From Thermococcus sp. 21S9 (lineage in GTDB: Archaea; Methanobacteriota_B; Thermococci; Thermococcales; Thermococcaceae): a stretch of 64,000 nt of DNA. A program made the position numbers and the translations under genes. Below the pieces are notes generated by a model that made no database searches, was not told the DNA's origin, and saw nothing but the letters and a program-made list of their open reading frames with translations. Below, piece after piece: positions 1 through 64,000 of this stretch; positions within the stretch are counted from its first letter, which is position 1; every line of letters begins with the position of its first letter. The stretch is taken from positions 310,001 to 374,000 of the forward strand of contig NZ_SNUS01000001.1 of NCBI RefSeq assembly GCF_012027635.1, written 5' to 3'.

Positions 1-598
1 GAGGAACCTTGTCGCCTTTTTCAACGAACGACTCAATGACCCTTCTAAGCTCCCTTGAATAGTAGTCCTCGCGAACGCTTCCGGACGGCAGGGGGAGGGG
101 TTCAATACGGGATTTCTTGCTCAGGTGCGTGGAGACGTAGGTGGAGACGGCGTAGGTCAAGTAGAGGATTAACCCGCTCATAGTCAATAGGATAAGGAAA
201 CGCAGTGCTCCCCTGAGGTTTGGGTACGCAAGCAGGAACGAGAAGACGGCTCCGACGAGGAGGAACGCGAGGAATTTCCGCTCAATGAAATCGTTATCGA
301 ACATCACCCTAAGGAGGTAGGCCAAGACGTAGGAAACAGCGACCCAAGCGGTGATTCCAACGAAAAACCATTTGTACCAATGTGAGCCGGTATAGAGGAG
401 GAACGCAAGGGAAGCTATACCCCACCCCGCGCCCCGAATGAGGAGGTCGTGATACCTTCTTGCGTATCTGGCGAACATTGCAACTCCCGCACCTATACCA
501 AGGAGTACGGACGGGACGGGTTCCTTCATGAACATCAGGCTAAGCACGGTCCAGGTAAAGGCCGTCGAGAGGATTGAATTAATCTTACTCTTCTCCAT
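1..598 (-). CDS. Multi-pass membrane protein of the MoxR locus (3' end outside window)
   Basis: The frame opens with ATG at 598 and stays open to base 1, giving about 199 residues. The translation (MEKSKINSILSTAF...) shows about five hydrophobic segments before residue 165, then a polar part (YYSRELRRVIESFVEKG) that probably starts a cytoplasmic domain. It overlaps the end of the DUF4129 gene by 14 bp, so it belongs to the same operon. MoxR operons often carry a DUF58 protein here, but the visible part does not prove that. Family not recognised. Confidence 0.7.
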   Translation of the reverse strand, partial: MEKSKINSILSTAFTWTVLSLMFMKEPVPSVLLGIGAGVAMFARYARRYHDLLIRGAGWGIASLAFLLYTGSHWYKWFFVGITAWVAVSYVLAYLLRVMFDNDFIERKFLAFLLVGAVFSFLLAYPNLRGALRFLILLTMSGLILYLTYAVSTYVSTHLSKKSRIEPLPLPSGSVREDYYSRELRRVIESFVEKGDKVP

Positions 599-2522
599 CA
601 CCGAACACCCCCAGCCTCTCAAGGGCTTCCACGAACTCCATGAAGTCGCGACTCTTGAGGGGACGCTCCGCGTAGTCAGCTAAAACGAATAGGGACGCAA
701 TTGTCTCAAGGGCAGGGTCATCGAACCCCTTTCTCCTGAGGGCGCGGACTATCTCAAAGGGCGTCCTCCGCTCGGTGGGCACTCCCAGGGACTCCACGTA
801 GGGGAGAAAATGCAGGTTGTAGGCCTTAATCACGGCCTCGCGCGGGGGAAGAACGTGGAACCCAAAGCTAACGTCCTCCGCCGAGAAAACGTGAGTCCCG
901 ACGCCCGGCCGAAGCTCAAATACATCCCCTTTTCCGAGAGGCTCACCGTCAAGGAAAGCCTCCGCGGGCCTGTTCAACACGACCCTCACCGGCTCGTCGG
1001 GCAGGAAAACCCTTCTGACCGGGCTGAGAACCTTCAAAGGCTCAATGTAAAGTTGACGGGACGGTAGGGGCAACTCGGGGAGGCTTTTACGCTTCATCAC
1101 AGCGTAGGCAATACCCACAACAAGGAATAGACCGGATACCAGCTTTATTAGGCGGGAGATGTTAAGGGGATGTTTCGCCCCGAACCCCGGTGAGGATGTC
1201 GTTTCCTTTCCGTTCTCCAGAGGAGGAATCTCAAGGGTTTCGTTGAGGGGCAGATACAGGTCATCACCTGGATACACTATCCTAACCGTCCTCGTGGCGT
1301 TACCGATTCTCAGATAGGCGTAACCCCTCTCATCCGTCGTCAGATTCAGACTCATGTTTCCTACGGTAACCGTTATCGTCCTGTTGGGCAGGGGATTGCC
1401 GTTCCAGTTGAGGAAAATCGCAAGGGTTCCGTTCAGGCGCTTAAGTTCAACCTCGGGAACCCGCTTTATTGTAATTACAGGGTCGCTGTTGGAGGGATAG
1501 GCAAGGTAACCCCGGTAGTGGGCGACGACGTGGTAGCTTCCCGGCATCTCTCCCTCGGGGACTACCGCCGTCAGGTTAAACGTGCCGTTGCTGACCCGGA
1601 CAACGCCGACTATAGTGCCCGTTGTGTTCTTCGTCCTGTTGAGGGTTACGGTAACAAGGCCGTCGCGCACGGGGCTTCCGTTCGGATACATAACGGTTCC
1701 TTCGATGGGCATTCGGAGGTTGCCGTTACCGGAGAGGACATCGGGGTATTTCGTTATCTCAACAACGGGCTTTTCAAGGAGCGCCACCCACATGAGGAGG
1801 GCGGTCCTGCCTGTTTTGTTCGATGTGAAAATGAAGACCGGGTAGTAGCCGGGGGTGTAGTTTTTACCAACTGGAGGGACCTCAAAGGTGTAGGTTATTA
1901 CCGAGCCGTTTTCAGTCCTGGAAATAACCCTCAGAGGCAGGCCTGAGGTGTAGTTGAGCGGGCCCGTGAAGTTGGTATAGAACGTGAACTCAGTCGAGAC
2001 CCCGTAGGTCGTCATGACGATTGGAGTTTCCGTGTCGAGGCGGTATCTGGGCTGGCGGTTGACTCCCTTAAGGGGAACCGGGCCGGACGGGCTTTCGACG
2101 TAGGGGAGGTAGTAGGTTCCCCGGTACCAGACTATCATGTCAAAATCCCTGGGAAGGCTCCACGACAGTATGGGAACACTTCTCGCGGGTCTTTCAACGC
2201 AGACCAGCATTGGGTCCTTCGGGAGGATTGCAACGGGACAGCGAGTTTTCTTGTCGGTGGGTTTGAAACTGAAGTCTGACGTCGGAACGCCCGGGCGGTA
2301 GTTGCCCCCTCCAAAGGAGTTCGGATTAAACGAATTAAACGAGCCCATCTGGGTTGGCCTTGAACTGGCCTTTGTAATGCTCTTGGAGGTTTCCATGAAG
2401 AGCCCGCTAAGGGCGTTTCTTGTTTTACCCCCTCCACCGGCAGAGGAGCCCCTGTATCCAAGGGTCAGGGTCGCGAGGAGAATGAGGAGGAGCAACAGCA
2501 GTGCGTATCTTTCACGCCTCAT
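585..2522 (-). CDS. Surface protein with Ig-like repeats and C-terminal DUF4129-like domain
   Basis: 645 aa. An N-terminal hydrophobic run (residues 7-22) acts as signal or anchor. A long extracellular part follows, rich in N-x-S/T sequons, with two beta-sandwich-like repeats (about 255-355 and 360-435). A transmembrane helix lies near 458-480 (LVSGLFLVVGIAYAVMKRK), then a cytoplasmic tail ending in a DUF4129-like helical stretch (FEIVRALRRKG to FMEFVEALERLGVF). The start ATG overlaps the moxR stop by 11 bp. DUF4129 proteins usually accompany MoxR ATPases and transglutaminase-like or DUF58 proteins. Cell-envelope assembly or assisted folding is inferred from that context only. Confidence 0.8.
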   Translation of the reverse strand: MRRERYALLLLLLILLATLTLGYRGSSAGGGGKTRNALSGLFMETSKSITKASSRPTQMGSFNSFNPNSFGGGNYRPGVPTSDFSFKPTDKKTRCPVAILPKDPMLVCVERPARSVPILSWSLPRDFDMIVWYRGTYYLPYVESPSGPVPLKGVNRQPRYRLDTETPIVMTTYGVSTEFTFYTNFTGPLNYTSGLPLRVISRTENGSVITYTFEVPPVGKNYTPGYYPVFIFTSNKTGRTALLMWVALLEKPVVEITKYPDVLSGNGNLRMPIEGTVMYPNGSPVRDGLVTVTLNRTKNTTGTIVGVVRVSNGTFNLTAVVPEGEMPGSYHVVAHYRGYLAYPSNSDPVITIKRVPEVELKRLNGTLAIFLNWNGNPLPNRTITVTVGNMSLNLTTDERGYAYLRIGNATRTVRIVYPGDDLYLPLNETLEIPPLENGKETTSSPGFGAKHPLNISRLIKLVSGLFLVVGIAYAVMKRKSLPELPLPSRQLYIEPLKVLSPVRRVFLPDEPVRVVLNRPAEAFLDGEPLGKGDVFELRPGVGTHVFSAEDVSFGFHVLPPREAVIKAYNLHFLPYVESLGVPTERRTPFEIVRALRRKGFDDPALETIASLFVLADYAERPLKSRDFMEFVEALERLGVFGDGEE

Positions 2523-3486
2523 CGTCGTCTCCCTTCGGCACAGGAGTTTTCTGGAGGGCGCTCAGGACCACGTCCCGGCCGGTAACGCCTTCAAAGGCGT
2601 GCTCGGGTTTCACAACTATCCTGTGGGCCAGAGCATCAACGGCGAAGGCCTTCACGTCGTCGGGAATCACGTAATCCCTGCCCTCCATCAGGGCATTGGC
2701 CTTGGCAATCTTCATTAGGGCGAGCGCACCCCTCGGGCTCGGCCCGGCCTCAACCCTGCTGTCAGAACGTGCCGTTCTCACGAGCATCGCGATGTAGGTC
2801 AGGATTTCCCTTCCCACGAAGACGGCCTTCTCGACGAGGTCCTGCATCTCCAGTAGAGTCTTCCTGTCAATCACGGGTTCCAAGTCCTCCGTCGGGTCGT
2901 CCTTGCCCCAGCGCAGGCGGGCTTCCATAATGGCTATCTCATCCTCAAGGCTCCGGGGGTAACCAACGCTCAGGCGGAGAAGGAAGCGGTCGAGTTGGGC
3001 CTCAGGAAGGGGATACGTTCCCTCGAACTCTATTGGGTTCTGGGTGGCTATGACGAAGAACGGCCTGTTGAGCCGGTGGGTTTCGCCCTCTATCGTTACC
3101 TGTCTCTCCTCCATGGCCTCAAGTAGTGCCGACTGGGTCTTAGGAGGGGCACGGTTTATTTCATCCGCGAGCAGAACGTTGGTGAAGATGGGCCCCTTAA
3201 CGAGCTCAAAAACACCCTTATCGTGGCGCCACACCTTAGTTCCGGTTATGTCCGCGGGTAGAAGGTCAGGAGTGAACTGAATCCTCGTGTAACTGAGTCC
3301 CAGCGTTTTGCCAAACGCCTTCGCGAGCAGTGTCTTTCCGAGACCGGGATAATCCTCAAAGAGAACGTTTCCGTTCACGAGGAGAGCTGTGAGAGTCTTC
3401 CGAATGGGCTCAGTGTTTCCAATGTAAACTGTGGAAATCTCCGACACTATTTCGTCCACAATGCTCCTGAATTCACCGGGCTCCAC
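2512..3486 (-). CDS. moxR: MoxR-family AAA+ ATPase
   Basis: About 324 aa. Walker A GLGKT (about 48-52), Walker B LLADEINRAPP (D108/E109), sensor-1 ATQNP (about 147-151) and the C-terminal lid helices are all visible. MoxR ATPases act as chaperone-like machines on the products of neighbouring genes, here the DUF4129 protein. An upstream in-frame GTG at 3495 exists, but its bases are part of the SD (GAGGTG, 6 nt before the GTG at 3486), so the later GTG is preferred. It is the first gene of a minus-strand operon that runs off the left edge. Confidence 0.9.
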   Translation of the reverse strand: MEPGEFRSIVDEIVSEISTVYIGNTEPIRKTLTALLVNGNVLFEDYPGLGKTLLAKAFGKTLGLSYTRIQFTPDLLPADITGTKVWRHDKGVFELVKGPIFTNVLLADEINRAPPKTQSALLEAMEERQVTIEGETHRLNRPFFVIATQNPIEFEGTYPLPEAQLDRFLLRLSVGYPRSLEDEIAIMEARLRWGKDDPTEDLEPVIDRKTLLEMQDLVEKAVFVGREILTYIAMLVRTARSDSRVEAGPSPRGALALMKIAKANALMEGRDYVIPDDVKAFAVDALAHRIVVKPEHAFEGVTGRDVVLSALQKTPVPKGDDDEA

Positions 3487-3567
3487 ACTATACACCTCGC
3501 GTGCATTTTCAGTTTACCATTGACGCTTGAAAACAACAGCCATTTTTAAAAGTTACGGAGGATTTGG

Positions 3568-3577
3568 ATTTATAAGT
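3568..3577 (+). promoter_or_regulatory. TATA box of trmO
   Basis: ATTTATAAG lies about 28 nt before the GTG/ATG pair at 3598-3603. This spacing predicts a transcript starting at or next to the start codon, that is, a leaderless mRNA. Confidence 0.6.
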
Positions 3578-3600
3578 CCTGTTAGAGAGCACAAAGTGTG

Positions 3601-4263
3601 ATGCCCATGAACTTCGAACCCTTCAAAATAACCCCCGTCGGCTTCGTGAGGAAAAGCAAGGAAACGCACATAGAAATCCTGCCCGAGTTCTGGGAGGCAA
3701 CGGAGGGCCTCAGGGAAGGCGACTGGGTCAAGCTCGTCCTCTGGTTCCACGGGAGCGACACGCCCGCAAGGAGAAGAATCCTCAAGGTGCACCCCTACGG
3801 GAACCCGAAGAACCCGCTCACCGGCGTTTTTGCCACGCGCTCGCCCTACAGGCCGAATCCAATAGCTCTTTACACCGTCAGAATTCACCGCATCGAGGAG
3901 GGCAGACTCTACATCGACGAGATTGACGCCCTCGACGGAACGCCGGTGGTTGACATCAAGATTTTCGTCGAGCGCTACGACTGCCCCAAGGAGGTTCCGA
4001 TAGAGGAGCGGGAAGCCGAGATAAGGGCAGGTAGAATGATTGGAGAGGTGAACATAATCCCGAGGAAAGCCGAGCATTTAGACGAGCTTGAGGAGGTTTC
4101 GCCGGAGGAATACGACGCGCTGATACTCGAAATCGGCCCGAAGACGACGACGCTGACGGCCAAAGAACTTGTCGAGCTCATCGATGCCCTCAATGAGGTC
4201 TACGAGAGCCTGCCGGTGGAGATAAAGGACAAGCTCAGAACACGTGAAGCGCGCTCGCCTTGA
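3601..4263 (+). CDS. trmO: tRNA (N6-threonylcarbamoyladenosine37-N6)-methyltransferase, TrmO/UPF0066 family
   Basis: 220 aa. TrmO methylates t6A37 of ANN-decoding tRNAs with S-adenosylmethionine. The family signature is clear: ITPVGFVRK near the N-terminus, [16 protein letters not shown] (about 77-92) and [10 protein letters not shown] (about 111-120). The roughly 75 residues after the core are acidic and helical, a C-terminal extension not found in short bacterial forms. ATG 3607 and GTG 3598 are alternative starts. The 3' end overlaps the convergent wtpC by 29 bp. Confidence 0.88.
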
Positions 4264-5269
4264 AGCTGACGTAGACCTCTTTTCCCTTCTCTATCCCGAG
4301 TTCGAGCATCGATGAGCGGGTTATGAAGGCCGTGAGGCTCAGGTCACCGAGGGAAAGCCTTACCCTCACGAGCGGGCCGAGCTCCTCGATTGACTCAACG
4401 ACAGCTTTGAACTCGTTTCTGGCGGAGCTCCTTATCGGCTCGGTCGAGATTATTATGTCCTCCGGTCTTAAGCCGACCCTGACCCTTCCTTTAGCCTCGA
4501 CCGGAAGCTCAATCTCGACCCCGTTGACCCTGAGCTTTCTCCCCTCGGCGATTCCCTCGATTATGTTCTCGAAGCCGAGGAAGCGAGCGACTTCCTCACT
4601 CACCGGCCTTGAGAAGACGTCCCTGACCTTACCAACCTGAACGAGTCTGCCGTCGAGCATCACCCCAACGCGGTCGCCGAGGCTTATCGCTTCTTCAAAG
4701 GAATGCGTTACGTGCAGGGCCGTAAAGCCCAGCTCTCGCCTCCAGCGCTTCATCTCGGTTAACAGCTTCGCCCTCGTTCCGACGTCGAGGTTGGCAAAGG
4801 GCTCGTCGAGGAGGATTAACGGTGGCTCGACGACGAGCGCCCTCGCGAGTGCTACCCTCTGTTGCTCCCCACCGCTCAGCGTCCTCGGCTTCCTGTGGAG
4901 GAGGTGTTCTATCCCGAGAACCTTGGAGATTTCCCTGACCTTTCGCTCTATTTCGGGCTTTGGCACCTTCCTGACCTTCAGGCCGAAGGCTATGTTGTCG
5001 TAGACGCTCATGTTGGGAAAGAGGGCGTAGTTCTGGGGGACGTAGGCTAAACCGCGCTTCTCGGGTGGCAAATCTGTAACGTCTCTGCCTCTGAGGTAAA
5101 CCCTCCCCGAGTCCGGCTCTATTATCCCAGCGATTATCTCAAGGAGAACCGTCTTTCCCGCACCGCTCGGGCCGAGGATTATGAAGTGCTCGCCCTCTTT
5201 AACCTCGAGGGTTATATCCCTGAGGTGGAACTCCTTCCAGTCCTTGGAGATTCCCTCAGCCCTGAGCAT
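4235..5269 (-). CDS. wtpC: Tungstate/molybdate ABC transporter, ATP-binding protein WtpC
   Basis: 344 aa. Walker A GPSGAGKT (33-40), Q-loop YVPQNYALF, signature LSGGEQQ (131-137), Walker [13 protein letters not shown] (D155/E156), H-loop HVTH, and a C-terminal TOBE-like beta domain (about 235-344). It drives tungstate uptake with WtpA and WtpB, whose genes lie 1.9 kb upstream on the same strand. The SD (AGGTGATGCC) overlaps the stop codon of the TOPRIM-like gene, so wtpC now depends on read-through of, or a promoter before, the two intervening genes. Confidence 0.92.
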
Positions 5270-5273
5270 GGCA

Positions 5274-6026
5274 TCACCTAGTTAATTTTTCAAGGAAGTC
5301 CACAACACCACTTTCGTTGAGAACGTCCACGAAAACATCCCTTTGAGTTCGAATGAGCTCTTCGACAAACTTCCTGTAAAGTCCCGAAAGGCTATCTCCG
5401 CTAAAGTTTTTGGCGATTGCGAGGACGTGCATGATGTCCTTTGGTGTGAGTTTTGAGCCCTTGTCCTCATTCAACACCTTTATTGAGCGGGAGAATCTTG
5501 TGAGTGTGCTTTCTTCCTTTGCTAATCTCGCCAGAAGGAGTTCCAGTTCGCGCTTCTCCTCAATGTTTGGATGTGCTAACTTCACGTTGCCAATAGCGAA
5601 GGGGAGTACCCTAACCCTCCATCCTGAGAGAGTCACTAAGAGGGAATCCTCGTCACTCACTGGAGAAAACTTCCTGAGGATGCTTTTCGTCCATTCCAAT
5701 ACGTCCCTATTTGTATCGACATCGCGGACGATTCCAACGACGGAAGGCGATGGTAGATTTTCCCAGTAAGCTAATGTTGCTATGATGAGTCCAAGGGCTT
5801 TTGGCAGGTTATTCCTTCCGCCGGCGTGATGAATGACGAGAAGAAGGTCATCTTTAATAAGCGGAATTGGAGACGAAAGAACGTCCCTCCCAACACGTTT
5901 GATTGGAATAAGTTCCCAGTATTTTCGGTTCTCATTGAAGTCATAAAGTCCCTTAAGAACTGGAACAAAAAAACTAACGTCCATCGACCCTTCAAGAAGG
6001 AGAATCCTCGTTTCCCTCAGTTCCAT
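5274..6026 (-). CDS. TOPRIM-like protein (DUF3226/DUF4435-like) paired with an AAA ATPase
   Basis: 250 aa. The layout fits a TOPRIM fold: a beta strand ending in LLLEGSMD (E12, D16), a small loop HHAGGRNN (66-73), then a strand ending in IVRDVDTN (D102, D104). These match the Glu and Asp-x-Asp metal ligands of TOPRIM nucleases and DUF3226 proteins. The remainder is helical with no recognised domain. It starts 2 bp after the ATPase gene stop. ATPase plus TOPRIM pairs occur in OLD, Gabija and PARIS defence systems. A defence role is inferred from layout, not proven. Family assignment is from motifs only. Confidence 0.6.
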
Positions 6027-6028
6027 GG

Positions 6029-7105
6029 TTACCCCCTCAAGTCGAGGTTTATAACTTCTCGTATCTCCCTTGCTTCCTCAAACGTCTTGGTGTCCGTGAC
6101 TACCCTGCCCTTTTCACGCTTCATGTAAACAACCCTGCCGTCTATCCCGGCCTCGATACCCTCTTCGATGAGCATGTCCAACAGTTCAAGGCTGTGGGTT
6201 GTTAAGAACACCTGGACGTCGTTCTCTAAAGAGCCCTTTATGAGAGTTCTGACCATGGTTCTGAGGGATTTCGGGTGGTGGAACGCCTCGGCAGAGTCAA
6301 TGAGGAAGTGCCCTCCTGTTACAGATGAAACTAAGAAAGCGATTGCCGAGAGGAACTTAAATCCATCTCCCATGACATAGTAGGGAACGCTCTGGGGGGA
6401 GTGCCTTATATCGACGTACATCAAAACGCCATTGCCCTCGGGGACAGGGCTCAGGTTTTCAACTTCTGGATACGCCCTGCGAATTAACTTAAGCGCCCTG
6501 TAATAAGACTTGGCTTTGAATGCCTTTGAGAAAGAGGCTTCGATGAACCCCGGTGCGTTCATGTCGTAGGGGGTTACGAACTCAATGGGGAGTTCAACGG
6601 GATAGGGTTCATCGCCAGACGCCATCACCGTTACGTTACCTTTTTCAGAAACCAACGTCATGGCACTGCGTTTGAGAGGCCCGGCCTTGATCTCGAAGTT
6701 AATGACATCAATTGATTCCGTCATCATATTCTTGAGAGTCTCGATATCAAATTCAAGATTATGTGCCCTTGCCAAAAGATTCGCAACTTCACCTGGATGT
6801 CTGAGTGTAATTGTATAGGGAACATTATTAGCTGTAAAAGTGAGTTCAATAGGAGTAGACGGGGCCATAAAGAGGAAGTTTATTGAGGTGCGTCCCAGCC
6901 AGCCCCTCCACTTCAATACTTGGGTTAGAACCCTCTTCAGCACGGACGAGTCTTGGTTCACTGCACCGACGGCGATTGCAATGGCTTCGAGAACTGAGGA
7001 CTTCCCCACGTTGTTTCTGCCAACGACAACGTTAATTCTACTCAAATCGTTGAGACGTAAATTAGAGATGCCTCTGAAGTTCCTAATGTGAAGGGACGTT
7101 ATCAT
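6029..7105 (-). CDS. AAA_15/AAA_21-like ATPase (ABC-type, OLD/AriA-like) paired with TOPRIM-like protein
   Basis: 358 aa. The N-terminus LHIRNFRGI is typical of SMC/RecF/OLD-like ATPases. Walker A is GRNNVGKSS (29-37), a signature-like GDGFKFLS follows, the Walker B region is FLIDSAEAFHHP (D270, E273) and the H-switch is TTHS (H304). The usual DE pair is DSAE here, so the catalytic Glu is shifted or absent. SD GGTGA lies 7 nt before ATG 7105, and a TATA-like GATTTAAGG lies about 35 nt upstream, so the pair has its own promoter inside the wtp locus. Codon use is more AT-rich than in wtpB or wtpC, which suggests later acquisition. Confidence 0.8.
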   Translation of the reverse strand: MITSLHIRNFRGISNLRLNDLSRINVVVGRNNVGKSSVLEAIAIAVGAVNQDSSVLKRVLTQVLKWRGWLGRTSINFLFMAPSTPIELTFTANNVPYTITLRHPGEVANLLARAHNLEFDIETLKNMMTESIDVINFEIKAGPLKRSAMTLVSEKGNVTVMASGDEPYPVELPIEFVTPYDMNAPGFIEASFSKAFKAKSYYRALKLIRRAYPEVENLSPVPEGNGVLMYVDIRHSPQSVPYYVMGDGFKFLSAIAFLVSSVTGGHFLIDSAEAFHHPKSLRTMVRTLIKGSLENDVQVFLTTHSLELLDMLIEEGIEAGIDGRVVYMKREKGRVVTDTKTFEEAREIREVINLDLRG

Positions 7106-7151
7106 GGTCTGTTCACCAATCCATTTTTACAAATTCCCCTTAAATCTTTGT

Positions 7152-7895
7152 TTATCTTGCCTTCCTCCCTATCAGCCACCTGAGGAGGACGAAGATGCCG
7201 AGGCTTATCGTGACCATGAGGACCGCTATCGGCCGGGAAGCCCTCAGACCGTAGTTGTTGAAGTACTCGAGGATTAGAACCTGGGCAGTCATCGGGTAGT
7301 AGGCAACTATCAGGATTGAACCGACCTCGCTTATGGCGCGAGCCCACGTCATTATGGCCCCGCTCGCTATGCTCGGGAAGGCCATCGGAAGGGAAATCGA
7401 GAAGAAGGCCCTCAATCGGGAAGCTCCAAGGGTTCTCGCAACCGCCTCAAGCTTCTCGTCAACGGCCAAGAAGCCGTCCCTGGCGGAGTTTATCGTGAAG
7501 GAGGCCGAGACGAAGAGCATGGCCCCGATTATGCCCTTGTAGTTGTCGAGGATGTAAGTGGAGTAAGTGACTAGGAGCATTATACCCACGACGGAGTGGG
7601 GAATCACTATCGGGACATCGACAACCGCCTGAACGAAGCTCTTCCCGGGAAAGTCCTTTCTGGCCAGAACGTAGCCGAGGGGGACGCCGAAGAGGAGCGC
7701 TATCAAGGCGGTCGCCGTGGCGGTTAAGAGGGAGCGCTTGAGGGCGGAAACGACTATCGGGTCGTGAAGGGTCCTGACGAAGGCCTGAAAATCCTGGACC
7801 TGCTTGAGGTAAATCATGGCCAGGGGCAGGAGTATGTAGACGATTAGGAAGCTCCCCAGTGCCGTGAAAAAGTAGAGGGTGTAGTCGCGCCTCAT
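7152..7895 (-). CDS. wtpB: Tungstate/molybdate ABC transporter permease WtpB
   Basis: 247 aa, about six transmembrane helices. The EAA-type cytoplasmic loop is at [21 protein letters not shown], which contacts WtpC. This is the usual length for the WtpB/ModB family. It follows wtpA after 37 bp, and that gap contains a stem-loop that includes the SD. The next gene downstream is not wtpC but the inserted ATPase gene. Confidence 0.9.
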
Positions 7896-7921
7896 CGCTC
7901 TCCCCCTGAATTGGGAGAGGG
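7896..7921 (-). promoter_or_regulatory. Stem-loop covering the wtpB ribosome-binding site
   Basis: On the minus strand CTCTCCC (wtpA side) can pair with GGGAGAG, 8 nt later, leaving CGATG as the start region. The GGGGGAGAG half is also the wtpB SD. A T-rich stretch (TTTTTATT) precedes it. The arrangement could lower wtpB translation relative to wtpA. Confidence 0.5.
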
Positions 7922-7932
7922 GAATAAAAAGC

Positions 7933-9051
<1,119 letters not shown>

Positions 9052-9129
9052 TTAACGTAAATGAAAGTGTTTTCGTGAATTAACGCCCCAACAAAACCTT
9101 TTTATCAAGTTTCGACCTGTAATTATATT

Positions 9130-10494
9130 ATGAAGATTCGAAAATTTGTAGACAGGGAGCGGGAACTCAAAACGCTCAACGAACTTTACGAGAAAACGGG
9201 CTTCACGCTCGTTCTCGTCACGGGGAGGAGAAGAATCGGGAAAAGTCGCCTCGTTCGCGAGTTCCTGAAGGACAAGGAGGCTATAGCGGTTCAGTTTGAG
9301 AAGAGGGTGTGGGAGTACAACCTCGCAAAGCTCAATCGGGCCATCGGGGAGCACTTTAACATCCCAGTCCCAAACTTCGCAACGTTCACAGACGCATTCC
9401 GCTTCATCGCGTCCCAAGCTGATGGCAGACTCATAGTATTCCTCGACGAGTTCTCCTACTTACTCCGCTACTCAGAGGTTGAGGCGGAGTTTCAGAGCAT
9501 CGTTGATGAAGTTCTTCCTGAAAGCGACGTCATGCTAATCCTCTCGGCTTCCTCAGTCGGACTGCTGAAGAGAAGCTTCTTCGACTACTCAAGTCCGCTC
9601 TACGGCAGGAGCGACGCGACGCTCAACCTTCAGCCCCTTCGTTTCAGGCACCTCTTCGAATGGTTTTCGGACCTGGCTCCAGAGGACGCGGTAGAGCTTT
9701 ACGCGGTGACCTCTGGTGTTCCGAGGTACCTTGAGCTCTTCAGCGGAAGGAACGTCGAGGAAGAGATAACGCGGAACTTCTTTGACCCGAACGCCTTCCT
9801 ATTCCGCGAGGCGAAGGAACTGCTTGAGGAGGAATTTCGAGAACCGGAGACGTACTACACGATACTCGAGGCCGTTGCGAGAGGGAAGACGCGCGTCAAT
9901 GAAATCGCCGGGTATTCGTTCATCGAGCCTAAGAACACGGCGCGCTACCTGCGGATTCTCGAAGACCTCGGGATTCTAAAGAGGGAACTGCCCGTCGGGA
10001 GGAAGGCGAAGAGGGGGATTTACCGTTTTAAAGACCTCTACTTCGCCTTCTGGTTCAGGTTTGTCGCACCGTACTTCGAGGAAATCGAGAGCGGTTTTCC
10101 TGACGGGGCCCTTGAAGATTTCAAGCGGGACTTCAACCGCTACCTCGGCTTTGCGTTTGAGGATATTGCCAAGCAGTTTTTAATCGAGCTGAACAGGATT
10201 GGACAGTTGCCGTTTAAGTTTACGAAAATCGGAAGGTGGTGGCACAGGGGCGAGGAAATCGATTTGGTTGCCTTGAACGAGCGGGAGAGGAAGGCCCTGT
10301 TTGTCGAGGTTAAATGGAAAGATTTGAGTGAACGGGAAGCGAGGGGAATCCTGAAGGACCTTGAGAGAAAAGCCAAGGTCGCGGGATTCGAAAGTTGGGA
10401 GGAGCTTTACGGCCTCATCGCGAGGGACGTTGAGGGAAAGGAGGAGCTGAGGGAGGAAGACTATCTCGTCTGGGACTTGGAGGACTTCCTCTGA
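9130..10494 (+). CDS. Archaeal ATPase with C-terminal DUF234/nuclease-like domain
   Basis: 454 aa. Walker A GRRRIGKS (33-40) and Walker B LIVFLDEFSYL lie in a STAND-like archaeal ATPase domain. A winged-helix stretch follows (about 240-300: RVNEIAGYSFIEPKNTARYLRILEDLGIL). The C-terminal DUF234 region contains EIDLVAL then LFVEVKWK, the spacing of a PD-(D/E)XK nuclease core. Such ATPases are common and often multi-copy in Thermococcales and their function is unknown. A T-rich TATA-like TTTTTATC at 9097-9104 predicts a nearly leaderless mRNA. Confidence 0.85.
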   Translation: MKIRKFVDRERELKTLNELYEKTGFTLVLVTGRRRIGKSRLVREFLKDKEAIAVQFEKRVWEYNLAKLNRAIGEHFNIPVPNFATFTDAFRFIASQADGRLIVFLDEFSYLLRYSEVEAEFQSIVDEVLPESDVMLILSASSVGLLKRSFFDYSSPLYGRSDATLNLQPLRFRHLFEWFSDLAPEDAVELYAVTSGVPRYLELFSGRNVEEEITRNFFDPNAFLFREAKELLEEEFREPETYYTILEAVARGKTRVNEIAGYSFIEPKNTARYLRILEDLGILKRELPVGRKAKRGIYRFKDLYFAFWFRFVAPYFEEIESGFPDGALEDFKRDFNRYLGFAFEDIAKQFLIELNRIGQLPFKFTKIGRWWHRGEEIDLVALNERERKALFVEVKWKDLSEREARGILKDLERKAKVAGFESWEELYGLIARDVEGKEELREEDYLVWDLEDFL

Positions 10495-10539
10495 GGGAAA
10501 GCCTTTTCTTTCCGATGCCGTAGTTCATTAGGTGGTGTG

Positions 10540-11510
10540 ATGCTCTTCAGGAAGAAGGAAGTGAAACAGAGCCTCAAAAGAGAAGAGGAATCAACGGTGC
10601 CGGAGAGCCTGAGAGATAAAGTGTTTGTCGTGGTTCACCAACATGGGAAAGGTTTGTACAGAATTCTTGCGAGGGCAACGCCAGAGGGTGATGAAGAAAT
10701 TGTGAGGAATATACTCGCACACAACAAAGCAATAGGGAAGCCAGATGCAACACAAAAGGCGGGATACAAAAAAGATACGCGTATGAAGCAACGCCAGAGG
10801 AAAAAATCATAGCCGTGCACTACCCACTTATCCACACACTCCTCGCGCTCGCAATGGCATACCATACCGGCGTGCACAACGTTCAATCGGCCAAAACCGT
10901 AGAAGAGGTAATGAACGCGTTATATTACAACAAAAGAGATTATGCGTACATAAAGGAAAACTACAAGAGACTTGCAAAAGCAATTGCGAAGCAAGCTCAC
11001 TATGACAATCTAACCACAGATCCGGAGAAAACTGCGAAGGTTATGGAAAAGGCATTCGAGAAGACGTTCAAAATCATAGATAAACTACTCCCAGAAGTGA
11101 ACGAAGAAAACCTCGAAGTACTCGGAAGGGCAATACACATGAACACAGACGACCCCTTTGTTGTTCTCCGGAATGCAGGCATTGATGTAGAGCCAGAACT
11201 TGAGGAGTTCAGGCAATTCCTGGCGGAGATAAGCGGGAAGAGGGTAGAGGAGAGGCCGAGGTTTAGAGGAGTGAATACCGCGGACCTCACCCTAGAGACC
11301 CATAAGCTCCTCGGGATTTTGAATGGCCTTAAGTTCGCGGACTACTCCGAGAAGGCCGTCGGAAGGGCCCTCAGAGAGCTCGACGCCAGGGTTGAAGAGC
11401 TTATGGGGAAGAAAAACCTTGAGCTCCTCGGTCTCTACCTCGGCTTCCAGAGGCTCCTCGAGAGGAGGGACTTCGAAAGGGCCGAGGAGTTCCTGCGGGA
11501 GCTCTCGTAG
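10540..11510 (+). pseudogene. Frameshifted AT-rich gene of unknown function (two ORFs, likely one gene)
   Basis: Two frames read as one protein. The first (ATG 10540, SD GGTGGTG) runs to a stop at 10812. The second is open through the same place and ends at 11510. Switching frames at the A6 run at 10768-10773 joins GYKK to RYAYEATPEEKIIAVHYPL, a natural sequence, giving about 323 aa. The shift needs one extra base (A7) or a -1 slip. The first two thirds are AT-rich with codons unlike the neighbours, and the last 260 bp look like host DNA. No family recognised. It is either a decayed acquired gene, a sequencing error or, less likely, programmed frameshifting. Confidence 0.65.
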
Positions 11511-11535
11511 GTCCAATTGTTGCACCGCGATTAGA

Positions 11536-12093
11536 CTAACCACGATACAACTTCTCCCGCATCTCAACGAGTCCCTCAACGAGCTCCCGGAAATGGGAGT
11601 AGAACTCGCTCTCGCGGAGCTTTTCGAGGGTTCCCCAGAACTCGTCGAGGTTCCTGAAGCCGGCCTTCTCGTACTCATAAGCTTGAATCAGCATCTCCAG
11701 CCTGTCGGCGAACTTCACGAGTCTCCCTTCTGTGCTCGTCTCCTCTTCATACTCGCGCCAGAGCCTGAAGTACTCCTTCGGCTTTGGCGATGAAAGCAGA
11801 AGCTCCATGACAGCTTTCTTCTCGGCCTTGCCCTTGTCGAGGTAGTACTGGGCCGTCTTCGGTATGTCAGTTATCCTCGCCTCTCCGACGTCGTGGAGGA
11901 GCGCTATCTTCAGGGCTTTCTCGACGTCGATTTCGACCCCTTTTGCCTTCAGCTCGTCCGCGAGGAAAAGCGTTATTAGTGCCACGCGATAGCTGTGCTC
12001 GGCCACGCTCTCCGGGTTTGGAACACCCCTGAGTAGCCAGCCCGTCCTCGGGAGCCTCTTGAGGTTGCCAAGTTCGATTAGGAGGTCGAGCAT
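11536..12093 (-). CDS. HD-domain phosphohydrolase, YfbR/HDDC2-like (5'-deoxynucleotidase family)
   Basis: 185 aa. HD metal ligands are visible: H33 (AEHS), H67-D68 (LLHDVGEA) and a distal D near residue 130 (KFADRLEM). The pattern HDVGEARITDIP is typical of YfbR/HDDC2 enzymes, which dephosphorylate deoxynucleoside monophosphates. Start ATG 12093 is preferred over GTG 12099 because the SD GGAGG lies 7 nt upstream. It is co-directional with the OB-fold gene just upstream (12096-12404). Confidence 0.82.
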   Translation of the reverse strand: MLDLLIELGNLKRLPRTGWLLRGVPNPESVAEHSYRVALITLFLADELKAKGVEIDVEKALKIALLHDVGEARITDIPKTAQYYLDKGKAEKKAVMELLLSSPKPKEYFRLWREYEEETSTEGRLVKFADRLEMLIQAYEYEKAGFRNLDEFWGTLEKLRESEFYSHFRELVEGLVEMREKLYRG

Positions 12094-12095
12094 GC

Positions 12096-12404
12096 TCACT
12101 CCTCCGTCGTGAAGAGGGCCCTCTCTGTCTCGATGGCGGTTGCGATGATTGCATCGCCGAGGAAGCGACCGTAGACCTTAACGGTGTCGCCCTTGCCTAT
12201 GCAGGGACTTCCCGCGAAGTCAACCCTTATCCCGTGGATTTTAAAGGTCGTCCTCCAGCTCGGCAGTTCCATCGGCAGGAACTCGATGACGGGCTTGTCC
12301 TCTATCTCGCCTTCGAGGACGACGTTTTTGCCTCTCAGCTTCCCGTTAAGGTCATCGGGCGTGACAACGTAGTAATAGTGATGACCGAGCTTGACGCGCC
12401 TCAT
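12096..12404 (-). CDS. OB-fold-like small protein, possible nucleic-acid binding
   Basis: 102 aa (MRRVKLGHHYYYV...ALFTTEE). Alternating beta strands with a KGDTVKVYGRFLGD segment near the C-terminus suggest an OB fold like those of small archaeal nucleic-acid binding proteins. The assignment is from pattern only. The start ATG 12404 has SD GGTGATT 4 nt upstream. Longer reading to 12752 is rejected because it would run antisense through the GTPase gene. It lies just upstream of the HD-domain gene in one operon and shares a 49-bp divergent promoter region with the GTPase. Confidence 0.65.
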   Translation of the reverse strand: MRRVKLGHHYYYVVTPDDLNGKLRGKNVVLEGEIEDKPVIEFLPMELPSWRTTFKIHGIRVDFAGSPCIGKGDTVKVYGRFLGDAIIATAIETERALFTTEE

Positions 12405-12453
12405 GCCAATCACCTTTAAATTCAACCGCTGAGTTGAATTAGGGGGTGAAGAG

Positions 12454-13011
12454 ATGATAAAGGTTGCGATAATCGGTGCCGAAAACGTCGGCAAATCAAC
12501 CCTCATGAACGCACTCGTGGGCGGAAAGGTGAGCGAGGTGGAGGATTTACCCGGAACGACGAAGGGGCTCGTGAGGAAGCGCTTTGGAAAGCTGAAGATA
12601 CCCAAGGGCATGAAGAACCCCTTCGGAGGAGCAGATGAGTTCGTGCTCATAGACACGGCAGGGCTCTTCGACCCGAGGCTCGAGCTCCGCGGGAAGGTTC
12701 TCAGCGAGGAGAAGTTCAAAGAGCTCATAGACGAGATAGTCTCGGCGGACATAATAATTCACATGGTCGACGCAACCGTCGGCCTGCACAGGGGAATGGA
12801 GAAGCTCCACCACATGCTCAAGATGCGCTACGACAAGCCGATAATCGTTGTCATCAACAAGATTGACCTCGTTCCGAGGGAGCGAGTGGAGGAGTTGAGA
12901 GAAATCATAAAGAAGAGGCTGGAGCAGGAGCCACTGGCGTTATCGCTGGTTACCTACGAGGGCTTCAACGAGCTCCTTGAAAGGATTGCCCACATGGCGA
13001 TGTACGTCTAA
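12454..13011 (+). CDS. Small GTP-binding protein (Era/Der-like)
   Basis: 185 aa, essentially a lone G domain. G1 GAENVGKS (8-15), G2-region Thr in GTTKG (34-38), G3 DTAG (67-70) and G4 NKID (135-138) are all intact. There is no KH or other RNA-binding tail as in Era. A ribosome-assembly or regulatory role is possible but not shown. SD GGGGGTGA precedes ATG 12454. It abuts the convergent YjbQ gene without a gap. Confidence 0.85.
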   Translation: MIKVAIIGAENVGKSTLMNALVGGKVSEVEDLPGTTKGLVRKRFGKLKIPKGMKNPFGGADEFVLIDTAGLFDPRLELRGKVLSEEKFKELIDEIVSADIIIHMVDATVGLHRGMEKLHHMLKMRYDKPIIVVINKIDLVPRERVEELREIIKKRLEQEPLALSLVTYEGFNELLERIAHMAMYV

Positions 13012-13434
13012 TCACTCCTCCGGCATCTCGGGGCAGGGGCATATCATAACGTAGACCTTCCTGTGCCTCGGCCCGTCGAGCTCGACGAAGAGAATCCTCT
13101 GCCAGGTTCCGAGGTGGAGCTCAGCCTGGTCTATGGGAACGACAACCTCGGGGTTGAGGAAGATGCTCGCCTTTATGTGCGCGTGCGCGTTCCTGTCAAT
13201 CCTGTCGTGGGCGTAGGAACCTTCCCTCGGCACGAGCTCGGCCATCTTGGCCTTGATGTCCTCGATTAAGCCCGGCTCGTACTCGTTTATGAAGAGGCCC
13301 GTCGTCGTGTGGTGGGTGAAGACAACCGCTACTCCGTGCTTCACCTTGGAGCGATAAACGAGCCTCTGAACTTCCTCGGTTATGTCAACAACCTGACAGC
13401 GCTCCTTCGTCTCGATACTTATCTCGTACAGCAT
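13012..13434 (-). CDS. YjbQ/UPF0047 family protein (secondary thiamine-phosphate synthase-like)
   Basis: 140 aa. The family signature is clear: FTHHTTTGLFINEYEPGL, the paired histidines HDRIDRNAHAHIKAS and GTWQRILFVELDGPRHRKVYV. Members form trimers with a metal site and have weak thiamine-phosphate synthase activity. The true role is unsettled. GTG 13443 belongs to the SD (GGGTGATTGTT), so ATG 13434 is chosen. The upstream gene ends 5 bp away. Confidence 0.9.
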   Translation of the reverse strand: MLYEISIETKERCQVVDITEEVQRLVYRSKVKHGVAVVFTHHTTTGLFINEYEPGLIEDIKAKMAELVPREGSYAHDRIDRNAHAHIKASIFLNPEVVVPIDQAELHLGTWQRILFVELDGPRHRKVYVMICPCPEMPEE

Positions 13435-13439
13435 AACAA

Positions 13440-13721
13440 TCACCCCAGCTCGGCGAGGAGTTTCCTCAGCAGGGATTGAACATCAAGGTTCTCGTTGAAT
13501 GCAACGGCCCTTAAAACCACCGCCGTCTCGTAGGCGTTGAGGAGCTCGAATTTACCGGCGCGAACCTCCGATTTTAAAAGGGAATAAACTTCCTCGATGG
13601 CGTCTTTGAAGAGGGCCTCGTTTGAGTAGAGGTCTTCCCTCGAAAGGAGGAGCGATACCAAATCCCTGAGGAAGTCAAGCCGGTTTTCCCGCCTTCCCAC
13701 CAGCGACCTGAGCCTTTCCAT
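13440..13721 (-). CDS. Small helical protein of unknown function
   Basis: 93 aa, almost all predicted helix (FLRDLVSLLLSRED, IEEVYSLLKSEVR, LRKLLAELG). It overlaps the 3' end of the helical-repeat gene by 47 bp and has an SD (GGGGTTGGAGA) inside that gene, so the two are translated from one mRNA. Not recognised. A partner of the repeat protein is plausible from context only. Confidence 0.65.
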   Translation of the reverse strand: MERLRSLVGRRENRLDFLRDLVSLLLSREDLYSNEALFKDAIEEVYSLLKSEVRAGKFELLNAYETAVVLRAVAFNENLDVQSLLRKLLAELG

Positions 13722-14976
13722 TCTCCAACCCCTTTAGCTCTTCGTGAAGGGCCTTTATGAGGATTTCTGACATAAGGAGTGAGGCAAAACGCCTATCCCT
13801 GACCTCAAGGGCCGTGTCTATCGCCCTCTCAACGTCACCGCGCTTGAGGTAGTGGTGGGCAACGTCGGCCATCACAACGGAGCGGAGCCTCGGACTCTGG
13901 AGGGCGAGGCCTATCCTCCTCGCAGACTCAACGTCGCCCGTGAGGATGTAAAAGCGCGCCACCTTCGCCCAGACCTCCTCGGAGCGGGCGAAGCGGGCTA
14001 TCGTGTTCACTATCTCCCTCTTTTCCGGCGTCGGCTCCTCAAGGATGCGGTTCATCAAGACCTTGCCAACCCTTGAGGATTCACCCTCGTTCAGGGCGCT
14101 CAGGAAATCCCCAATGGCAGAGGGGTTCTTGTCGAGGAGGTCGAGGGCAACGCGCTCAAAGAGGCTTTCATCGCCGAGCTTCCGGAGCAGGTGAACGGCA
14201 AGCTCTCCCCTGCCGGCGAGGGCGAGGGCCGTTGAAAGCTCAGCTATGAAGTTTTCACCGAACTTCTCGGATAGCTCCTCCGTGAGGGCGGTAAAGGAGT
14301 CAACGTACCGCTCTATGACGCCGAGCTCGCTCAACCTGAAGGCAAGCTCCTTGAAGGCCTGCCTGGCCCACTCGCGGGAACCCATCTCCCTGATGGCTGA
14401 AAAGGCCCCCTCGTAACTGCCAAGGGCAACGAGCGCCTTTGAGAGCTCAAGGAGTGCCTTCGAGCGATAGGGCTCGTCGGTGATGTACTCAAGGGCCAGC
14501 CGTATCTTCCTGAGCCTGTAGGCAGTCTTAATCGGGTTCACCTCAAGGGAGCGCGAGATTCCCCTGACGAGGGAAACGAGCGTTGACTGCCTGAGCTTAT
14601 CGTTGGATATATCGAGGGCGAAGGTTATCGCTTCCCCAACATCACCGAGGCTTAGGAGTGCCAGGGAGGCCGTTTTAAGGAGTTCGTCCCGCTGGGGAGG
14701 GCTTAAATCCCGGGACTCCGAGAAGACCCTTGCGAATACCTTCCGATATGCCTTAATCCTCGCCCTGCCCAGGGAGACACCGATTGAGAGCAGGGCCTTG
14801 AGCATTTTGAAGGGGTCCTCTATCGAAGTCAGCGACTCAAAGGCGCTGAGAAAGGCGCGCTTGTAGAGGGGATGGCCCTTTCTCGCGAGCTCCTCGCCTA
14901 TTCTTGCATAGGTGACGGCCTTGACGTAGGGGTCCGGAATCTCCCCCGCTGATTCGAGCACCTCGACGACGAGCAT
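13675..14976 (-). CDS. Alpha-helical repeat protein (HEAT/TPR-like), unknown function
   Basis: 433 aa. The whole protein is a run of about 35-residue helical hairpins with repeated patterns such as YVKAVTYARIGEELARKG, YRSKALLELSKALVALG and LRSVVMADVAHHYLKRGDVERA, as in TPR or HEAT scaffolds. No catalytic motif. GTG 14985 is part of the SD (GGTGGTT), so ATG 14976 is used. The downstream 93-aa gene overlaps it. Probably a protein-protein interaction scaffold. Function unknown. Confidence 0.75.
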   Translation of the reverse strand: MLVVEVLESAGEIPDPYVKAVTYARIGEELARKGHPLYKRAFLSAFESLTSIEDPFKMLKALLSIGVSLGRARIKAYRKVFARVFSESRDLSPPQRDELLKTASLALLSLGDVGEAITFALDISNDKLRQSTLVSLVRGISRSLEVNPIKTAYRLRKIRLALEYITDEPYRSKALLELSKALVALGSYEGAFSAIREMGSREWARQAFKELAFRLSELGVIERYVDSFTALTEELSEKFGENFIAELSTALALAGRGELAVHLLRKLGDESLFERVALDLLDKNPSAIGDFLSALNEGESSRVGKVLMNRILEEPTPEKREIVNTIARFARSEEVWAKVARFYILTGDVESARRIGLALQSPRLRSVVMADVAHHYLKRGDVERAIDTALEVRDRRFASLLMSEILIKALHEELKGLENGKAQVAGGKAGKPA

Positions 14977-15045
14977 TGCAACCACCGGCTCAGGCTTGTT
15001 TGACTTACTCGGAAGCTTTTTAAAAGCTTACCCAAAGCGCAATCC

Positions 15046-16146
15046 ATGTATGGAGTAATATTAGGCAAGAATCCAGAGCTGGGAAGGGCTGAGTTCTTCT
15101 CGTTCGCGAGACGTTTTGGTCTAAAGGTCAAACCTATTGAGGAAGGAGAAAACTGGATTGTTTTCGAGTCAAAACCTTCAATAGAGAGGCACTTCCGCTG
15201 GCTTGGAGGGTCGCTCAAGCTTGTGAGAATCGTTGGAGAAGGAGAGGAAGCGATAAAGGACCTCGAATACGCCAGGCTCTTCACTGTCAGCCTCTACGGA
15301 AAGAACGACTGGAGGCTCTGGAGAAAGCTGGGGAGCGCGATAAAGAGGGAGTTCAAGAGGGAAGGCCCTGCCAAGTTCTTCAAGCCCGCTAAAGTCTACT
15401 CCATGCCGGCCGAGCTGATTCTGAAGGGATTTCCCGATGTCAAGGACTTTGTCTTTCTCTTTCGCGACGACGGGAGCTTTTTGGTGGGCGAGACGATTAA
15501 AATCACCGACCCCTTTGAGCTGAAGAAGCTCGACGTCGAGAGACCCGTTCAGAGGCCAATCCTCTCGATTCCGCCGAGGCTGGCAAGGATAATGGTGAAC
15601 CTCACGGAGGTAAGGAAGGGCCTCTTCCTCGACCCCTTCTGCGGCATCGGAACGGTCCTTCAGGAGTTCGTCCTCCAGGGGTTGCCCGCTTACGGGAGCG
15701 ACAGAGACCCTGAAAGGGTGAGGGAAGCGAGGCGGAACATCGAGTGGCTCAGGCGAGAGTTCAGGCTCAAGAACTCGGCGAGGATAGAGGTCTGCGACGC
15801 GAGGAAGCTGAAGCGCTGTTTCCGCGAGCGTTTTGACGCGATAGTTACCGAGCCCTACCTCGGGAAGCCCTTAAAGAGGAACCCTGGCAGGGGCGAGGCG
15901 ATAAAGCTCGCCAACGAGCTGGACAGGCTCTACTTTTCGGTCTTCGAGAGCTTTAGCGATGTGCTCAAGAGGAACGGGAGGGTCGTCTTCGTCTTCCCCG
16001 CCTACAGGCTGAGGGACGGGAGCATCTACCGGAAGGAGAGGAGATGGTTAACCAAACTCGGCTTCGAGGTTCTGGGGAGGTACCTTGACTACGAGGAGAG
16101 GCACAGACTCGTCAGAGACATTCACGTAATAAGAAAAAGAGGTTAA
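15046..16146 (+). CDS. Putative RNA N2-guanine methyltransferase, Trm11/Trm-G10-like (COG1041)
   Basis: 366 aa. N-terminal part MYGVILGKNPELGRAEFF resembles the start of Trm-G10/Trm11 enzymes, then a Rossmann methyltransferase domain: RPILSIPPRLARIMVNLTEV, motif I DPFCGIGTV (about 198-206), acidic loop GSDRDP and motif IV TEPYLGKP (about 268-275). The usual motif IV is DPPYG, so the substitution to EPYLG is notable and may mean a different substrate. A TATA-like TTTTTAAAAG about 28 nt before the ATG suggests a leaderless mRNA. It is convergent with the MFS gene and overlaps it by 4 bp. Confidence 0.75.
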   Translation: MYGVILGKNPELGRAEFFSFARRFGLKVKPIEEGENWIVFESKPSIERHFRWLGGSLKLVRIVGEGEEAIKDLEYARLFTVSLYGKNDWRLWRKLGSAIKREFKREGPAKFFKPAKVYSMPAELILKGFPDVKDFVFLFRDDGSFLVGETIKITDPFELKKLDVERPVQRPILSIPPRLARIMVNLTEVRKGLFLDPFCGIGTVLQEFVLQGLPAYGSDRDPERVREARRNIEWLRREFRLKNSARIEVCDARKLKRCFRERFDAIVTEPYLGKPLKRNPGRGEAIKLANELDRLYFSVFESFSDVLKRNGRVVFVFPAYRLRDGSIYRKERRWLTKLGFEVLGRYLDYEERHRLVRDIHVIRKRG

Positions 16147-17336
16147 GAGAGCTCCTCGACGGGGAGCTTCATCCTGCTTGAGACTAGCAGGAGTACTATT
16201 CCGAGCAGGGCCATGCCGAGGTATATTATCATACCCGTCGTGACGCTGTGCACGAGGACGAACATGACGTTCGGAGCGACCGCGTTCGCTGAGTTCGAGA
16301 TGAGTCCCAGAGCAAAGCTGGCCTCGGGGTAGATTTCCTTGGGGTAAGCGGCTGGGGCTGTGGTCCAGAAGGCCGGACCCGTTCCCTGGACGATTCCGGT
16401 TATCGCTATTCCAAGGAGTGCCAGCGTGTAGTCGTTTGCGCTTATCGCCTTCCAGACGATGAAGATTCCAAGGAAGGTCACGGCGTAGGAGAGCGTCATG
16501 ACGCTGACGATGGCCTTGAAGAGACCGCGGTTGCTGGTGTTCTTAACCGAGAGGCGGTAGCCAAGGTAACCCATGATTATCGACCAGAGGCCCATCGAGA
16601 CCTCAAGGGTCATGACGAGGTTAGCCACCTGGGCGTCGCTGAACTTAACGTTGTGGAGCGTAAACGAACCGAGGGTGAAGATAATCCACAGGGCCGGGAA
16701 GAAGGTGAAACCGAAGACCCATGTGAAGGGCATCTTCCAGACGTTGGTCTTGGACGAGCGCTTCTCCTTGGGAATCTCAAAGTCCTCGATGAAGAGCCAC
16801 CAGATTGCAAGCATGACATACATTACAACTGCGGAAACTATAAACGCGACCTTTACAGCTTCCCAGCCCGAGTAAGCGCTTGAAGCCCACTTGGCCAGGT
16901 TTATGCCGTAGATTCCACCCCAGAAGATTCCAGAGAGGATTACACCCTTGGCGAATGGCCTCTCGGCCACGAAGAGTCTTCCAATCTGGTTGCTGAAGAC
17001 CGCTATGAGAGCGACGATGAAGCCCTGGAAGAAGCGGAGCGCAACGACCCCCCACCAGTTGGGCATGAATGGAATCAGGAACTGCGGAATCGCGGCGAAG
17101 CTGACGATTAAAGCCACGCTCCTCTTGAAAGAGCCCTTGAACAGACTTGTTCCGCCGAGGAGGAACGCAACGAAGAGACCGACAACGTAAGCGGTCTGCT
17201 GATAGCTCATCATTGCCTCCGTGATTCCATAGTGGGCCAAAACAGCACCCTTGAACTTCTCGAGCATGTGCATCGTTCCAAAACCTGAAGCAAGGAGAGC
17301 GGTGTTAATCAATACCGTTGACCACCTCTTGTCCAT
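16143..17336 (-). CDS. Major facilitator superfamily transporter
   Basis: 397 aa with about 12 hydrophobic helices. Starts MDKRWSTVLINTALLASGFG after SD GGTGGTTGCC. GTG 17345 is rejected as part of that SD. Substrate unknown. A charged stretch between helices 6 and 7 (EDFEIPKEKRSSK) marks the central cytoplasmic loop. The small GDT1-like gene ends 11 bp upstream of it on the same strand, so both may be co-transcribed with the aminotransferase. Confidence 0.85.
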   Translation of the reverse strand: MDKRWSTVLINTALLASGFGTMHMLEKFKGAVLAHYGITEAMMSYQQTAYVVGLFVAFLLGGTSLFKGSFKRSVALIVSFAAIPQFLIPFMPNWWGVVALRFFQGFIVALIAVFSNQIGRLFVAERPFAKGVILSGIFWGGIYGINLAKWASSAYSGWEAVKVAFIVSAVVMYVMLAIWWLFIEDFEIPKEKRSSKTNVWKMPFTWVFGFTFFPALWIIFTLGSFTLHNVKFSDAQVANLVMTLEVSMGLWSIIMGYLGYRLSVKNTSNRGLFKAIVSVMTLSYAVTFLGIFIVWKAISANDYTLALLGIAITGIVQGTGPAFWTTAPAAYPKEIYPEASFALGLISNSANAVAPNVMFVLVHSVTTGMIIYLGMALLGIVLLLVSSRMKLPVEELS

Positions 17337-17347
17337 GGCAACCACCC

Positions 17348-17611
17348 CTAAAGCTTTCCAAGCAACATCAGGACGCCGAAGACGATGAAGAGGACCCCGG
17401 CGCCCCTTTGTATAAGGTCCATCGGGAGAACGTCCCCGATGGCATCGCCCAGTAGGGCACCGATGAGATTAACGGCCGCGAGCCCGAGGATTGCACCGAT
17501 AAAAGCCGTTTTCCAGCCGTACTTCGAGGCGAAGGCTATAGTGGTCAGCTGTGTCTTGTCCCCGAGCTCGGCCAAAAAGATTGCAAGGAAGACGGTGAGG
17601 ATGTTCTCCAT
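17348..17611 (-). CDS. GDT1/TMEM165 (UPF0016) family cation transporter, half-length form
   Basis: 87 aa with a single copy of the family motif ELGDKTQLT (about 15-23) and three hydrophobic helices. Most relatives carry two inverted copies (about 190 aa) and transport Mn2+ or Ca2+. A one-copy protein would have to work as a dimer or oligomer. TTG 17614 is inside the SD spacing, so ATG 17611 is used. It ends 11 bp before the MFS start. Confidence 0.85.
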   Translation of the reverse strand: MENILTVFLAIFLAELGDKTQLTTIAFASKYGWKTAFIGAILGLAAVNLIGALLGDAIGDVLPMDLIQRGAGVLFIVFGVLMLLGKL

Positions 17612-17620
17612 CAAACCACC

Positions 17621-18799
17621 TCACAGCTTGGAGAGCGCGGACTTCATCCGCTCCATAGCCTCGATGAGCTTGTCCTTCTCGGTCGCATAGCTTATCCTGA
17701 CCCAGCCCTCCCCCTGCTTTCCGAACGCCGTTCCAGGAATGACGACGACGCGCGCGTTGTCAAGGAGCCAGTCCGCGAAGTCCTCGCTCGTCATGTCAAG
17801 CTCGGGGTCAATCTTGACCCAGACGTAGAATGCTCCTTTGGGCTTGAAGGGCTGAATGTGGGGCATGTCGTTGAGGTACTTGAGGACGAGCTTCCTTCTC
17901 TCGTCGTAGACCTGCCTCATCCTCTCAACGGCTTCCCAGCTCCTCTTGTCGCGGAGAGCAGTTATGCCCGCAATCTGGACGAAGGACGTAACGTTGCCGA
18001 CGACGTAGGCATGGAGCTTAATCATATCCCTGATGACCTGCTTGGGAGCGATGGCGAAGCCAAGGCGCCAGCCGGTCATGGCGAAGGTCTTCGAGAAGGA
18101 GTTGGCCAGAATCGTGTTGTCAGGGGCGTACTTAATCATCGGGTAGTGCTTCGCCCCCTCGTAGAGGAAGTGCTCGTAGGGCTCGTCGCTGAGAATGTAG
18201 ATGTTGTAGTCCTGGGCTATATCTGCTATGGCCTTGACGACGGACTTCTTCATAACGGCTCCGGTCGGGTTGTTTGGGTAGTTGATGACAATCATCCTCG
18301 TCCTCTTCGTTATCGCCTCGACGAGCTCATCAGGGTTGAGGCGGAACTTGTACTCCTCGCGGAGGGGAATCCTGATGATTCCGGCCTCGGCTATCTTGGC
18401 GTCTTCAACGTAACAGACGAAGGCCGGGTCCGGGATAATAACGTCATCACCCTGCTCGAGGATGCTCTGGAATGCCAGGTAAGTAGCCTCGTAAGCGCCA
18501 GCGGTGACGAGGATGTTGTCAATATCAACATCAACCTTGTAGAAGTCCTTGTAGTATTCCGCTATGGCTTCCCTAAACTCGGGAATGCCAGCGTTGGGCG
18601 TGTAGTGCGTGTAGCCCTCGTCGAGGGCCCTCTTCGCGGCGTCCTTAATCACCTCGGGCGTGTCGAAATCGGGCTCGCCGATTCCAAGGGAGATAACGTT
18701 TTCCATCTTCGAGGCCTTCTCGAAGAGCTCCCTAATCTTCGAGCGCTGGATTATGTTTATCCTTCCTGCCAGGAAGTATTTTCTTTTCTTGTAGCGCAT
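17621..18799 (-). CDS. Class I/II PLP-dependent aminotransferase (aspartate/aromatic type)
   Basis: 392 aa, fold type I. Substrate-binding GEPDFDTP (41-48), NYPNNPTG (173-180), DEPYE (205-209), PLP lysine in NSFSKTFAMTGWRLG (K237) and carboxylate-binding Arg near RISYA are all intact. It transfers amino groups between aspartate or aromatic amino acids and 2-oxoacids. The exact substrate cannot be read from sequence. TATA-like TTTATATATGG at 18838-18848 and a G-rich SD precede ATG 18799. Confidence 0.9.
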   Translation of the reverse strand: MRYKKRKYFLAGRINIIQRSKIRELFEKASKMENVISLGIGEPDFDTPEVIKDAAKRALDEGYTHYTPNAGIPEFREAIAEYYKDFYKVDVDIDNILVTAGAYEATYLAFQSILEQGDDVIIPDPAFVCYVEDAKIAEAGIIRIPLREEYKFRLNPDELVEAITKRTRMIVINYPNNPTGAVMKKSVVKAIADIAQDYNIYILSDEPYEHFLYEGAKHYPMIKYAPDNTILANSFSKTFAMTGWRLGFAIAPKQVIRDMIKLHAYVVGNVTSFVQIAGITALRDKRSWEAVERMRQVYDERRKLVLKYLNDMPHIQPFKPKGAFYVWVKIDPELDMTSEDFADWLLDNARVVVIPGTAFGKQGEGWVRISYATEKDKLIEAMERMKSALSKL

Positions 18800-18837
18800 T
18801 CCTCATCCCCCCGGGCACTGCGGGGGTCTGAAGGGGC

Positions 18838-18848
18838 CCATATATAAA
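18838..18848 (-). promoter_or_regulatory. TATA box of aminotransferase gene
   Basis: TTTATATATGG on the minus strand, about 40-50 nt upstream of ATG 18799, the strongest TATA in the 87-bp gap after cgi121. Confidence 0.6.
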
Positions 18849-18886
18849 TTTATCCTTAAACCAAGCTGGAAAAAAGGTGATTTTTC

Positions 18887-19294
18887 CTACAAAACTTCGA
18901 CAAGTGCGGATTTTTCAAAAAAAGTTTTCGCAATCTCCTCGGGACATTCACCGATGGGAAGCTCTTCCAACCCAAGTTCATCAAGGACCCTTCTCGCATC
19001 ATCCTCACTCCCGAAGACCACCAGGAAGTTCTCTCCCGGCTTTGCACCGACCTGCCTAATTGCATCCTTAATCTGAAGCGTTCCGGCAAGACGGAGTAGC
19101 AGTTCCCCACCAGGGGTCTTCGCGTGGTTGGTTCCCCGCTCAAAGGCCCTCAGGACGAGTATTGAGGCAAAGGCAACGGCCTTCCAACAGTCCGTGTTGA
19201 CCAGCTGAACGCTTTTCCCGAGGTAAGGCAGAACATCTTCAACGTTTCGAACCGAGACTCGCGTTATGAAGACTCCATTTGTTACGCTAATCAC
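18887..19294 (-). CDS. cgi121: KEOPS complex subunit Cgi121
   Basis: 135 aa. It matches the Cgi121 family: an N-terminal strand (VFITRVSVRNVEDVLPYL), central LVLRAFERGTNHAKTPGGELLLRLAGTLQIKDAI and the strand GENFLVVFGSEDDA. Cgi121 binds the kinase Bud32 and the tRNA CCA end in KEOPS, which makes the t6A37 that TrmO (3.6 kb) could further modify. The GTG start at 19294 has SD GGTGATTC upstream. Other KEOPS genes are not in this window. Confidence 0.85.
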   Translation of the reverse strand: MISVTNGVFITRVSVRNVEDVLPYLGKSVQLVNTDCWKAVAFASILVLRAFERGTNHAKTPGGELLLRLAGTLQIKDAIRQVGAKPGENFLVVFGSEDDARRVLDELGLEELPIGECPEEIAKTFFEKSALVEVL

Positions 19295-19453
19295 CGCTGA
19301 ATCACCATCTTTTCGTTAAGACTTCCACCTTAAAAGAGTTTTTCAAAAATTTTTTGGGAAAGATATTATGTAAATATTAAAACAGAAGCACAAAGTATTT
19401 AACTAATTAATCACTACCTATCCCAGCGGCTCAATGGACGTGGTGGTGCAGGA

Positions 19454-19645
19454 ATGAGCAGGATGAGAATCATAAGTGTTCAGCTCCCGCAGGGCCTCAT
19501 AAACGCGATGGACCAGCTTGTTAAGAAGGGTGTTTACCCAAACAGAAGTGAAATCATTCGCGAGGCCATACGCGAGCTTCTGAAAAAGGAGCTTTACCGC
19601 CTTGAGACGGAGAATCGCTCAACGCCCGACTACATCATAAAATAA
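19454..19645 (+). CDS. cdrS: CdrS-like ribbon-helix-helix regulator upstream of ftsZ
   Basis: 63 aa. The first 50 residues are an RHH fold: strand MRIISVQLPQGLINAMDQL, helix, NRSEIIREAIRELLKKEL. Haloarchaeal CdrS is a small RHH protein encoded next to ftsZ2 that controls its expression and division; that pairing is conserved in Euryarchaeota. Here ftsZ starts 66 bp downstream. A TATA-like TATTTAAC (19397-19404) lies about 50 nt upstream. A 7-codon upstream frame (19434-19457) ends by overlapping this ATG as ATGA. The start 19454 is supported by GGTGGTG upstream. Confidence 0.8.
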   Translation: MSRMRIISVQLPQGLINAMDQLVKKGVYPNRSEIIREAIRELLKKELYRLETENRSTPDYIIK

Positions 19646-19711
19646 GCCGCTTGAATAAGGCCTAAAATAAGGAATAAAATCAGCTCACACTCAACGCTGG
19701 GGGTTGGGGCG

Positions 19712-20947
19712 ATGGTGTTTAAACTGCTTGAGCAGGCGGGAATAAAGATAGACCTCGACGACGAGCCAAAGAAGCCAAAGATGGAAGAGAACCTCATGGA
19801 GGATGACGACGACCTGATAAAGATTGTCATTGTTGGTGTTGGTGGCTCCGGTAACAATACCATAACGCGCCTGTACGAGCTCGGTGTCCAGGGTGCCGAG
19901 TTGATAGCGATGAACACCGACGCGCAGGCGCTGAAGCACGCGAAGGCCCATAAAAAACTCCTCCTCGGTAAGGAGATAACCCAGGGTAAGGGCTCTGGTG
20001 GAGACCCAGAGATAGGCTACCGCGCCGCCGAGGCGAGCGCCCACGAGATTGCCGAGACCATCGGCGACGCTGACCTCGTCTTCATAACCGCCGGAATGGG
20101 CAACGGAACCGGAACCGGTGCAGCACCTGTTGTGGCGAGGGTCATCAAGGAGCGCGCCAGGCACAACGGTAGGTTTAGAGAGCCCCTCGTTGTGAGCGTT
20201 GTAACCTTCCCGTTCAAGAACGAGGGTAAGCTGAGGATTGAGAAGGCCAAGGCGGGAATAAAGGCGCTCCTCTACTACTCGGACACCGTTGTAATAATCG
20301 AGAACGACAAGCTCCTCCAGCTCGTTCCGAAACTCCCAATAAATGCAGCATTCCGCTTCGCGGACGAGATAATAGCCAGAATGGTCAAGGGGATAACCGA
20401 GACTATTAAGCTCCCGTCGATGGTGAACATCGACTTCGCGGACGTTTACAGTGTCATGAAGAACGGTGGAGCGGCTTTGATTGGAATAGGCGAGAGCGAT
20501 TCGAGCAACAGGGCCGTCGATGCCGTCAAGAACGCCCTCCAGAACAAGCTCCTCGACGTCGAGTACGGGAGCGGTGAGAAGGCCCTCGTCCACTTCACCG
20601 TCGGCCCGGACGTCAGCCTCGGCGAGATTAACGAGGCAATGAACGTCGTCTACGAGAAGCTCGGTGAGAAGAGCGAAATCAAGTGGGGTGCAAGGATTGA
20701 CGAGGACATGGGCAAGATGGTCAGGGCCATGGTGATAATGACCGGCGTCAAAAGCCCGCACATCATAGGAGGCGAAACCGCACTTCAGCTCGCCCCGAAG
20801 GAGTCCCTCCTGCCCGCAAAGCCCAAGAAGACCTTCGAGTCCTTCGAGGACAAGCTCTACAAGACGATAGCCAGGAGGGAAGAACCGAAGGAAGGACTTC
20901 CGTCCTACGTGAGCAGGGTCCTTGATGACTTTGAGGACCTTTCCTGA
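19712..20947 (+). CDS. ftsZ: Cell division GTPase FtsZ (probably FtsZ2-type)
   Basis: 411 aa. Tubulin-fold GTPase with GVGGSGNNT (42-50), NTDAQ (68-72) and G-box GMGNGTGTG (128-136), where the usual GGGTGTG is slightly changed. T7-loop and activation domain follow. The 34-residue acidic N-terminal extension and conserved C-terminal tail ([14 protein letters not shown]) are typical of archaeal forms. It polymerises at the division plane. FtsZ2 identity is inferred from the CdrS neighbour. ParA follows after 22 bp. Confidence 0.95.
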
Positions 20948-20969
20948 CTTTTATTACTGGGTGAAAACC

Positions 20970-21740
20970 ATGGCAGTGGTAATCAGCGTTGCCAATCAGA
21001 AGGGGGGAGTTGGGAAGACAACCCTGACGATGAACCTCGGCTACGCCCTGGCCGATATGGGCAAGAGAGTCCTACTCGTTGACGTCGACCCGCAGTTCAA
21101 CCTGACCTTCGGTTTAATCGGTATGAAAGTCCTTGATTATGCTGAAAGGCACGTCGGAACGCTCATGACAAGGGAGAGCGAAATTGAGGAGAGCCTGATA
21201 AGCGTCCGGGAAAACCTCGACCTTATCCCAAGCCACCTGAACCTCTCGGCCAAAGAAATCGAGATAATCAACGCCTACAACCGCGAGAGGAGGCTTGAGA
21301 AGGCCCTGCTACCGGTTCTGCCGGACTACGACTACGTCCTCATAGACAACCCGCCGAGCATGGGAATCTTCCTCGTCAACTCGCTCACCGCTTCCGACTA
21401 CGTGCTCATCCCACTCGAGCTCAGCTACTTCGGCGTCATAGGAATGCAACTCATGTTCAACCTCATGAGGATGATTCGCGAAGAAACTAACGAGAACCTA
21501 AAACTGCTCGGACTGGTTCCCAACAAGTTCACCAGGCAGACGAAGGTCCCGAAGCTCCGCCTCAAGGAGCTTAAGGAGACCTACCCGGACGCGCCGATAC
21601 TAACGACGATTCCGAAGGCGATAGCCCTTGAGAAGGCCCAGAGCGAGGGTAAGAGCATATTCGAGTTCGACGGCAAGAGTCGCGCCGCGAAGGCCTTCCT
21701 AAAGCTCGCGAAAGAGGTGGTTGAGATTGCCGAGGGATAA
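20970..21740 (+). CDS. parA: ParA/Soj-type ATPase
   Basis: 256 aa. Deviant Walker A KGGVGKTT (11-18) with the signature lysine, A' motif VDVDPQFNLT, Walker B LIDNPPSMG. This is the chromosome or plasmid partition type rather than MinD, as no C-terminal amphipathic membrane helix is seen. An upstream start at 20922 is rejected since SD GGTGA lies 5 nt before ATG 20970. The downstream RHH gene overlaps its 3' end, as ParB-like partners often do. Confidence 0.9.
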   Translation: MAVVISVANQKGGVGKTTLTMNLGYALADMGKRVLLVDVDPQFNLTFGLIGMKVLDYAERHVGTLMTRESEIEESLISVRENLDLIPSHLNLSAKEIEIINAYNRERRLEKALLPVLPDYDYVLIDNPPSMGIFLVNSLTASDYVLIPLELSYFGVIGMQLMFNLMRMIREETNENLKLLGLVPNKFTRQTKVPKLRLKELKETYPDAPILTTIPKAIALEKAQSEGKSIFEFDGKSRAAKAFLKLAKEVVEIAEG

Positions 21741-22053
21741 AATTCCAAAGCTCTTTGACGGCTCGATAGACGAGCTCACGAAGCCGACGAAGCCGAAGCC
21801 CAAGAAAAAGCCCGACCTGAAGAAGGAGAAGATGCAGAAGACCCTCTACATCAGCAGGGACATGAACATGAAGCTCATCCAGCTCTACGCCGAGGAGGGG
21901 AGAAGGCAGAGCGCCATCGTTGAAGATGCCGTCAACCTCTACTACTACCTCCGCCTCGCCCTCGGGGAGAAGAAGTTCGAGGAGCTTTTAAGCGCCGTGA
22001 AGAGGGAGGACCCCGAGTTCCTTCGCGATTACATCTCAAAACTGAGACCCTGA
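21727..22053 (+). CDS. Small RHH-like protein, probable ParA partner
   Basis: 108 aa. A basic, Pro/Lys-rich N-terminus (KPTKPKPKKKPDLKKEK) leads into KTLYISRDMNMKLIQLYAEEGRRQSAIVEDAVNLYYYL, which fits a ribbon-helix-helix DNA-binding fold. It overlaps parA by 14 bp. TTG 21727 is chosen because GGTGG lies 6 nt before it. TTG 21721 is the alternative. Together with ParA it resembles a minimal partition pair with RHH-type centromere-binding protein. Function inferred. Confidence 0.65.
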   Translation: MPRDKIPKLFDGSIDELTKPTKPKPKKKPDLKKEKMQKTLYISRDMNMKLIQLYAEEGRRQSAIVEDAVNLYYYLRLALGEKKFEELLSAVKREDPEFLRDYISKLRP

Positions 22054-22076
22054 ATTCAGGGCCCCACCCCGGGTGA
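22048..22076. other. Clustered palindromes at the end of the ftsZ-parA operon
   Basis: CCCTGAATTCAGGG (22048-22061) is a perfect 14-bp palindrome spanning the stop of the RHH gene. CACCCCGGGTG lies a few bases later. No T-run follows, so a terminator is unlikely. A binding site for the RHH protein is possible but untested. Confidence 0.4.
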
Positions 22077-22110
22077 GGTCAAATCAGGGCGAATAAAATA
22101 AGCCGTCAAA

Positions 22111-22563
22111 TCATTCGCAGAACTCTTCAACTATTCTCCTTATTATCTTGCTCGTCTTCGCCCGGTCGCTCTTGTAGAGGTAGGGAACCCTTATCACCTC
22201 TGCCTCTATTCCGTGCCTCCTCAGCTCCTCCTTGAGCTTCTCGCAGTTGAAGTTCTGGTCCGGGCCGATGGCTATCACGTCTGGGTTTATGCGCTTCACG
22301 AGCTCGAAGTCTATCCCGCCAGGTGAGCCGATGTAAACCTCGTCCACATATTTTATCGCCCTCAGCAGTTCCGCCCTGTCCTCGGCCGGGTTGATTGGAT
22401 TCCTCCGCTTGTTCCTCCTAACGGTTTCATCGTGTGCGACTATGACTATAAGCTCGTCACCCAGCTCTTTCGCCTGCTTCAAAAAGTGTATATGACCGAC
22501 GTGGAGGATGTCAAAGACTCCACCGGCTAAAACGCGGATTCTCCGGCCTTTAGATTCCCCCAT
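22111..22563 (-). CDS. ribL: FAD synthetase RibL (archaeal nucleotidyltransferase)
   Basis: 150 aa. Cytidylyltransferase fold with [15 protein letters not shown] (HxGH, H21/H24) and a C-terminal KTSKIIRRI in place of ISSTRI. It matches archaeal RibL, which adenylates FMN to FAD. SD GGTGGGATGAG precedes ATG 22563. The gene follows the PUA gene with a 1-bp gap and ends a four-gene minus-strand operon. Confidence 0.85.
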
Positions 22564-22564
22564 C

Positions 22565-23083
22565 TCATCCCACCGTGACGTTCCAGATTTTATCCTTGGC
22601 GTGGTGAATGTTCTTCACTGCCTTCCCCTTGGGCTTCTCCTTCATCGCCTTACCGCTCATGAGGGCTATGCCTATCGCGAGTGGCCTTCCGTACTGCTCT
22701 TCAACCACGAATACGAAGTCGCCTTCCCTGATGTTCTCATCGGCATCAACTATGCCCGCGGCCATTACATCTGCACCGTTGATGATGTATGGAACCGCCC
22801 CCTCGTCAACGACAACGCGCCTCGGCCACTTCCTCAAGTCCTCCTCGTTGGACAGCTCGTAGAGCGCTATGACGAGCGGGAAAATCAGGCCCTTTCTCCG
22901 TATGAAGAAGGGCTTTCCGTTGACGAGAAGGATTTCGGTGGTCTTGTCGAACTCAGCTACTTCAACGCGGTCCTTCTTACTCAGCATCTTCTCGGCTATC
23001 TCTTCGCCGAAAATCTCGGCCATTTCGCGGATTATGGCCTTTACCTCCTTCTTGCTGAGGGGGTGCTTGACCTTCAGCTCCAC
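22565..23083 (-). CDS. PUA-domain RNA-binding protein (archaeal MCT-1/DUF1947-like)
   Basis: 172 aa. An N-terminal pre-PUA domain (about 1-85) is followed by a PUA domain: [35 protein letters not shown] (about 88-122), ending [13 protein letters not shown]. This layout is that of archaeal homologues of MCT-1/Tma20, linked to translation initiation or ribosome recycling. It overlaps the 3' end of pyrF by 10 bp. Confidence 0.85.
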
Positions 23084-23709
23084 GCTCTCACCTCCTCGTA
23101 AATCCGTCTCGCGCTTTCCCTCGGGTTATCGCTCGCGTATATGGAACGGCCCACGATGATGTAGTCGGCACCGGCCTTTAAAACCTCGCCCGCATTTCCA
23201 CCCTGGGCGCCAACTCCGGGGGTCAGGATTTTGATTCTCGGCTTGAGCTTCGAGCGGATGTAATTGACACGCTCGGGCCTCGTGGCCGGGGCTATGACCC
23301 CAAAGGGCTCGAGCCGGTTGGCGAGCTCTATTAGCCTATCCGCCACGGGCTGGATGAACTCCTTTGCTCCGGGGTGGCTCATCTCGACGACGATTATCGT
23401 CTTTCCGAGCTCCATAACCGCTTTAACGCTGTCGCTCCCGACGAAGCCATGCGCTATGATGTAATCCGCCCCTGCCTCGAAAACCTTCTCCGCTATCAGC
23501 CGATTGGTGTTGGGAATGTCCGCGAGCTTGAGGTCGGCTATGACCGGAAGGCCGGTCTCCTCCTTGAGTTCAGGGATTATGCCCAGCCCGGAACCGATGA
23601 TGAGGGGCCAGTTCACCTTAATCGCCCAGAGGTAGTCCGCCGTTTCGCGGGCGATCTCAAGGGCTCTCTCACGCTCGTAGACGTCAAGGGCAAGTATAAG
23701 CCTACTCAA
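23074..23709 (-). CDS. pyrF: Orotidine 5'-phosphate decarboxylase
   Basis: 211 aa. Catalytic D-x-K-x-x-D array in ADLKLADIPNT (D59, K61, D64), substrate-binding LALD (D9), IKVNWP (K31) and phosphate-binding GVGAQGG and IIVGRSIY are intact. It makes UMP from OMP. It is second in an operon with the DUF4443 gene and the PUA protein, separated by 4 bp from the former. Confidence 0.95.
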   Translation of the reverse strand: MSRLILALDVYERERALEIARETADYLWAIKVNWPLIIGSGLGIIPELKEETGLPVIADLKLADIPNTNRLIAEKVFEAGADYIIAHGFVGSDSVKAVMELGKTIIVVEMSHPGAKEFIQPVADRLIELANRLEPFGVIAPATRPERVNYIRSKLKPRIKILTPGVGAQGGNAGEVLKAGADYIIVGRSIYASDNPRESARRIYEEVRAWS

Positions 23710-23713
23710 GCTC

Positions 23714-24307
23714 TCACCTCACGAGGGACTTTATCTCTTCCGGCACGTCCTTGAGGAAAACCGCCACGTGGTAGGCGCTCTTCATGGCGTCGGCAGGGTT
23801 CTCGGCCCAGGTAACGACGACCATGTCTCCATCATCAGGTCCAAGAACGGAGAGCTTCTCCGCCAGCTCAGGCATGGTCTCCCTCAGGGGCCTGCCGTCC
23901 TCCGGAAAAACTACCTCCCCGTTTTTAACGACGAGAATCATCGCACCCTTGGCGAAGAACCTTATTGCCTCATCGCGAAGCTCGATGCTCTTGAACTCGG
24001 GAGGGTCCTTTACGATTAGGGCGTAGGCAGGGAAGCCCTCGACCTTCCCTACCGCGTGAACCTCAGAAAAGGCCCGGGAAAGCCTCTCAACGAGCTCCCT
24101 GCCTTTCCCACTGAGGACGTGGCCCCTCTGAGAGGACTCTATGAGCTCCATCCTCGAGAGCTTTCTCAAAAGCGTTCTAACGCTTCCCTCGCCGAGGTCA
24201 AGGAGCTCTGAAATCGTCTTCCTCCCGACAGGATTCTTCATCAGGAACAGAACCGCAACCGCGTCTTCAATCGTGAACTCAGGATACGCTCCCCTCTTCC
24301 AGCTCAT
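23714..24307 (-). CDS. Winged-helix protein with C-terminal DUF4443 domain
   Basis: 197 aa. Residues 1-80 form a winged helix (IEDAVAVLFLMKNPVGRKTISELLDLGEGSVRTLLRKLSR). The rest is the alpha/beta DUF4443 domain (FPAYALIVKDPPEFKSIELRDEAIRF). This domain pair is typical of Thermococcales and probably a DNA-binding regulator that senses an unknown ligand. GTG 24313 is part of the SD, so ATG 24307 is used. It heads the pyrF operon, so it could regulate it. Confidence 0.75.
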   Translation of the reverse strand: MSWKRGAYPEFTIEDAVAVLFLMKNPVGRKTISELLDLGEGSVRTLLRKLSRMELIESSQRGHVLSGKGRELVERLSRAFSEVHAVGKVEGFPAYALIVKDPPEFKSIELRDEAIRFFAKGAMILVVKNGEVVFPEDGRPLRETMPELAEKLSVLGPDDGDMVVVTWAENPADAMKSAYHVAVFLKDVPEEIKSLVR

Positions 24308-24353
24308 TCTCACCCACCGAGAAAAGTAGGAAAAGGGAGTTAAAAGCTTGCCG

Positions 24354-25502
24354 TCAGAGCCACTTGGGCTGGAGTCCAGCCCACATGCGCATCTTCTCGT
24401 GGGCGATGATGCGCGGGATGTTGTGCATCTCCTTCGGTCCCGGGTTCTTCATATAGAATGCGTTGACCTCGTAAACAGTTCCGAAGGCCTTCTTCTCGAC
24501 GGCAATCTTTCCGAGCCTGACGAGGTCGACGAGCAGACCAGCGAGGGCCGGGCTGTCGTTTATCCTTCCGGTTATAACGAGCTCGTCGTGGGCGCCGTTG
24601 AAGCTGACGTACTCGATGTGCATGGCGATGAACTTCTTGTCGCCGAGGGGCTCGAGGAAGCCGGTCGGCTTGATGTAGTGCGGTGCATCGTAGCCGAGGA
24701 GGTCCTTGACGATGGAGCTCTTGGTGAACTCCTTGCTCTTGTTGCGCTCCTTGTCGGTCAGGGCAAGGAAGTCGTTGTTTCCGCCGATGTTGAACTGAGC
24801 TATATCGAGGACGTAGCGGTTCCTCTGGGCGAGGTGCGCGAGGACGTCAGCCGTCAGCGGGGTGGCGCCGGTGGCTCCGTCGTCGCCGAAGATGACGAGG
24901 TTGCTCTCCTTCGCGAGTTCGACGAAGGCCGGGTCGTTGGCTATAAGCGTTGGAATCGCGTTGACGAAAGCCGCACCGCCGACCTCCTTCGCGTACTTCG
25001 CCACTGCATAGGCGTAGACCTGGGTGGCTGTGAGCCTGTCCTTCCTGTCCTCCGCGATGGCCTTCTCAAGCTCCTCCTTCTTCTCGAACGGGACGAAGGC
25101 CTCGGTGGTGCAGACGTTGACGAAAACGTCGGGCTTGAGCTCCTTCCACTCGTTGACGAGGTGCTCTACCGCTTCGCTGAGGGTCATCTCGTCGTCGAGA
25201 CCGGTAGCCTCGAGCGGGAGGTTCCTGAGGCTTCCGAGGTGGACACCCTTCCTGATGGTGATACCCCTGAGGCTCTCCGGGGCCTCCGGGTCGTAGGCCT
25301 TGACGACCTCGTGGAGGTCCTTGCCGACCTTAGCCTTGTCAACGTCGTAGGAACCGACGATTTCTATGTCTTTAATCTTAATCGGGAGCTCGTCCGCCAG
25401 CGGGACGCCGTAGGGCTCGAGCTTTCCTGCCTTTATCTTCTCAAGACCGCTCGCGAATATGCTTGCAACGTAACCCTGGCCGAGTATAACAACCCTGACC
25501 AT
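24354..25502 (-). CDS. ino1: Myo-inositol-1-phosphate synthase
   Basis: 382 aa. NAD-binding VRVVILGQGYVASIF at the N-terminus and family blocks FGDDGATGATPLTADVLAHLAQRN and NIGGNNDFLALTDKERNKSKEFTKSSIVKDLLG, with active-site lysines. It cyclises glucose-6-phosphate to L-myo-inositol-1-phosphate, the precursor of the thermolyte di-myo-inositol phosphate made by the next gene upstream. SD GGTGGGTGAA precedes ATG 25502. A TATA-like CTATTTAAC about 40 nt upstream shows its own promoter. Confidence 0.93.
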   Translation of the reverse strand: MVRVVILGQGYVASIFASGLEKIKAGKLEPYGVPLADELPIKIKDIEIVGSYDVDKAKVGKDLHEVVKAYDPEAPESLRGITIRKGVHLGSLRNLPLEATGLDDEMTLSEAVEHLVNEWKELKPDVFVNVCTTEAFVPFEKKEELEKAIAEDRKDRLTATQVYAYAVAKYAKEVGGAAFVNAIPTLIANDPAFVELAKESNLVIFGDDGATGATPLTADVLAHLAQRNRYVLDIAQFNIGGNNDFLALTDKERNKSKEFTKSSIVKDLLGYDAPHYIKPTGFLEPLGDKKFIAMHIEYVSFNGAHDELVITGRINDSPALAGLLVDLVRLGKIAVEKKAFGTVYEVNAFYMKNPGPKEMHNIPRIIAHEKMRMWAGLQPKWL

Positions 25503-25545
25503 TTCACCCACCTCCTTTTCGTTGTTCTCAAATATTTTACAGTGG

Positions 25546-26844
25546 TTAAATAGTTTTTGGTCGCGAAACCTTTCTGGATATAAGGTAAACCGTCGCCCCG
25601 ACGCGAAGGTTCGTAAGGACTGCGAGGAGCGCGAAGAGCGCCCTGACGGCGAGGCCCGAAGGAACGAGCAGGAACAGCATCGTCAGGAAGACCCTCTCGT
25701 CCCTCTTTCCGGGGAGCTTTCTGAGTGCCGGGACTTCCCGGTAGGCGTCCCTGCAGAAGGCCCCCTTAAAGCGCTCGGTCGAGTAACTCACCATGACCGA
25801 ACCGAGCAGAGCCAGGAGCGCGACCAGATACCAGGGAGGTTCTTTCAGAGCCGAGTAAGCCAGGAGCGCGAGGAAAGAGCCGTCAACGTAGCGGTCGAGG
25901 ATTGAATCCACGTAGCCACCGAGCCTGCTCGTCCTCAGCTGGGCCCTCGCGAGCTCGCCGTCAACCCCATCGAGGATTGAGCTCACCTGGTACAGGATTC
26001 CAGCCAGGGGCAGGCTGACGAGCGTCAGGAAGGCCGAGAGCACGCCAAGGGCGAAGGTAACGACCGTCATCTGGTTTGGAGTGACATTCTCAACGAGGAG
26101 ATAGCTGATTCTCGTCGAGATTTTTCTGTTAAGGTGTCGGCTGATGAACCCGTCACCGGTCCCCTTGACGGCCGTGAAGACGAGCATCTTTCGGGCCCTC
26201 TTGAGCTCCTCCGGCGTGTCCACATCGGTCCAGCCGAGGCCGTCGACGAAGGTAACGGGAAGCTTAGCCCGCCCGACGACCTCGCTGAGGGAGTAGTCAC
26301 CGTTTTTCTCGTTTTCAAGCCCTTCCGTTACCCTGAAAATCCCTTCATCGAGGACGAAGAAGCCGGTATCAACCGCGTCCCAGTCTTTAAGGCCCTTTCC
26401 GATTCGCTCGACCCTGCCGTCCTTCACCCTAACCTTCGTCGCCTCGTCAACGTCAATCCACTTCGGCCTTCGGTCCGCTATGAGGCCGTTTCCCTTTATA
26501 GCCTCAGCGACGAAGGCCTCGCTGTAGACGTGGTCGCTCATGACGAGGACGAACCGCCCGGAGAGGTGGCCCTTGGTGAGGTGGAGTGAGTGACCGTTGC
26601 CCTTCTCGGGCTCGGGGTTTATCACGAGCTCGGCGTTGAATTCGTTCTTCTCAACGAACTCGCGGTAAAGGGGCGCGTACCGCTCGTTGGTGACGATTAC
26701 GAACCTCTCAACGCCGTTCCTCTGGAGGAGGTGCATCGTTCGGTACAGAATCTCCCTTCCGGCGACTCTAACGAGTCCCTTTGGCCTTCCGCCCATCCTC
26801 GTCCCAAGGCCGGCCGCGAGAATCACTGCAGTTTTTGGAGTCAT
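25546..26844 (-). CDS. Bifunctional CTP:inositol-1-phosphate cytidylyltransferase / di-myo-inositol-phosphate-phosphate synthase
   Basis: 432 aa. N-terminal nucleotidyltransferase LAAGLGTRMGG (9-19) makes CDP-inositol. The C-terminal membrane domain has the CDP-alcohol phosphotransferase motif from D292 to D321 (DGVDGELAR then GGYVDSILDR), which condenses CDP-inositol with inositol-1-phosphate. With ino1 44 bp away this makes di-myo-inositol phosphate, a solute that rises above optimal growth temperature. ATG 26844 has GGTGATGCCG before it; the GTG at 26853 is inside that SD. Confidence 0.93.
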   Translation of the reverse strand: MTPKTAVILAAGLGTRMGGRPKGLVRVAGREILYRTMHLLQRNGVERFVIVTNERYAPLYREFVEKNEFNAELVINPEPEKGNGHSLHLTKGHLSGRFVLVMSDHVYSEAFVAEAIKGNGLIADRRPKWIDVDEATKVRVKDGRVERIGKGLKDWDAVDTGFFVLDEGIFRVTEGLENEKNGDYSLSEVVGRAKLPVTFVDGLGWTDVDTPEELKRARKMLVFTAVKGTGDGFISRHLNRKISTRISYLLVENVTPNQMTVVTFALGVLSAFLTLVSLPLAGILYQVSSILDGVDGELARAQLRTSRLGGYVDSILDRYVDGSFLALLAYSALKEPPWYLVALLALLGSVMVSYSTERFKGAFCRDAYREVPALRKLPGKRDERVFLTMLFLLVPSGLAVRALFALLAVLTNLRVGATVYLISRKVSRPKTI

Positions 26845-26936
26845 CGGCATCACCTTTTTAAGGCCCTTGATAAGGCCTCATCAAGAGAACCGAGATTAAA
26901 TTAACCGCAGGTAATTTAAAGCTTTCGGTGGTGGAA

Positions 26937-27620
26937 ATGCGCGTGGCAGTGCTGTATTCCGGCGGGAAGGACTCGAACTACGCCCTCTACTGGGCGCTCA
27001 AGCAGGGATTCGAGGTAAAGTACCTCATCTCGATGGTGAGCGAACGCGATGACAGCTACATGTACCACGTGCCCAACATTCACCTCACGGAACTGCAGGC
27101 GAGAGCCATTGGGATTCCGCTCGTCAAGGGCTTCACGAGTGGCGAGAAGGAGAAGGAAGTTGAGGACATGAAGGCCGTCCTCGAGGGCCTGAAGATTGAC
27201 GGCGTCGTTGCCGGGGCTCTGGCAAGCGAGTACCAGAAGCAGAGGGTTGACAGGGTCGCGAAGGAGCTCGGCATTGAGAGCTTCGCCCCGGCGTGGCACA
27301 GGGACCCCGTTGACTACATGCGCGAGCTGATTGGAATCTTCGACATCGTAATGGTCGGAGTTTCGGCCTACGGGTTGGACGAGCGCTGGCTCGGGCGGAG
27401 GATTGACGAAAAGGCCCTGGAGGAGTTAGTAAAGCTCCACGAGAGGTACAAAATCCACGTGGCTGGAGAGGGCGGGGAGTTCGAGACCTTCGTCAGGGAT
27501 GCACCCTTCTTCAAGGCCAGAATAGTCTTCGACGAGGTAGAAAAACGGTGGAACGAGTGCAACTATTCGGGAGTGCTTGAGGTCAAGAGGGCGCACCTTG
27601 AGAGAAAGGACAACCTTTAA
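26937..27620 (+). CDS. dph6: Diphthine-ammonia ligase Dph6
   Basis: 227 aa. PP-loop SGGKDS (8-13) of the N-type ATP pyrophosphatase family and conserved [17 protein letters not shown] and [17 protein letters not shown]. It amidates diphthine on elongation factor 2, the last step of diphthamide synthesis. GTG 26928 is part of the SD (GGTGGTGGAA). A TATA-like AATTTAAAG lies about 25 nt before the start. Confidence 0.9.
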
Positions 27621-27652
27621 TTTTCCTTCCGCGAAGTTTTATCGGTGGGAGC

Positions 27653-27832
27653 ATGGAGGTTATTGAAGCCGTCTACGACCACGGGGTTCTGAGACCCCTG
27701 AAGAAGGTGGACCTAAAGGAAGGCGAGAAAGTTCGCATAGTCCTCAAGAGGTCGCTCTACGAAGTTATCTCGGAACTTGAGAAGGAGTTCGAGGACGTAG
27801 ATGAAGACCTAAGGGAAGTTCTCGTGAGGTAA
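27653..27832 (+). CDS. Orphan DUF104 (AF2212-like) antitoxin, VapB type
   Basis: 59 aa: starts MEVIEAVYDHGVLRPLKKV and contains LKEGEKVRIVL, the hallmark of DUF104 antitoxins, with an acidic helical C-terminus. SD GGTGGGAGC lies 4 nt before the ATG. No PIN-domain VapC gene follows; the next gene is on the other strand 51 bp away. The C-terminal toxin-binding helix seems complete, so either the toxin was lost or it acts elsewhere. Confidence 0.8.
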   Translation: MEVIEAVYDHGVLRPLKKVDLKEGEKVRIVLKRSLYEVISELEKEFEDVDEDLREVLVR

Positions 27833-27883
27833 ACCACTTGCCACTGTCTATTCTTGAAATACCAAAAATTGGGAATAAGGACT

Positions 27884-30427
27884 TCAGGGCTTCACCCTGA
27901 CCCAGAACCACGCCTTTGAGCAACCGCCCGAAACGCCACAGCTCGGGAACTCGAGGCTCCACTCCCTGGTCGGAATCGCCGAATCCGGCTCCCAGTCGAA
28001 GTAGTCATCGTCGAAGAGGAGTGTTATGGAAACCTGCCCCATCGGGTCGTCGTCGTTGCCCCAGTTTCCTGCATCCTCTTCCCAGCCGTCGTATTCGAGG
28101 TAGAGGAAAGGCACGTCCGCCCTCGTGTGGCCGATAATAAGCATCTCCGGCCTTACTGTGAACCTGTTGCCCGAGAGCACGCCCGACTTCGGATAGCGGT
28201 TGACGGGCTGAACCGGCGCCATTCCCGTAGTCCTCTCGGCAGTTATATCGGGAACGTCCACATCCTCTGGCTTGAAGGAGATGAACCCGCTCGCGTAGAG
28301 GTAGTACTCGTCGTCGCCGAGCTCCGTGTCCTTCGTGAACTGAACGGTGTCGAGGTAGGCCTGAAGGGTGTTGTAGCGGAGCGTCCTCGGGACTTCAACG
28401 GTTTGGACGAGGTAGGTAACCCTCATGTTGCCGTCCGTTGACCAGACCTCAATGAGAACTCCGTCGCTGTAATCGGCCCTCGCGTCTATCGCGTAGCCGG
28501 AGTAGCCGACCATATCAGGTTCGGTCCCGAAAACGGCCAGAATCCTTGAGCCGTAGAACTCGCTCGCGCTTTCTCCGGTGACGAGCTGGTTGATGAACAT
28601 GACCCCGTTGTAGCCGTACTTCATCGCGGTTCCGATTTCGCCGGTGGCGAGGCCCAGGGCCGTATCAACGAGGAAGCCAGCCCCGAGCGTTACATACTTT
28701 CCGGGGCTGTCGATGTCCCAGCCAGCCGTGTGGACGTAGATTTTCCGGTATTCCCTAACCTCGTCAAGGGGCATCGCGAAAATCGGGTAGCCGTTGATGA
28801 AAGGGTAATCCACGCTTATCGCCCTATCATCGTGGTATAAAAGCCGGCTGTGGTCGCCCGCCTCGACCCAGCGCTTTGCTGGATAACCGACGGCGTAAAT
28901 CGGCCCGTACTTCCAGTTCAGGTCGTTCTCGTGCTCCCAGTAAACAGGGAAGGCCCACGAGACGAGCTGTATTTCACCCTCCGCGCTGTCCTTGTTGCCC
29001 TTTATGTAGACGTCCTCGACGACGATGACGAGGTAGCGGTCGACGTCTTTCTCTATGCTGAGCCCGTTGGTGGCGTTCACCCACAGGTTGCTATGGGACG
29101 GGAAGCGGGGCTTCATCGAGGGAGCATAGACCTGACCCGAGAACCAGAGGCGGAAGTAGCGCCAGGGGACGAGGGAGAAGAAGTTCTCGATGGTGAACTC
29201 GACGACGTGCCGGTCGTTTTCGATGTAAGTTTTAACCTCCCCCTCGCGGTAGACGCTCCCGTGCGCGTCCCTCAACTTAAAGGAGTCCTCGTCTACGTAG
29301 GCAATCCAGTCAGCTTTACCGTTGTCGGTGCTGTCGAAGAAGACCTTCATCGGCATCATGTCGCGATACTTCCGGTCATCAAGGTAGAGCCTTATCATCA
29401 GGTCGTAGCCCCTCGCCTCCATGTAGAGCTTGCCTTCCCCAGTAAAGAAGCTGGCCGGCGAGTAGTAGTCAATCCAGCCCTTCCCTGCCTCGATTACGAA
29501 GCTCCCGGTGTAGGGATAGACGAAGCTCGGGCTCTTGTCGGCCATCGTGCTCCCGTAGATTCTGAGGTAAACCCCCTCGGGGAAAATTTCCGAGAAGTTC
29601 TCAACGGTGAAGCTAACGCGCCTTCCGTCGAGCTGGACGTTTCCGGCCCCCACTTCAACCGGCCCCTCTCCTGTCAGCTCGTAGAGGGTGAAGCCCGTGG
29701 AGTAAAGGTGGAGCTCCCAGATTCTCCCGAACTCGTCGCCTTCATCAAAGCGGAGAACCGTTGGCGGGTAGGTGTACTTCCTGCCCGAGAGGTCTATGAA
29801 AACCGGGATGTGAACGTAGGCGTTGGCCAGGCTCTCGTTCTCGAAGGTTATCGTGAATTTAACGCTCCTTCCGGGGTCGGTCGAGGACGTCAGGAGCGAG
29901 ACCCGCTCTATACCCTTCCCGTTCGGCTCGAAGGCGTCGCTCCAGATTGGCCCGGCGTAGGTTAGGTTGGCGGTGAGCCTGTAAACGGGAATTATCACAG
30001 GCTCGAGCGTGACGTTAAGAAGTCCTATCGAGAAGCCCGGCCCGGTTCCGTTCCCGTTGGTCTCCCCGGCCTCACAGCCGGAATCAGGGTCCGAGCTTTC
30101 ATCACAGAGAACCTCCCCGTCCTCGTCGTACTGAAGGCTCACGTTCGATGTGGGCGTCTCGGTTTGTGTTGGTGTCTCGGTTTGGGTTCCGGTGTCGGTT
30201 TGCGTTTCAGTCGGCGTTTCGGTTATGGTTGAAGTCTGGGTTTCCGGTGTAGTGTCAGTCGAAGAACCGGTGTCAGAGTGCGCTCCGGCATCTTCAGGAG
30301 GTGAGCTTCCGGTATCGTCTTCTCCAGTTCCGGTCGGAACACCGATGCCGTTCCCCCCGAGACAACCGCCAGCCAGCACTAACCCGACCAGGAGAAGAGG
30401 GAGCAAAACCCGTGAGAATTTTCCCAT
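27884..30427 (-). CDS. Large cell-surface lipoprotein with Thr-rich linker, unknown function
   Basis: 847 aa. Signal peptide MGKFSRVLLPLLLVGLV and lipobox LAGGC (about Cys23). Residues about 30-95 are a Ser/Thr/Glu-rich linker with TETPTQ-like repeats, likely glycosylated. The remaining 740 residues are beta-rich, with paired segments (VEFTIENFFSLVPWRYFRL and VSFTVENFSEIFPEGVYLRI) that look like two copies of a DOMON/glucodextranase-C-like domain. No catalytic motif seen. Probably sugar-binding or an envelope protein. ATG 30427 is preferred to upstream frames because GGGGGTG precedes it. Confidence 0.75.
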   Translation of the reverse strand: MGKFSRVLLPLLLVGLVLAGGCLGGNGIGVPTGTGEDDTGSSPPEDAGAHSDTGSSTDTTPETQTSTITETPTETQTDTGTQTETPTQTETPTSNVSLQYDEDGEVLCDESSDPDSGCEAGETNGNGTGPGFSIGLLNVTLEPVIIPVYRLTANLTYAGPIWSDAFEPNGKGIERVSLLTSSTDPGRSVKFTITFENESLANAYVHIPVFIDLSGRKYTYPPTVLRFDEGDEFGRIWELHLYSTGFTLYELTGEGPVEVGAGNVQLDGRRVSFTVENFSEIFPEGVYLRIYGSTMADKSPSFVYPYTGSFVIEAGKGWIDYYSPASFFTGEGKLYMEARGYDLMIRLYLDDRKYRDMMPMKVFFDSTDNGKADWIAYVDEDSFKLRDAHGSVYREGEVKTYIENDRHVVEFTIENFFSLVPWRYFRLWFSGQVYAPSMKPRFPSHSNLWVNATNGLSIEKDVDRYLVIVVEDVYIKGNKDSAEGEIQLVSWAFPVYWEHENDLNWKYGPIYAVGYPAKRWVEAGDHSRLLYHDDRAISVDYPFINGYPIFAMPLDEVREYRKIYVHTAGWDIDSPGKYVTLGAGFLVDTALGLATGEIGTAMKYGYNGVMFINQLVTGESASEFYGSRILAVFGTEPDMVGYSGYAIDARADYSDGVLIEVWSTDGNMRVTYLVQTVEVPRTLRYNTLQAYLDTVQFTKDTELGDDEYYLYASGFISFKPEDVDVPDITAERTTGMAPVQPVNRYPKSGVLSGNRFTVRPEMLIIGHTRADVPFLYLEYDGWEEDAGNWGNDDDPMGQVSITLLFDDDYFDWEPDSAIPTREWSLEFPSCGVSGGCSKAWFWVRVKP

Positions 30428-30582
30428 AGATACACCCCCAGTCCAAACCTCGGCAAGAAAAGAAAGCCACACCGGTCTGGATTATAGACAGTATGCGCTC
30501 ATTCTATTTAGGGGTTTCCTTGAATCCGTATTCACACGGAAAGGGTTATTAATCAAGCCGAGAACTTACCCCGGGTGGTGGT

Positions 30583-31344
30583 GTGATAGAGGTTGAGAAC
30601 CTCGTCAAGCGCTTCGGCGGGAAGGTTGCGCTCAAGGGAATCTCCTTCACCGTCCGCGACGGCGAAATCTACGGCCTCTTGGGCCCAAACGGGAGCGGTA
30701 AGAGCACCACGATGAGGATTCTGGCGGGGATTATTCCCCCGAGCGAAGGGAAAGTCCTGGTCGAGGGAATAAACGTCGCCGAGAACCCGATTGAGGCGAA
30801 GAAAATAACCGGCTACATACCAGAGACGCCGGTTCTCTACGAGAGCCTGACCCCGATGGAGTTCTTCTCCTTCGTGGGGAGCATTAGGGGAATTCCAAAG
30901 GGGGAGCTTGAGGAGCGCGTTGAAAGGCTTGTCAAGGCCTTCGGAATCGAGGAATACCTCGGCGAGCTGATAGGAACGCTCAGCTTCGGGACCCAGCAGA
31001 AGGTTTCGATAATAGCCGGTTTGCTCCACGACCCAAAGGCTCTAATCCTCGACGAGGCCATCAACGGTCTCGACCCCAAGAGCGCGCGCATAATGAAGGA
31101 GCTCCTCAACGGCTTCAAGGAAGAGGGAAAGAGCATAGTCTTCTCGACACACATTCTCGCGGTTGCCGAGGCGTTGTGCGACAGGATAGGCATAATCTAC
31201 AACGGCGAGCTGATAGCAGAGGGAACTCCCGAGGAACTCAAGAGCTTCGCCCACGAGGAGAGCCTTGAGGACGTCTTCCTCAAGCTGACCGAGAGTCAGG
31301 AGGAGGTAAGCTCTCTCGTCAGGGCCCTAAGGGAGGCCTTCTGA
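30583..31344 (+). CDS. ABC-2 type exporter, ATP-binding protein
   Basis: 253 aa. Walker A GPNGSGKST (about 34-42), Q-loop YIPETP, a slightly changed signature LSFGTQQ, Walker B ALILDEAINGLD (DE intact) and H-loop STHI. GTG start after GGTGG. It overlaps the permease gene (ATG at 31344) by one base. Substrate unknown; drug or antimicrobial-peptide export is common in the family. Confidence 0.88.
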   Translation: MIEVENLVKRFGGKVALKGISFTVRDGEIYGLLGPNGSGKSTTMRILAGIIPPSEGKVLVEGINVAENPIEAKKITGYIPETPVLYESLTPMEFFSFVGSIRGIPKGELEERVERLVKAFGIEEYLGELIGTLSFGTQQKVSIIAGLLHDPKALILDEAINGLDPKSARIMKELLNGFKEEGKSIVFSTHILAVAEALCDRIGIIYNGELIAEGTPEELKSFAHEESLEDVFLKLTESQEEVSSLVRALREAF

Positions 31345-32795
31345 TGGAGTGGGAGATAGTAAACGTCCTCTACCGCGAGATGACCTATAAACGGCTGAAG
31401 GCCAATCCCCAGCTCTCGACGGACTGGAAGAAGTTCATCAAGGCCTTCAAGCGGAGCGGGAGCCTCAAGAGAACCCTGCTGAGCCAGTCAGCCCTCTTCT
31501 TTTTCCTGAGCTTCACCCTCGTACCGGGTGTCTACTACGCGAAAACAGACGGCTCGGCGGTAATCTACGCGAGCTACTGCATGCTCCCGCTGATAATGGC
31601 CCTCTACGGAACGGCCGTTACGGCGCAGTATGCCGTCTCGCTCGGCCTCTTTGAACCCTTACTCTCGCTCCCGGTTCGCGTCGGCGGGGAGTACCTCAGC
31701 GTAATGCTTTTGATTACACAGCTCCCGTCGGTTCTCTTCCTCCTCCCCCCGGCAGTGGCCCTATCCCTCAAGCTCGGGCCCGTTGCTGGAATCCTTGGCC
31801 TCGCGTGGGCTCTTATGGGAGCCTTTATAGGCCACACCCTCGGTCTGCTCATCTACGACCGCTTTGGAAAGGCCTCTGGCGGGAAGTTCTCCGGCCTCAA
31901 AACAGCCTTCAAGGCCTTTGGAATACTCCTCGTGATGTCCCTCTTCTACGGCCTGAACTACCTCCAGCGCTACGTTGCAAGCCACTACGAAGCGCTCAAG
32001 GGCGTTTTCGAGAAGTATTCCATGGCGTATCCCTTCTCGGTAGCGACCGTCGAGAAGCCCCTCCTCTCGCTGGGCCTCCTGGCCGTTTACGGCCTTGTGA
32101 TTGGAGCGGTCTACGTTTCAACGGTTAGAAGGCTCTGGAGGAGGGTAAGCGAGGGAACGGCAACCGAGAGGAGGGGTGGAAGGGCGAGGCTCTCGCTCCA
32201 CAGCCCGGCCTTAGCGCTCGCGCTCAAGGACTTCAAGGTAGCAACGAGGAACACGTCCCTTCTAACGGGCCTGCTGATGCCTGTTGTGGTCATAATCCCA
32301 TCTCTCGCCGGTGCGTTGAAGTCTGGAAGCGAGGACTCGGCCCTCGGCTTCGTTTTGGCGATTGGTTGGACTTCAGCGATAGCAATAGACGCCGTTTTGA
32401 AAATAGACGGTAGGGCCTTTGAAGTCCTTCACTCGCTCCCGCTGAGCCTCCGGACGTTCCTGCGGGGCAAACTCATAACGATGACCGCAGTTCCGGTAAC
32501 GGCAGGCCTGCTGGCGGTTCTGGGTCTCTCGCTCAGGAACCTGGGCTCCCTGAAGGTCTTCCCCCTCGCGCTCCTCCTGCCAGTAGCGACAGCTGGAACA
32601 ACGCTGACAATCTTTTACTGGGGAATCAAGGAAGTGGCGCTACCCCAGACGACATGGAAAAAGATGCTCCTGGCTCTGCTCGCGAACGGGCTGATAATTG
32701 GAGCTACAGCTGGGCTGTGGTACGTTGAGTGGTTCCTCTCGCTCCCCTTCGTGCTCCTCGTCGATGCGCTGTTGCTCTGGCACCTCAGCAGGTGA
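31344..32795 (+). CDS. ABC-2 type exporter permease
   Basis: 483 aa, about ten hydrophobic helices in two sets (about 45-270 and 310-480), separated by the charged stretch RRVSEGTATERRGGRAR. It has no catalytic domain and pairs with the ATPase just upstream. The 3' end overlaps the convergent Mth938-like gene by 11 bp. Substrate unknown. Confidence 0.85.
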   Translation: MEWEIVNVLYREMTYKRLKANPQLSTDWKKFIKAFKRSGSLKRTLLSQSALFFFLSFTLVPGVYYAKTDGSAVIYASYCMLPLIMALYGTAVTAQYAVSLGLFEPLLSLPVRVGGEYLSVMLLITQLPSVLFLLPPAVALSLKLGPVAGILGLAWALMGAFIGHTLGLLIYDRFGKASGGKFSGLKTAFKAFGILLVMSLFYGLNYLQRYVASHYEALKGVFEKYSMAYPFSVATVEKPLLSLGLLAVYGLVIGAVYVSTVRRLWRRVSEGTATERRGGRARLSLHSPALALALKDFKVATRNTSLLTGLLMPVVVIIPSLAGALKSGSEDSALGFVLAIGWTSAIAIDAVLKIDGRAFEVLHSLPLSLRTFLRGKLITMTAVPVTAGLLAVLGLSLRNLGSLKVFPLALLLPVATAGTTLTIFYWGIKEVALPQTTWKKMLLALLANGLIIGATAGLWYVEWFLSLPFVLLVDALLLWHLSR

Positions 32796-33141
32796 CGTGG
32801 AAGATTCCAAGAACTCTTTTCTTTTCGTGAAGCTCGTTGAATAGCTCCACCGCTTCCCCGGTGGGGAGCTCATAGACTTCCCTGTCCTTGAGAAGCTCTC
32901 TGCTCTCGGGGAGTAGCGAGAGGTAGCCGTAGTAGCCGGTGCCGACGATTAGAACCTCGAAGTCCTCAGTCAGGTACTCCCTGAGCTCGTCGGGGTCGAG
33001 TCTGTGGCTCGTTCCGTGCTTCGCCTTGCTCAGCCACTTCTTCCTCTTCTCAACCCTTCCGCTCGGATAAACCACGATGTCGTGCTCATATGTTTTTCCG
33101 TCAACCACTATCCTCCCGAAGGAGGGATATTCGAGCTTCAT
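32785..33141 (-). CDS. Mth938/DUF498 (AAMDC) family protein
   Basis: 118 aa. Family pattern FGRIVVDGKTYEHDIVVYPSGRVEKRKKW, then FEVLIVGTGYYGYLSLLPE and a C-terminal HVTC. Relatives include eukaryotic AAMDC and NDUFAF3. Archaeal role unknown. GTG 33150 is rejected as part of the SD (GGTGAGTGCC). It follows the Nudix gene after 5 bp. Confidence 0.85.
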   Translation of the reverse strand: MKLEYPSFGRIVVDGKTYEHDIVVYPSGRVEKRKKWLSKAKHGTSHRLDPDELREYLTEDFEVLIVGTGYYGYLSLLPESRELLKDREVYELPTGEAVELFNELHEKKRVLGIFHVTC

Positions 33142-33146
33142 GGCAC

Positions 33147-33659
33147 TCACCAGCAGTCCTTTGGGTGCAGTGCGTCCCTCAAAATCTTCGCGTGGTCAAA
33201 GGCCAGCGGAAGCTTCTCAACCTTATCAATCGGGATGACGTGGACTTCCTTCGCATCGTCACCGGCCTTCAGCTCGCCTTCCCCAATGCAGAGAAAGGCG
33301 ACCGAAACGGTGTGTCCCCTCGGGTCTCTGCCCGGGTCGGAGTAAACACCCACCAGTCTGAGTATTCTAACGTCCAAGCCTGTCTCTTCCTTCATCTCCC
33401 TCTTCAGGGCTTCCTCAACGGTCTCGCCGTACTCAACGAAACCACCGGGGAGAGCATAAGAGCCCTTGAATGGCTCATGCTTCCGCTTTATGAGAACGAC
33501 ACCGCCCCGATAGAGTATGACACCATCGACAGTTAAGCCTATGCACCTGTGGAGCTCAGCCGTGAGGCCGTATTTTTCTGCGAGAGCCTTAACCTCCTCC
33601 CGGAATTCGCTTACATCGGCCTCCTTTGGGGCTTTAACGAGCAGAACGTAACGGTCCAT
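33147..33659 (-). CDS. Nudix hydrolase
   Basis: 170 aa. Nudix box GGFVEYGETVEEALKRE then MKEETGLDV (GX5EX7REUXEEXGU pattern) lies near 80-102, preceded by KGSYALPGG. ADP-ribose or nucleotide-sugar pyrophosphatase activity is typical. The first 55 residues form an unassigned extra domain. ATG 33659 has SD GGTGAAAAAG. An earlier start at 33689 is less likely. Confidence 0.88.
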   Translation of the reverse strand: MDRYVLLVKAPKEADVSEFREEVKALAEKYGLTAELHRCIGLTVDGVILYRGGVVLIKRKHEPFKGSYALPGGFVEYGETVEEALKREMKEETGLDVRILRLVGVYSDPGRDPRGHTVSVAFLCIGEGELKAGDDAKEVHVIPIDKVEKLPLAFDHAKILRDALHPKDCW

Positions 33660-33737
33660 CTTTTTCACCTCAGGGAAGTCCCTTCTCATCAGCTTTCAGC
33701 GTGCTGACGTTTCATCATCGGTCGCTTAAAGTTGGGT

Positions 33738-34562
33738 TCAATCGCTTAAAGCCTCAACGGTTACACCCCTTGCGAGCTCGCTCACATCGTTGATGCTGAA
33801 ATCCACCGAGCGATACCGGAGAAACAGCGCCGTGAAGGCGACGGCCCGCTTCAGGGATTGAAGGAAGGGGCATGTCAGGTAGAAACCGGTGAAAGCTCCG
33901 AGAAAGACGTCTCCCGCACCCGTTGATTCGCCGATGTCAACCTTCAGCGGAATGAAGCGGTAGGGCCTCCCGTGGAGGTAAGCCGTTCCCGGGTTCGGAC
34001 CGTCCGAGAGGAGGAGAACACCAACTGAGCCGGGGTCAAGGTTCACGTGGGGAAACTCCGCGACGTCGGCGTGCAGAACATCAACCCCGCGAAGGAACGA
34101 CCCGTCGCGCTCGATGAGCCTTACCGGGCCCTTCTCAGGGGAGCGTATGAAACCCTGAAGGTCGGCCGAGACGAGCCCTGCCTGGTTTAGAGCTTCCCTC
34201 ACGATGCCCTCTGGAATCTCGTTGGCAACGGGGTTGAGGAGTATGGCATCGTACTTCCGGGCCGGGAGCTCTTTAATGGGGGAGGCGCGTGAAATCAGCC
34301 TCAGCTCCCTCCTGTTGGAGTCCAGGTATTTCAGCTCGTAGGACGTTGTTTCATCGGAGGGTAGAACGCTCAGTTTGCCCAGGGAGCGGAGCTCGTCAAT
34401 CCATTCCTCCGGAAGCTGGGAAAAGCTCGTGAGAATCTCAACGTCGCAGAAGCGCGAAAGTGCCAGGGCGGAGTAGTAGGCACCGCCACCGAGTCTCTCC
34501 TCGATTTTCGAACCGCGCCTTATTACATCCCTGACGACGTGGCCGACGACGAGGCACTTCAT
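33738..34562 (-). CDS. PfkB-family kinase, probable myo-inositol 3-kinase
   Basis: 274 aa. PfkB/ribokinase fold with N-terminal [14 protein letters not shown], and motif 2 [12 protein letters not shown] with catalytic Asp. The T. kodakarensis protein at the same place relative to gar1 and tfb was reported as a myo-inositol 3-kinase. Its nearness to ino1 and DIP synthase supports that role, but the identity rests on remembered synteny. TATA-like TTTTTAATATG lies about 40 nt upstream. ATG 34562 is used rather than the TTG at 34577. Confidence 0.7.
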
Positions 34563-34686
34563 TTTTACCAGTCCCAATCTTATACTGTTTGTGAGTGCAT
34601 ATTAAAAACCTTTCCCAAATTACCGAAAGGCTTTTAAGGGGGAAAAGCGAAAAGTTTAAAAGGAGATGTCGTTTTGGGGTGGGGCT

Positions 34687-35010
34687 ATGAAGCGCTTAGG
34701 GAAGGTTTCTCACTACGCGAAGCAGGGCTTCCTCATAGTCAGAACGAACTGGGTTCCATCGCTCAACGAGCCCGTCGTTGACAAGGATTTGAAGCCGGTA
34801 GGCATTGTTAAGGATGTTTTTGGTCCCGTTAATTACCCCTATGTTGCCGTTAAACCCCGTGTTAAGGACCCCGAGAGGTACGTCGGTGCTCTTCTGTACG
34901 TGGACAAGAGGAGGAAGGATAAAAAGCCGGGTAAAAAGGCTAAAGTCAGAGGCTCTAAGGGTTCTAAGAGGCCCAAGCGTTCTCGCCCCGCCCCCAGGAG
35001 AAGGGGGTGA
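34687..35010 (+). CDS. gar1: H/ACA ribonucleoprotein subunit Gar1
   Basis: 107 aa. Starts [20 protein letters not shown] and has the Gar1 core [22 protein letters not shown], ending in an RGG-like basic tail ([14 protein letters not shown]). It helps guide pseudouridylation by Cbf5. SD GGGGTGGGGCT precedes ATG 34687. The stop overlaps the tfb GTG start by 4 bp, so they are translationally coupled. Confidence 0.92.
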
Positions 35011-35927
35011 GAGCGATTACTCCGAAAAGGGTTTGTCCCGTGTGCGGGTCAACCGAGTTTATATACGACCCCAGGAGGGGTGAGATAGTCTGCAAGGTCT
35101 GTGGCTACGTCATCGAGGAGAACGTCGTCGATGAGGGGCCGGAGTGGAGGGCCTTCGACCCGGATCAGAGGGCCAAGCGCGCAAGGACCGGCGCGCCGAT
35201 GACGCTGATGATACACGACAAGGGCCTCTCGACCGATATAGACTGGCGCGACAAGGACATACACGGCAACCAGATAACGGGAATGTACAGGAGCAAGATG
35301 AGAAGGCTCCGCATGTGGCAGAGAAGGATGCGCATAAACGACGCCGCGGAAAGAAACCTCGCCTTCGCGCTGAGCGAGCTCGACAGGATGGCGGCACAGA
35401 TGCGCCTCCCGAGGCGCGTCAAGGAAGTAGCGGCGTCCCTATACAGAAAGGCGGTCATGAAGAAGCTCATCCGCGGTCGCTCGATAGAGGGCATGGTTTC
35501 CGCAGCTCTCTACGCGGCCTGCAGAATGGAAGGCATTCCAAGGACCCTTGACGAGATTGCGGCGGTTTCAAAGGTTACGAAGAAGGAAATCGGGAGGAGC
35601 TACCGCTTCCTTGCAAGGGGTCTCAACCTGAACCTCCGCCCTACGAGCCCGATAGAGTACGTTGACCGCTTTGGGGACGCCCTCGGTGTCAGCTCGAGGA
35701 CCAAGGAAAGGGCGAAGGAAATCCTCCGCGAGGCCATAAAGCGCGGTATAACCAGCGGAAAAGGTCCGACCGGACTCGCGGCGGCGGCGCTCTACGTTGC
35801 CTCGCTTCTTGAGGGCGAGAAGAAGACCCAGCGGGAAGTGGCTGAGGTCGCGCACGTCACCGAGGTGACCGTCAGGAACAGGTACAAGGAGCTCGTAGAG
35901 AAGCTCGGTATAAACGTGCCGATGTGA
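35007..35927 (+). CDS. tfb: Transcription initiation factor IIB (TFB)
   Basis: 306 aa. N-terminal zinc ribbon (C10, C13, C29, C32), B-reader/linker region ([19 protein letters not shown]) and two cyclin folds with [15 protein letters not shown] and [14 protein letters not shown]. It bridges TBP-DNA and RNA polymerase at TATA promoters like those in this window. Thermococcales often have two TFBs; this position corresponds to TFB2 of T. kodakarensis by synteny (inference). GTG start inside the gar1 stop. Confidence 0.95.
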
Positions 35928-35929
35928 CG

Positions 35930-36418
35930 ATGATAGCGGTTTTAAGCGACACCCACGTGGGGGACAAGGCAAAGGCCCTTCCCATTCCCCTTTTGGAGAA
36001 GCTTAAAGAGGTCAGCCCAGAGCTCATTATCCACGCCGGCGATGTGACGTCACCGGAGGTCCTTGAGACCCTTGATGAGATAGCGCCCGTGATAGCGGTC
36101 CGGGGAAACGTTGACCACCTCAGCCTTCCGGAGGAGGAAACCGTTGAAGTCGAAGGAATGAGAATCGGCGTGATTCACGGGCATCAGCTTCTAAGCCTCA
36201 ACGCGCAGTTTTTGGGCCTTAAAGCCCTCGACATGGAGGTTGACCTGCTCGTCTTCGGCCACACCCACCGCTTCTACTTCGATTCTTTCAGCGTCTACGG
36301 AAGAAGGGTTTACCTCCTGAATCCGGGTTCGCCGACGTTCCCGAGGTGGGACGAGGCAGGTTTCGCGGTTCTAAAGCCCGGAAAAGAGCCGACCGTTAGA
36401 AGGGTCAAGCTCTGGTAA
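35930..36418 (+). CDS. Calcineurin-like phosphodiesterase, YfcE/MJ0936 family
   Basis: 162 aa. All metal ligands: SDTH (D and H), HAGDV, GNVDH, HGH and GHTH. Relatives hydrolyse phosphodiesters with Mn2+/Ni2+; the physiological substrate is unknown. Third gene of the gar1-tfb operon, starting right at the tfb stop. A GTG at 35924 in the overlap is an alternative start. Confidence 0.9.
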   Translation: MIAVLSDTHVGDKAKALPIPLLEKLKEVSPELIIHAGDVTSPEVLETLDEIAPVIAVRGNVDHLSLPEEETVEVEGMRIGVIHGHQLLSLNAQFLGLKALDMEVDLLVFGHTHRFYFDSFSVYGRRVYLLNPGSPTFPRWDEAGFAVLKPGKEPTVRRVKLW

Positions 36419-36444
36419 ACGGAAAAGAGAACGGGAAAAGGACA

Positions 36445-36648
36445 TCAGCTCTTGATGGCAAGCTTGATGTCCTCGGCCTTGACGGTCTTCCTGCCGGCGT
36501 GCTGGGCGAGGGCGACGGCCTTCTTGGCAATCTCAAGGGCCTTCTCCTCAAGGTGCTCGGCGAGGACCTTGGCGGCCTCCTCGCTGACGCGGGCGGCGCC
36601 GGCCTTCCTTATAAGCCTGTCAACCGGGGCAATTGGAAGCTCGGCCAT
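36445..36648 (-). CDS. Archaeal histone
   Basis: 67 aa. Compact histone fold: [29 protein letters not shown], acidic-basic helix [31 protein letters not shown]. Forms dimers that stack into hypernucleosome fibres on DNA. A strong TATA (TTTATATAGG) lies about 62 bp upstream, giving a leader of roughly 38 nt with an SD (GGAGGTGTTG). It matches the length of the Thermococcales HpkA/HpkB. Confidence 0.95.
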
Positions 36649-37000
36649 TCACAACACCTCCTACTTTCTTTTTGCAGGTTTCTGCGTTTTATTTTAGGAG
36701 CGAAGGCCTATATAAACCTTTCGGAAACGGAGCCCTCTGGGTGGGCCTATCGGCGGGATTTCAGTTAATCGTCGAGAATTCCCACTCCGTCGGGCCCATC
36801 ACTATTTTACACGAGAATGACAACCCACCAGGGAAGATTGGGAGAAGAAAGGAGATTGCCCCGTGAAGCCGGAGGTCGGTCGAAAATCCTTCAAAAAAAG
36901 CTTCACTTATGTAAAAACAAGTGCATTGCTCCTCAAAATTTGCCAGTAGGGTTTTTATAGTCAGGGATGCAATAGAGTGTTTACTAAGGAGGTGTTAGAG
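36649..37000. promoter_or_regulatory. Divergent intergenic region, histone and Rubisco promoters
   Basis: 352 bp without a gene. At the left is the histone TATA (minus-strand TTTATATAGG, 36706-36718). At the right is the Rubisco TATA (GTTTTTATAG, 36951-36960) about 25-30 nt before a short leader that ends with the strongest SD of the window (AAGGAGGTG, 36986-36994). The middle (36720-36945) shows no ORF, tRNA or clear C/D or H/ACA motif. Confidence 0.6.
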
Positions 37001-38335
37001 ATGGTGGAGAAATTCGACAAGATATACGACTACTACGTGGACAAGGGCTACGAGCCGAACAAGAAGAGGGACATAATAGCGGTTTTCCGCGTTACCCCTG
37101 CGGAGGGGTACACCATTGAGCAGGCCGCGGGAGCTGTGGCCGCTGAGAGCTCGACCGGAACCTGGACGACCCTTTACCCCTGGTACGAGCAGGAGCGCTG
37201 GGCCGACCTTTCAGCTAAGGCCTACGACTTCATCGACATGGGCGACGGAAGCTGGATTGTTAGGATTGCCTACCCGTTCCACGCCTTTGAGGAGTGGAAT
37301 TTACCGGGTCTTCTCGCGAGCATAGCGGGCAACGTCTTCGGAATGAAGCGCGTTAAGGGCCTCCGCCTTGAGGACCTCTACATCCCAGAGATAGTCCTCA
37401 GGAACTTCAACGGCCCGGCCTTCGGTATCGAGGGCGTCAGGAAGATGCTCGAAATATACGACAGACCGCTCTACGGCGTCGTCCCCAAGCCCAAGGTCGG
37501 CTATTCACCCGAGGAGTTCGAAAAGCTCGCCTACGAGCTCCTTTCCAACGGCGCCGACTACATGAAGGACGACGAGAACCTCACGAGCCCCTGGTACAAC
37601 CGCTTCGACGAGAGGGCGGAGATAGTAGCGAGGGTTATCGACAAAGTCGAGAACGAGACCGGCGAGAAGAAGACATGGTTCGCCAATATCACAGCCGATG
37701 TCCGCGAGATGGAGAGAAGGCTTGAAATCCTGGCCGACCTCGGGCTCAAGCACGCGATGGTCGACGTCGTCATAACAGGCTGGGGAGCGCTCGAGTACAT
37801 TCGCGACTTGGCGGCCGACTACGGTCTCGCCATTCACGGCCACAGGGCGATGCACGCGGCCTTCACAAGGAACAAGTACCACGGCATCTCGATGTTTGTC
37901 CTGGCGAAGCTCTACAGGCTCATAGGAATTGACCAGCTCCACGTTGGAACCGCCGGAGCAGGTAAGCTCGAGGGCGGAAAGTGGGAAGTAGTGCAGAACG
38001 CGAGGATTCTCAGGGAGGAAACCTACACCCCGGACGAGAACGACGTCTTCCACCTCGAGCAGAAGTTCTACGGCATGAAGCCGGCCTTCCCGACCAGTTC
38101 AGGCGGTCTCCACCCGGGCAACATCGAGCCGGTCATAGAGGCCCTCGGAAAGGACATAGTCCTACAGCTCGGTGGCGGAACCCTCGGCCACCCGGACGGA
38201 CCGGGAGCGGGAGCGAGGGCGGTAAGGCAGGCCATCGACGCCATAATGCAGGGAATCCCGCTCGACGAGTACGCCAAGACCCACAAAGAGCTCGCCCGCG
38301 CCCTCGAGAAGTGGGGCCACGTCACGCCGGTCTGA
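37001..38335 (+). CDS. rbcL: Ribulose-1,5-bisphosphate carboxylase, type III
   Basis: 444 aa. Active site is complete: K163 in VPKPK, carbamylated-Lys motif K189-D190-D191-E192 in YMKDDENL, HGHRAMHA, SSGGLHPG and GGGTLGHPDGPGAGA. Archaeal type III Rubisco works in the AMP pathway, turning ribulose bisphosphate made from nucleotide phosphoribosyl groups into 3-phosphoglycerate. Its start is fixed by the AAGGAGGTG SD; the upstream GTG 36977 is rejected. It has its own promoter. Confidence 0.97.
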   Translation: MVEKFDKIYDYYVDKGYEPNKKRDIIAVFRVTPAEGYTIEQAAGAVAAESSTGTWTTLYPWYEQERWADLSAKAYDFIDMGDGSWIVRIAYPFHAFEEWNLPGLLASIAGNVFGMKRVKGLRLEDLYIPEIVLRNFNGPAFGIEGVRKMLEIYDRPLYGVVPKPKVGYSPEEFEKLAYELLSNGADYMKDDENLTSPWYNRFDERAEIVARVIDKVENETGEKKTWFANITADVREMERRLEILADLGLKHAMVDVVITGWGALEYIRDLAADYGLAIHGHRAMHAAFTRNKYHGISMFVLAKLYRLIGIDQLHVGTAGAGKLEGGKWEVVQNARILREETYTPDENDVFHLEQKFYGMKPAFPTSSGGLHPGNIEPVIEALGKDIVLQLGGGTLGHPDGPGAGARAVRQAIDAIMQGIPLDEYAKTHKELARALEKWGHVTPV

Positions 38336-38431
38336 TGACTTGTCCGGCCTCCGCTTTTCTTTTCGTCTTCCGTTCAAACTTTTCTCCAAAGGTGATTTAA
38401 TGCATCCTTCCGTAGTTGCCCCGGTGGTTCC

Positions 38432-39010
38432 ATGCATCCGGAGGGATTCCTTGAGGTCATAACCGGCCCGATGTTCGCCGGAAAGACGAGCGAGCTGATA
38501 AAGAGAATCGAGAGGCAGGCCTACGCCAAGCGAAAGGTCGCCCTCTTCAAACCGAGCATAGACGACCGCTATTCGAGGAGCGACGTGGTTGCCCACAACG
38601 GTCTCAGGTACAGGGCCTACGTCGTCCCCACGAGCGAGGAAGGGGTTGAGAGAATAGTTGAGCTGACGAGAAAGGAGGGTTTTGATGTAATTGGGATTGA
38701 TGAGGTTCAGTTCTTCCCGATGGGTATAGTCGATGCTCTCAACGAACTCGCCGATGATGGCGTTTACGTCATAGCGAGCGGTCTGAACCTCGACTTCAAG
38801 GCCGAACCGTTTCCCGTCATGAAGGAGCTCCTCGTCAGGGCCGACAACATAGTTTACCTTACCGCCGTTTGCACGGTCTGCGGAAGACCTGCAACGAGAA
38901 GTCAGAGGCTGATAGACGGAAAGCCGGCCCCGAGGGACTCGCCGGTAATAATGGTGGGAGGAAAGGAAAGCTACGAGGCGAGGTGCAGGTTACATCACGA
39001 AGTCCCCTGA
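38432..39010 (+). CDS. tdk: Thymidine kinase
   Basis: 192 aa, type II. Walker A GPMFAGKT (12-19), Walker B VIGIDEVQFF, zinc ligands CTVCGRP and the C-terminal RCRLHH. It salvages thymidine. GGTGGTTCC lies just before the ATG. The 3' end overlaps the convergent thrC by 21 bp. Confidence 0.95.
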   Translation: MHPEGFLEVITGPMFAGKTSELIKRIERQAYAKRKVALFKPSIDDRYSRSDVVAHNGLRYRAYVVPTSEEGVERIVELTRKEGFDVIGIDEVQFFPMGIVDALNELADDGVYVIASGLNLDFKAEPFPVMKELLVRADNIVYLTAVCTVCGRPATRSQRLIDGKPAPRDSPVIMVGGKESYEARCRLHHEVP

Positions 39011-40171
39011 GAGAACTTTCTCCCACGTCTTCACGTCCTTGAGGCCGTGACCGGTCGCAACGACCACAACGGTCTCATCTCTGTCTATTACCCCTTCCTC
39101 ACGCATCTTCTTGGCGAGTGCGAGGGCCGTTGCCGAGGACGGCTCTACGAAGATTCCCTCCCTTCCAAGGAGCATTCCCGCCTCCGCCGTCTCCCTGTTT
39201 GTGACCGTGTCGAGGTGGCCGTTGCTCTCCTTCACCGCTTTTATAACGTTCTCGCCGTCGACCGGCTTCTTAACCGCTATGGCACTCGCTATCGTCGGAA
39301 CCTTCTTCTGGACCTTCTCAATCGGCTTGCCCGTCTTCCAGGCCCTCACTATCGCGTCGTAGCCCTCTATCTGGGCCCCGGCAATCCTCGGCAGGTCCTC
39401 AACGAGGCCGACTTTGTAGAACTCCTTAACGCCCTTCCAGATTGCCCTCAAGTGGGTTCCGGCCCCTATCGGAACGATAATCCAGTCCGGAACGTTGTAG
39501 CGAAGCTGGTCGAGGATTTCGAAGCCCGTCGTCTTCTGCCCCTCAACGCGGTAGTGGTAGTTGCCCGTGAGGTAATAGTCCTCCTCCATAGCCTTCCGCT
39601 CGGCCTCCGCCAAAGCTTCATCGTAGGTCTTCCCGAAGACCTCTACCTTCGCCCCGTACATTCTCGCCTGAGTGAGCTTCTCCTCAGGAGTTCCCTCGGG
39701 GACGACGATGGTAACCTCGAGTCCGGCTTTGGCGCCGTAGGCGGAAACGCTCGCCGCCATGTTGCCGGTCGAGGCGACTATAACCTTCCTCGCGTGGAAT
39801 TCCAGGGCCTTGGTTATCTCGACGCTCGAACCCCTGTCCTTGAAGGCTCCCGTCGGGTTCTCGCCCTCGTACTTGACGTAGAGCTTTCCAAAGCCGAGCT
39901 TCTCCTCAAGGCGTTTGAGCCTGTAAAGCCTCGTCCCGCCCTCGTTGAGCGTGACGATTCTCTTGAGGTTCGAAACCGGAAGGAACATCCAGTACTTCCA
40001 TACGTGCGGGCTCTCCCGGAACCAGGGGTCGTCGTCTTCGATTAGGTTCGCTATGTCGTCGTAGTGGTAGGTAACATCGAGCGGGGCGCCACACTTGGGG
40101 CATTTGTATATTCCGGACGCGAGCGAGTATTCGGCACCGCAGTGGGTGCAGACGAGTTTCGCCTCGAACAT
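38990..40171 (-). CDS. thrC: Threonine synthase
   Basis: 393 aa. An N-terminal zinc ribbon (C8, C11, C24, C27), then the PLP fold: lysine in GAFKDRGS (K111), ASTGNMAASVSAYGAKAG and PIGAGTHLRAIWKG. It converts O-phosphohomoserine to threonine. GTG 40180 is part of the SD (GGTGGTTGAG), so ATG 40171 is used. Confidence 0.93.
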   Translation of the reverse strand: MFEAKLVCTHCGAEYSLASGIYKCPKCGAPLDVTYHYDDIANLIEDDDPWFRESPHVWKYWMFLPVSNLKRIVTLNEGGTRLYRLKRLEEKLGFGKLYVKYEGENPTGAFKDRGSSVEITKALEFHARKVIVASTGNMAASVSAYGAKAGLEVTIVVPEGTPEEKLTQARMYGAKVEVFGKTYDEALAEAERKAMEEDYYLTGNYHYRVEGQKTTGFEILDQLRYNVPDWIIVPIGAGTHLRAIWKGVKEFYKVGLVEDLPRIAGAQIEGYDAIVRAWKTGKPIEKVQKKVPTIASAIAVKKPVDGENVIKAVKESNGHLDTVTNRETAEAGMLLGREGIFVEPSSATALALAKKMREEGVIDRDETVVVVATGHGLKDVKTWEKVLSGDFVM

Positions 40172-40234
40172 CTCAACCACCCTGGTTTACATAGGATAAG
40201 GTGGGTTTTTAAATTCAGCTTTTAAACCGAAAAA

Positions 40235-40266
40235 GGTTTAAAGGCTATTTTCTAACTTTAGGTTAG
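40235..40266 (+). promoter_or_regulatory. phr promoter and candidate autoregulatory operator
   Basis: TATA GGTTTAAAGG (40235-40244) is followed by a perfect inverted repeat CTAAC-TTTAG-GTTAG (40252-40266) about 20-25 nt downstream, just where transcription should start. P. furiosus Phr is known to bind its own promoter around the start site (TTTA, TGGTAA and AAAA elements). TTTA and GGTTAG/GAAA are seen here. Confidence 0.6.
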
Positions 40267-40283
40267 GGAAAGGGGGTGAGAGC

Positions 40284-40877
40284 ATGGAATCGGGCGAGAT
40301 GGGAAAACTGCTTGACATACTCGGAAATGAAACCAGACGAAGGATTCTCATCCTTCTCACCAAGAGACCGTACTTCGTCAGCGAGCTGAGTCAGGAACTC
40401 GGCGTCGGGCAGAAGGCGGTCCTTGAGCACCTGAGAATCCTCGAAAAGGCCGGACTCATAGAGGGCCGAACGGAAAAGATACCCCGCGGAAGGCCGAGGA
40501 AGTACTACACCATAAAGCGCGGTTTCAGGCTTGAGGTTCTGCTTACCCCCTACACGTTCGGCACCGAGATGTACGAGCCGAAGAAGCCGAGGCAAACCGC
40601 TGAATACGCCCAGGCGAGACAGCTCATAAAGTCAACCGAGCCCGTTGAGACGAAGATAAACGAGCTCCTCCAGTTCCTCGGCGAGATAGAGAGGCGCGTT
40701 GACGAGGTTATGAGAACCAAGCAGGAGCTCGAAGAGGTCAGACTGCTCATAGAGACCTACATCGAGAGCCTCCTCAGGAGGATAGCCCAGGAGAACGAGA
40801 GGGAATTCGAGAGGCTCATGCGCGAGTTCGGTCCGAGGCTTCCGAGGAAGATAGTGGAAGACCTGAACGACTTTTAG
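40284..40877 (+). CDS. phr: Heat shock regulator Phr (ArsR-type winged helix)
   Basis: 197 aa. N-terminal winged helix (LDILGNETRRRILILLTKRPYFVSELSQELGVGQKAV; about 10-75) with wing RPRKYYTI, then a helical coiled-coil dimerisation tail (about 115-190, EIERRVDEVMRTKQELEEVRLLIETYIES). The layout and the TKRPYFVSEL core match Phr of Pyrococcus/Thermococcus, which represses hsp20, an AAA+ ATPase gene and itself until heat. A TATA and a palindrome lie upstream. Confidence 0.88.
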   Translation: MESGEMGKLLDILGNETRRRILILLTKRPYFVSELSQELGVGQKAVLEHLRILEKAGLIEGRTEKIPRGRPRKYYTIKRGFRLEVLLTPYTFGTEMYEPKKPRQTAEYAQARQLIKSTEPVETKINELLQFLGEIERRVDEVMRTKQELEEVRLLIETYIESLLRRIAQENEREFERLMREFGPRLPRKIVEDLNDF

Positions 40878-40904
40878 GAAGCGGATAGAGAATAAAGAGG
40901 GCCG

Positions 40905-41108
40905 TTAAAGTATCTTGCCCTCTTCCTTCATCCTGACGAGCCTGGTTATGTAACCGGCAATCCTGTTTCTGATGGTCTTGCTCGTGACGTTGGTGAGCTC
41001 CTGAACCATCTTCTTGTTGTGCTCGAAGTCCCTGGTGAACTTGTCCGGATACCTGTCAAAGAGCTCGCGAGCGGTCCTCTTGATGAAGGTCTGCTTTATG
41101 TTCCCCAT
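40905..41108 (-). CDS. rps17e: 30S ribosomal protein S17e
   Basis: 67 aa, starting [24 protein letters not shown], the S17e hallmark, and ending [14 protein letters not shown]. The upstream in-frame ATG at 41177 is rejected because SD GGTGATGGAA lies 1-4 nt before ATG 41108 and the family begins there. It is monocistronic. The divergent DUF371 gene starts 117 bp away. Confidence 0.95.
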
Positions 41109-41224
41109 TTCCATCACCTCTAACCTGACCCTGTGGCCGTATCTCAAATCAAGGGCATCTTTTAAAAGTTTTCCCACACCGCCAGAAACCCAAGGGTTTT
41201 ATAGTGCCGTGAAAAGCTCAACCC

Positions 41225-41650
41225 ATGCTGAGGGAAGTAATCCACTGCAGGGGACACGAGAACGTAAAAGCAACGCACCGCTCGACGCTCGAGATAACGA
41301 CCGAGGACTTTCTAACGCCGAGAGGTGACTGCATAATCTGCGTTTCCGCCGATAAGGCTCTCAGAGACCTCAGCGAGGAGCTCAAGAATGCCCTCAAGAG
41401 GGGCGCGAGGCTCCGCGTGGTCATACGCGCCGGAAACCTTTCCGATGAGCTCACCGCATACGGAAGTCCGGAGCTGAAGCTCGAAAGCCCGGTTTCGATG
41501 GTGATAAGGAAGAGCGAATACATAGATGGAAGAACCCTCGCGATAAGGGCAGATAAGTCCGCGAGGGACATAAAGCGGGAGCTGGTTGAACTCCTCAGGA
41601 ACCCTGAAACCATTGTCACGGTCGAGCTCATAATCGAGGAAAAAGCTTAA
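41225..41650 (+). CDS. DUF371 protein
   Basis: 141 aa. The family pattern GHENVKATHRSTLEITTEDFLTPRGDCIICV is at residues 10-40, followed by a basic helical stretch (ALRDLSEELKNALKRGARLRVVI). DUF371 occurs in archaea and eukaryotes, function unknown. A TATA (GTTTTATAG) about 25 nt before the ATG predicts a leaderless mRNA. The next gene follows after 36 bp. Confidence 0.85.
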   Translation: MLREVIHCRGHENVKATHRSTLEITTEDFLTPRGDCIICVSADKALRDLSEELKNALKRGARLRVVIRAGNLSDELTAYGSPELKLESPVSMVIRKSEYIDGRTLAIRADKSARDIKRELVELLRNPETIVTVELIIEEKA

Positions 41651-41686
41651 AAGTCCCGACTCTTTTATTTACTTGAGGTGAAGAAA

Positions 41687-42355
41687 ATGCTCGAGGGCTA
41701 CTACATAGTCGAGAACACCGGAGTCGTTCCGGCCGAGAGGAGGTTCAAGTTCAAGGACCTGAAGGCGTGGGGCTACGACCTGCACCTCGGAACGATAGAC
41801 GGAAAGGAGGCCTACTTCGTCTCAAGGACTGGAACCCACGAGGAGGGCGAGACCTACACGCAGGACGGCAGGGAGTACCACATCAGCGAAACTCAGAGGG
41901 AGATACCGAAGAACGCAAGGCTTTTGGCGAGAATCGTCATAGAGCGCGGTCAGCCCTACCTTGAGTTCTGGCTCGATACGGAGGAGGCCAACTACCCGCT
42001 CGCCAAGGAGGACCCGAGGCTAATCCTGCACCGCTTCTGGACGGCCAAGAAGTTCAACCAGCTCGAGAAGCACGTCGGAAGCGTTGGTTTAACCACGGAC
42101 TTCTTCAAGGACAACGTCTTCGTGAAGAGCCTTCCACTGCCCTTCGAGGAGTACCCGCCGAAGGTGAGGAGGGTTCTGAGGGAGGTCAGAGACGTCCACC
42201 GCGACCTGACCGGCTTCGGAAGGTTCGTCTTCCAGTACTACGGCGAGGAGGACAAGACCCACAACTACCGCCTCTGGTGGCTCCTGCCGACGATACACCT
42301 CTTCGACGTCGAGGTCTCGAACGAAGTCGACAAGGTCCTCGCGATGCTCGACTGA
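41687..42355 (+). CDS. Conserved Thermococcales protein, unknown function
   Basis: 222 aa (MLEGYYIVENTGVVPAERRFKF...). Mixed alpha/beta and rich in aromatic residues (GYDLHLGTIDGKEAYFVSRTG, FWLDTEEANYPLAKEDPRLILHRFWTAKKF, FVFQYYGEEDKTHNYRLWWLLPTIHLFDVE). No catalytic motif recognised; the length and fold are unassigned. ATG 41687 with SD GGTGAAGAAA is preferred to GTG 41678. Its stop is immediately followed by the glycerate kinase promoter. Confidence 0.8.
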   Translation: MLEGYYIVENTGVVPAERRFKFKDLKAWGYDLHLGTIDGKEAYFVSRTGTHEEGETYTQDGREYHISETQREIPKNARLLARIVIERGQPYLEFWLDTEEANYPLAKEDPRLILHRFWTAKKFNQLEKHVGSVGLTTDFFKDNVFVKSLPLPFEEYPPKVRRVLREVRDVHRDLTGFGRFVFQYYGEEDKTHNYRLWWLLPTIHLFDVEVSNEVDKVLAMLD

Positions 42356-42384
42356 TTTTTAAGGCTTCCCTTCAATTTTATTCC

Positions 42385-43704
42385 ATGATGGAGGTTGTCC
42401 TTGAACTCGTTCGAACTGCCATACGCTCGGCCGACCCTCACTTCTCGGTAAAGCGGAGCCTCAATTTTGATGGAAGAACGCTCAAAGTTCTTGACCGGGA
42501 ATTCAATGTTAAGGGCCGAATCCACATTTTGGCCATCGGAAAGGCCTCCTGCAGAATGGCGAGGGCGGTCTTTGAGACCATTCCGGGTGAGCTGGTTGGA
42601 GACGCGCTGATAGTTACGAAGCACGGCTATGCTATGGACTGCGATGGAATTGAAGCGAAGGTAATCGAAGCGGGCCACCCGATTCCGGATGAGAACTCTC
42701 TGTTGGCCGGAAAGCTGGGCCTTGAGCTCGCGAAAAAGGTCGGCAGAGACGATATCCTTCTGACCCTCATCTCAGGAGGCGGAAGCGCGCTCTTCGTTTA
42801 TCCGGCAGAAGGAATAAGCCTCGAAGACCTCATCAGGACGAACGAGCTCCTCCTCAGGAGCGGGGCAACGATAAGGGAAATCAACACCGTCAGAAAGCAC
42901 CTATCTAAAGTCAAGGGCGGAAGGCTGGCAAAGGCTGTGAGAGGTACTGTAATAAGCTTAATCGTCTCGGACGTCGTTGGCGACGACCTCAGCTCGATAG
43001 CGTCGGGGATAACATCCCCTGACCCGACAACTTACCGCGACGCCTACGAAGTCCCCGTGAGGCGCGGAATCTGGGACAGAGTCCCGGAGAGCGTGAGAAG
43101 AGTCATTGAGCGGGGCATGCGCGGGGAAATCGAGGAGACGCCGAAGGAACTCGACAACGTCCACAACTTCATAATAGCCGGCAACTCAAAGGCGTGCGAG
43201 GCCGTGGCGAGGAAAGCTGGAGAGCTCGACTTCAATTCGGCGGTGATGACGACGACGCTCGAAGGCGAAGCTAAGGAGGTCGCTTTGGCGGTCGGCTCGA
43301 TAATAGAGGAGGTGGCGAAGCGCGACAGACCGCTCAAAAAGCCCGCCGTCCTCGTCTTCGGGGGTGAATGGACGGTGACCGTCGGGGACGCGGAGGGCCT
43401 CGGCGGGCCCAATCAGGAGTTCGCGCTGAGCATCGCCCGAAAGATAGCGGGTCTCAACGTTACCGTTGTTGCCTTCGACACCGACGGAACCGACGGGCCG
43501 ACAGATGTAGCGGGAGGAATCGTGGACGGGGAGACGTTGAAGAGGCTTAAAGAGGCTGGAATAGATGTGGAGGAAGCCCTCAGTGACCATGACAGTTATC
43601 ACGCCCTCGAAAGGGTCGGCGCGCTTCTCAAGACCGGCCCAACCGGAACGAACGTGAACTCGATGGTCATAGCGGTTGTTGGAGACCGTGGCGACGCCCT
43701 TTGA
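42385..43704 (+). CDS. Glycerate 2-kinase (MOFRL family)
   Basis: 439 aa. N-terminal DUF4147-like domain with HILAIGKASCRMA, SGGGSAL and EINTVRKHLSKVKGGRLA, and a C-terminal MOFRL domain (GGPNQEFALSIAR, DTDGTDGPTDVAGGIVDG). It phosphorylates glycerate to 2-phosphoglycerate. TATA-like TTTTTAAGG about 25-30 nt before ATG 42385 suggests leaderless transcription; ATG 42388 is an alternative. The 3' end overlaps the convergent membrane gene by 38 bp. Confidence 0.9.
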   Translation: MMEVVLELVRTAIRSADPHFSVKRSLNFDGRTLKVLDREFNVKGRIHILAIGKASCRMARAVFETIPGELVGDALIVTKHGYAMDCDGIEAKVIEAGHPIPDENSLLAGKLGLELAKKVGRDDILLTLISGGGSALFVYPAEGISLEDLIRTNELLLRSGATIREINTVRKHLSKVKGGRLAKAVRGTVISLIVSDVVGDDLSSIASGITSPDPTTYRDAYEVPVRRGIWDRVPESVRRVIERGMRGEIEETPKELDNVHNFIIAGNSKACEAVARKAGELDFNSAVMTTTLEGEAKEVALAVGSIIEEVAKRDRPLKKPAVLVFGGEWTVTVGDAEGLGGPNQEFALSIARKIAGLNVTVVAFDTDGTDGPTDVAGGIVDGETLKRLKEAGIDVEEALSDHDSYHALERVGALLKTGPTGTNVNSMVIAVVGDRGDAL

Positions 43705-44377
43705 GACGGAGGTATTCCTCCATAAGGGCCCCTATGAGCAGAACGCTCATAAACACTGCCTTTCCTGGGTTTTCCTGACCCTTGTATGCTCTGTAGAGGA
43801 TCAGCCCAACACCGACCACGAGGAACCACATCCCTACGAGAATCTCTCTCATTAGGAATGCGCGCCGTCCCCTTGAGAGAACCCTTACCTCGGAACCTTC
43901 CCTCAGGACAATCCGCTCGTCACCGGGCACGAACTCCAGCAGGGTTATCGGAACAACCGCCAGCAAAAGGTAGGGAAGAAACCACAAGAGAATGAGGTAC
44001 AAAAAGACCAGGTAAAGCACCCGCGCAAGGTTTATGTCACTGCTCCGCTGAAGTGAAAGGAACTTCCTCAACGGGTCGAGGAGGTGAAGCCTGACCCTTC
44101 TCGCCACGGCCTTTCTCTTTCCTTCAAACCGGGCGACGAGGTTGCCGAGAACGGGAAGCTTCAGGGGGACTGTGGAGGCGAGAAGGAAGCTCTCCCCATC
44201 GAAATCCACAAGATAAAAATGTCTCTCATAGCGCTCCAGGATAAAGTCCGGCGCAAGGCTCCATATTTCCCGGTTAGTACCTTTAACCCAGTAAACGAAT
44301 GTGTTCTCCCCAAGGAACTTTTCGAGCTTTTCGGGGCTTCCCTCAACGACCACTACGCGCTCAAATGTTACTCTCAT
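43667..44377 (-). CDS. Membrane protein of unknown function
   Basis: 236 aa. A soluble N-terminal part (FERVVVVEGSPEKLEKFLGENTFVYWVKG; about 1-100), two helices near 125-150 (VLYLVFLYLILLWFLPYLLLAV), a short soluble loop and two more helices near 180-225. Not recognised. TATA CTATAAAAAGG sits 25 bp before ATG 44377, so the mRNA is leaderless; the upstream ATG at 44449 is rejected since it lies before the promoter. Confidence 0.75.
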   Translation of the reverse strand: MRVTFERVVVVEGSPEKLEKFLGENTFVYWVKGTNREIWSLAPDFILERYERHFYLVDFDGESFLLASTVPLKLPVLGNLVARFEGKRKAVARRVRLHLLDPLRKFLSLQRSSDINLARVLYLVFLYLILLWFLPYLLLAVVPITLLEFVPGDERIVLREGSEVRVLSRGRRAFLMREILVGMWFLVVGVGLILYRAYKGQENPGKAVFMSVLLIGALMEEYLRLKGRRHGLQQPL

Positions 44378-44467
44378 GTGTGTCGTTTGATTATTCCTTT
44401 TTATAGTTAACGCCTGGCAGGAAAAACCGATAAATACCGGTGTTTCCAATTAGATTGGGTGCAATCA

Positions 44468-45097
44468 ATGGGCTTGAGCAGAAGGGAGCTGATACGAAAG
44501 CTCTGGCACGTTTCACCGGGAATCCTCGGGGCGCCGATAATACTCTTCACCCCGAGATGGGTCACTTTACTCGTCGTCTGGTCGCTGGCTTTCCTCTACA
44601 CGCTCCAGCACCTCAAACTCCTTAGGGGCTGGAAGTTCACCGTTCCAGTGGCAGATTTAAGCTACAAAACGATGGCGCGGGAAGACGAGCGCGACAACTT
44701 TCTCGGGAGCTTCCTCTTCTGGGTGACGATGGGGATTATCTGCACGGTCTTTCCCAAGGTTTCTGCCCTGGGAGCGCTCTGGGTCTCGACCTTCGGTGAC
44801 TGCTTCAACGCCATAGCCGGACAGGCCCTCGGTGGACCGAGGATTCCATGGAACCGGAGGAAGACCTTAATCGGAAGCGCAACTATGTTTGCCGTTTCAG
44901 TTCTGGCCCTCTGGGGCGCCCACAGGGTTCTCTCGCTCGACCCGAACTGGAGCCTCATCGCCGGCATCGCCCTCGTCGCCACTTTGCTTGAAAGCCTTCC
45001 ACTTCGCTCGGCCTACGACGAGTTCACGGTTCCCTTCGCGACAGCTCTCCTCCTGTGGCTCGCCTACGGAGGACCTCTGCTGTCACCGACCTGGTGA
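44468..45097 (+). CDS. Dolichol/phytol kinase-like CTP-dependent lipid kinase
   Basis: 209 aa, about six transmembrane helices. Family motifs: RRELIRKLWHVSPGILGAP at the N-terminus, SLSL-like ALWVSTFGDCFNAIAGQALGGP and RKTLIGSATMF, and EFTVPFATAL near the end, as in Sec59/VTE5 and phosphatidate cytidylyltransferase-like proteins. It probably phosphorylates a polyprenol using CTP, in archaeal lipid or glycan synthesis. SD GGTGCAATCA precedes ATG 44468. Confidence 0.8.
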   Translation: MGLSRRELIRKLWHVSPGILGAPIILFTPRWVTLLVVWSLAFLYTLQHLKLLRGWKFTVPVADLSYKTMAREDERDNFLGSFLFWVTMGIICTVFPKVSALGALWVSTFGDCFNAIAGQALGGPRIPWNRRKTLIGSATMFAVSVLALWGAHRVLSLDPNWSLIAGIALVATLLESLPLRSAYDEFTVPFATALLLWLAYGGPLLSPTW

Positions 45098-45135
45098 TTA
45101 AACCCGCACAAACCCCCAGTCCCCGAAGTGCGTCT

Positions 45136-45897
45136 CTATGCCCCTGTTTTTACCCCCAGCGAGCGAACCTCGTCGCGGAGCTCCGAAAGAAAAGCCTTGA
45201 AGAGCTCCTCACTGGTTAGAACGCTGTAGCTCTCTGGAAACTCGGAGTGGAGCGTTTCCCGAAATTCGTTTCCGGCCTTTCGGAGGTTTAGCATCTCGAA
45301 GAAGCAGTAATCGACAAAACCTTTCGTTTCCTCAACAATCCTCGAAACGTCAGTGACGCCCGGTATTATCGGGCTGACGAAGGCGTATGTCCGTATTCCC
45401 TCCTCGTGGAGCCTCTGGAGGGCGTTGAAGCGGGCCTTCATGGTTGGTGTCAGCGGTTCGAGTAAGGTCTTTTCATGACCCTCGAAGGAGTTGAGCGTCA
45501 AACCCGCCTCAATCGAGCGGAAGAGCTTGAAGAGGTCGATATCCCTCGTCACAAGGGGCGATTTGGTGAGTATCGAGAGCTCGTTCCTCTTGTCCATGAA
45601 GCGGAGCGTCGAGCGGGTGAGCTTCAGCCCGGCTTCAACCGGCTGATATGGGTCGCTCACCGTGGACATCACAACATTTCCCTTCACGCGCTTCCTCGCG
45701 AGTTCAGGCGCGTTGATTTTGGCTATCACCCAGCTCCCCCATTCCCTCTCTCTGAACTCCCGAACGACGCCCTTGGCATAGCAGTAGGGGCAGGCGAAGG
45801 AACAGCCGACGTACTGGTTGACGCTCCAGGAAACGCCGGGAATCCGCGAGCGCGTGTAGAGGGAGTTGGCCTTCCTCTTTATTACCTCAACCTTCAT
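45136..45897 (-). CDS. Radical SAM protein, SplB-like
   Basis: 253 aa. Cluster motif CSFACPYC (C32, C36, C39), then NVVMSTVSDPYQPVEAGLKLTR and ELSILTKSPLVTRDIDLF, the core of the SPL/MJ0683-like radical SAM group. Target unknown; repair or modification of nucleic acids is possible. A TATA-like CCTTTTAAGAA about 25 nt upstream lies in the short gap shared with the divergent peptidase gene. Confidence 0.83.
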   Translation of the reverse strand: MKVEVIKRKANSLYTRSRIPGVSWSVNQYVGCSFACPYCYAKGVVREFREREWGSWVIAKINAPELARKRVKGNVVMSTVSDPYQPVEAGLKLTRSTLRFMDKRNELSILTKSPLVTRDIDLFKLFRSIEAGLTLNSFEGHEKTLLEPLTPTMKARFNALQRLHEEGIRTYAFVSPIIPGVTDVSRIVEETKGFVDYCFFEMLNLRKAGNEFRETLHSEFPESYSVLTSEELFKAFLSELRDEVRSLGVKTGA

Positions 45898-45934
45898 AAG
45901 CACGGGTAGGAACTAATTCTTAAAAGGTGGTCGC

Positions 45935-46582
45935 ATGGAAGTCGAGGTTCGCCACAGGCCCGTCCGCTATGCGAGGCTCGAAATCAAGCCCGACGGGAGA
46001 ATCGTCGTGACGGCGCCGAAGGGCTTTGACGTGGAGACGTTTATCAAAAAACACGAGAGGTGGCTGAGCAATCGGCTGAGGGAGCTTGAAGAAGTCCGGA
46101 GGGAATCCGCGAGGGGCTTCCCGTTCTTCGGCGAGTTCTACCGGCTCGAGCTGGGGAACGTTCGGGGAGTTGAGCGCAGGGACGATAGGCTAATCCTCCC
46201 TGTCGAGCGCGAGCGGGCGCGGAAGGTCCTGAAGGCACTACTGCGGGACAGGATAACGGCGCTCGTCGCCCTCTACTCCGTCCTCATGGGAGTTTCCCCC
46301 GGCAAAATCTACATCAGGAATCAGAAAACGAAGTGGGCGAGCTGTTCGAACAGGGGAAACCTGAGCTTCAACCTCCGCCTCGTGGCTTTACCCGAGAGGC
46401 TGATTGAATACGTCGTAATCCACGAGCTCGCCCACCTGCGCTACCTCGACCACTCCAAAGCTTTCTGGAGGTTCGTGGAGAGATTTTATCCGGACTACAG
46501 ACCGGCGAGACGGAAACTGAAGCGCTGGTGGGGGATAATTGAAGTCAACGAGGGATGGAGATGGCTGGAGGGAAGGGAGTGA
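45935..46582 (+). CDS. YgjP/DUF45-type metallopeptidase
   Basis: 215 aa. The zinc motif HELAH (163-167) with a third ligand His173 in YLDHSKAFW is intact, preceded by NQKTKWASCSNRGNLSFN, the signature of DUF45/WLM-type proteins. Many sit beside type I restriction systems, but this one does not. SD GGTGG at 7 nt before ATG 45935. Confidence 0.88.
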   Translation: MEVEVRHRPVRYARLEIKPDGRIVVTAPKGFDVETFIKKHERWLSNRLRELEEVRRESARGFPFFGEFYRLELGNVRGVERRDDRLILPVERERARKVLKALLRDRITALVALYSVLMGVSPGKIYIRNQKTKWASCSNRGNLSFNLRLVALPERLIEYVVIHELAHLRYLDHSKAFWRFVERFYPDYRPARRKLKRWWGIIEVNEGWRWLEGRE

Positions 46583-46977
46583 TTGGAAGAATCCTTAAAT
46601 TCATCGCGCTGATGGCGGACGAGATAATCGTTGCCATAGTTCTGCTCGCCGTTCTTCCAGCCCTTGGAATAGAGGTGCCGGCCCTCGTCACGGGGCTGAT
46701 TCTGGGAATCCTCCTCGTCAAGGACGTTCTGATAGCTCCGTACGTGCTCGGTGGAGGACTCGAAAAACGGCCCCAGACGGGGCCAGAATCGCTCGTCGGC
46801 AGAACTGCCGTAGTCGTTGAGGACCTCTCGCCCGAGGGCCTCGTGAAGCTCGACGGTGAGCTCTGGCGCGCGAAATGCCTTCACGGGACGGCGAGGAGGG
46901 GCGAGAAAGTGAGGGTCGTGGGGGTTGATGGGACTAAGCTCCTCGTTGAACCCCCAGCGAGCGGAGAACCTCGGTGA
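46579..46977 (+). CDS. NfeD-like membrane protein
   Basis: 132 aa from GTG 46579 (or 140 from ATG 46555). Two helices (about 1-55, FIALMADEIIVAIVLLAVLPALGI and VTGLILGILLVKDVLI) are followed by a C-terminal OB-like NfeD domain (GRTAVVVEDLSPEGLVKLDGELWRAKC, VVGVDGTKLLVEP). Such proteins act with stomatin-like partners in membranes. GTG 46579 overlaps the peptidase stop as GTGA and has GGAGGGAAGGGA upstream, hence the choice. The 3' end overlaps the convergent gene by 44 bp. Confidence 0.7.
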   Translation: MIGRILKFIALMADEIIVAIVLLAVLPALGIEVPALVTGLILGILLVKDVLIAPYVLGGGLEKRPQTGPESLVGRTAVVVEDLSPEGLVKLDGELWRAKCLHGTARRGEKVRVVGVDGTKLLVEPPASGEPR

Positions 46978-47374
46978 TTTCCTCCGGGCGGTTGGTCGAG
47001 AACGAGACGTCCCAGCCCTTCCGCCTCTTGAGGTAGACGCAGGCCCTCGCAGGCAGGGTGAAGTGAATCTTCGCCGGACAGCTCGTCCAGCCTTCCCTGA
47101 CCGCGAACCACTCGATTTCGTCGAGCTTAACCCCCTTCCGAATCATGAAACCCATATAGCCGGTTATAAGAATCCTATCCTCGTAAACTCGTATTCTAAT
47201 CGCCATGGATTCAAGGACGACGGCAACGGTAACGCCCATCGCGACGACCATAACCGTTACCGCCTGACCCGTTGAGAGGCTCATGTAAAGGCCAATGCTC
47301 ATAGCTACCAGCGGTGGAACGAGGAGAGCTATTATCCACTTGGAGTAAAGCGTTTCCTCGTAGAGCATGGCCAT
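46934..47374 (-). CDS. Membrane protein with PH-like domain, unknown function
   Basis: 146 aa. Two transmembrane helices near the N-terminus (IIALLVPPLVAMSIGLYM, VTVMVVAMGVTVAVV), then a beta-rich part (VYEDRILITGYMGFMIRKGVKLDEIEWFAVREG) resembling bacterial PH-like domains. TATA GGTTTAAAGCCC lies 24 bp before ATG 47374, so the mRNA looks leaderless. Function unknown. Confidence 0.7.
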   Translation of the reverse strand: MAMLYEETLYSKWIIALLVPPLVAMSIGLYMSLSTGQAVTVMVVAMGVTVAVVLESMAIRIRVYEDRILITGYMGFMIRKGVKLDEIEWFAVREGWTSCPAKIHFTLPARACVYLKRRKGWDVSFSTNRPEEITEVLRSLGVQRGA

Positions 47375-47431
47375 CGTGGTGGGTTCTCGTTAGGGCTTTA
47401 AACCCCTTCCCAAACCTATGGTGGTGATACG

Positions 47432-47863
47432 ATGGTTAGGATAATGCCCGTTGACAGGCTGACCGACGATGACGTGAGGGAGATTCTGACGAAATACCGG
47501 AAGATAGCCCTCGTTGGAGCCTCCCCGAAGCCAGAAAGGGATTCAAACGAGGTCATGCGCTACCTCCTCGAGAAGGGGTACGAGGTCTATCCGGTCAATC
47601 CCCGCTACTCAGAGGTTCTCGGGCGGAAGTGCTACCCAAGCGTCCTCGACATTCCCGACGAGGTTGAGATAGTTGACCTCTTCGTTCGCCCGGAGTTTGC
47701 AAGGGACTACGTCGAGCAGGCGATAAAGAAGGGCGCAAAGGTTGTCTGGTTCCAGTTCGGAACCTACGACAGAGAAGCCTTCAGAAGAGCAAGGGAAGCG
47801 GGCCTTATCGCCGTCGCCCACCGATGCATAAAGCAGGAGCACGCGAGGCTCATTGGGGACTGA
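47432..47863 (+). CDS. CoA-binding domain protein (YccU-like)
   Basis: 143 aa. Rossmann fold of the CoA_binding_2 type: KIALVGASPKPERDSNEVMRYLLEKGYEVYPVNPRY (about 23-58), PSVLDIPDEVEIVDLFVRPE and GAKVVWFQFGTYDREAFR. This is the stand-alone form of the domain seen in acyl-CoA synthetases and may regulate CoA levels. SD GGTGATACG precedes the ATG. It is followed by a hairpin (GACTGA...TCAGTC). Confidence 0.85.
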   Translation: MVRIMPVDRLTDDDVREILTKYRKIALVGASPKPERDSNEVMRYLLEKGYEVYPVNPRYSEVLGRKCYPSVLDIPDEVEIVDLFVRPEFARDYVEQAIKKGAKVVWFQFGTYDREAFRRAREAGLIAVAHRCIKQEHARLIGD

Positions 47864-48603
47864 GAAGCGTTCTTTCAGTCTTTAAGGAAGGTTGACGGGC
47901 AACTTTTGGTAATTTGAGCGTGCTTCACTACAAACCAGCGCCCTTCGGGCGCTAACAGGAGGAAAACACATTCAAAACTGGCAGGTTTGGAAGTAAACCC
48001 CCTAAGAACAAACTATTCAAAAGGCATGCCAACTTTGATGAAACTTTGCCCACAGCCGTTAAGAAAGGCTGGCGAAAAGAGCGCCCTTTCTCCCCAAAGG
48101 GCAAAAAACAGTCGTGCACTAACAAAAGAGCAACCATCAGGGGTTTAACACTACAACAAAACTCCTCGAGAGATTGTTTCAACTTCATATCGGCGCCCTT
48201 CGGGCGCCTTTCTCCAAGTGAAACACTCAAAGATGGAACAAATCTAGTAGAAACCCCCCTAAAACTTGCATTTTAAAAAATGCACTTAACCTTCCGCCAG
48301 CGCTGAAGCTTTTGGAAAAAGCTTCACCAAAAGCTTGTGATTCCTATTTAATGCCTCTTCATCAAGGGATTTTAAACTCTAAACCGGCTCTTAAAGGTTG
48401 AATTTTTCAAAATACACCCCCTTCACGCTGGTTCTACTAAAACCGCGCTCCAAAGGAGCGCAAAAAGGCTTAAACCCCTTTAAAAGGTGCTTTTAAATGA
48501 ATTCACTCTCCAAAAAGAGCAACTCAAAAAGAAATCCACTTAAAAACTGTTCCTCAAAAGGGAATCACAAACTTTGATGAAACTTTTGCTTGGCAAAAGT
48601 TTC
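47864..48603. repeat. Gene-free stem-loop cluster downstream of tRNA-Leu
   Basis: 740 bp, AT-rich, no plausible ORF. It holds many short inverted repeats: AGCGCCC/GGGCGCT (47937), GCCCTTT/AAAGGGC (48083), GGCGCCC/GGGCGCC (48192), TGCATTTT/AAAATGCA (48267), AAGCTTTTGG/CCAAAAGCTT (48306), GCGCTCC/GGAGCGC (48445) and GAAACTTTTGC/GCAAAAGTTTC (48579). The GC-rich stems recur at 47937, 48192 and 48445, that is every ~254 bp, and AACTTTGATGAAACTTT occurs twice (48031, 48570). It looks like diverged tandem units. Confidence 0.6.
48579..48603 (-). terminator. Perfect 11-bp hairpin abutting the tRNA-Leu 3' end
   Basis: GAAACTTTTGC and GCAAAAGTTTC pair over 11 bp around a 3-nt loop. The stem ends at the base next to the encoded CCA of the tRNA. 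It may stop transcription or guide 3' processing. Confidence 0.5.
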
Positions 48604-48691
48604 TGGTGCGGGGGCCGGGATTTGAACCCGGGAACCCCTGCGGGACGGGACCCTAAATCCCGCGCCTTTGGCCAGGCTCGGCTACCCCCGC
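48604..48691 (-). tRNA. tRNA-Leu (anticodon TAG)
   Basis: On the minus strand the 88-nt sequence folds as a class II tRNA: acceptor GCGGGGG/CCCCCGC, D arm GCC...GGC, anticodon stem CGGGA/TCCCG with loop TTTAGGG (anticodon TAG), long variable arm, T arm CCGGG-TTCAAAT-CCCGG, discriminator A and encoded CCA. It reads CUA. TATA-like GCTTTTAAAGG lies about 25 nt upstream (48714-48725). Confidence 0.95.
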
Positions 48692-48749
48692 GCGGAAGGG
48701 AGTTTTCACTCCACCTTTAAAAGCTTTGAGGGAAAAGTCTTATAAGGAT

Positions 48750-48781
48750 GTAAAGGAAGCTTTACGTAAAGGAAACTTTAC
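48750..48781 (+). promoter_or_regulatory. Two contiguous perfect 16-bp palindromes at the XRE/ABC operon promoter
   Basis: GTAAAGGAAGCTTTAC (48750-48765) and GTAAAGGAAACTTTAC (48766-48781) follow the TATA box CTTATAAGG (48739-48747) directly and cover the predicted start of transcription. Each has 6-bp arms GTAAAG/CTTTAC around 4 nt. This is a classic operator for a dimeric repressor, most likely the XRE protein of the same operon. Confidence 0.75.
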
Positions 48782-48793
48782 ATGGTGGACAAC

Positions 48794-49174
48794 ATGGGAG
48801 AACTTCGCAACGTTCCAGTTCTCATCGTGGGAGTCCTGACTGGAATGGGTATATTCTACTCCACACACTCCGGAAGGAGCGAAATTGGCCTTGTAATTTT
48901 TGCATTCGCACTAATCTTTGCCAACTGGTACTCCTCCTGGCTCAGAGAACGTGGAGTCATTCTTCAGGACGAGAGAACTATCAGGATAAACGAGGTCGCA
49001 TCCCGCAGGACCCTCCAAGTCACGGTGATAGCACTCGGAGTCTCAGTACTAATCCTGTCCCAGGGCACTTCAAACCCCGAAATAAAGGGAGCCTTCGAAA
49101 GTCTAAGCGCAGTTCTGGCTGGAATCTCCCTGTTACACCTAGCGCTCAGGCACTACTACTCGCGGGTGATGTGA
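48794..49174 (+). CDS. DUF2178-like membrane protein
   Basis: 126 aa, about four helices (VPVLIVGVLTGMGIFYS, LVIFAFALIFANWYSS, TLQVTVIALGVSVLIL, ALAGISLLHLAL) with the conserved loop RGVILQDERTIRINEVASRRT. DUF2178 proteins usually sit next to XRE regulators. Start ATG 48794 follows SD GGTGGACAAC; ATG 48782 lies inside the operator region. Confidence 0.8.
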   Translation: MGELRNVPVLIVGVLTGMGIFYSTHSGRSEIGLVIFAFALIFANWYSSWLRERGVILQDERTIRINEVASRRTLQVTVIALGVSVLILSQGTSNPEIKGAFESLSAVLAGISLLHLALRHYYSRVM

Positions 49175-49474
49175 GTGAACGAGCTCACTGTCGTGGCCAT
49201 AATCGGAATTATCGGCGGTATGCTGATGGGCTACTTCATGACGAGAACGATGCTTAAGGACATCGGCATCCCTCCGGACGAGAGAGCGAAGGAGATAGCC
49301 AAGCTCTCAGCAGTGAGAACCTTGGAGCTGGTTTTTCTTGTGGATGTTATAGCGCTCTACTACGCGTGGCTCGTGATGAAAAGCCAGACCTGCATCAACC
49401 TCGCGACCATGATATTCGCCACGATATTGCTCGGGAACTGGGCATTCAAGGCTTACTACGCGAGGAGGCTTTAA
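49175..49474 (+). CDS. Small membrane protein, DUF2178-like
   Basis: 99 aa, GTG start right after the stop of the previous gene. Three hydrophobic segments and PDERAKEIAKLSAVRTLELVF, resembling the DERxxxxxxxAxxRT loop of its neighbour. Probably a diverged duplicate of it. Confidence 0.75.
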   Translation: MNELTVVAIIGIIGGMLMGYFMTRTMLKDIGIPPDERAKEIAKLSAVRTLELVFLVDVIALYYAWLVMKSQTCINLATMIFATILLGNWAFKAYYARRL

Positions 49475-49475
49475 G

Positions 49476-49673
49476 ATGAAGAACCGCCTGCGCGAGCTGA
49501 GGGAGGCGATGGGATTAACCCAGGAGGAGCTCGCAAAGGCCTTGGGCGTTACGAGGCAGACGATTATAGCGATTGAGAAGGGGAGATACGACCCCTCTCT
49601 AAGGCTGGCCTTCAAAATAGCGCGGTTCTTCGGCGTTAAAATCGAGGACATCTTCATCTACGAGGGTGATTAA
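49476..49673 (+). CDS. XRE-family helix-turn-helix regulator
   Basis: 65 aa, a bare HTH: LRELREAMGLTQEELAKALGVTRQTIIAIEKGRYDPSLRLAFKIARFFG, ending VKIEDIFIYEG. This size and tail are typical of regulators of small membrane or ABC operons. It overlaps neither neighbour (1-bp gaps) and probably binds the tandem palindromes at 48750-48781. Confidence 0.93.
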   Translation: MKNRLRELREAMGLTQEELAKALGVTRQTIIAIEKGRYDPSLRLAFKIARFFGVKIEDIFIYEGD

Positions 49674-49674
49674 A

Positions 49675-50430
49675 ATGCTCGTTGATGTTGAGAACCTTGA
49701 GAAGGATTACGGAAAGGTCAAGGCCCTGAAGGGTGTAAGCTTCTCCATCCGGGAGGGCGAGATATTCGGCCTCATCGGGCCGAACGGAGCGGGAAAGAGC
49801 ACGACCCTCAAAATCCTCGCAACGCTCCTGAAGCCAACGGGAGGAACGGCGAAAATAGCGGGCTATGACGTCGTCAAGGAAGCCGACAGGGTCAGGGCAC
49901 TAATCAGCTACCTGCCGGAGGAGGCCGGAGCGTACAAGAACCTCACCGGGAGGGAGTACCTGGAGTTCATGGCAAGGCTTTACGCCAAAGACGAGCGGAA
50001 AGCCCGGGAGATGCTTACGCTGGGTGTTGAGCTCTCCGGCCTCGAGGAGAGGCTCGACGACAAGGTTTCAACTTACTCCAAGGGAATGACGCGCAAGCTG
50101 TTGATAGCGAGGGCCCTCATGGTAAGGCCAAAGCTGGCCATCCTCGACGAGCCGGCGAGCGGGCTCGACATAGTGAACGCCTACGAGATTAGGAAGACAA
50201 TAAGGCGCTTCGCGAGGAGTGAAGGAACGACGTTCCTTATTTCGAGCCACAACATGCTCGAAGTCGAGTTCCTCTGCGACCGCGTTGCCATGATTGCCGG
50301 CGGAAGAATCGTCGAGATTGGTACGCCGGAGGAGCTGAAAGAGAAATACAAAGCCGAGAACCTTGAGGAGGTCTTCATGAGGGCCATCGGCGTGAGCATT
50401 CCGGAGCCGGTCGGGGGTGAGGGCTCATGA
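49675..50430 (+). CDS. ABC-2 type exporter, ATP-binding protein
   Basis: 251 aa. Walker A GPNGAGKST (about 35-43), Q-loop YLPEEAGAY, a modified signature TYSKGM (YSKGMTRKL), Walker B AILDEPASGLD and H-loop SSHN. SD GGTGATTAAA precedes ATG 49675. The 3' end overlaps the permease start as ATGA. Works with the permease in the XRE-controlled operon, likely export of a toxic compound or ion. Confidence 0.9.
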   Translation: MLVDVENLEKDYGKVKALKGVSFSIREGEIFGLIGPNGAGKSTTLKILATLLKPTGGTAKIAGYDVVKEADRVRALISYLPEEAGAYKNLTGREYLEFMARLYAKDERKAREMLTLGVELSGLEERLDDKVSTYSKGMTRKLLIARALMVRPKLAILDEPASGLDIVNAYEIRKTIRRFARSEGTTFLISSHNMLEVEFLCDRVAMIAGGRIVEIGTPEELKEKYKAENLEEVFMRAIGVSIPEPVGGEGS

Positions 50431-51704
50431 GCGATTTCATTGTCATGGCCAAGAAGGAGATAAAGAACCTGATGCGGGACAGAAAGCTGATTTTCGGCCT
50501 CATAATCGTACCCCTTATCGTCTACCCCGCCCTTGGAAAGATGATGCAGTTCGGTTTTGAAAGCGCAACAAAGACGACGCACGTGGCGATAGTCAACTTC
50601 GACGATGGAAAGTACGGCGAGTTGCTAATAAAGGCCCTAAACGTTACTCCAAACGTCACTGTAACCGTCATAAGCGCCGGTTCGGTTGACGACGCCCTGA
50701 GAAAGGCACTCCAGGAGAACCAAAACGTTCTGGTCGTGATTCCTCATAACTTCAGCGAGAGCATTGAGTCCGATGAAGTGGCGACGGTCCAGATATACGG
50801 GGTCTTCAAGGAGATTGGCTCGGGAATGAGGGAGAGCGTGAGCGAGGGCAGGATTAACGCCGTGATAAACGTTCTCTCGGAGGAGATAGCGAAGCTCAAG
50901 GTTCAGGAACTCGGCGCGAAGAACCCGGACGCGGTTCTGCATCCGATAAGGGCGGAGAGCAAGTCGTACCTGCTCGGCAGAATCGTTGACGTTCCCCCAA
51001 CGGTTGTCTCGCAGGTCCTGGCTTCCCAATCCTACGGACTGCCCCTCATAGTCTTTCTAATGGTCATGATAACGTCCCAGATGTCGGCGGGGGCTGTGGC
51101 GAGCGAAAAGGAGAACAAAACCCTCGAGACGCTCCTGACGCTCCCTGTGAGAAGGACGACGATTGTGGCATCGAAGATAACTGGAACGGCAGTTATGGGC
51201 GTCATAGCGGCATTAGCTTATATGATTGGCCTCAAGCAGTACATGGCGGGTTTCGGAACCCAGACGGGCGTTTCGCTGAGTGAACTCGGCCTCTCGATAA
51301 CACCAACAGGCATGGCACTCTTCGGCATCGTCGTCTTCCTGACGATAGCCTTTTCGCTGAGCCTTGCGATGCTCCTCGCGGTTTTCGCCGAGGACGTTCA
51401 GAGCGCCAACACGGTGGTCAGCTCGGTCATACTGCCCCTCGCCTTCCCGTCGTTCGTCCTGATGTTCGTTGACATCAGCCAGCTCCCGGCTCTCTGGAAG
51501 TACCTGCTCCTCGCCAGCCCCTTCACTCACCCTGTCGTGGACTACCGCTACGTGATAGCGAAGGACTACACGGCCCTCGGCGCGAGCATAGCTTACCTCG
51601 CCATCGTCGCCGGTGCAACGCTCTACGTAACAGCGAGGGTCTTCGCCAGCGAGAAAATCCTGACCGCAAGGCTCGGATGGGGGAGACGGAAGGGGAGAGA
51701 GTGA
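50427..51704 (+). CDS. ABC-2/NatB-type exporter permease
   Basis: 425 aa. One N-terminal helix (LIFGLIIVPLIVYPALG), a large extracytoplasmic domain (about 45-195, TTHVAIVNFDDGKYGELL), then five to six helices (LPLIVFLMVMITSQMSAGAVASEKENKTLETLLTLPV loop). This is the NatB/YhaP pattern seen in Na+ or drug efflux systems. It ends 14 bp before the CRISPR array. Confidence 0.88.
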   Translation: MSDFIVMAKKEIKNLMRDRKLIFGLIIVPLIVYPALGKMMQFGFESATKTTHVAIVNFDDGKYGELLIKALNVTPNVTVTVISAGSVDDALRKALQENQNVLVVIPHNFSESIESDEVATVQIYGVFKEIGSGMRESVSEGRINAVINVLSEEIAKLKVQELGAKNPDAVLHPIRAESKSYLLGRIVDVPPTVVSQVLASQSYGLPLIVFLMVMITSQMSAGAVASEKENKTLETLLTLPVRRTTIVASKITGTAVMGVIAALAYMIGLKQYMAGFGTQTGVSLSELGLSITPTGMALFGIVVFLTIAFSLSLAMLLAVFAEDVQSANTVVSSVILPLAFPSFVLMFVDISQLPALWKYLLLASPFTHPVVDYRYVIAKDYTALGASIAYLAIVAGATLYVTARVFASEKILTARLGWGRRKGRE

Positions 51705-51717
51705 GCGGGGGTTTTCT

Positions 51718-53156
51718 TTTCTAATTCTCTTTGAGTCTTATTGCAACAGGTTCTCACGAAGGAAGACTGCCTTGCGAGGAAGTAGTTTCAATTCTCTTCG
51801 AGTCTTATTGCAACTCCAAGAGCTGACGCCTCCGCGATAGCGAAAAGACCTCCTTTCAATTCTCTTCGAGTCTTATTGCAACCGCCTTCCTGGTGGGTCT
51901 TTACTTTGTGCTTCATAACCTTTCAATTCTCTTCGAGTCTTATTGCAACGAGGCTCACCTTGTTTCTTCTACTTTTATAGTTAGACTTTCAATTCTCTTC
52001 GAGTCTTATTGCAACACGGAGCTCTGGAGGGTTCTCTCCAGGGCCGAATTAACTTTCAATTCTCTTCGAGTCTTATTGCAACGGTTATTCCGTTTGAGCG
52101 CATTGCTCTTCAGATTGCTCTTTCAATTCTCTTCGAGTCTTATTGCAACTTTGAATAATCATGTAGTCGTCGGTGGGCAAACAAACTCCTTTCAATTCTC
52201 TTCGAGTCTTATTGCAACGCATGGGCCTAGGTGAAATTTTGCGGAAGGCAGCCGAACTTTCAATTCTCTTCGAGTCTTATTGCAACTGGGGCAAATGCTG
52301 ACAGAATAGGAGTAATAGACGATAACTTTCAATTCTCTTCGAGTCTTATTGCAACTTCGGCCTGGGGCGTGGGTGAGGTTGGCCTGCTCATCTTTCAATT
52401 CTCTTCGAGTCTTATTGCAACGGGTTCGCCCTGATTTCTGGAGCCTCAGCGGAGGACCCTTTCAATTCTCTTCGAGTCTTATTGCAACAACTCTACCAGG
52501 GCTTTTAAGACTTCCATGAACGCCCTTTCAATTCTCTTCGAGTCTTATTGCAACGTTCGACAGCGTTAACACCGTCCTTAAAGCCGGGATTCTTTCAATT
52601 CTCTTCGAGTCTTATTGCAACTGGAGGAGGGTTTAACGATGGGGAAGGAGATTTATCTCTTTCAATTCTCTTCGAGTCTTATTGCAACGACAACTCTTAT
52701 GATTGGTGGGCTGAAAAGGCGTTCACTTTCAATTCTCTTCGAGTCTTATTGCAACGAACCTGATTCTCCTCCTCAAAATACTTCTTAAGGTCTTTCAATT
52801 CTCTTCGAGTCTTATTGCAACCTGGGGACTGGGTGGCTATTATTGGCCTCCTAATGCCTTTCAATTCTCTTCGAGTCTTATTGCAACGTTCGGAAGTGGC
52901 TCCACTGGGGCTTTTTCCTCGCCCCTTTCAATTCTCTTCGAGTCTTATTGCAACTGGGGCCTCTTTCCTCGCTTCTTTGGTGGTTTATGCCTTTCAATTC
53001 TCTTCGAGTCTTATTGCAACGATATTCTGTCAAGCGTATTAGAGAAGTCGTGAAAGCATCTTTCAATTCTCTTCGAGTCTTATTGCAACGCGATTTCATT
53101 AAGCTGGTCTTTGTGGAGGCCAAAGACTTTCAATTCTCTTCGAGTCTTATTGCAAC
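51718..53156 (-). CRISPR. CRISPR array, 22 repeats and 21 spacers
   Basis: A 30-nt repeat, on the plus strand beginning CTTTCAATTC and ending TTATTGCAAC, is found 22 times with spacers of 36-39 nt. The transcribed (minus) strand starts GTTGCAATAAGACTC and ends ATTGAAAG, which is the 5' tag found on Thermococcales crRNAs. The leftmost copy (51718-51747) has four changes and is the leader-distal, degenerate end; the second copy has G instead of C at its first base. The other repeats are identical. No cas gene lies in the window, so the array must use Cas proteins encoded elsewhere. Confidence 0.97.
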
Positions 53157-53620
53157 AGGGCGCAAAACCCGCTCTTTCACCCAACAAAGGAGGAATAACC
53201 TCCCAATATTTAAGCCTTTCTGGAAATCGGGCTTTAACCCGGACCTTTTGTGGTTTATCCGAACCGCTCGATGGGCACTCCCACGAGCGCGAGCAACTTG
53301 ATGAACGCTTCCCACAGTCAGGTAGAGAACTTGCCACGATTTCCTGTGGTGTCACTGGCCTCTGTTGGGTCGTCTAACGGCTATCCTGCGTTTCTCTCAA
53401 AAACAATTCGATTTAAACAGGTTTTACGGTCGTTTAGGCGCGAGAATGCATCATTAAGACTGTCTGAAAATATCTCGTTACATAGACCAACAAAATCATT
53501 CCAATAAGTTACGTCTACATAACCACAAAAATCGATTTCCGGGGCGGACCTGTAAGGGCATCCCCCAAAGGAAGGTCAAAGCGAGCCGAAAAATTATGGA
53601 GAACAGCACTCGTCGAGGTG
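53157..53620 (-). promoter_or_regulatory. CRISPR leader region
   Basis: 464 bp without a gene, next to the leader-proximal repeat. On the minus strand a TATA-like GGCTTAAATATTGG (53205-53218) lies about 50 nt before the first repeat, so transcription would start close to it. The rest is AT-rich and non-coding. The last part (53540-53620) may hold the terminator of the UPF0201 gene. Orientation follows from the degenerate repeat at the other end. Confidence 0.7.
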
Positions 53621-54037
53621 TCACTCAATCGGCACGCCGTCCTTTGTCCTCGGGGCGAGCCACTTCATGAGCTTCCGAGGGTTCTTCGTGCGGATTATTA
53701 TCGTTATGGGGCCGAGCGGGCTCTCCTCGTTGAAGTTCACCACTCCCGCGTAAGCGGCCTGCTTGTTCACCTTGACGATTATCTCCTCGCCGAAGTAGCC
53801 CTCCTCGAGGAAAGAGCGCGCGGTGTCGAGTATCGCCTGCCCGCGGAACAGCTCGTAGAGCCTGCTAAGAGCTTTCCTGCTCCTCGTCTTCCCGGTGAGG
53901 ATTACGTAATCGCCCCGGTCAAAGACCTCGAACTCCAAATCCGGCACGAGGTTCAGCATCGACCTCTTTACCTTCTCGAGGTCCTCGGTCGGGTAAACGT
54001 ACGCCTCGAGCTCGACTTCCTCAAACAGCTCCTCCAT
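53621..54037 (-). CDS. UPF0201/DUF54 (RNA-binding exosome-associated family) protein
   Basis: 138 aa. [33 protein letters not shown] and [17 protein letters not shown] match COG1325 proteins, with a ferredoxin-like alpha/beta fold. Relatives lie in the archaeal exosome/Rpp region and are thought to bind RNA. Here it is alone beside the CRISPR leader. Divergent from the ZIP gene (71-bp gap with TATA-like sequences). Confidence 0.82.
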
Positions 54038-54107
54038 GCTCTCACCGGGCTAAGGTCGAAAGAAGGCTTATAAACCCAACCGCCCAGATAATTAGGGTGA
54101 CCTAAAT

Positions 54108-54914
54108 ATGTTAGAAGGTTTCATCGAGGGGCTCGCGAGGTACCTCCTCGAACTCAGCGGGGGAAGCCTAATCTGGGTGTCCTTCTACGCCGGCCTTTTC
54201 GTCGCGCTCATGACGTCGCTCGGAGCCATGGTGGCCATCTTCGCCAAACGGATTCCCGAGGGTGGCGTTGACTTCTCGCTCAGCTTCGCGGCAGGGGTTA
54301 TGATTGTCGCCTCGTTCACCTCGCTCATCCTGCCTGGAATAGAGAGCGCCGGGTTTCCGCCCGTGGCCCTTGGAATAGCCCTCGGCGTCCTGCTGATTTA
54401 CGCCGTTGACAGGCTTCTGCCCCACGAGCACCTCGTTAAGGGCTACGAGGGACCGAAGGGGATGAAGGAACGCCTCAGAAAGGTCTGGCTCCTCGTTTTC
54501 GCGCTCATAATCCACAACCTGCCCGAGGGGCTGGCGGTTGGAACGTCCCTCGTCTACAACCTCGAGGTCGGCCTCATCACGGCCATAGCGATAGGCATTC
54601 AGGACTTCCCCGAGGGAACCGTCGTCTCGCTCCCGCTCGCGGTCATACAGAAGAAGAGCCTCGGCCCGGTTCTAATTGGAGTGTTGAGCGGTTTGGCCGA
54701 GATGGTCATGGTAATCCTCGGCGCGGTCTTCTTCACTTCCTTCGCCTGGACGCTACCGTATGGCCTCGGCCTCGCCGGAGGGGCAATGCTCTACGTCACA
54801 GTGAAGGAGATGATTCCAGAAATATACAGGGGAGAGAAGAGCGAGACCCTCGTCACGCTGGGCTTCTTCGCGGGCTTCTACGTCATGCTCCTCCTCGATT
54901 CAGCCCTCGGATGA
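54108..54914 (+). CDS. ZIP family metal transporter
   Basis: 268 aa with eight helices. Metal-site motifs HNLPEG (136-141) in helix IV and QDFPEG (165-170) in helix V are intact, and a short His-bearing loop (PHEHLVKG) precedes helix IV. It imports Zn2+ or related ions, as in the ZupT branch. The 3' end overlaps the convergent UPF0200 kinase gene by 32 bp. Confidence 0.9.
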   Translation: MLEGFIEGLARYLLELSGGSLIWVSFYAGLFVALMTSLGAMVAIFAKRIPEGGVDFSLSFAAGVMIVASFTSLILPGIESAGFPPVALGIALGVLLIYAVDRLLPHEHLVKGYEGPKGMKERLRKVWLLVFALIIHNLPEGLAVGTSLVYNLEVGLITAIAIGIQDFPEGTVVSLPLAVIQKKSLGPVLIGVLSGLAEMVMVILGAVFFTSFAWTLPYGLGLAGGAMLYVTVKEMIPEIYRGEKSETLVTLGFFAGFYVMLLLDSALG

Positions 54915-55455
54915 TTTCCTCGACGAGGGCCTCTACATTCTCCTCGTATTCCTCCTTGCTCCCATCGTTTATCAGCATGTAGTCTGCCATCGCTATAACG
55001 CCACCGATTCCAAAGCGGAGCTCCTTCCAGTCTCTCTCTTCGAAGTCCTCCCAGCTCTGGGGGTCGTCGTGCCTTCCCCTGGCCTTGAGCCTCTCGAAGC
55101 GGAGCTTCGGCGGTGTGTGGACCGCGACGATAACGATTTTCTCCTCCGGAAAGGCTCCCCTGAAGGTTCCCACCTCGTCAAGAGAGCGAACGCCGTCTAT
55201 GACCACGAGCGGGCTCTTCTCCAGAAGGGTCCTCACCTTCTCGACCGCAAGCTTGGCAACGGCGTTCTGACCGAGTTCCTGCCTCAGCCGTATACTCACC
55301 TTGGCGACGTTTTCCTTCGTGAGCTCGAGGCCCCGCTTTACCGTCTCCTCGCGGACGATGTCGCCGAGAGAAACGCTTGGAAATCCCCTCTTCTCGAAGG
55401 CCTTGACGATTTTGCTCTTACCTGAACCGGGCATTCCAGTGACTATTACTATCAT
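54883..55455 (-). CDS. UPF0200 nucleotide/dephospho-CoA-like kinase
   Basis: 190 aa. Walker A GMPGSGKS (about 7-14), the LID-like segment and RGRHDDPQSWEDFEERDWKELRFGIG typical of UPF0200 (MJ1399-like) P-loop kinases. Substrate not established in the family; a nucleoside monophosphate or dephospho-CoA are candidates. ATG 55455 has SD GGGTGGGCTCA; GTG 55464 is inside the SD. Confidence 0.85.
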   Translation of the reverse strand: MIVIVTGMPGSGKSKIVKAFEKRGFPSVSLGDIVREETVKRGLELTKENVAKVSIRLRQELGQNAVAKLAVEKVRTLLEKSPLVVIDGVRSLDEVGTFRGAFPEEKIVIVAVHTPPKLRFERLKARGRHDDPQSWEDFEERDWKELRFGIGGVIAMADYMLINDGSKEEYEENVEALVEEIIRGLNRGGA

Positions 55456-55558
55456 TGAGCCCACCCCGAGTAGCTCGGAGGGGATTTAAAAAGGTTGAGT
55501 TTTGTTAGGGTCGCAAAACTTTTTAAGGTTCAACCTGAAAACCGTTATGGTGAGAAAG

Positions 55559-55900
55559 ATGAACGTGAGCTGGTTCATCATCGGCCTCATAGTAACGTTC
55601 CTTGTAAACATACCGTTCGGCTTCTGGAGAGCCCACGCCAAGAGAACCGGGGACAAGCTCGAGTGGGCCCTGGCGGTTCACCTTCCTGTCCCGCTGGTCG
55701 TGCTGATGCGCTATTTAGCAGGCCTCAGCTGGAACCTTGAAGGGGCACCCCTGATACTCGTCTTCGTCCTGGCCTACTTCCTCGGCCAGAGGACGGGCGG
55801 AAAGCTTTACCAGAGGGCCCATGAGAGCGGTCTGAATCCGGGCAGAAACGTTTTCGTCCTCTGGAGTGGAAGCGGAAGGGGAGAAGGGGAGGCTATCTGA
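55559..55900 (+). CDS. Small membrane protein, unknown
   Basis: 113 aa. Two to three helices (FIIGLIVTFLVNIPFGFW, WALAVHLPVPLVVLMRYLAGL, LILVFVLAYFLGQ) with a basic C-terminus. The TATA TTTTTAAGG lies about 25 nt before the upstream ATG at 55547, an alternative leaderless start. The chosen ATG 55559 has GGTGAGAAAG before it. The 3' end overlaps hel308 by 8 bp. Confidence 0.7.
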   Translation: MNVSWFIIGLIVTFLVNIPFGFWRAHAKRTGDKLEWALAVHLPVPLVVLMRYLAGLSWNLEGAPLILVFVLAYFLGQRTGGKLYQRAHESGLNPGRNVFVLWSGSGRGEGEAI

Positions 55901-58055
55901 GGAAGTCCTCCAGCGTTCCCTTTCTCTTCGGCTTTTCTTCGGTCACTCTCTTCTCGATTCCGAGGTAGCGGTAGATTCCGTCGAGGATTTTGGCACCTAT
56001 CCCCTCGACTTCGAGGAGTTCAGCGGGTTTTGCGTTCGCTATCGCCTCAACGCTCGTAAAACCGGCGTTGTAGAGAGCTCTCGCCCTCTTCCTTCCAATG
56101 TTTGGCAACCTGACGAGTTCGAGGAGCTCCTCCCTAACGCCGTGTCTCAGGCGAAGGTGCAGGTCGCGGAGGTAGTTAAGGATTTCCTCCTTCGGCTCGA
56201 AGAGCTTGTAGAGCTCGATGAGGGAATACATGAGCCAGTCGGCAAGCTCAAGGAGCCTGTAGAGGTCGCCGGGGTCTATTAGATAGGTCTCGTAAATCCT
56301 CGCCTCAGGAACCTCGTTAATCCAGTCGAGGAGAACCTTTGCCGTCTTCACCTGCCCGAGGAAGCCCTGGAAGCGCGAGTCCTCGTAGTAGGGTATGCTC
56401 GCGTAGAGCTTGTCCTCGAGCTCGTAAGCTAAATCGAGATAGTCCTCCATCTCGCGCCTCCTCGCTGTTAAAGTCGCCATGTCCGGCGTTGAGGCTATGA
56501 GCTGGAAGATTCCGAAGGGGTTCGGATTCCGCTCGATTGCCGGAAAGGCGTCCTTGAACTTCTTGGCCGTGAGCGGGTCTATGTAGAGCTGAGACGTTCT
56601 CTTGCCGAAGGGCAACGGCATGAAGCTATCATCGAGGTCAAGGTCAATGAACTCGTTCTCTATGAGGAAGTAGACCACGTCTTTGGCTTTATACTCGAGC
56701 GAGCTCAAATCCTTCCTCTGGTGGGCGTAGAAGGTCCTCTCAAGGAAGCGGACGAGCTCGGGGAAGCTTTTGATTCCGAAGTTGGTGATTAAGGCCAAAA
56801 CCTGACTCCTGAAGGCCTGCTCGTTGGCGAGCATCGAGAAGAGCTTCTCCGGTTTTCCCCGAATGTAGCGCTCCATCAGCTTGCCCGGCTCGTCGGTTCT
56901 GGCAACTATTATCGCCTCGCCGTACTTGTCGTACCTCGGCCTTCCAGCGCGCCCCATCATCTGCTGGATTTCCAAAACGGGAATGTCGGTCCAGCCGAAA
57001 CCGGCGTAGCGCTTGGTATCGCGAATTATTACTCTGAATGAGGGGAGATTGACACCCGCCGAGAGGGTCGGCGTCGCGGTGATTACCTTGATTAAACCCT
57101 CCCGGAAGGCGTCCTCGATGAGGGTTCTCTCAACCCTGCTCAGCCCGGCGTGGTGGAAGGCGACTCCACCTTTGATGGCCCTCTTTAACTTCTCGCTCGT
57201 GGGATTGTCCTCGAGCTGGCTGGCGAGGCTTTCCAACGCCCGCTTCTCGGGCTTGGTCAGGTGAGACGATACGAGCTTCGAGAGGGCTAGGGCTTCCTTC
57301 TCGGCCGAGCGCCTCGTGTTAACGAAGACGAGCGCGCCCTTGCCCCTCTTCACGGCATCGGTAACGAGGGAGTACCAGTTCTCGGGGTAGCTCTGAACCT
57401 TCCCGTCCTCCCATATGAGCGTCCCGAGGTGGAAAACCCCTTTTCTTAGCTGAACTGGCCTCCAGTCGCTGACGACGAGCGATGCGTCGAGCCATTCAGC
57501 CAGCTCCTCCGCGTTGCCGACGGTCGCGCTCAAAGCTAAAATCTGCGCCCTGTCGAGCATGTGGGTTAGAATCATCTCGAGCGTCGCTCCCCTGTCGTAC
57601 GAGCCGATTAGGTGAACCTCGTCGGCAACCACGAGCTTAACGTCGTCAATCCACCTCGTGCCGTGCCTCAATAGCGAGTCGAACTTCTCCGCTGTGGCGA
57701 CTATTATGTCGTACCTCCCGAGCCAGTCGTCGGTTGAGTCGTAGTCGCCGGTTGTAGCGGCAACCTTCAGGCCCAGCTTCTCCCACTCCTTGAACTCGCG
57801 GTACTTCTCCTCGGCGAGGGCCTTGAGGGGGACGAGGTAGACTGCCTTGCCTCCCTCGCGGAGGAGCTTGTTCACCATAACTATCTCACTAACAAGGGTT
57901 TTTCCGCTCGCCGTTGGGATTGCCAGAACGAGGTTTTTACCTTCTAATACACCGCTTTTCAAAGCTTCCGCCTGCGGTGGGTAGAGCTCCTCTATTCCCC
58001 TCTCCTTGATGACGGCCTTGAGCCTCTCGTCAACGGGAAGTTCGTCAACCTTCAT
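55893..58055 (-). CDS. hel308: DNA helicase Hel308 (Hjm)
   Basis: 720 aa, the same length as the Pyrococcus Hjm. Superfamily 2 motifs: Q-like PPQAEAL, Walker A AIPTASGKT (45-53), DEVH (145-148), SAT (LALSATVG), motif IV LVFVNTRRSAEKEA, motif VI QMMGRAGRPRYD. The winged-helix, ratchet and HhH domains follow (LPNIGRKRARALYNAGF, VEGIGAKILDGI). The C-terminus KGTLEDFLR resembles a PCNA-interacting motif. It unwinds forked DNA and acts in replication restart. ATG 58055 is chosen, since the longer frame to 58292 runs through the divergent gene. Confidence 0.95.
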   Translation of the reverse strand: MKVDELPVDERLKAVIKERGIEELYPPQAEALKSGVLEGKNLVLAIPTASGKTLVSEIVMVNKLLREGGKAVYLVPLKALAEEKYREFKEWEKLGLKVAATTGDYDSTDDWLGRYDIIVATAEKFDSLLRHGTRWIDDVKLVVADEVHLIGSYDRGATLEMILTHMLDRAQILALSATVGNAEELAEWLDASLVVSDWRPVQLRKGVFHLGTLIWEDGKVQSYPENWYSLVTDAVKRGKGALVFVNTRRSAEKEALALSKLVSSHLTKPEKRALESLASQLEDNPTSEKLKRAIKGGVAFHHAGLSRVERTLIEDAFREGLIKVITATPTLSAGVNLPSFRVIIRDTKRYAGFGWTDIPVLEIQQMMGRAGRPRYDKYGEAIIVARTDEPGKLMERYIRGKPEKLFSMLANEQAFRSQVLALITNFGIKSFPELVRFLERTFYAHQRKDLSSLEYKAKDVVYFLIENEFIDLDLDDSFMPLPFGKRTSQLYIDPLTAKKFKDAFPAIERNPNPFGIFQLIASTPDMATLTARRREMEDYLDLAYELEDKLYASIPYYEDSRFQGFLGQVKTAKVLLDWINEVPEARIYETYLIDPGDLYRLLELADWLMYSLIELYKLFEPKEEILNYLRDLHLRLRHGVREELLELVRLPNIGRKRARALYNAGFTSVEAIANAKPAELLEVEGIGAKILDGIYRYLGIEKRVTEEKPKRKGTLEDFLR

Positions 58056-58099
58056 TTCGACCGCAATCCTTATTGAGGGAGCGGTTAAATAGGTTTGGG

Positions 58100-58729
58100 A
58101 TGGCCATGGAAGTTCCCTACGTTCTCTTCGAGGTTCACAGGAAAGGCAAGACAATTGGAACCTACGCGATTGACGCTTACTTCGTTGAGTTCCTGGCGCT
58201 TGAGCCGAGAAAGGCCGTTCTGATAAAGGGACCCGGCTCAATAAGCCTCTCGGAGAACGCCGAAAAGCCGTTGCCAAGGCTTCTCGGGGCAAATCTGGAG
58301 CGTTTTCTGAAGGACCTCTACCGTGAGCTCCTCAGCGCGTCCCAGGAGACCAGGGAGAAGAGGGTCAGCCACATGAGGCGCTGGAACGTCTGGAGAATCC
58401 TGGGAATACCAACGGGTCACAGCAGGCACATAGCGGTTGACGAGCAACTCGCCAAGGTCGAGCGCGAGAACGCCCTCGGACTGGCGCTCCTCAAGAAGGT
58501 TCTCGGAGTTAAGGACGACGTTGAATCGGTGGAAATCCGCGAGGTTAAGCTCCTCTACCGGAGGCTGTGGCTTGAAAACGGAGAGGTCAGAGATGAGAAG
58601 GGAACCGACAAGGTCTACACGAACCTCCTCAAAATCGACCCTGTTTTCAGAACGGCCTTTTACTCCGCCCTGCTCAGAGAAACAGCGCTGACGGAAGAAA
58701 TAAGGAAGAAGGCTCAGGCCTTCTCGTAG
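58100..58729 (+). CDS. Unknown Thermococcales protein
   Basis: 209 aa (MAMEVPYVLFEVHRKGKTIGTY...). Strand-rich N-terminus followed by a helical, charged C-terminal part (LFKDLYRELLSASQETREKRVSHMRRWNVWRILGIP and later helices). No known domain. Its divergent partner hel308 shares the short AT-rich promoter gap. ATG 58106 is an alternative start. The 3' end overlaps the convergent oligopeptide ATPase gene by 16 bp. Confidence 0.7.
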   Translation: MAMEVPYVLFEVHRKGKTIGTYAIDAYFVEFLALEPRKAVLIKGPGSISLSENAEKPLPRLLGANLERFLKDLYRELLSASQETREKRVSHMRRWNVWRILGIPTGHSRHIAVDEQLAKVERENALGLALLKKVLGVKDDVESVEIREVKLLYRRLWLENGEVRDEKGTDKVYTNLLKIDPVFRTAFYSALLRETALTEEIRKKAQAFS

Positions 58730-59685
58730 AGCCAGCAGGCGACGTAGTGGTCCTTCTCGACCTCAACAAGCGGTGGCTCCTGCTTGTCGCAGAGGCCAGC
58801 TTTGGCGAGCGGGCACCTCGGGTGGAAGCGACAGCCCTTCGGCGGGTTAATCGGACTTGGCGGTTCGCCCTTGATTTCCATTTTCTTCTTCTTTCTCGCC
58901 AGCTCCGGGTCGGGAATCGGTATGGCCGAGAGGAGCATCTGCGTGTACGGGTGGAGCGGGTTCTCGAAGATTCTCTCGGCCGGGCCGACCTCGACGAGCT
59001 TCCCGAGGTACATGACACCCATTCTGTGGCTCATGTACTTGACGACACCGAGGTCGTGGCTTATGAAGAGGTAGGAGAAGCCATGCTTCTTCTGGAGGTC
59101 CTTGAGGGTGTTGAGTATGTTCGCCTGCACCGAAACGTCCAGGGCTGATGTCGGCTCGTCGAGGACGACGAAATCCGGCTGGAGGGCGAGTATCTTCGCC
59201 AGCGCTATCCTCTGCCTCTGTCCTCCGGAAAACTCGTGGGGGTAGCGGTAGAGGTGCATCTCGTTGAGGCCGACGCTCTCGAGTAACCTTATCACGAACT
59301 CCTCCGGGTCGTCAACCTCGATGCCGTGGAACTTGACCGGCTCCATTATGATGTTGAAGACCGTCTGCCTCGGGTCGAGCGACGAGTATGGGTCCTGGAA
59401 CATTATCTGGGCGTGCCTCCTGAACCAGAGGAGCTCCTTGCCCTTGAGCTTGGTCACGTCCTTGCCCTTGAAGGTTATCTTTCCGTCGGTCGGCTCGATT
59501 AGCCTGAGGATTGTCCTCCCCGTGGTGGTCTTTCCACAACCGCTCTCGCCGACGAGTCCGAACGTTTCTCCGGGCTGAATCTCGAAGCTGACGCCGTCAA
59601 CGGCCTTGACCCACGCCACCGTTCTCAGGAGGCTCCTAACCGGGAAGTGCTTCTTGAGGTTTTCAACCTTGAGCACTGGCTCCAT
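58714..59685 (-). CDS. oppF: Oligopeptide/dipeptide ABC transporter ATPase, OppF type
   Basis: 323 aa. Walker A GESGCGKTT, signature FSGGQRQR, Walker B VVLDEPTSALDVS, H-loop SHDL, and the C-terminal oligo_HPY region PLHPYTQMLLSAIPIPDP plus a Cys cluster (CRFHPRCPLAKAGLC) that binds an Fe-S cluster in the DppD/OppD family. Last gene of the operon. SD GGTGATGATG precedes ATG 59685. Confidence 0.93.
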   Translation of the reverse strand: MEPVLKVENLKKHFPVRSLLRTVAWVKAVDGVSFEIQPGETFGLVGESGCGKTTTGRTILRLIEPTDGKITFKGKDVTKLKGKELLWFRRHAQIMFQDPYSSLDPRQTVFNIIMEPVKFHGIEVDDPEEFVIRLLESVGLNEMHLYRYPHEFSGGQRQRIALAKILALQPDFVVLDEPTSALDVSVQANILNTLKDLQKKHGFSYLFISHDLGVVKYMSHRMGVMYLGKLVEVGPAERIFENPLHPYTQMLLSAIPIPDPELARKKKKMEIKGEPPSPINPPKGCRFHPRCPLAKAGLCDKQEPPLVEVEKDHYVACWLYEKA

Positions 59686-59695
59686 CATCATCACC

Positions 59696-60676
59696 TCAGT
59701 ACCTGTGGCAGGCCACGAAGTGGCCCGGCTCTATCTCCTTGAGCTCTGGAACCTCTCTCCTGCACCTCTCCTCTGCCAGCGGGCACCTCGGGTGAAAGCG
59801 ACAGCCCTTCGGTGGCGTTATGAGGTTCGGCACAGTTCCTGGAATGCTCTCCAGCCTCTCTATCTTTCCGAGCGGGTTCGGGACGGCCCTGAGGAGCGCC
59901 GCGGTGTAGGGGTGAAGCGGGTTGTGGAATATCTGGTCAACGGTTCCTATCTCAACGACCTTTCCGGCGTACATGACGACAACGCGCTGGGCGGTTTCCG
60001 CGACGACACCGAGGTTGTGGGTTATGAGAAGGACTGTGGCATTGTACTTCCTCTTCAGTTCGTTGAGTAGCTCGAGTATCTGGGCCTGAACCGTGACGTC
60101 CAGAGCCGTTGTGGGCTCGTCCGCTATGAGGAGGCGCGGGTTGTTGGCGATTCCAATTCCTATGACGACCCTCTGCTTCATACCACCGCTGAGCTCGTGC
60201 GGGTAGTTCTTCACCCTGTTCTCGGGATCCGGAATGAGGACCTCGCGGAGTATGTTGACGGCCTTCGCTATGCCCTCCTTGATGTTCTTGACCTTCCCGT
60301 GAACCTCCATCGCCTCTCCAATCTGGTAGCCGACGGTGTAGAGCGGGTCGAGCGATGAATGCGGGTCCTGAAAGATGTAGGCTATCTCGTTACCGCGGAT
60401 TTCCCTGATTTCCTCGTCACTCAGCTTGAGCAAATCAACGGTCGAGCCGTCGTCGCGGTGGTAGATTATCTCCCCGTTCACTATCTTACCCGGGCTCTCG
60501 ATGAGCTTGGTTATTGCCCTTGAGGTGACGCTCTTTCCACAGCCGGTCTCGCCGACCAGTGCCAGGGTTTCACCGCGGTAGATATCAAAGGACACGTCCT
60601 CGATGGCCTTGACCACTCCGGCGTAGGTGTAAAAGTGGACGCTGAGGTTCCTGATTTCAATTATCGGCTCAGGCAC
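59696..60676 (-). CDS. oppD: Oligopeptide/dipeptide ABC transporter ATPase, OppD type
   Basis: 326 aa. Walker A GETGCGKS, signature LSGGMKQRV, Walker B LIADEPTTALDVT, oligo_HPY PLHPYTAALLRAVPNP and CRFHPRCPLAEERCRR. GTG 60676 with SD GGTGAGGCCA is chosen; the longer start at 60742 would overlap oppC by 74 bp. It overlaps the oppC stop by 8 bp. Confidence 0.92.
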   Translation of the reverse strand: MPEPIIEIRNLSVHFYTYAGVVKAIEDVSFDIYRGETLALVGETGCGKSVTSRAITKLIESPGKIVNGEIIYHRDDGSTVDLLKLSDEEIREIRGNEIAYIFQDPHSSLDPLYTVGYQIGEAMEVHGKVKNIKEGIAKAVNILREVLIPDPENRVKNYPHELSGGMKQRVVIGIGIANNPRLLIADEPTTALDVTVQAQILELLNELKRKYNATVLLITHNLGVVAETAQRVVVMYAGKVVEIGTVDQIFHNPLHPYTAALLRAVPNPLGKIERLESIPGTVPNLITPPKGCRFHPRCPLAEERCRREVPELKEIEPGHFVACHRY

Positions 60677-61874
60677 TGGCCTCACCTCCCTTGGACTTCT
60701 TCTTGAGCTTGAACTCAAGGCTCCTCCTCGTCCTCGGGTCAAGGACGTCCCTCAGACCATCGCCAAGCAGGTTCCAGCCGAGGACGACGGTGACTATCAC
60801 TATTCCCGGAAAGGCGACCAGCCACCAGGCCTGCGGGAACTGTTGCGAGCCCTGGTTGATGAGGTTACCCCAGTCCGGTATCGGCGGAACCGCTCCAAGT
60901 CCAAGGAAGCTCAGGCCGGCCTCGGTGAGGATGATTCCACCGAAGTCCATCGTAATCATGACGAGCAGTGGACCGATGATGTTGGGGAGTATGTGCCTGA
61001 AGAGTATCGTCCTCGTCGGCAGGCCTATCGCCCTCGCGGCCTCGACGTAGAGGTTCTCCTTCTCGGTGAGCGTTGAACCGCGCGTCACCCTCGCGTAGCC
61101 CGGCCACCAGACGATGACGAGGGCAACGAAGACCGCGAGGAGCTTTCCAAGGTTGTTGACGTCCCTTGGATGCAACGCGAACAGCTTGAGCACGAAGGTT
61201 TGAGCCCACGCGTGCGTGTTGAGGAAACTCTGAATCCTGCCCGGCAGGACGGCGGAGAGCGCTATCGCGAGGATTAGACCGGGGAAGGCGAGGAACATGT
61301 CGGTCACACGCATTATTACCTCGTCGACCTTTCCGCCGTAGTAGCCCGAAATCAGGCCGAGGATTATTCCTATCGTTGGACCTATGAGGATGATGAAGAT
61401 GTCCAGCACGAGCGCCGTCCTCGCTCCCGCGAGGAGTATGCTGAGGATGTCCCTACCGTAGGTGTCCGAACCGAGCGGATAGTGGATGTAGGTCGTGTAA
61501 TGGATTATGTAGCCGTTCTGGAGTTCAGTGACGTTGAGGAAGTAGGTCGAGCCTGGCGGTGCGAGCTGGGTTGAGTAGTTGTAGTTGACCGGGAAGAAGT
61601 CGTAGGGCCAGGGAGCCAAGTAAGGACCGAAGATTCCGATGAAGATGTAGACGATGACTATGAACAACCCCAAGAGCGTCGGGGGAGAGCGGTTTATGGC
61701 ATAGGCCATCAGCTTCCATTCCTTAATCCTTGACTGGTTCCGCCTCTTCCAGTCCTTCTTGAAGAGCGTTATGAAGGACGCGAAGCCGTCGATGAGCTTG
61801 TCGCTGAGCCTGTCGAGGATGCTCATCTCGTACTCTTCTTTCTCCTCGTAATCGTTAATCCTGTTCTCGGCCAT
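60669..61874 (-). CDS. oppC: Oligopeptide/dipeptide ABC transporter permease, OppC type
   Basis: 401 aa. Six helices with a long N-terminal cytoplasmic extension (about 1-55), a large extracytoplasmic loop after helix 1 (FFPVNYNYSTQLAPPGSTYFLN; about 80-130) and the permease EAA motif EAARAIGLPTRTILFRHILPNIIGP. GTG 61883 lies in the SD, so ATG 61874 is used. The oppB gene lies 10 bp upstream. Confidence 0.92.
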   Translation of the reverse strand: MAENRINDYEEKEEYEMSILDRLSDKLIDGFASFITLFKKDWKRRNQSRIKEWKLMAYAINRSPPTLLGLFIVIVYIFIGIFGPYLAPWPYDFFPVNYNYSTQLAPPGSTYFLNVTELQNGYIIHYTTYIHYPLGSDTYGRDILSILLAGARTALVLDIFIILIGPTIGIILGLISGYYGGKVDEVIMRVTDMFLAFPGLILAIALSAVLPGRIQSFLNTHAWAQTFVLKLFALHPRDVNNLGKLLAVFVALVIVWWPGYARVTRGSTLTEKENLYVEAARAIGLPTRTILFRHILPNIIGPLLVMITMDFGGIILTEAGLSFLGLGAVPPIPDWGNLINQGSQQFPQAWWLVAFPGIVIVTVVLGWNLLGDGLRDVLDPRTRRSLEFKLKKKSKGGEASA

Positions 61875-61884
61875 TGCTACCACC

Positions 61885-62886
61885 TCAGAACCTCACCCTC
61901 GGGTCGATTATCGCGTAGAGTATGTCTGCAATCAGGTTGGCGGTGACGAAGACTATGGCGTAGAGGAAGGTCACGCCTATCAAGGCAGGGAAGTCAAGGT
62001 ACATTATCGCCTGGAGCGCGTAGCGACCGATTCCGGGGAGGTTGAAGACGGTCTCGGTAATCGGCGTTCCGGCGAGCAGTCCGCCGAACTGGAGGGCGAG
62101 GATTGTTATGACGGGGACGAGGGCGTTCTTGAGGACGTGCCTGTAGAGTCTGCTCTTAGGAACTCCCTTGGCCTTGAGGAAGAGCGTGCTGTCCCTGCTG
62201 TAGGCCTCGAGGAAGGAGTTCCTCGTGAACCTCATGAGAACACCGGCCGCAGCTATTCCGAGGGTGAAGCCCGGTAACCAGAAGCGCTTCACCTGCTGGA
62301 CGAAATTGCCCCAGTTGAGCGTCAGGATGTCATCGATGACCGGGATGTGGGTTATCGTGTGGGGTGGTCCCGGTGGAATTCCCGCCAGTGTCGTCATGTT
62401 CCAGTGGATGAAGAACAGCCATATGAATAGGTAGGCTATGACGTAGATTGGCGTTGAGATGAACACAAGGGCGAGTATCCTGAGCACCATATCGGTCGCG
62501 GAGTTCCTTTTGAGGGCCGAGATTATACCGAGGGGGAGGCCTATCAACACCACGAAGAAGAACGCAAACAACGCCAGTTGGAACGTCACAATGAAACGAT
62601 TACCTATGTTGTCAAAAACCGGCTCCTGATTCAAGGGGTCGAGAAGCGAGTTCGTGAAGAGACCCTTAACAAGAAAGATGTACTGGTCATACCAGGGCTG
62701 GTCAAGGTGGTACTCCTTCTTAATCATCTCTATCGCGGCTTGAGAAGCCTTCTCGCCACCGGCCCACGCGCGAACGGGATTGGCCGGGATGACGTAGGCG
62801 ATAACAAAAACGATGAGCGTAACTCCGATAAGCGTTGGGATGAATGTCAGAGCCCTTCTAACGAGGAACTTTCCAAGCCCTGCCAC
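61885..62886 (-). CDS. oppB: Oligopeptide/dipeptide ABC transporter permease, OppB type
   Basis: 333 aa. Six helices and the EAA-loop YSRDSTLFLKAKGVPKSRLYRHVLKNALVP. The GTG start follows a G-rich SD (AAGGGGGGAAGAAAC). It forms the channel with OppC. A T-rich tract lies between it and the binding-protein gene. Confidence 0.93.
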   Translation of the reverse strand: MAGLGKFLVRRALTFIPTLIGVTLIVFVIAYVIPANPVRAWAGGEKASQAAIEMIKKEYHLDQPWYDQYIFLVKGLFTNSLLDPLNQEPVFDNIGNRFIVTFQLALFAFFFVVLIGLPLGIISALKRNSATDMVLRILALVFISTPIYVIAYLFIWLFFIHWNMTTLAGIPPGPPHTITHIPVIDDILTLNWGNFVQQVKRFWLPGFTLGIAAAGVLMRFTRNSFLEAYSRDSTLFLKAKGVPKSRLYRHVLKNALVPVITILALQFGGLLAGTPITETVFNLPGIGRYALQAIMYLDFPALIGVTFLYAIVFVTANLIADILYAIIDPRVRF

Positions 62887-62917
62887 GTTTCTTCCCCCCT
62901 TGGAATGTTAGAAAGGA

Positions 62918-62936
62918 CGTAAAGAAAAGAAAAGGG
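62918..62936 (-). terminator. T-rich tract between binding-protein gene and oppB
   Basis: On the minus strand CCTTTTCTTTTCTTTACG directly follows the stop of the solute-binding-protein gene. Archaeal transcripts end at such T-runs. Partial termination here would give more binding-protein mRNA than permease mRNA. Confidence 0.5.
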
Positions 62937-62939
62937 CAT

Positions 62940-64000
62940 TCAGCCGTTTATAATCTCGTAGTTGAGGCTGTCGAAGACGACCGCGCTCTGGAGGAACGGG
63001 CCGACGTAGTCGTCCGGGTCAAGGAAGTCCGGCGCCCATCCGACGATGTAGACGTCGAAGTCACCGCTGGAGGTCTTGCTGAGGAGGGTCGGCCAGGAGA
63101 GTGGAGTTACCGAAATCTTGAAGCCGAGCTGTCCCCAGGTGTTCTGGAGGAGGGTGGCTATCTTCTCACGCTGGGTGTTTCCGGTGTTGTAGTAGATGCT
63201 TATCGTGTAGTCGCTCGGGTTAATGCCGGACTGCCTGATGAGCTGGAGGGCCTTGGCGATGTTGTACTTGTACTTGTTGACACAGCACTCGGTGTAGCCA
63301 AGCCATCCAATCGGAATCGGTCCGTAGTTGGGCACCATATAGCCCTTGTAAACCGCCTGGTAAATCTGCTCGTACGGGGTAGCCCACGCGAGGGCTTCCC
63401 TGACCAGCTGGTTGTCGAAGGGCTTCTTGGCGGCATTGAGGACTATGAAGACCATGGTCGGGGTGACGAACGAGTCAATCTTGGACTCGAAGTTGCCGAG
63501 CTTGAGTCCCTTGACGGCGTCAAGCCTGTCAACCGGAACCGCCGCGATGTCGGCAACGCCCTTCTGGAAGAGGCTTATTCTGGTCGTTGCGTCGTCAGAG
63601 AGGACGTAGATGACGCGCTTGGTGGTGACGTAGTTCGGGTTCTTCTCCTCAAGCTTGCTCCAGACGCTGGAGTTCCAGTAGTACGGGTTCCTCTCGAGGA
63701 TTATGTAGCTGTTCTGCTTGGCGTCCTTGATGTAGAACGGTCCGGTGAAGACTCCGATGTAGTTGTTCTGGAGCATCATGTGTATCGGGTCCTTTGAACC
63801 CTCCTGGATGTAGTTGTTCCAGGCCTCGGGGTCCCTGCCCCACTTGGCGGCCTTCATTGCCTCCTCGTACTTGTCACCGAGCATGTACTTGGCCGGGATG
63901 ACCATGAGGTACGGGTCGGCGAGGACGCTGAGTATACCACCGTATGGGTGCGGAAGGACGAGCTTGTAAACTCCAGCGGTTGGCCCGCTGTAGCCGAAGA
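62940..64000 (-). CDS. Peptide-binding protein of ABC transporter, SBP_bac_5 family (5' end outside window)
   Basis: 353 codons visible; the frame is open to base 64000, so the N-terminus (signal peptide, lipobox) is missing. Contains the SBP_5 middle region (VREALAWATPYEQIYQAVYKGYMVPNYGPIPIGWLGY) and FDVYIVGWAPDFLDPDDYVGPFLQS, the signature near the C-terminal part. It stops only about 18 residues after that signature, whereas the usual family members go on for 100 residues or more. It is the upstream gene of the opp operon. Confidence 0.88.
   Translation of the reverse strand, partial: FGYSGPTAGVYKLVLPHPYGGILSVLADPYLMVIPAKYMLGDKYEEAMKAAKWGRDPEAWNNYIQEGSKDPIHMMLQNNYIGVFTGPFYIKDAKQNSYIILERNPYYWNSSVWSKLEEKNPNYVTTKRVIYVLSDDATTRISLFQKGVADIAAVPVDRLDAVKGLKLGNFESKIDSFVTPTMVFIVLNAAKKPFDNQLVREALAWATPYEQIYQAVYKGYMVPNYGPIPIGWLGYTECCVNKYKYNIAKALQLIRQSGINPSDYTISIYYNTGNTQREKIATLLQNTWGQLGFKISVTPLSWPTLLSKTSSGDFDVYIVGWAPDFLDPDDYVGPFLQSAVVFDSLNYEIING

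Follow-up and report, generated by a model that had tools for sequence, protein, structure and literature searches.

The locus examined here raises the question of what occupies the space between tRNA-Leu(TAG) and its convergent neighbour in Thermococcus sp. 21S9, where GC-rich hairpins recur beside the tRNA gene. It lies in a window of 64,000 nucleotides, the whole stretch of DNA analysed (contig C1 of the genome designated G000), for which the initial annotation had offered three readings: diverged tandem units of an unknown non-coding element, a decayed integrated element at the tRNA, or a stack of terminators. The first proved right, homologous clusters being present in the same genome and in the genus. 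The array is probably made up of three members of a family of non-coding, non-autonomous, mobile-like repeats that occurs in Thermococcaceae and is added stepwise at the 3' ends of RNA genes. The tRNA link spotted in that annotation is the defining feature of the family.

Layout of the array

Three diverged non-coding units, designated A, X, and Y, lie at 47913-48603 directly 3' of tRNA-Leu on the minus strand, and the array takes up the whole gap between this gene and the stop codon of the convergent gene (Table 1), whose product we take, judging by sequence, to be CoA-binding-like. Read in tRNA sense, the order is tRNA, leader palindrome, unit Y, unit X, and truncated unit A. The leader is the 11-bp perfect hairpin already described as abutting the tRNA, and leader-type palindromes also stand 0-4 nt after the CCA at other arrays. 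All three GC-rich hairpins are found where they had been placed and represent the apical hairpins of units A, X, and Y; the proposed period of about 254 bp corresponds to measured spacings of 255 and 253 bp. AAACCCC does follow each hairpin, pairing with GGGGTTT as the 3' arm of an inner stem around it, but the similar distance claimed for all three holds for the first two (58-59 bp) and not for the third (27 bp), since the third unit belongs to another type. The exact double occurrence of AACTTTGATGAAACTTT was recovered at 48031 and 48570, and the other copy of the junction motif between X and A sits in the leader of Y. The hairpin region, described as having no ORF, is without a credible gene; two listed short ORFs (92 and 76 aa) fall inside the repeat.

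Table 1. Features of the array and its neighbours in the window
Feature	Position	Strand	Basis
tRNA-Leu (TAG), RNA gene carrying the array	48604..48691	-	ARAGORN; Rfam RF00005 in own-genome search
Leader palindrome GAAACTTTTGC-CAA-GCAAAAGTTTC, 0 nt gap to tRNA CCA	48579..48603	-	sequence, fold
Unit Y, tRNA-proximal, complete, sense	48305..48578	-	inverted repeat; nhmmer model Y score 154; compensatory pairs
Unit Y closing stem	48330-48349 / 48556-48575	-	inverted repeat in window self-comparison
Unit Y GC hairpin, GCGCTCCAAAGGAGCGC	48445-48461		
Unit Y distal palindrome, GAAGCTTTTTCCAAAAGCTTC in sense	48305-48325		
Unit X, sense, begins AGCGCTGGCGG	48050..48304	-	nhmmer model X score 171
Unit X closing stem	48294-48302 / 48067-48074		
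Unit X GC hairpin, GGCGCCCTTCGGGCGCC	48192-48208		
Unit X end hairpin	48052-48071		
Junction motif AAAGTTTCATCAAAGTT between X and A	48031..48049	-	direct repeat
Unit A, distal, truncated to model positions 1-128 of 183	47913..48039	-	nhmmer model A score 82
Unit A GC hairpin, AGCGCCCTTCGGGCGCT	47937-47953		
Convergent neighbour gene, 143 aa	47432..47863	+	ORF list

Each unit has close relatives elsewhere. Unit Y has a 97.6% identical counterpart behind tRNA-Leu(GAG) in G000 itself, unit A shares 94% identity with the A unit that follows this same tRNA in genome G013, and unit X scores 134 bits in covariance model R1 (G000:C1:358109-358258). The Rfam search returned no match above the gathering score inside the units; its matches were limited to CRISPR repeats within the window and to tRNA or sR36 at the loci that carry arrays. 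The CRISPR array comprises 21 repeats (Rfam CRISPR-DR6, minus strand) at window positions 51785-53156, approximately 3 kb from the tRNA.

Distribution of the family

Compared with itself, the window displays modest similarity among the units, with one 26-nt pair at 85% and one 20-nt inverted pair at 85%. The case against chance is made by matches outside the window and not by this self-alignment. The 740-bp stretch matches approximately 20 other clusters in its own genome, with E-values down to 5e-205 and up to 89% identity over 555 bp, and the search for such units in other Thermococcales that had been proposed at the outset gave matches in 58 of 61 Thermococcus genomes (G000 and 60 others of the genus). 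The covariance model R1, built on the X core, finds 23 copies in G000 and up to 29 in other genomes, and is present in 48 of 50 near-complete Thermococcus genomes. Some genomes of three sister genera carry one to four copies, and among the 115 genomes searched with this core unit no match occurred outside Thermococcaceae.

Named records retrieved with a family pattern belong to Thermococcus or to Thermococcaceae MAGs, plasmid and phage records yielded no phage match and a single 32-bp chance match in plasmids, and one exact family pattern searched against the viral contigs of IMG/VR had no match. No description of the family was found in open-licence papers, a body of literature that omits most subscription journals, and no mention of such transcripts was found in the T. 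onnurineus transcriptome paper. This non-coding repeat family behind Thermococcus tRNA genes is apparently previously undescribed.

Architecture of the units

The units measure 180-280 bp and share one plan, with end palindromes on both sides, a closing stem spanning the unit, an inner stem of the GGGTTT/AAACCC type, and an apical GC hairpin. Compensatory pairs occur in both the closing and the inner stems. Among 61 Y sequences, several pairs of the closing stem change jointly from G-C to A-T or back, with ratios such as 42/19 and 40/20. The X-core structure was made by hand and scored against shuffles and slid controls: 20 cells were changed on both sides, compared with 6.6 in shuffles. When the partner was slid by one column, pairing fell from 94% to approximately 53%. 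RNAalifold applied to the X alignment alone returned few pairs, and a mutual-information ranking of column pairs was set aside, being dominated by two subfamilies. The pairing within the units is real. The form under selection need not be RNA; DNA hairpins or template switching between the arms would also fit. Some end palindromes (L038, L042, L079, L142, L143, L144, and L017) contain two extra inserted hairpins, giving cloverleaf or T-shaped forms that recall viral hairpin termini.

Attachment to RNA genes and orientation

All clusters of G000 except L047 adjoin a tRNA gene, and arrays are found at 21 of about 40 tRNA 3' ends in this genome, with the first palindrome 0-4 nt past the CCA; tRNAs that are free of arrays often have a co-directional gene close downstream. 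Nearly all arrays fetched from other genomes likewise abut a tRNA, the exceptions following the C/D sRNA sR36, a protein gene, a tRNA fragment, or a contig end. An independent check used a 28-mer leader pattern, searched across all GTDB genomes with tRNAs playing no part in the search. It retrieved 18 stretches, all in Thermococcaceae MAGs. Of these, 13 begin directly behind a same-strand ARAGORN tRNA; one more is preceded by an intron-containing tRNA and another by a tRNA 3' fragment. The other three either come after a protein gene or are flanked by coding-like sequences. The isolated cluster L047 and the copies behind protein genes or C/D sRNAs indicate that the target is not strictly a tRNA.

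Orientation relative to the tRNA is strongly constrained. Where tRNAs are on one side only, X is in tRNA sense in all 49 arrays, and A is so in 11 of 12. For Y, oriented through the mutual similarity of Y units, the ratio is 37:3 next to the tRNA (37 of 40 in sense) and 13:12 further out.

Arrays lie directly behind the box C/D sRNA sR36 at L099 (4200-4900), L107 (1100-2000), and L017 (978-1037); at L099 and L107 the opposite end abuts a second C/D-like sRNA. At L077 and L127 the array follows just the 3' fragment of a tRNA gene, probably one displaced by an integrated element.

Turnover and polarity

The content of the arrays changes rapidly. In a comparison of 30 species, the unit next to the orthologous tRNA-Leu(TAG) varies among Y, X, and A, and some species have no array there. 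For 37 of 103 units the nearest relative at another locus lies within the same genome, against 12.7 expected; for only 7 of 103 does it lie behind the same tRNA in a different genome. The X unit behind tRNA-Val(CAC) in G000 shares 98% identity with the X unit behind tRNA-Trp in G013, and this identity ends at the unit borders. A sister genus has empty tRNA loci, a decayed X, and a lone half palindrome.

Two pairs of loci exhibit insertion or loss of a single unit at the tRNA-proximal position. At tRNA-Leu(GAG), G000 and G013 (L030 and L082) are co-linear on both sides, with 296 bp (unit Y) in the former and 16 bp in the latter between the tRNA and X. At tRNA-Val(TAC) in the sister genus (L177 and L180), G090 is longer than G073 by approximately 265 bp (unit X) between the tRNA and Y. 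In both pairs the outer arm of the old leader palindrome has been replaced and its inner part kept, and inspection by eye recognised no target-site duplication at either pair. These single-unit differences would represent gains rather than losses; at Leu(GAG) it is the restored intact leader palindrome that points this way, the outgroup relation fitting either direction. Truncation is concentrated at the far end: among 40 one-sided arrays of at least two units, the proximal unit is truncated in none and the distal unit in 16 (p = 5e-6), with p-values serving as guides only, since loci were picked for their sequence similarity and related species do not count as independent.

Proposed explanation

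Attachment to tRNA genes, fixed orientation, modules bounded by palindromes, fast turnover, and distal truncation together characterise the arrays. Under the preferred explanation, units would attach directly after tRNA 3' ends, with a box C/D sRNA or protein gene occasionally serving instead. Growth would be polar, each new unit entering between the tRNA and the existing array, replacing the outer arm of the leading palindrome and bringing a palindrome of its own, so that older units would be pushed outward and then decay. The leader palindrome is probably the place of addition, and the palindromes may be the sites acted on, either by some recombinase or by template switching in replication. 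Their persistence probably reflects a tolerance of insertions in the space 3' of a tRNA. The own-genome matches to the array include no autonomous version with a transposase. This counts against the preferred explanation, as do the absence of Y1 transposases from the genomes with the most copies, the lack of a recognised target-site duplication, the incomplete separation of gain from loss, the copies away from tRNA genes, and the compensatory changes, which a pure junk-DNA view would not lead one to expect.

A bolder reading, which we regard as tentative and less likely than a family of mobile-like repeats, is that the units form a separate class of archaeal element, in which structured units would be gained singly at tRNA 3' ends by a dedicated mechanism recognising the leading palindrome and coupled to tRNA transcription. 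Such leader-proximal growth would formally resemble CRISPR acquisition, but of the element's own units.

Alternative explanations

The main rival is host recombination anchored in tRNA genes, which we consider rather unlikely. Stalled or broken ends would invade another tRNA locus through shared tRNA sequence and copy its 3' flank, with no transposition enzyme involved, and chance copy ends would leave truncated distal units. This would account for the fixed orientation, the exact start at the CCA, the mixing of units among tRNA species, the distal truncation, and the nearly identical Y units of the two tRNA-Leu arrays in G000, and tRNA genes are known sites of inversion and integration in Thermococcus (PMC5495485). 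However, different tRNAs have only short stretches in common, copies stand behind C/D sRNAs and protein genes and in one case alone, and random copy ends would not predict sharp unit borders at palindromes.

Second among the rivals is a functional RNA, which appears improbable. The array would be transcribed as a long tRNA 3' trailer whose folded domains end read-through, guide 3' processing, or form a separate ncRNA. The sense orientation of X, A, and proximal Y, the compensatory changes in a conserved structure, and the presence of arrays behind other stable RNA genes such as sR36 favour this reading. Additionally, the sense fold surpasses the antisense fold in 42 of 46 X units, and runs of at least five T in sense amount to 1.4-1.6 per X or Y unit compared with 0.5 in shuffled X, approximately three times the expectation. 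Against this, both strands of the window array fold about 6 SD below dinucleotide shuffles, equally far (z -6.1 and -6.3), and G-U over A-C replacements in well-kept pairs stand at 89:73 (p = 0.12), indicating little RNA-strand signal. The T-rich base skew stays with Y units when they are inverted, so the direction of transcription does not set it, and arrays are absent at half of the tRNAs and decayed or missing in sister species. The sense T runs nevertheless leave room, on sequence grounds, for a possible role in archaeal U-tract termination of tRNA transcription.

That intrinsic terminators are stacked here, or that hairpins have clustered by chance, is suggested by the hairpins and the T-rich sense strand but is very improbable and was rejected as a full explanation: terminator-like sites in the bacterial sense number 2 against 2.1 expected, and the units are homologous across genomes of the genus and concentrated at RNA-gene 3' ends. 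The remnant of an integrated virus or plasmid is the least credible reading and was also rejected, since, even though Thermococcales integrases use tRNA genes (PMC5495485; PMC9897764), the check for att sites found the tRNA 3' end unduplicated at the window locus, coding remnants are absent, plasmid and phage records gave only the chance match, the same units stand complete behind dozens of different tRNAs, and the partial tRNAs at L077 and L127 look like tRNA ends displaced by genuine integration.

Comparison with known systems

The units resemble MITEs in being short, non-coding, multicopy, and intergenic, with inverted-repeat ends and signs of movement; the terminal inverted repeats that serve as a MITE criterion are represented by the palindromes at both ends and the closing stem of each unit. 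Prokaryotic MITEs were reviewed in 2024, and that review lists no Thermococcales family and makes no mention of tRNA (PMC10969869). No autonomous partner was found among own-genome matches to the array, and no target-site duplication was recognised by eye at the two locus pairs. Unlike MITEs, the units are strongly attached to RNA-gene 3' ends, stacked polarly, and structured by nested pairing over their whole length.

With REP/BIME palindromes and PATEs (IS200/IS605, Y1-mobilised) the units share palindromic ends, clusters of alternating combinations, and an intergenic location, but they differ in their tRNA attachment and in the transposase. The Y1 (IS200-type) transposase PF01797 has no copy in G000, G010, and G013, the genomes with the most units, and is present in only 21 of 75 genomes; known REP/IS200-type mobilisation was rejected on the ground that the enzyme is missing from the high-copy genomes. 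A REP palindrome is also several times shorter than the Thermococcus units. The units thus work like a MITE or a REP-type repeat, yet fit only part of either definition.

The rtT repeats behind tyrT of Escherichia coli are likewise tandem non-coding units immediately 3' of a tRNA gene. They comprise units of about 180 bp at one locus that repeat the tRNA 3' end, whereas the present arrays occupy 21 tRNA 3' ends in one genome, mix several unit types, and have no tRNA sequence seen in their units. CRISPR arrays are similar in the polarity of acquisition only, with a new unit at a fixed leader side and old units decaying at the far end, but the present arrays have no spacers and no Cas link, the units themselves being the repeated families.

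If the preferred explanation is true, a fast-changing non-coding tail would follow every second tRNA gene in this model archaeal genus, and small mobile units would be seen with unusual clarity to accrete polarly at tRNA targets with no visible enzyme. The palindromes stand at tRNA genes, known inversion and integration points in Thermococcus (PMC5495485), and may therefore matter for genome shuffling. The units also bear on how archaeal tRNA transcription ends, a point testable in the genetically tractable Thermococcus kodakarensis.

Further repeats beside the arrays

Behind tRNA-Ser at 1480172 in G000, the locus L065 (G000:C1:1478800-1480300) holds a hairpin stack GGGGGTTC...ACGTCCTTCGGACGT...GAACCCCC with the nested plan of the units; the X, Y, and A models miss it, and it is possibly a fourth, diverged unit type. 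At L022, L040, and L107 a second repeat, GGGGGCG(C/T)TAGCCCCC, recurs beside arrays, with some copies carrying a GGAGGTTTGGAAGAAAACGGGG tail.
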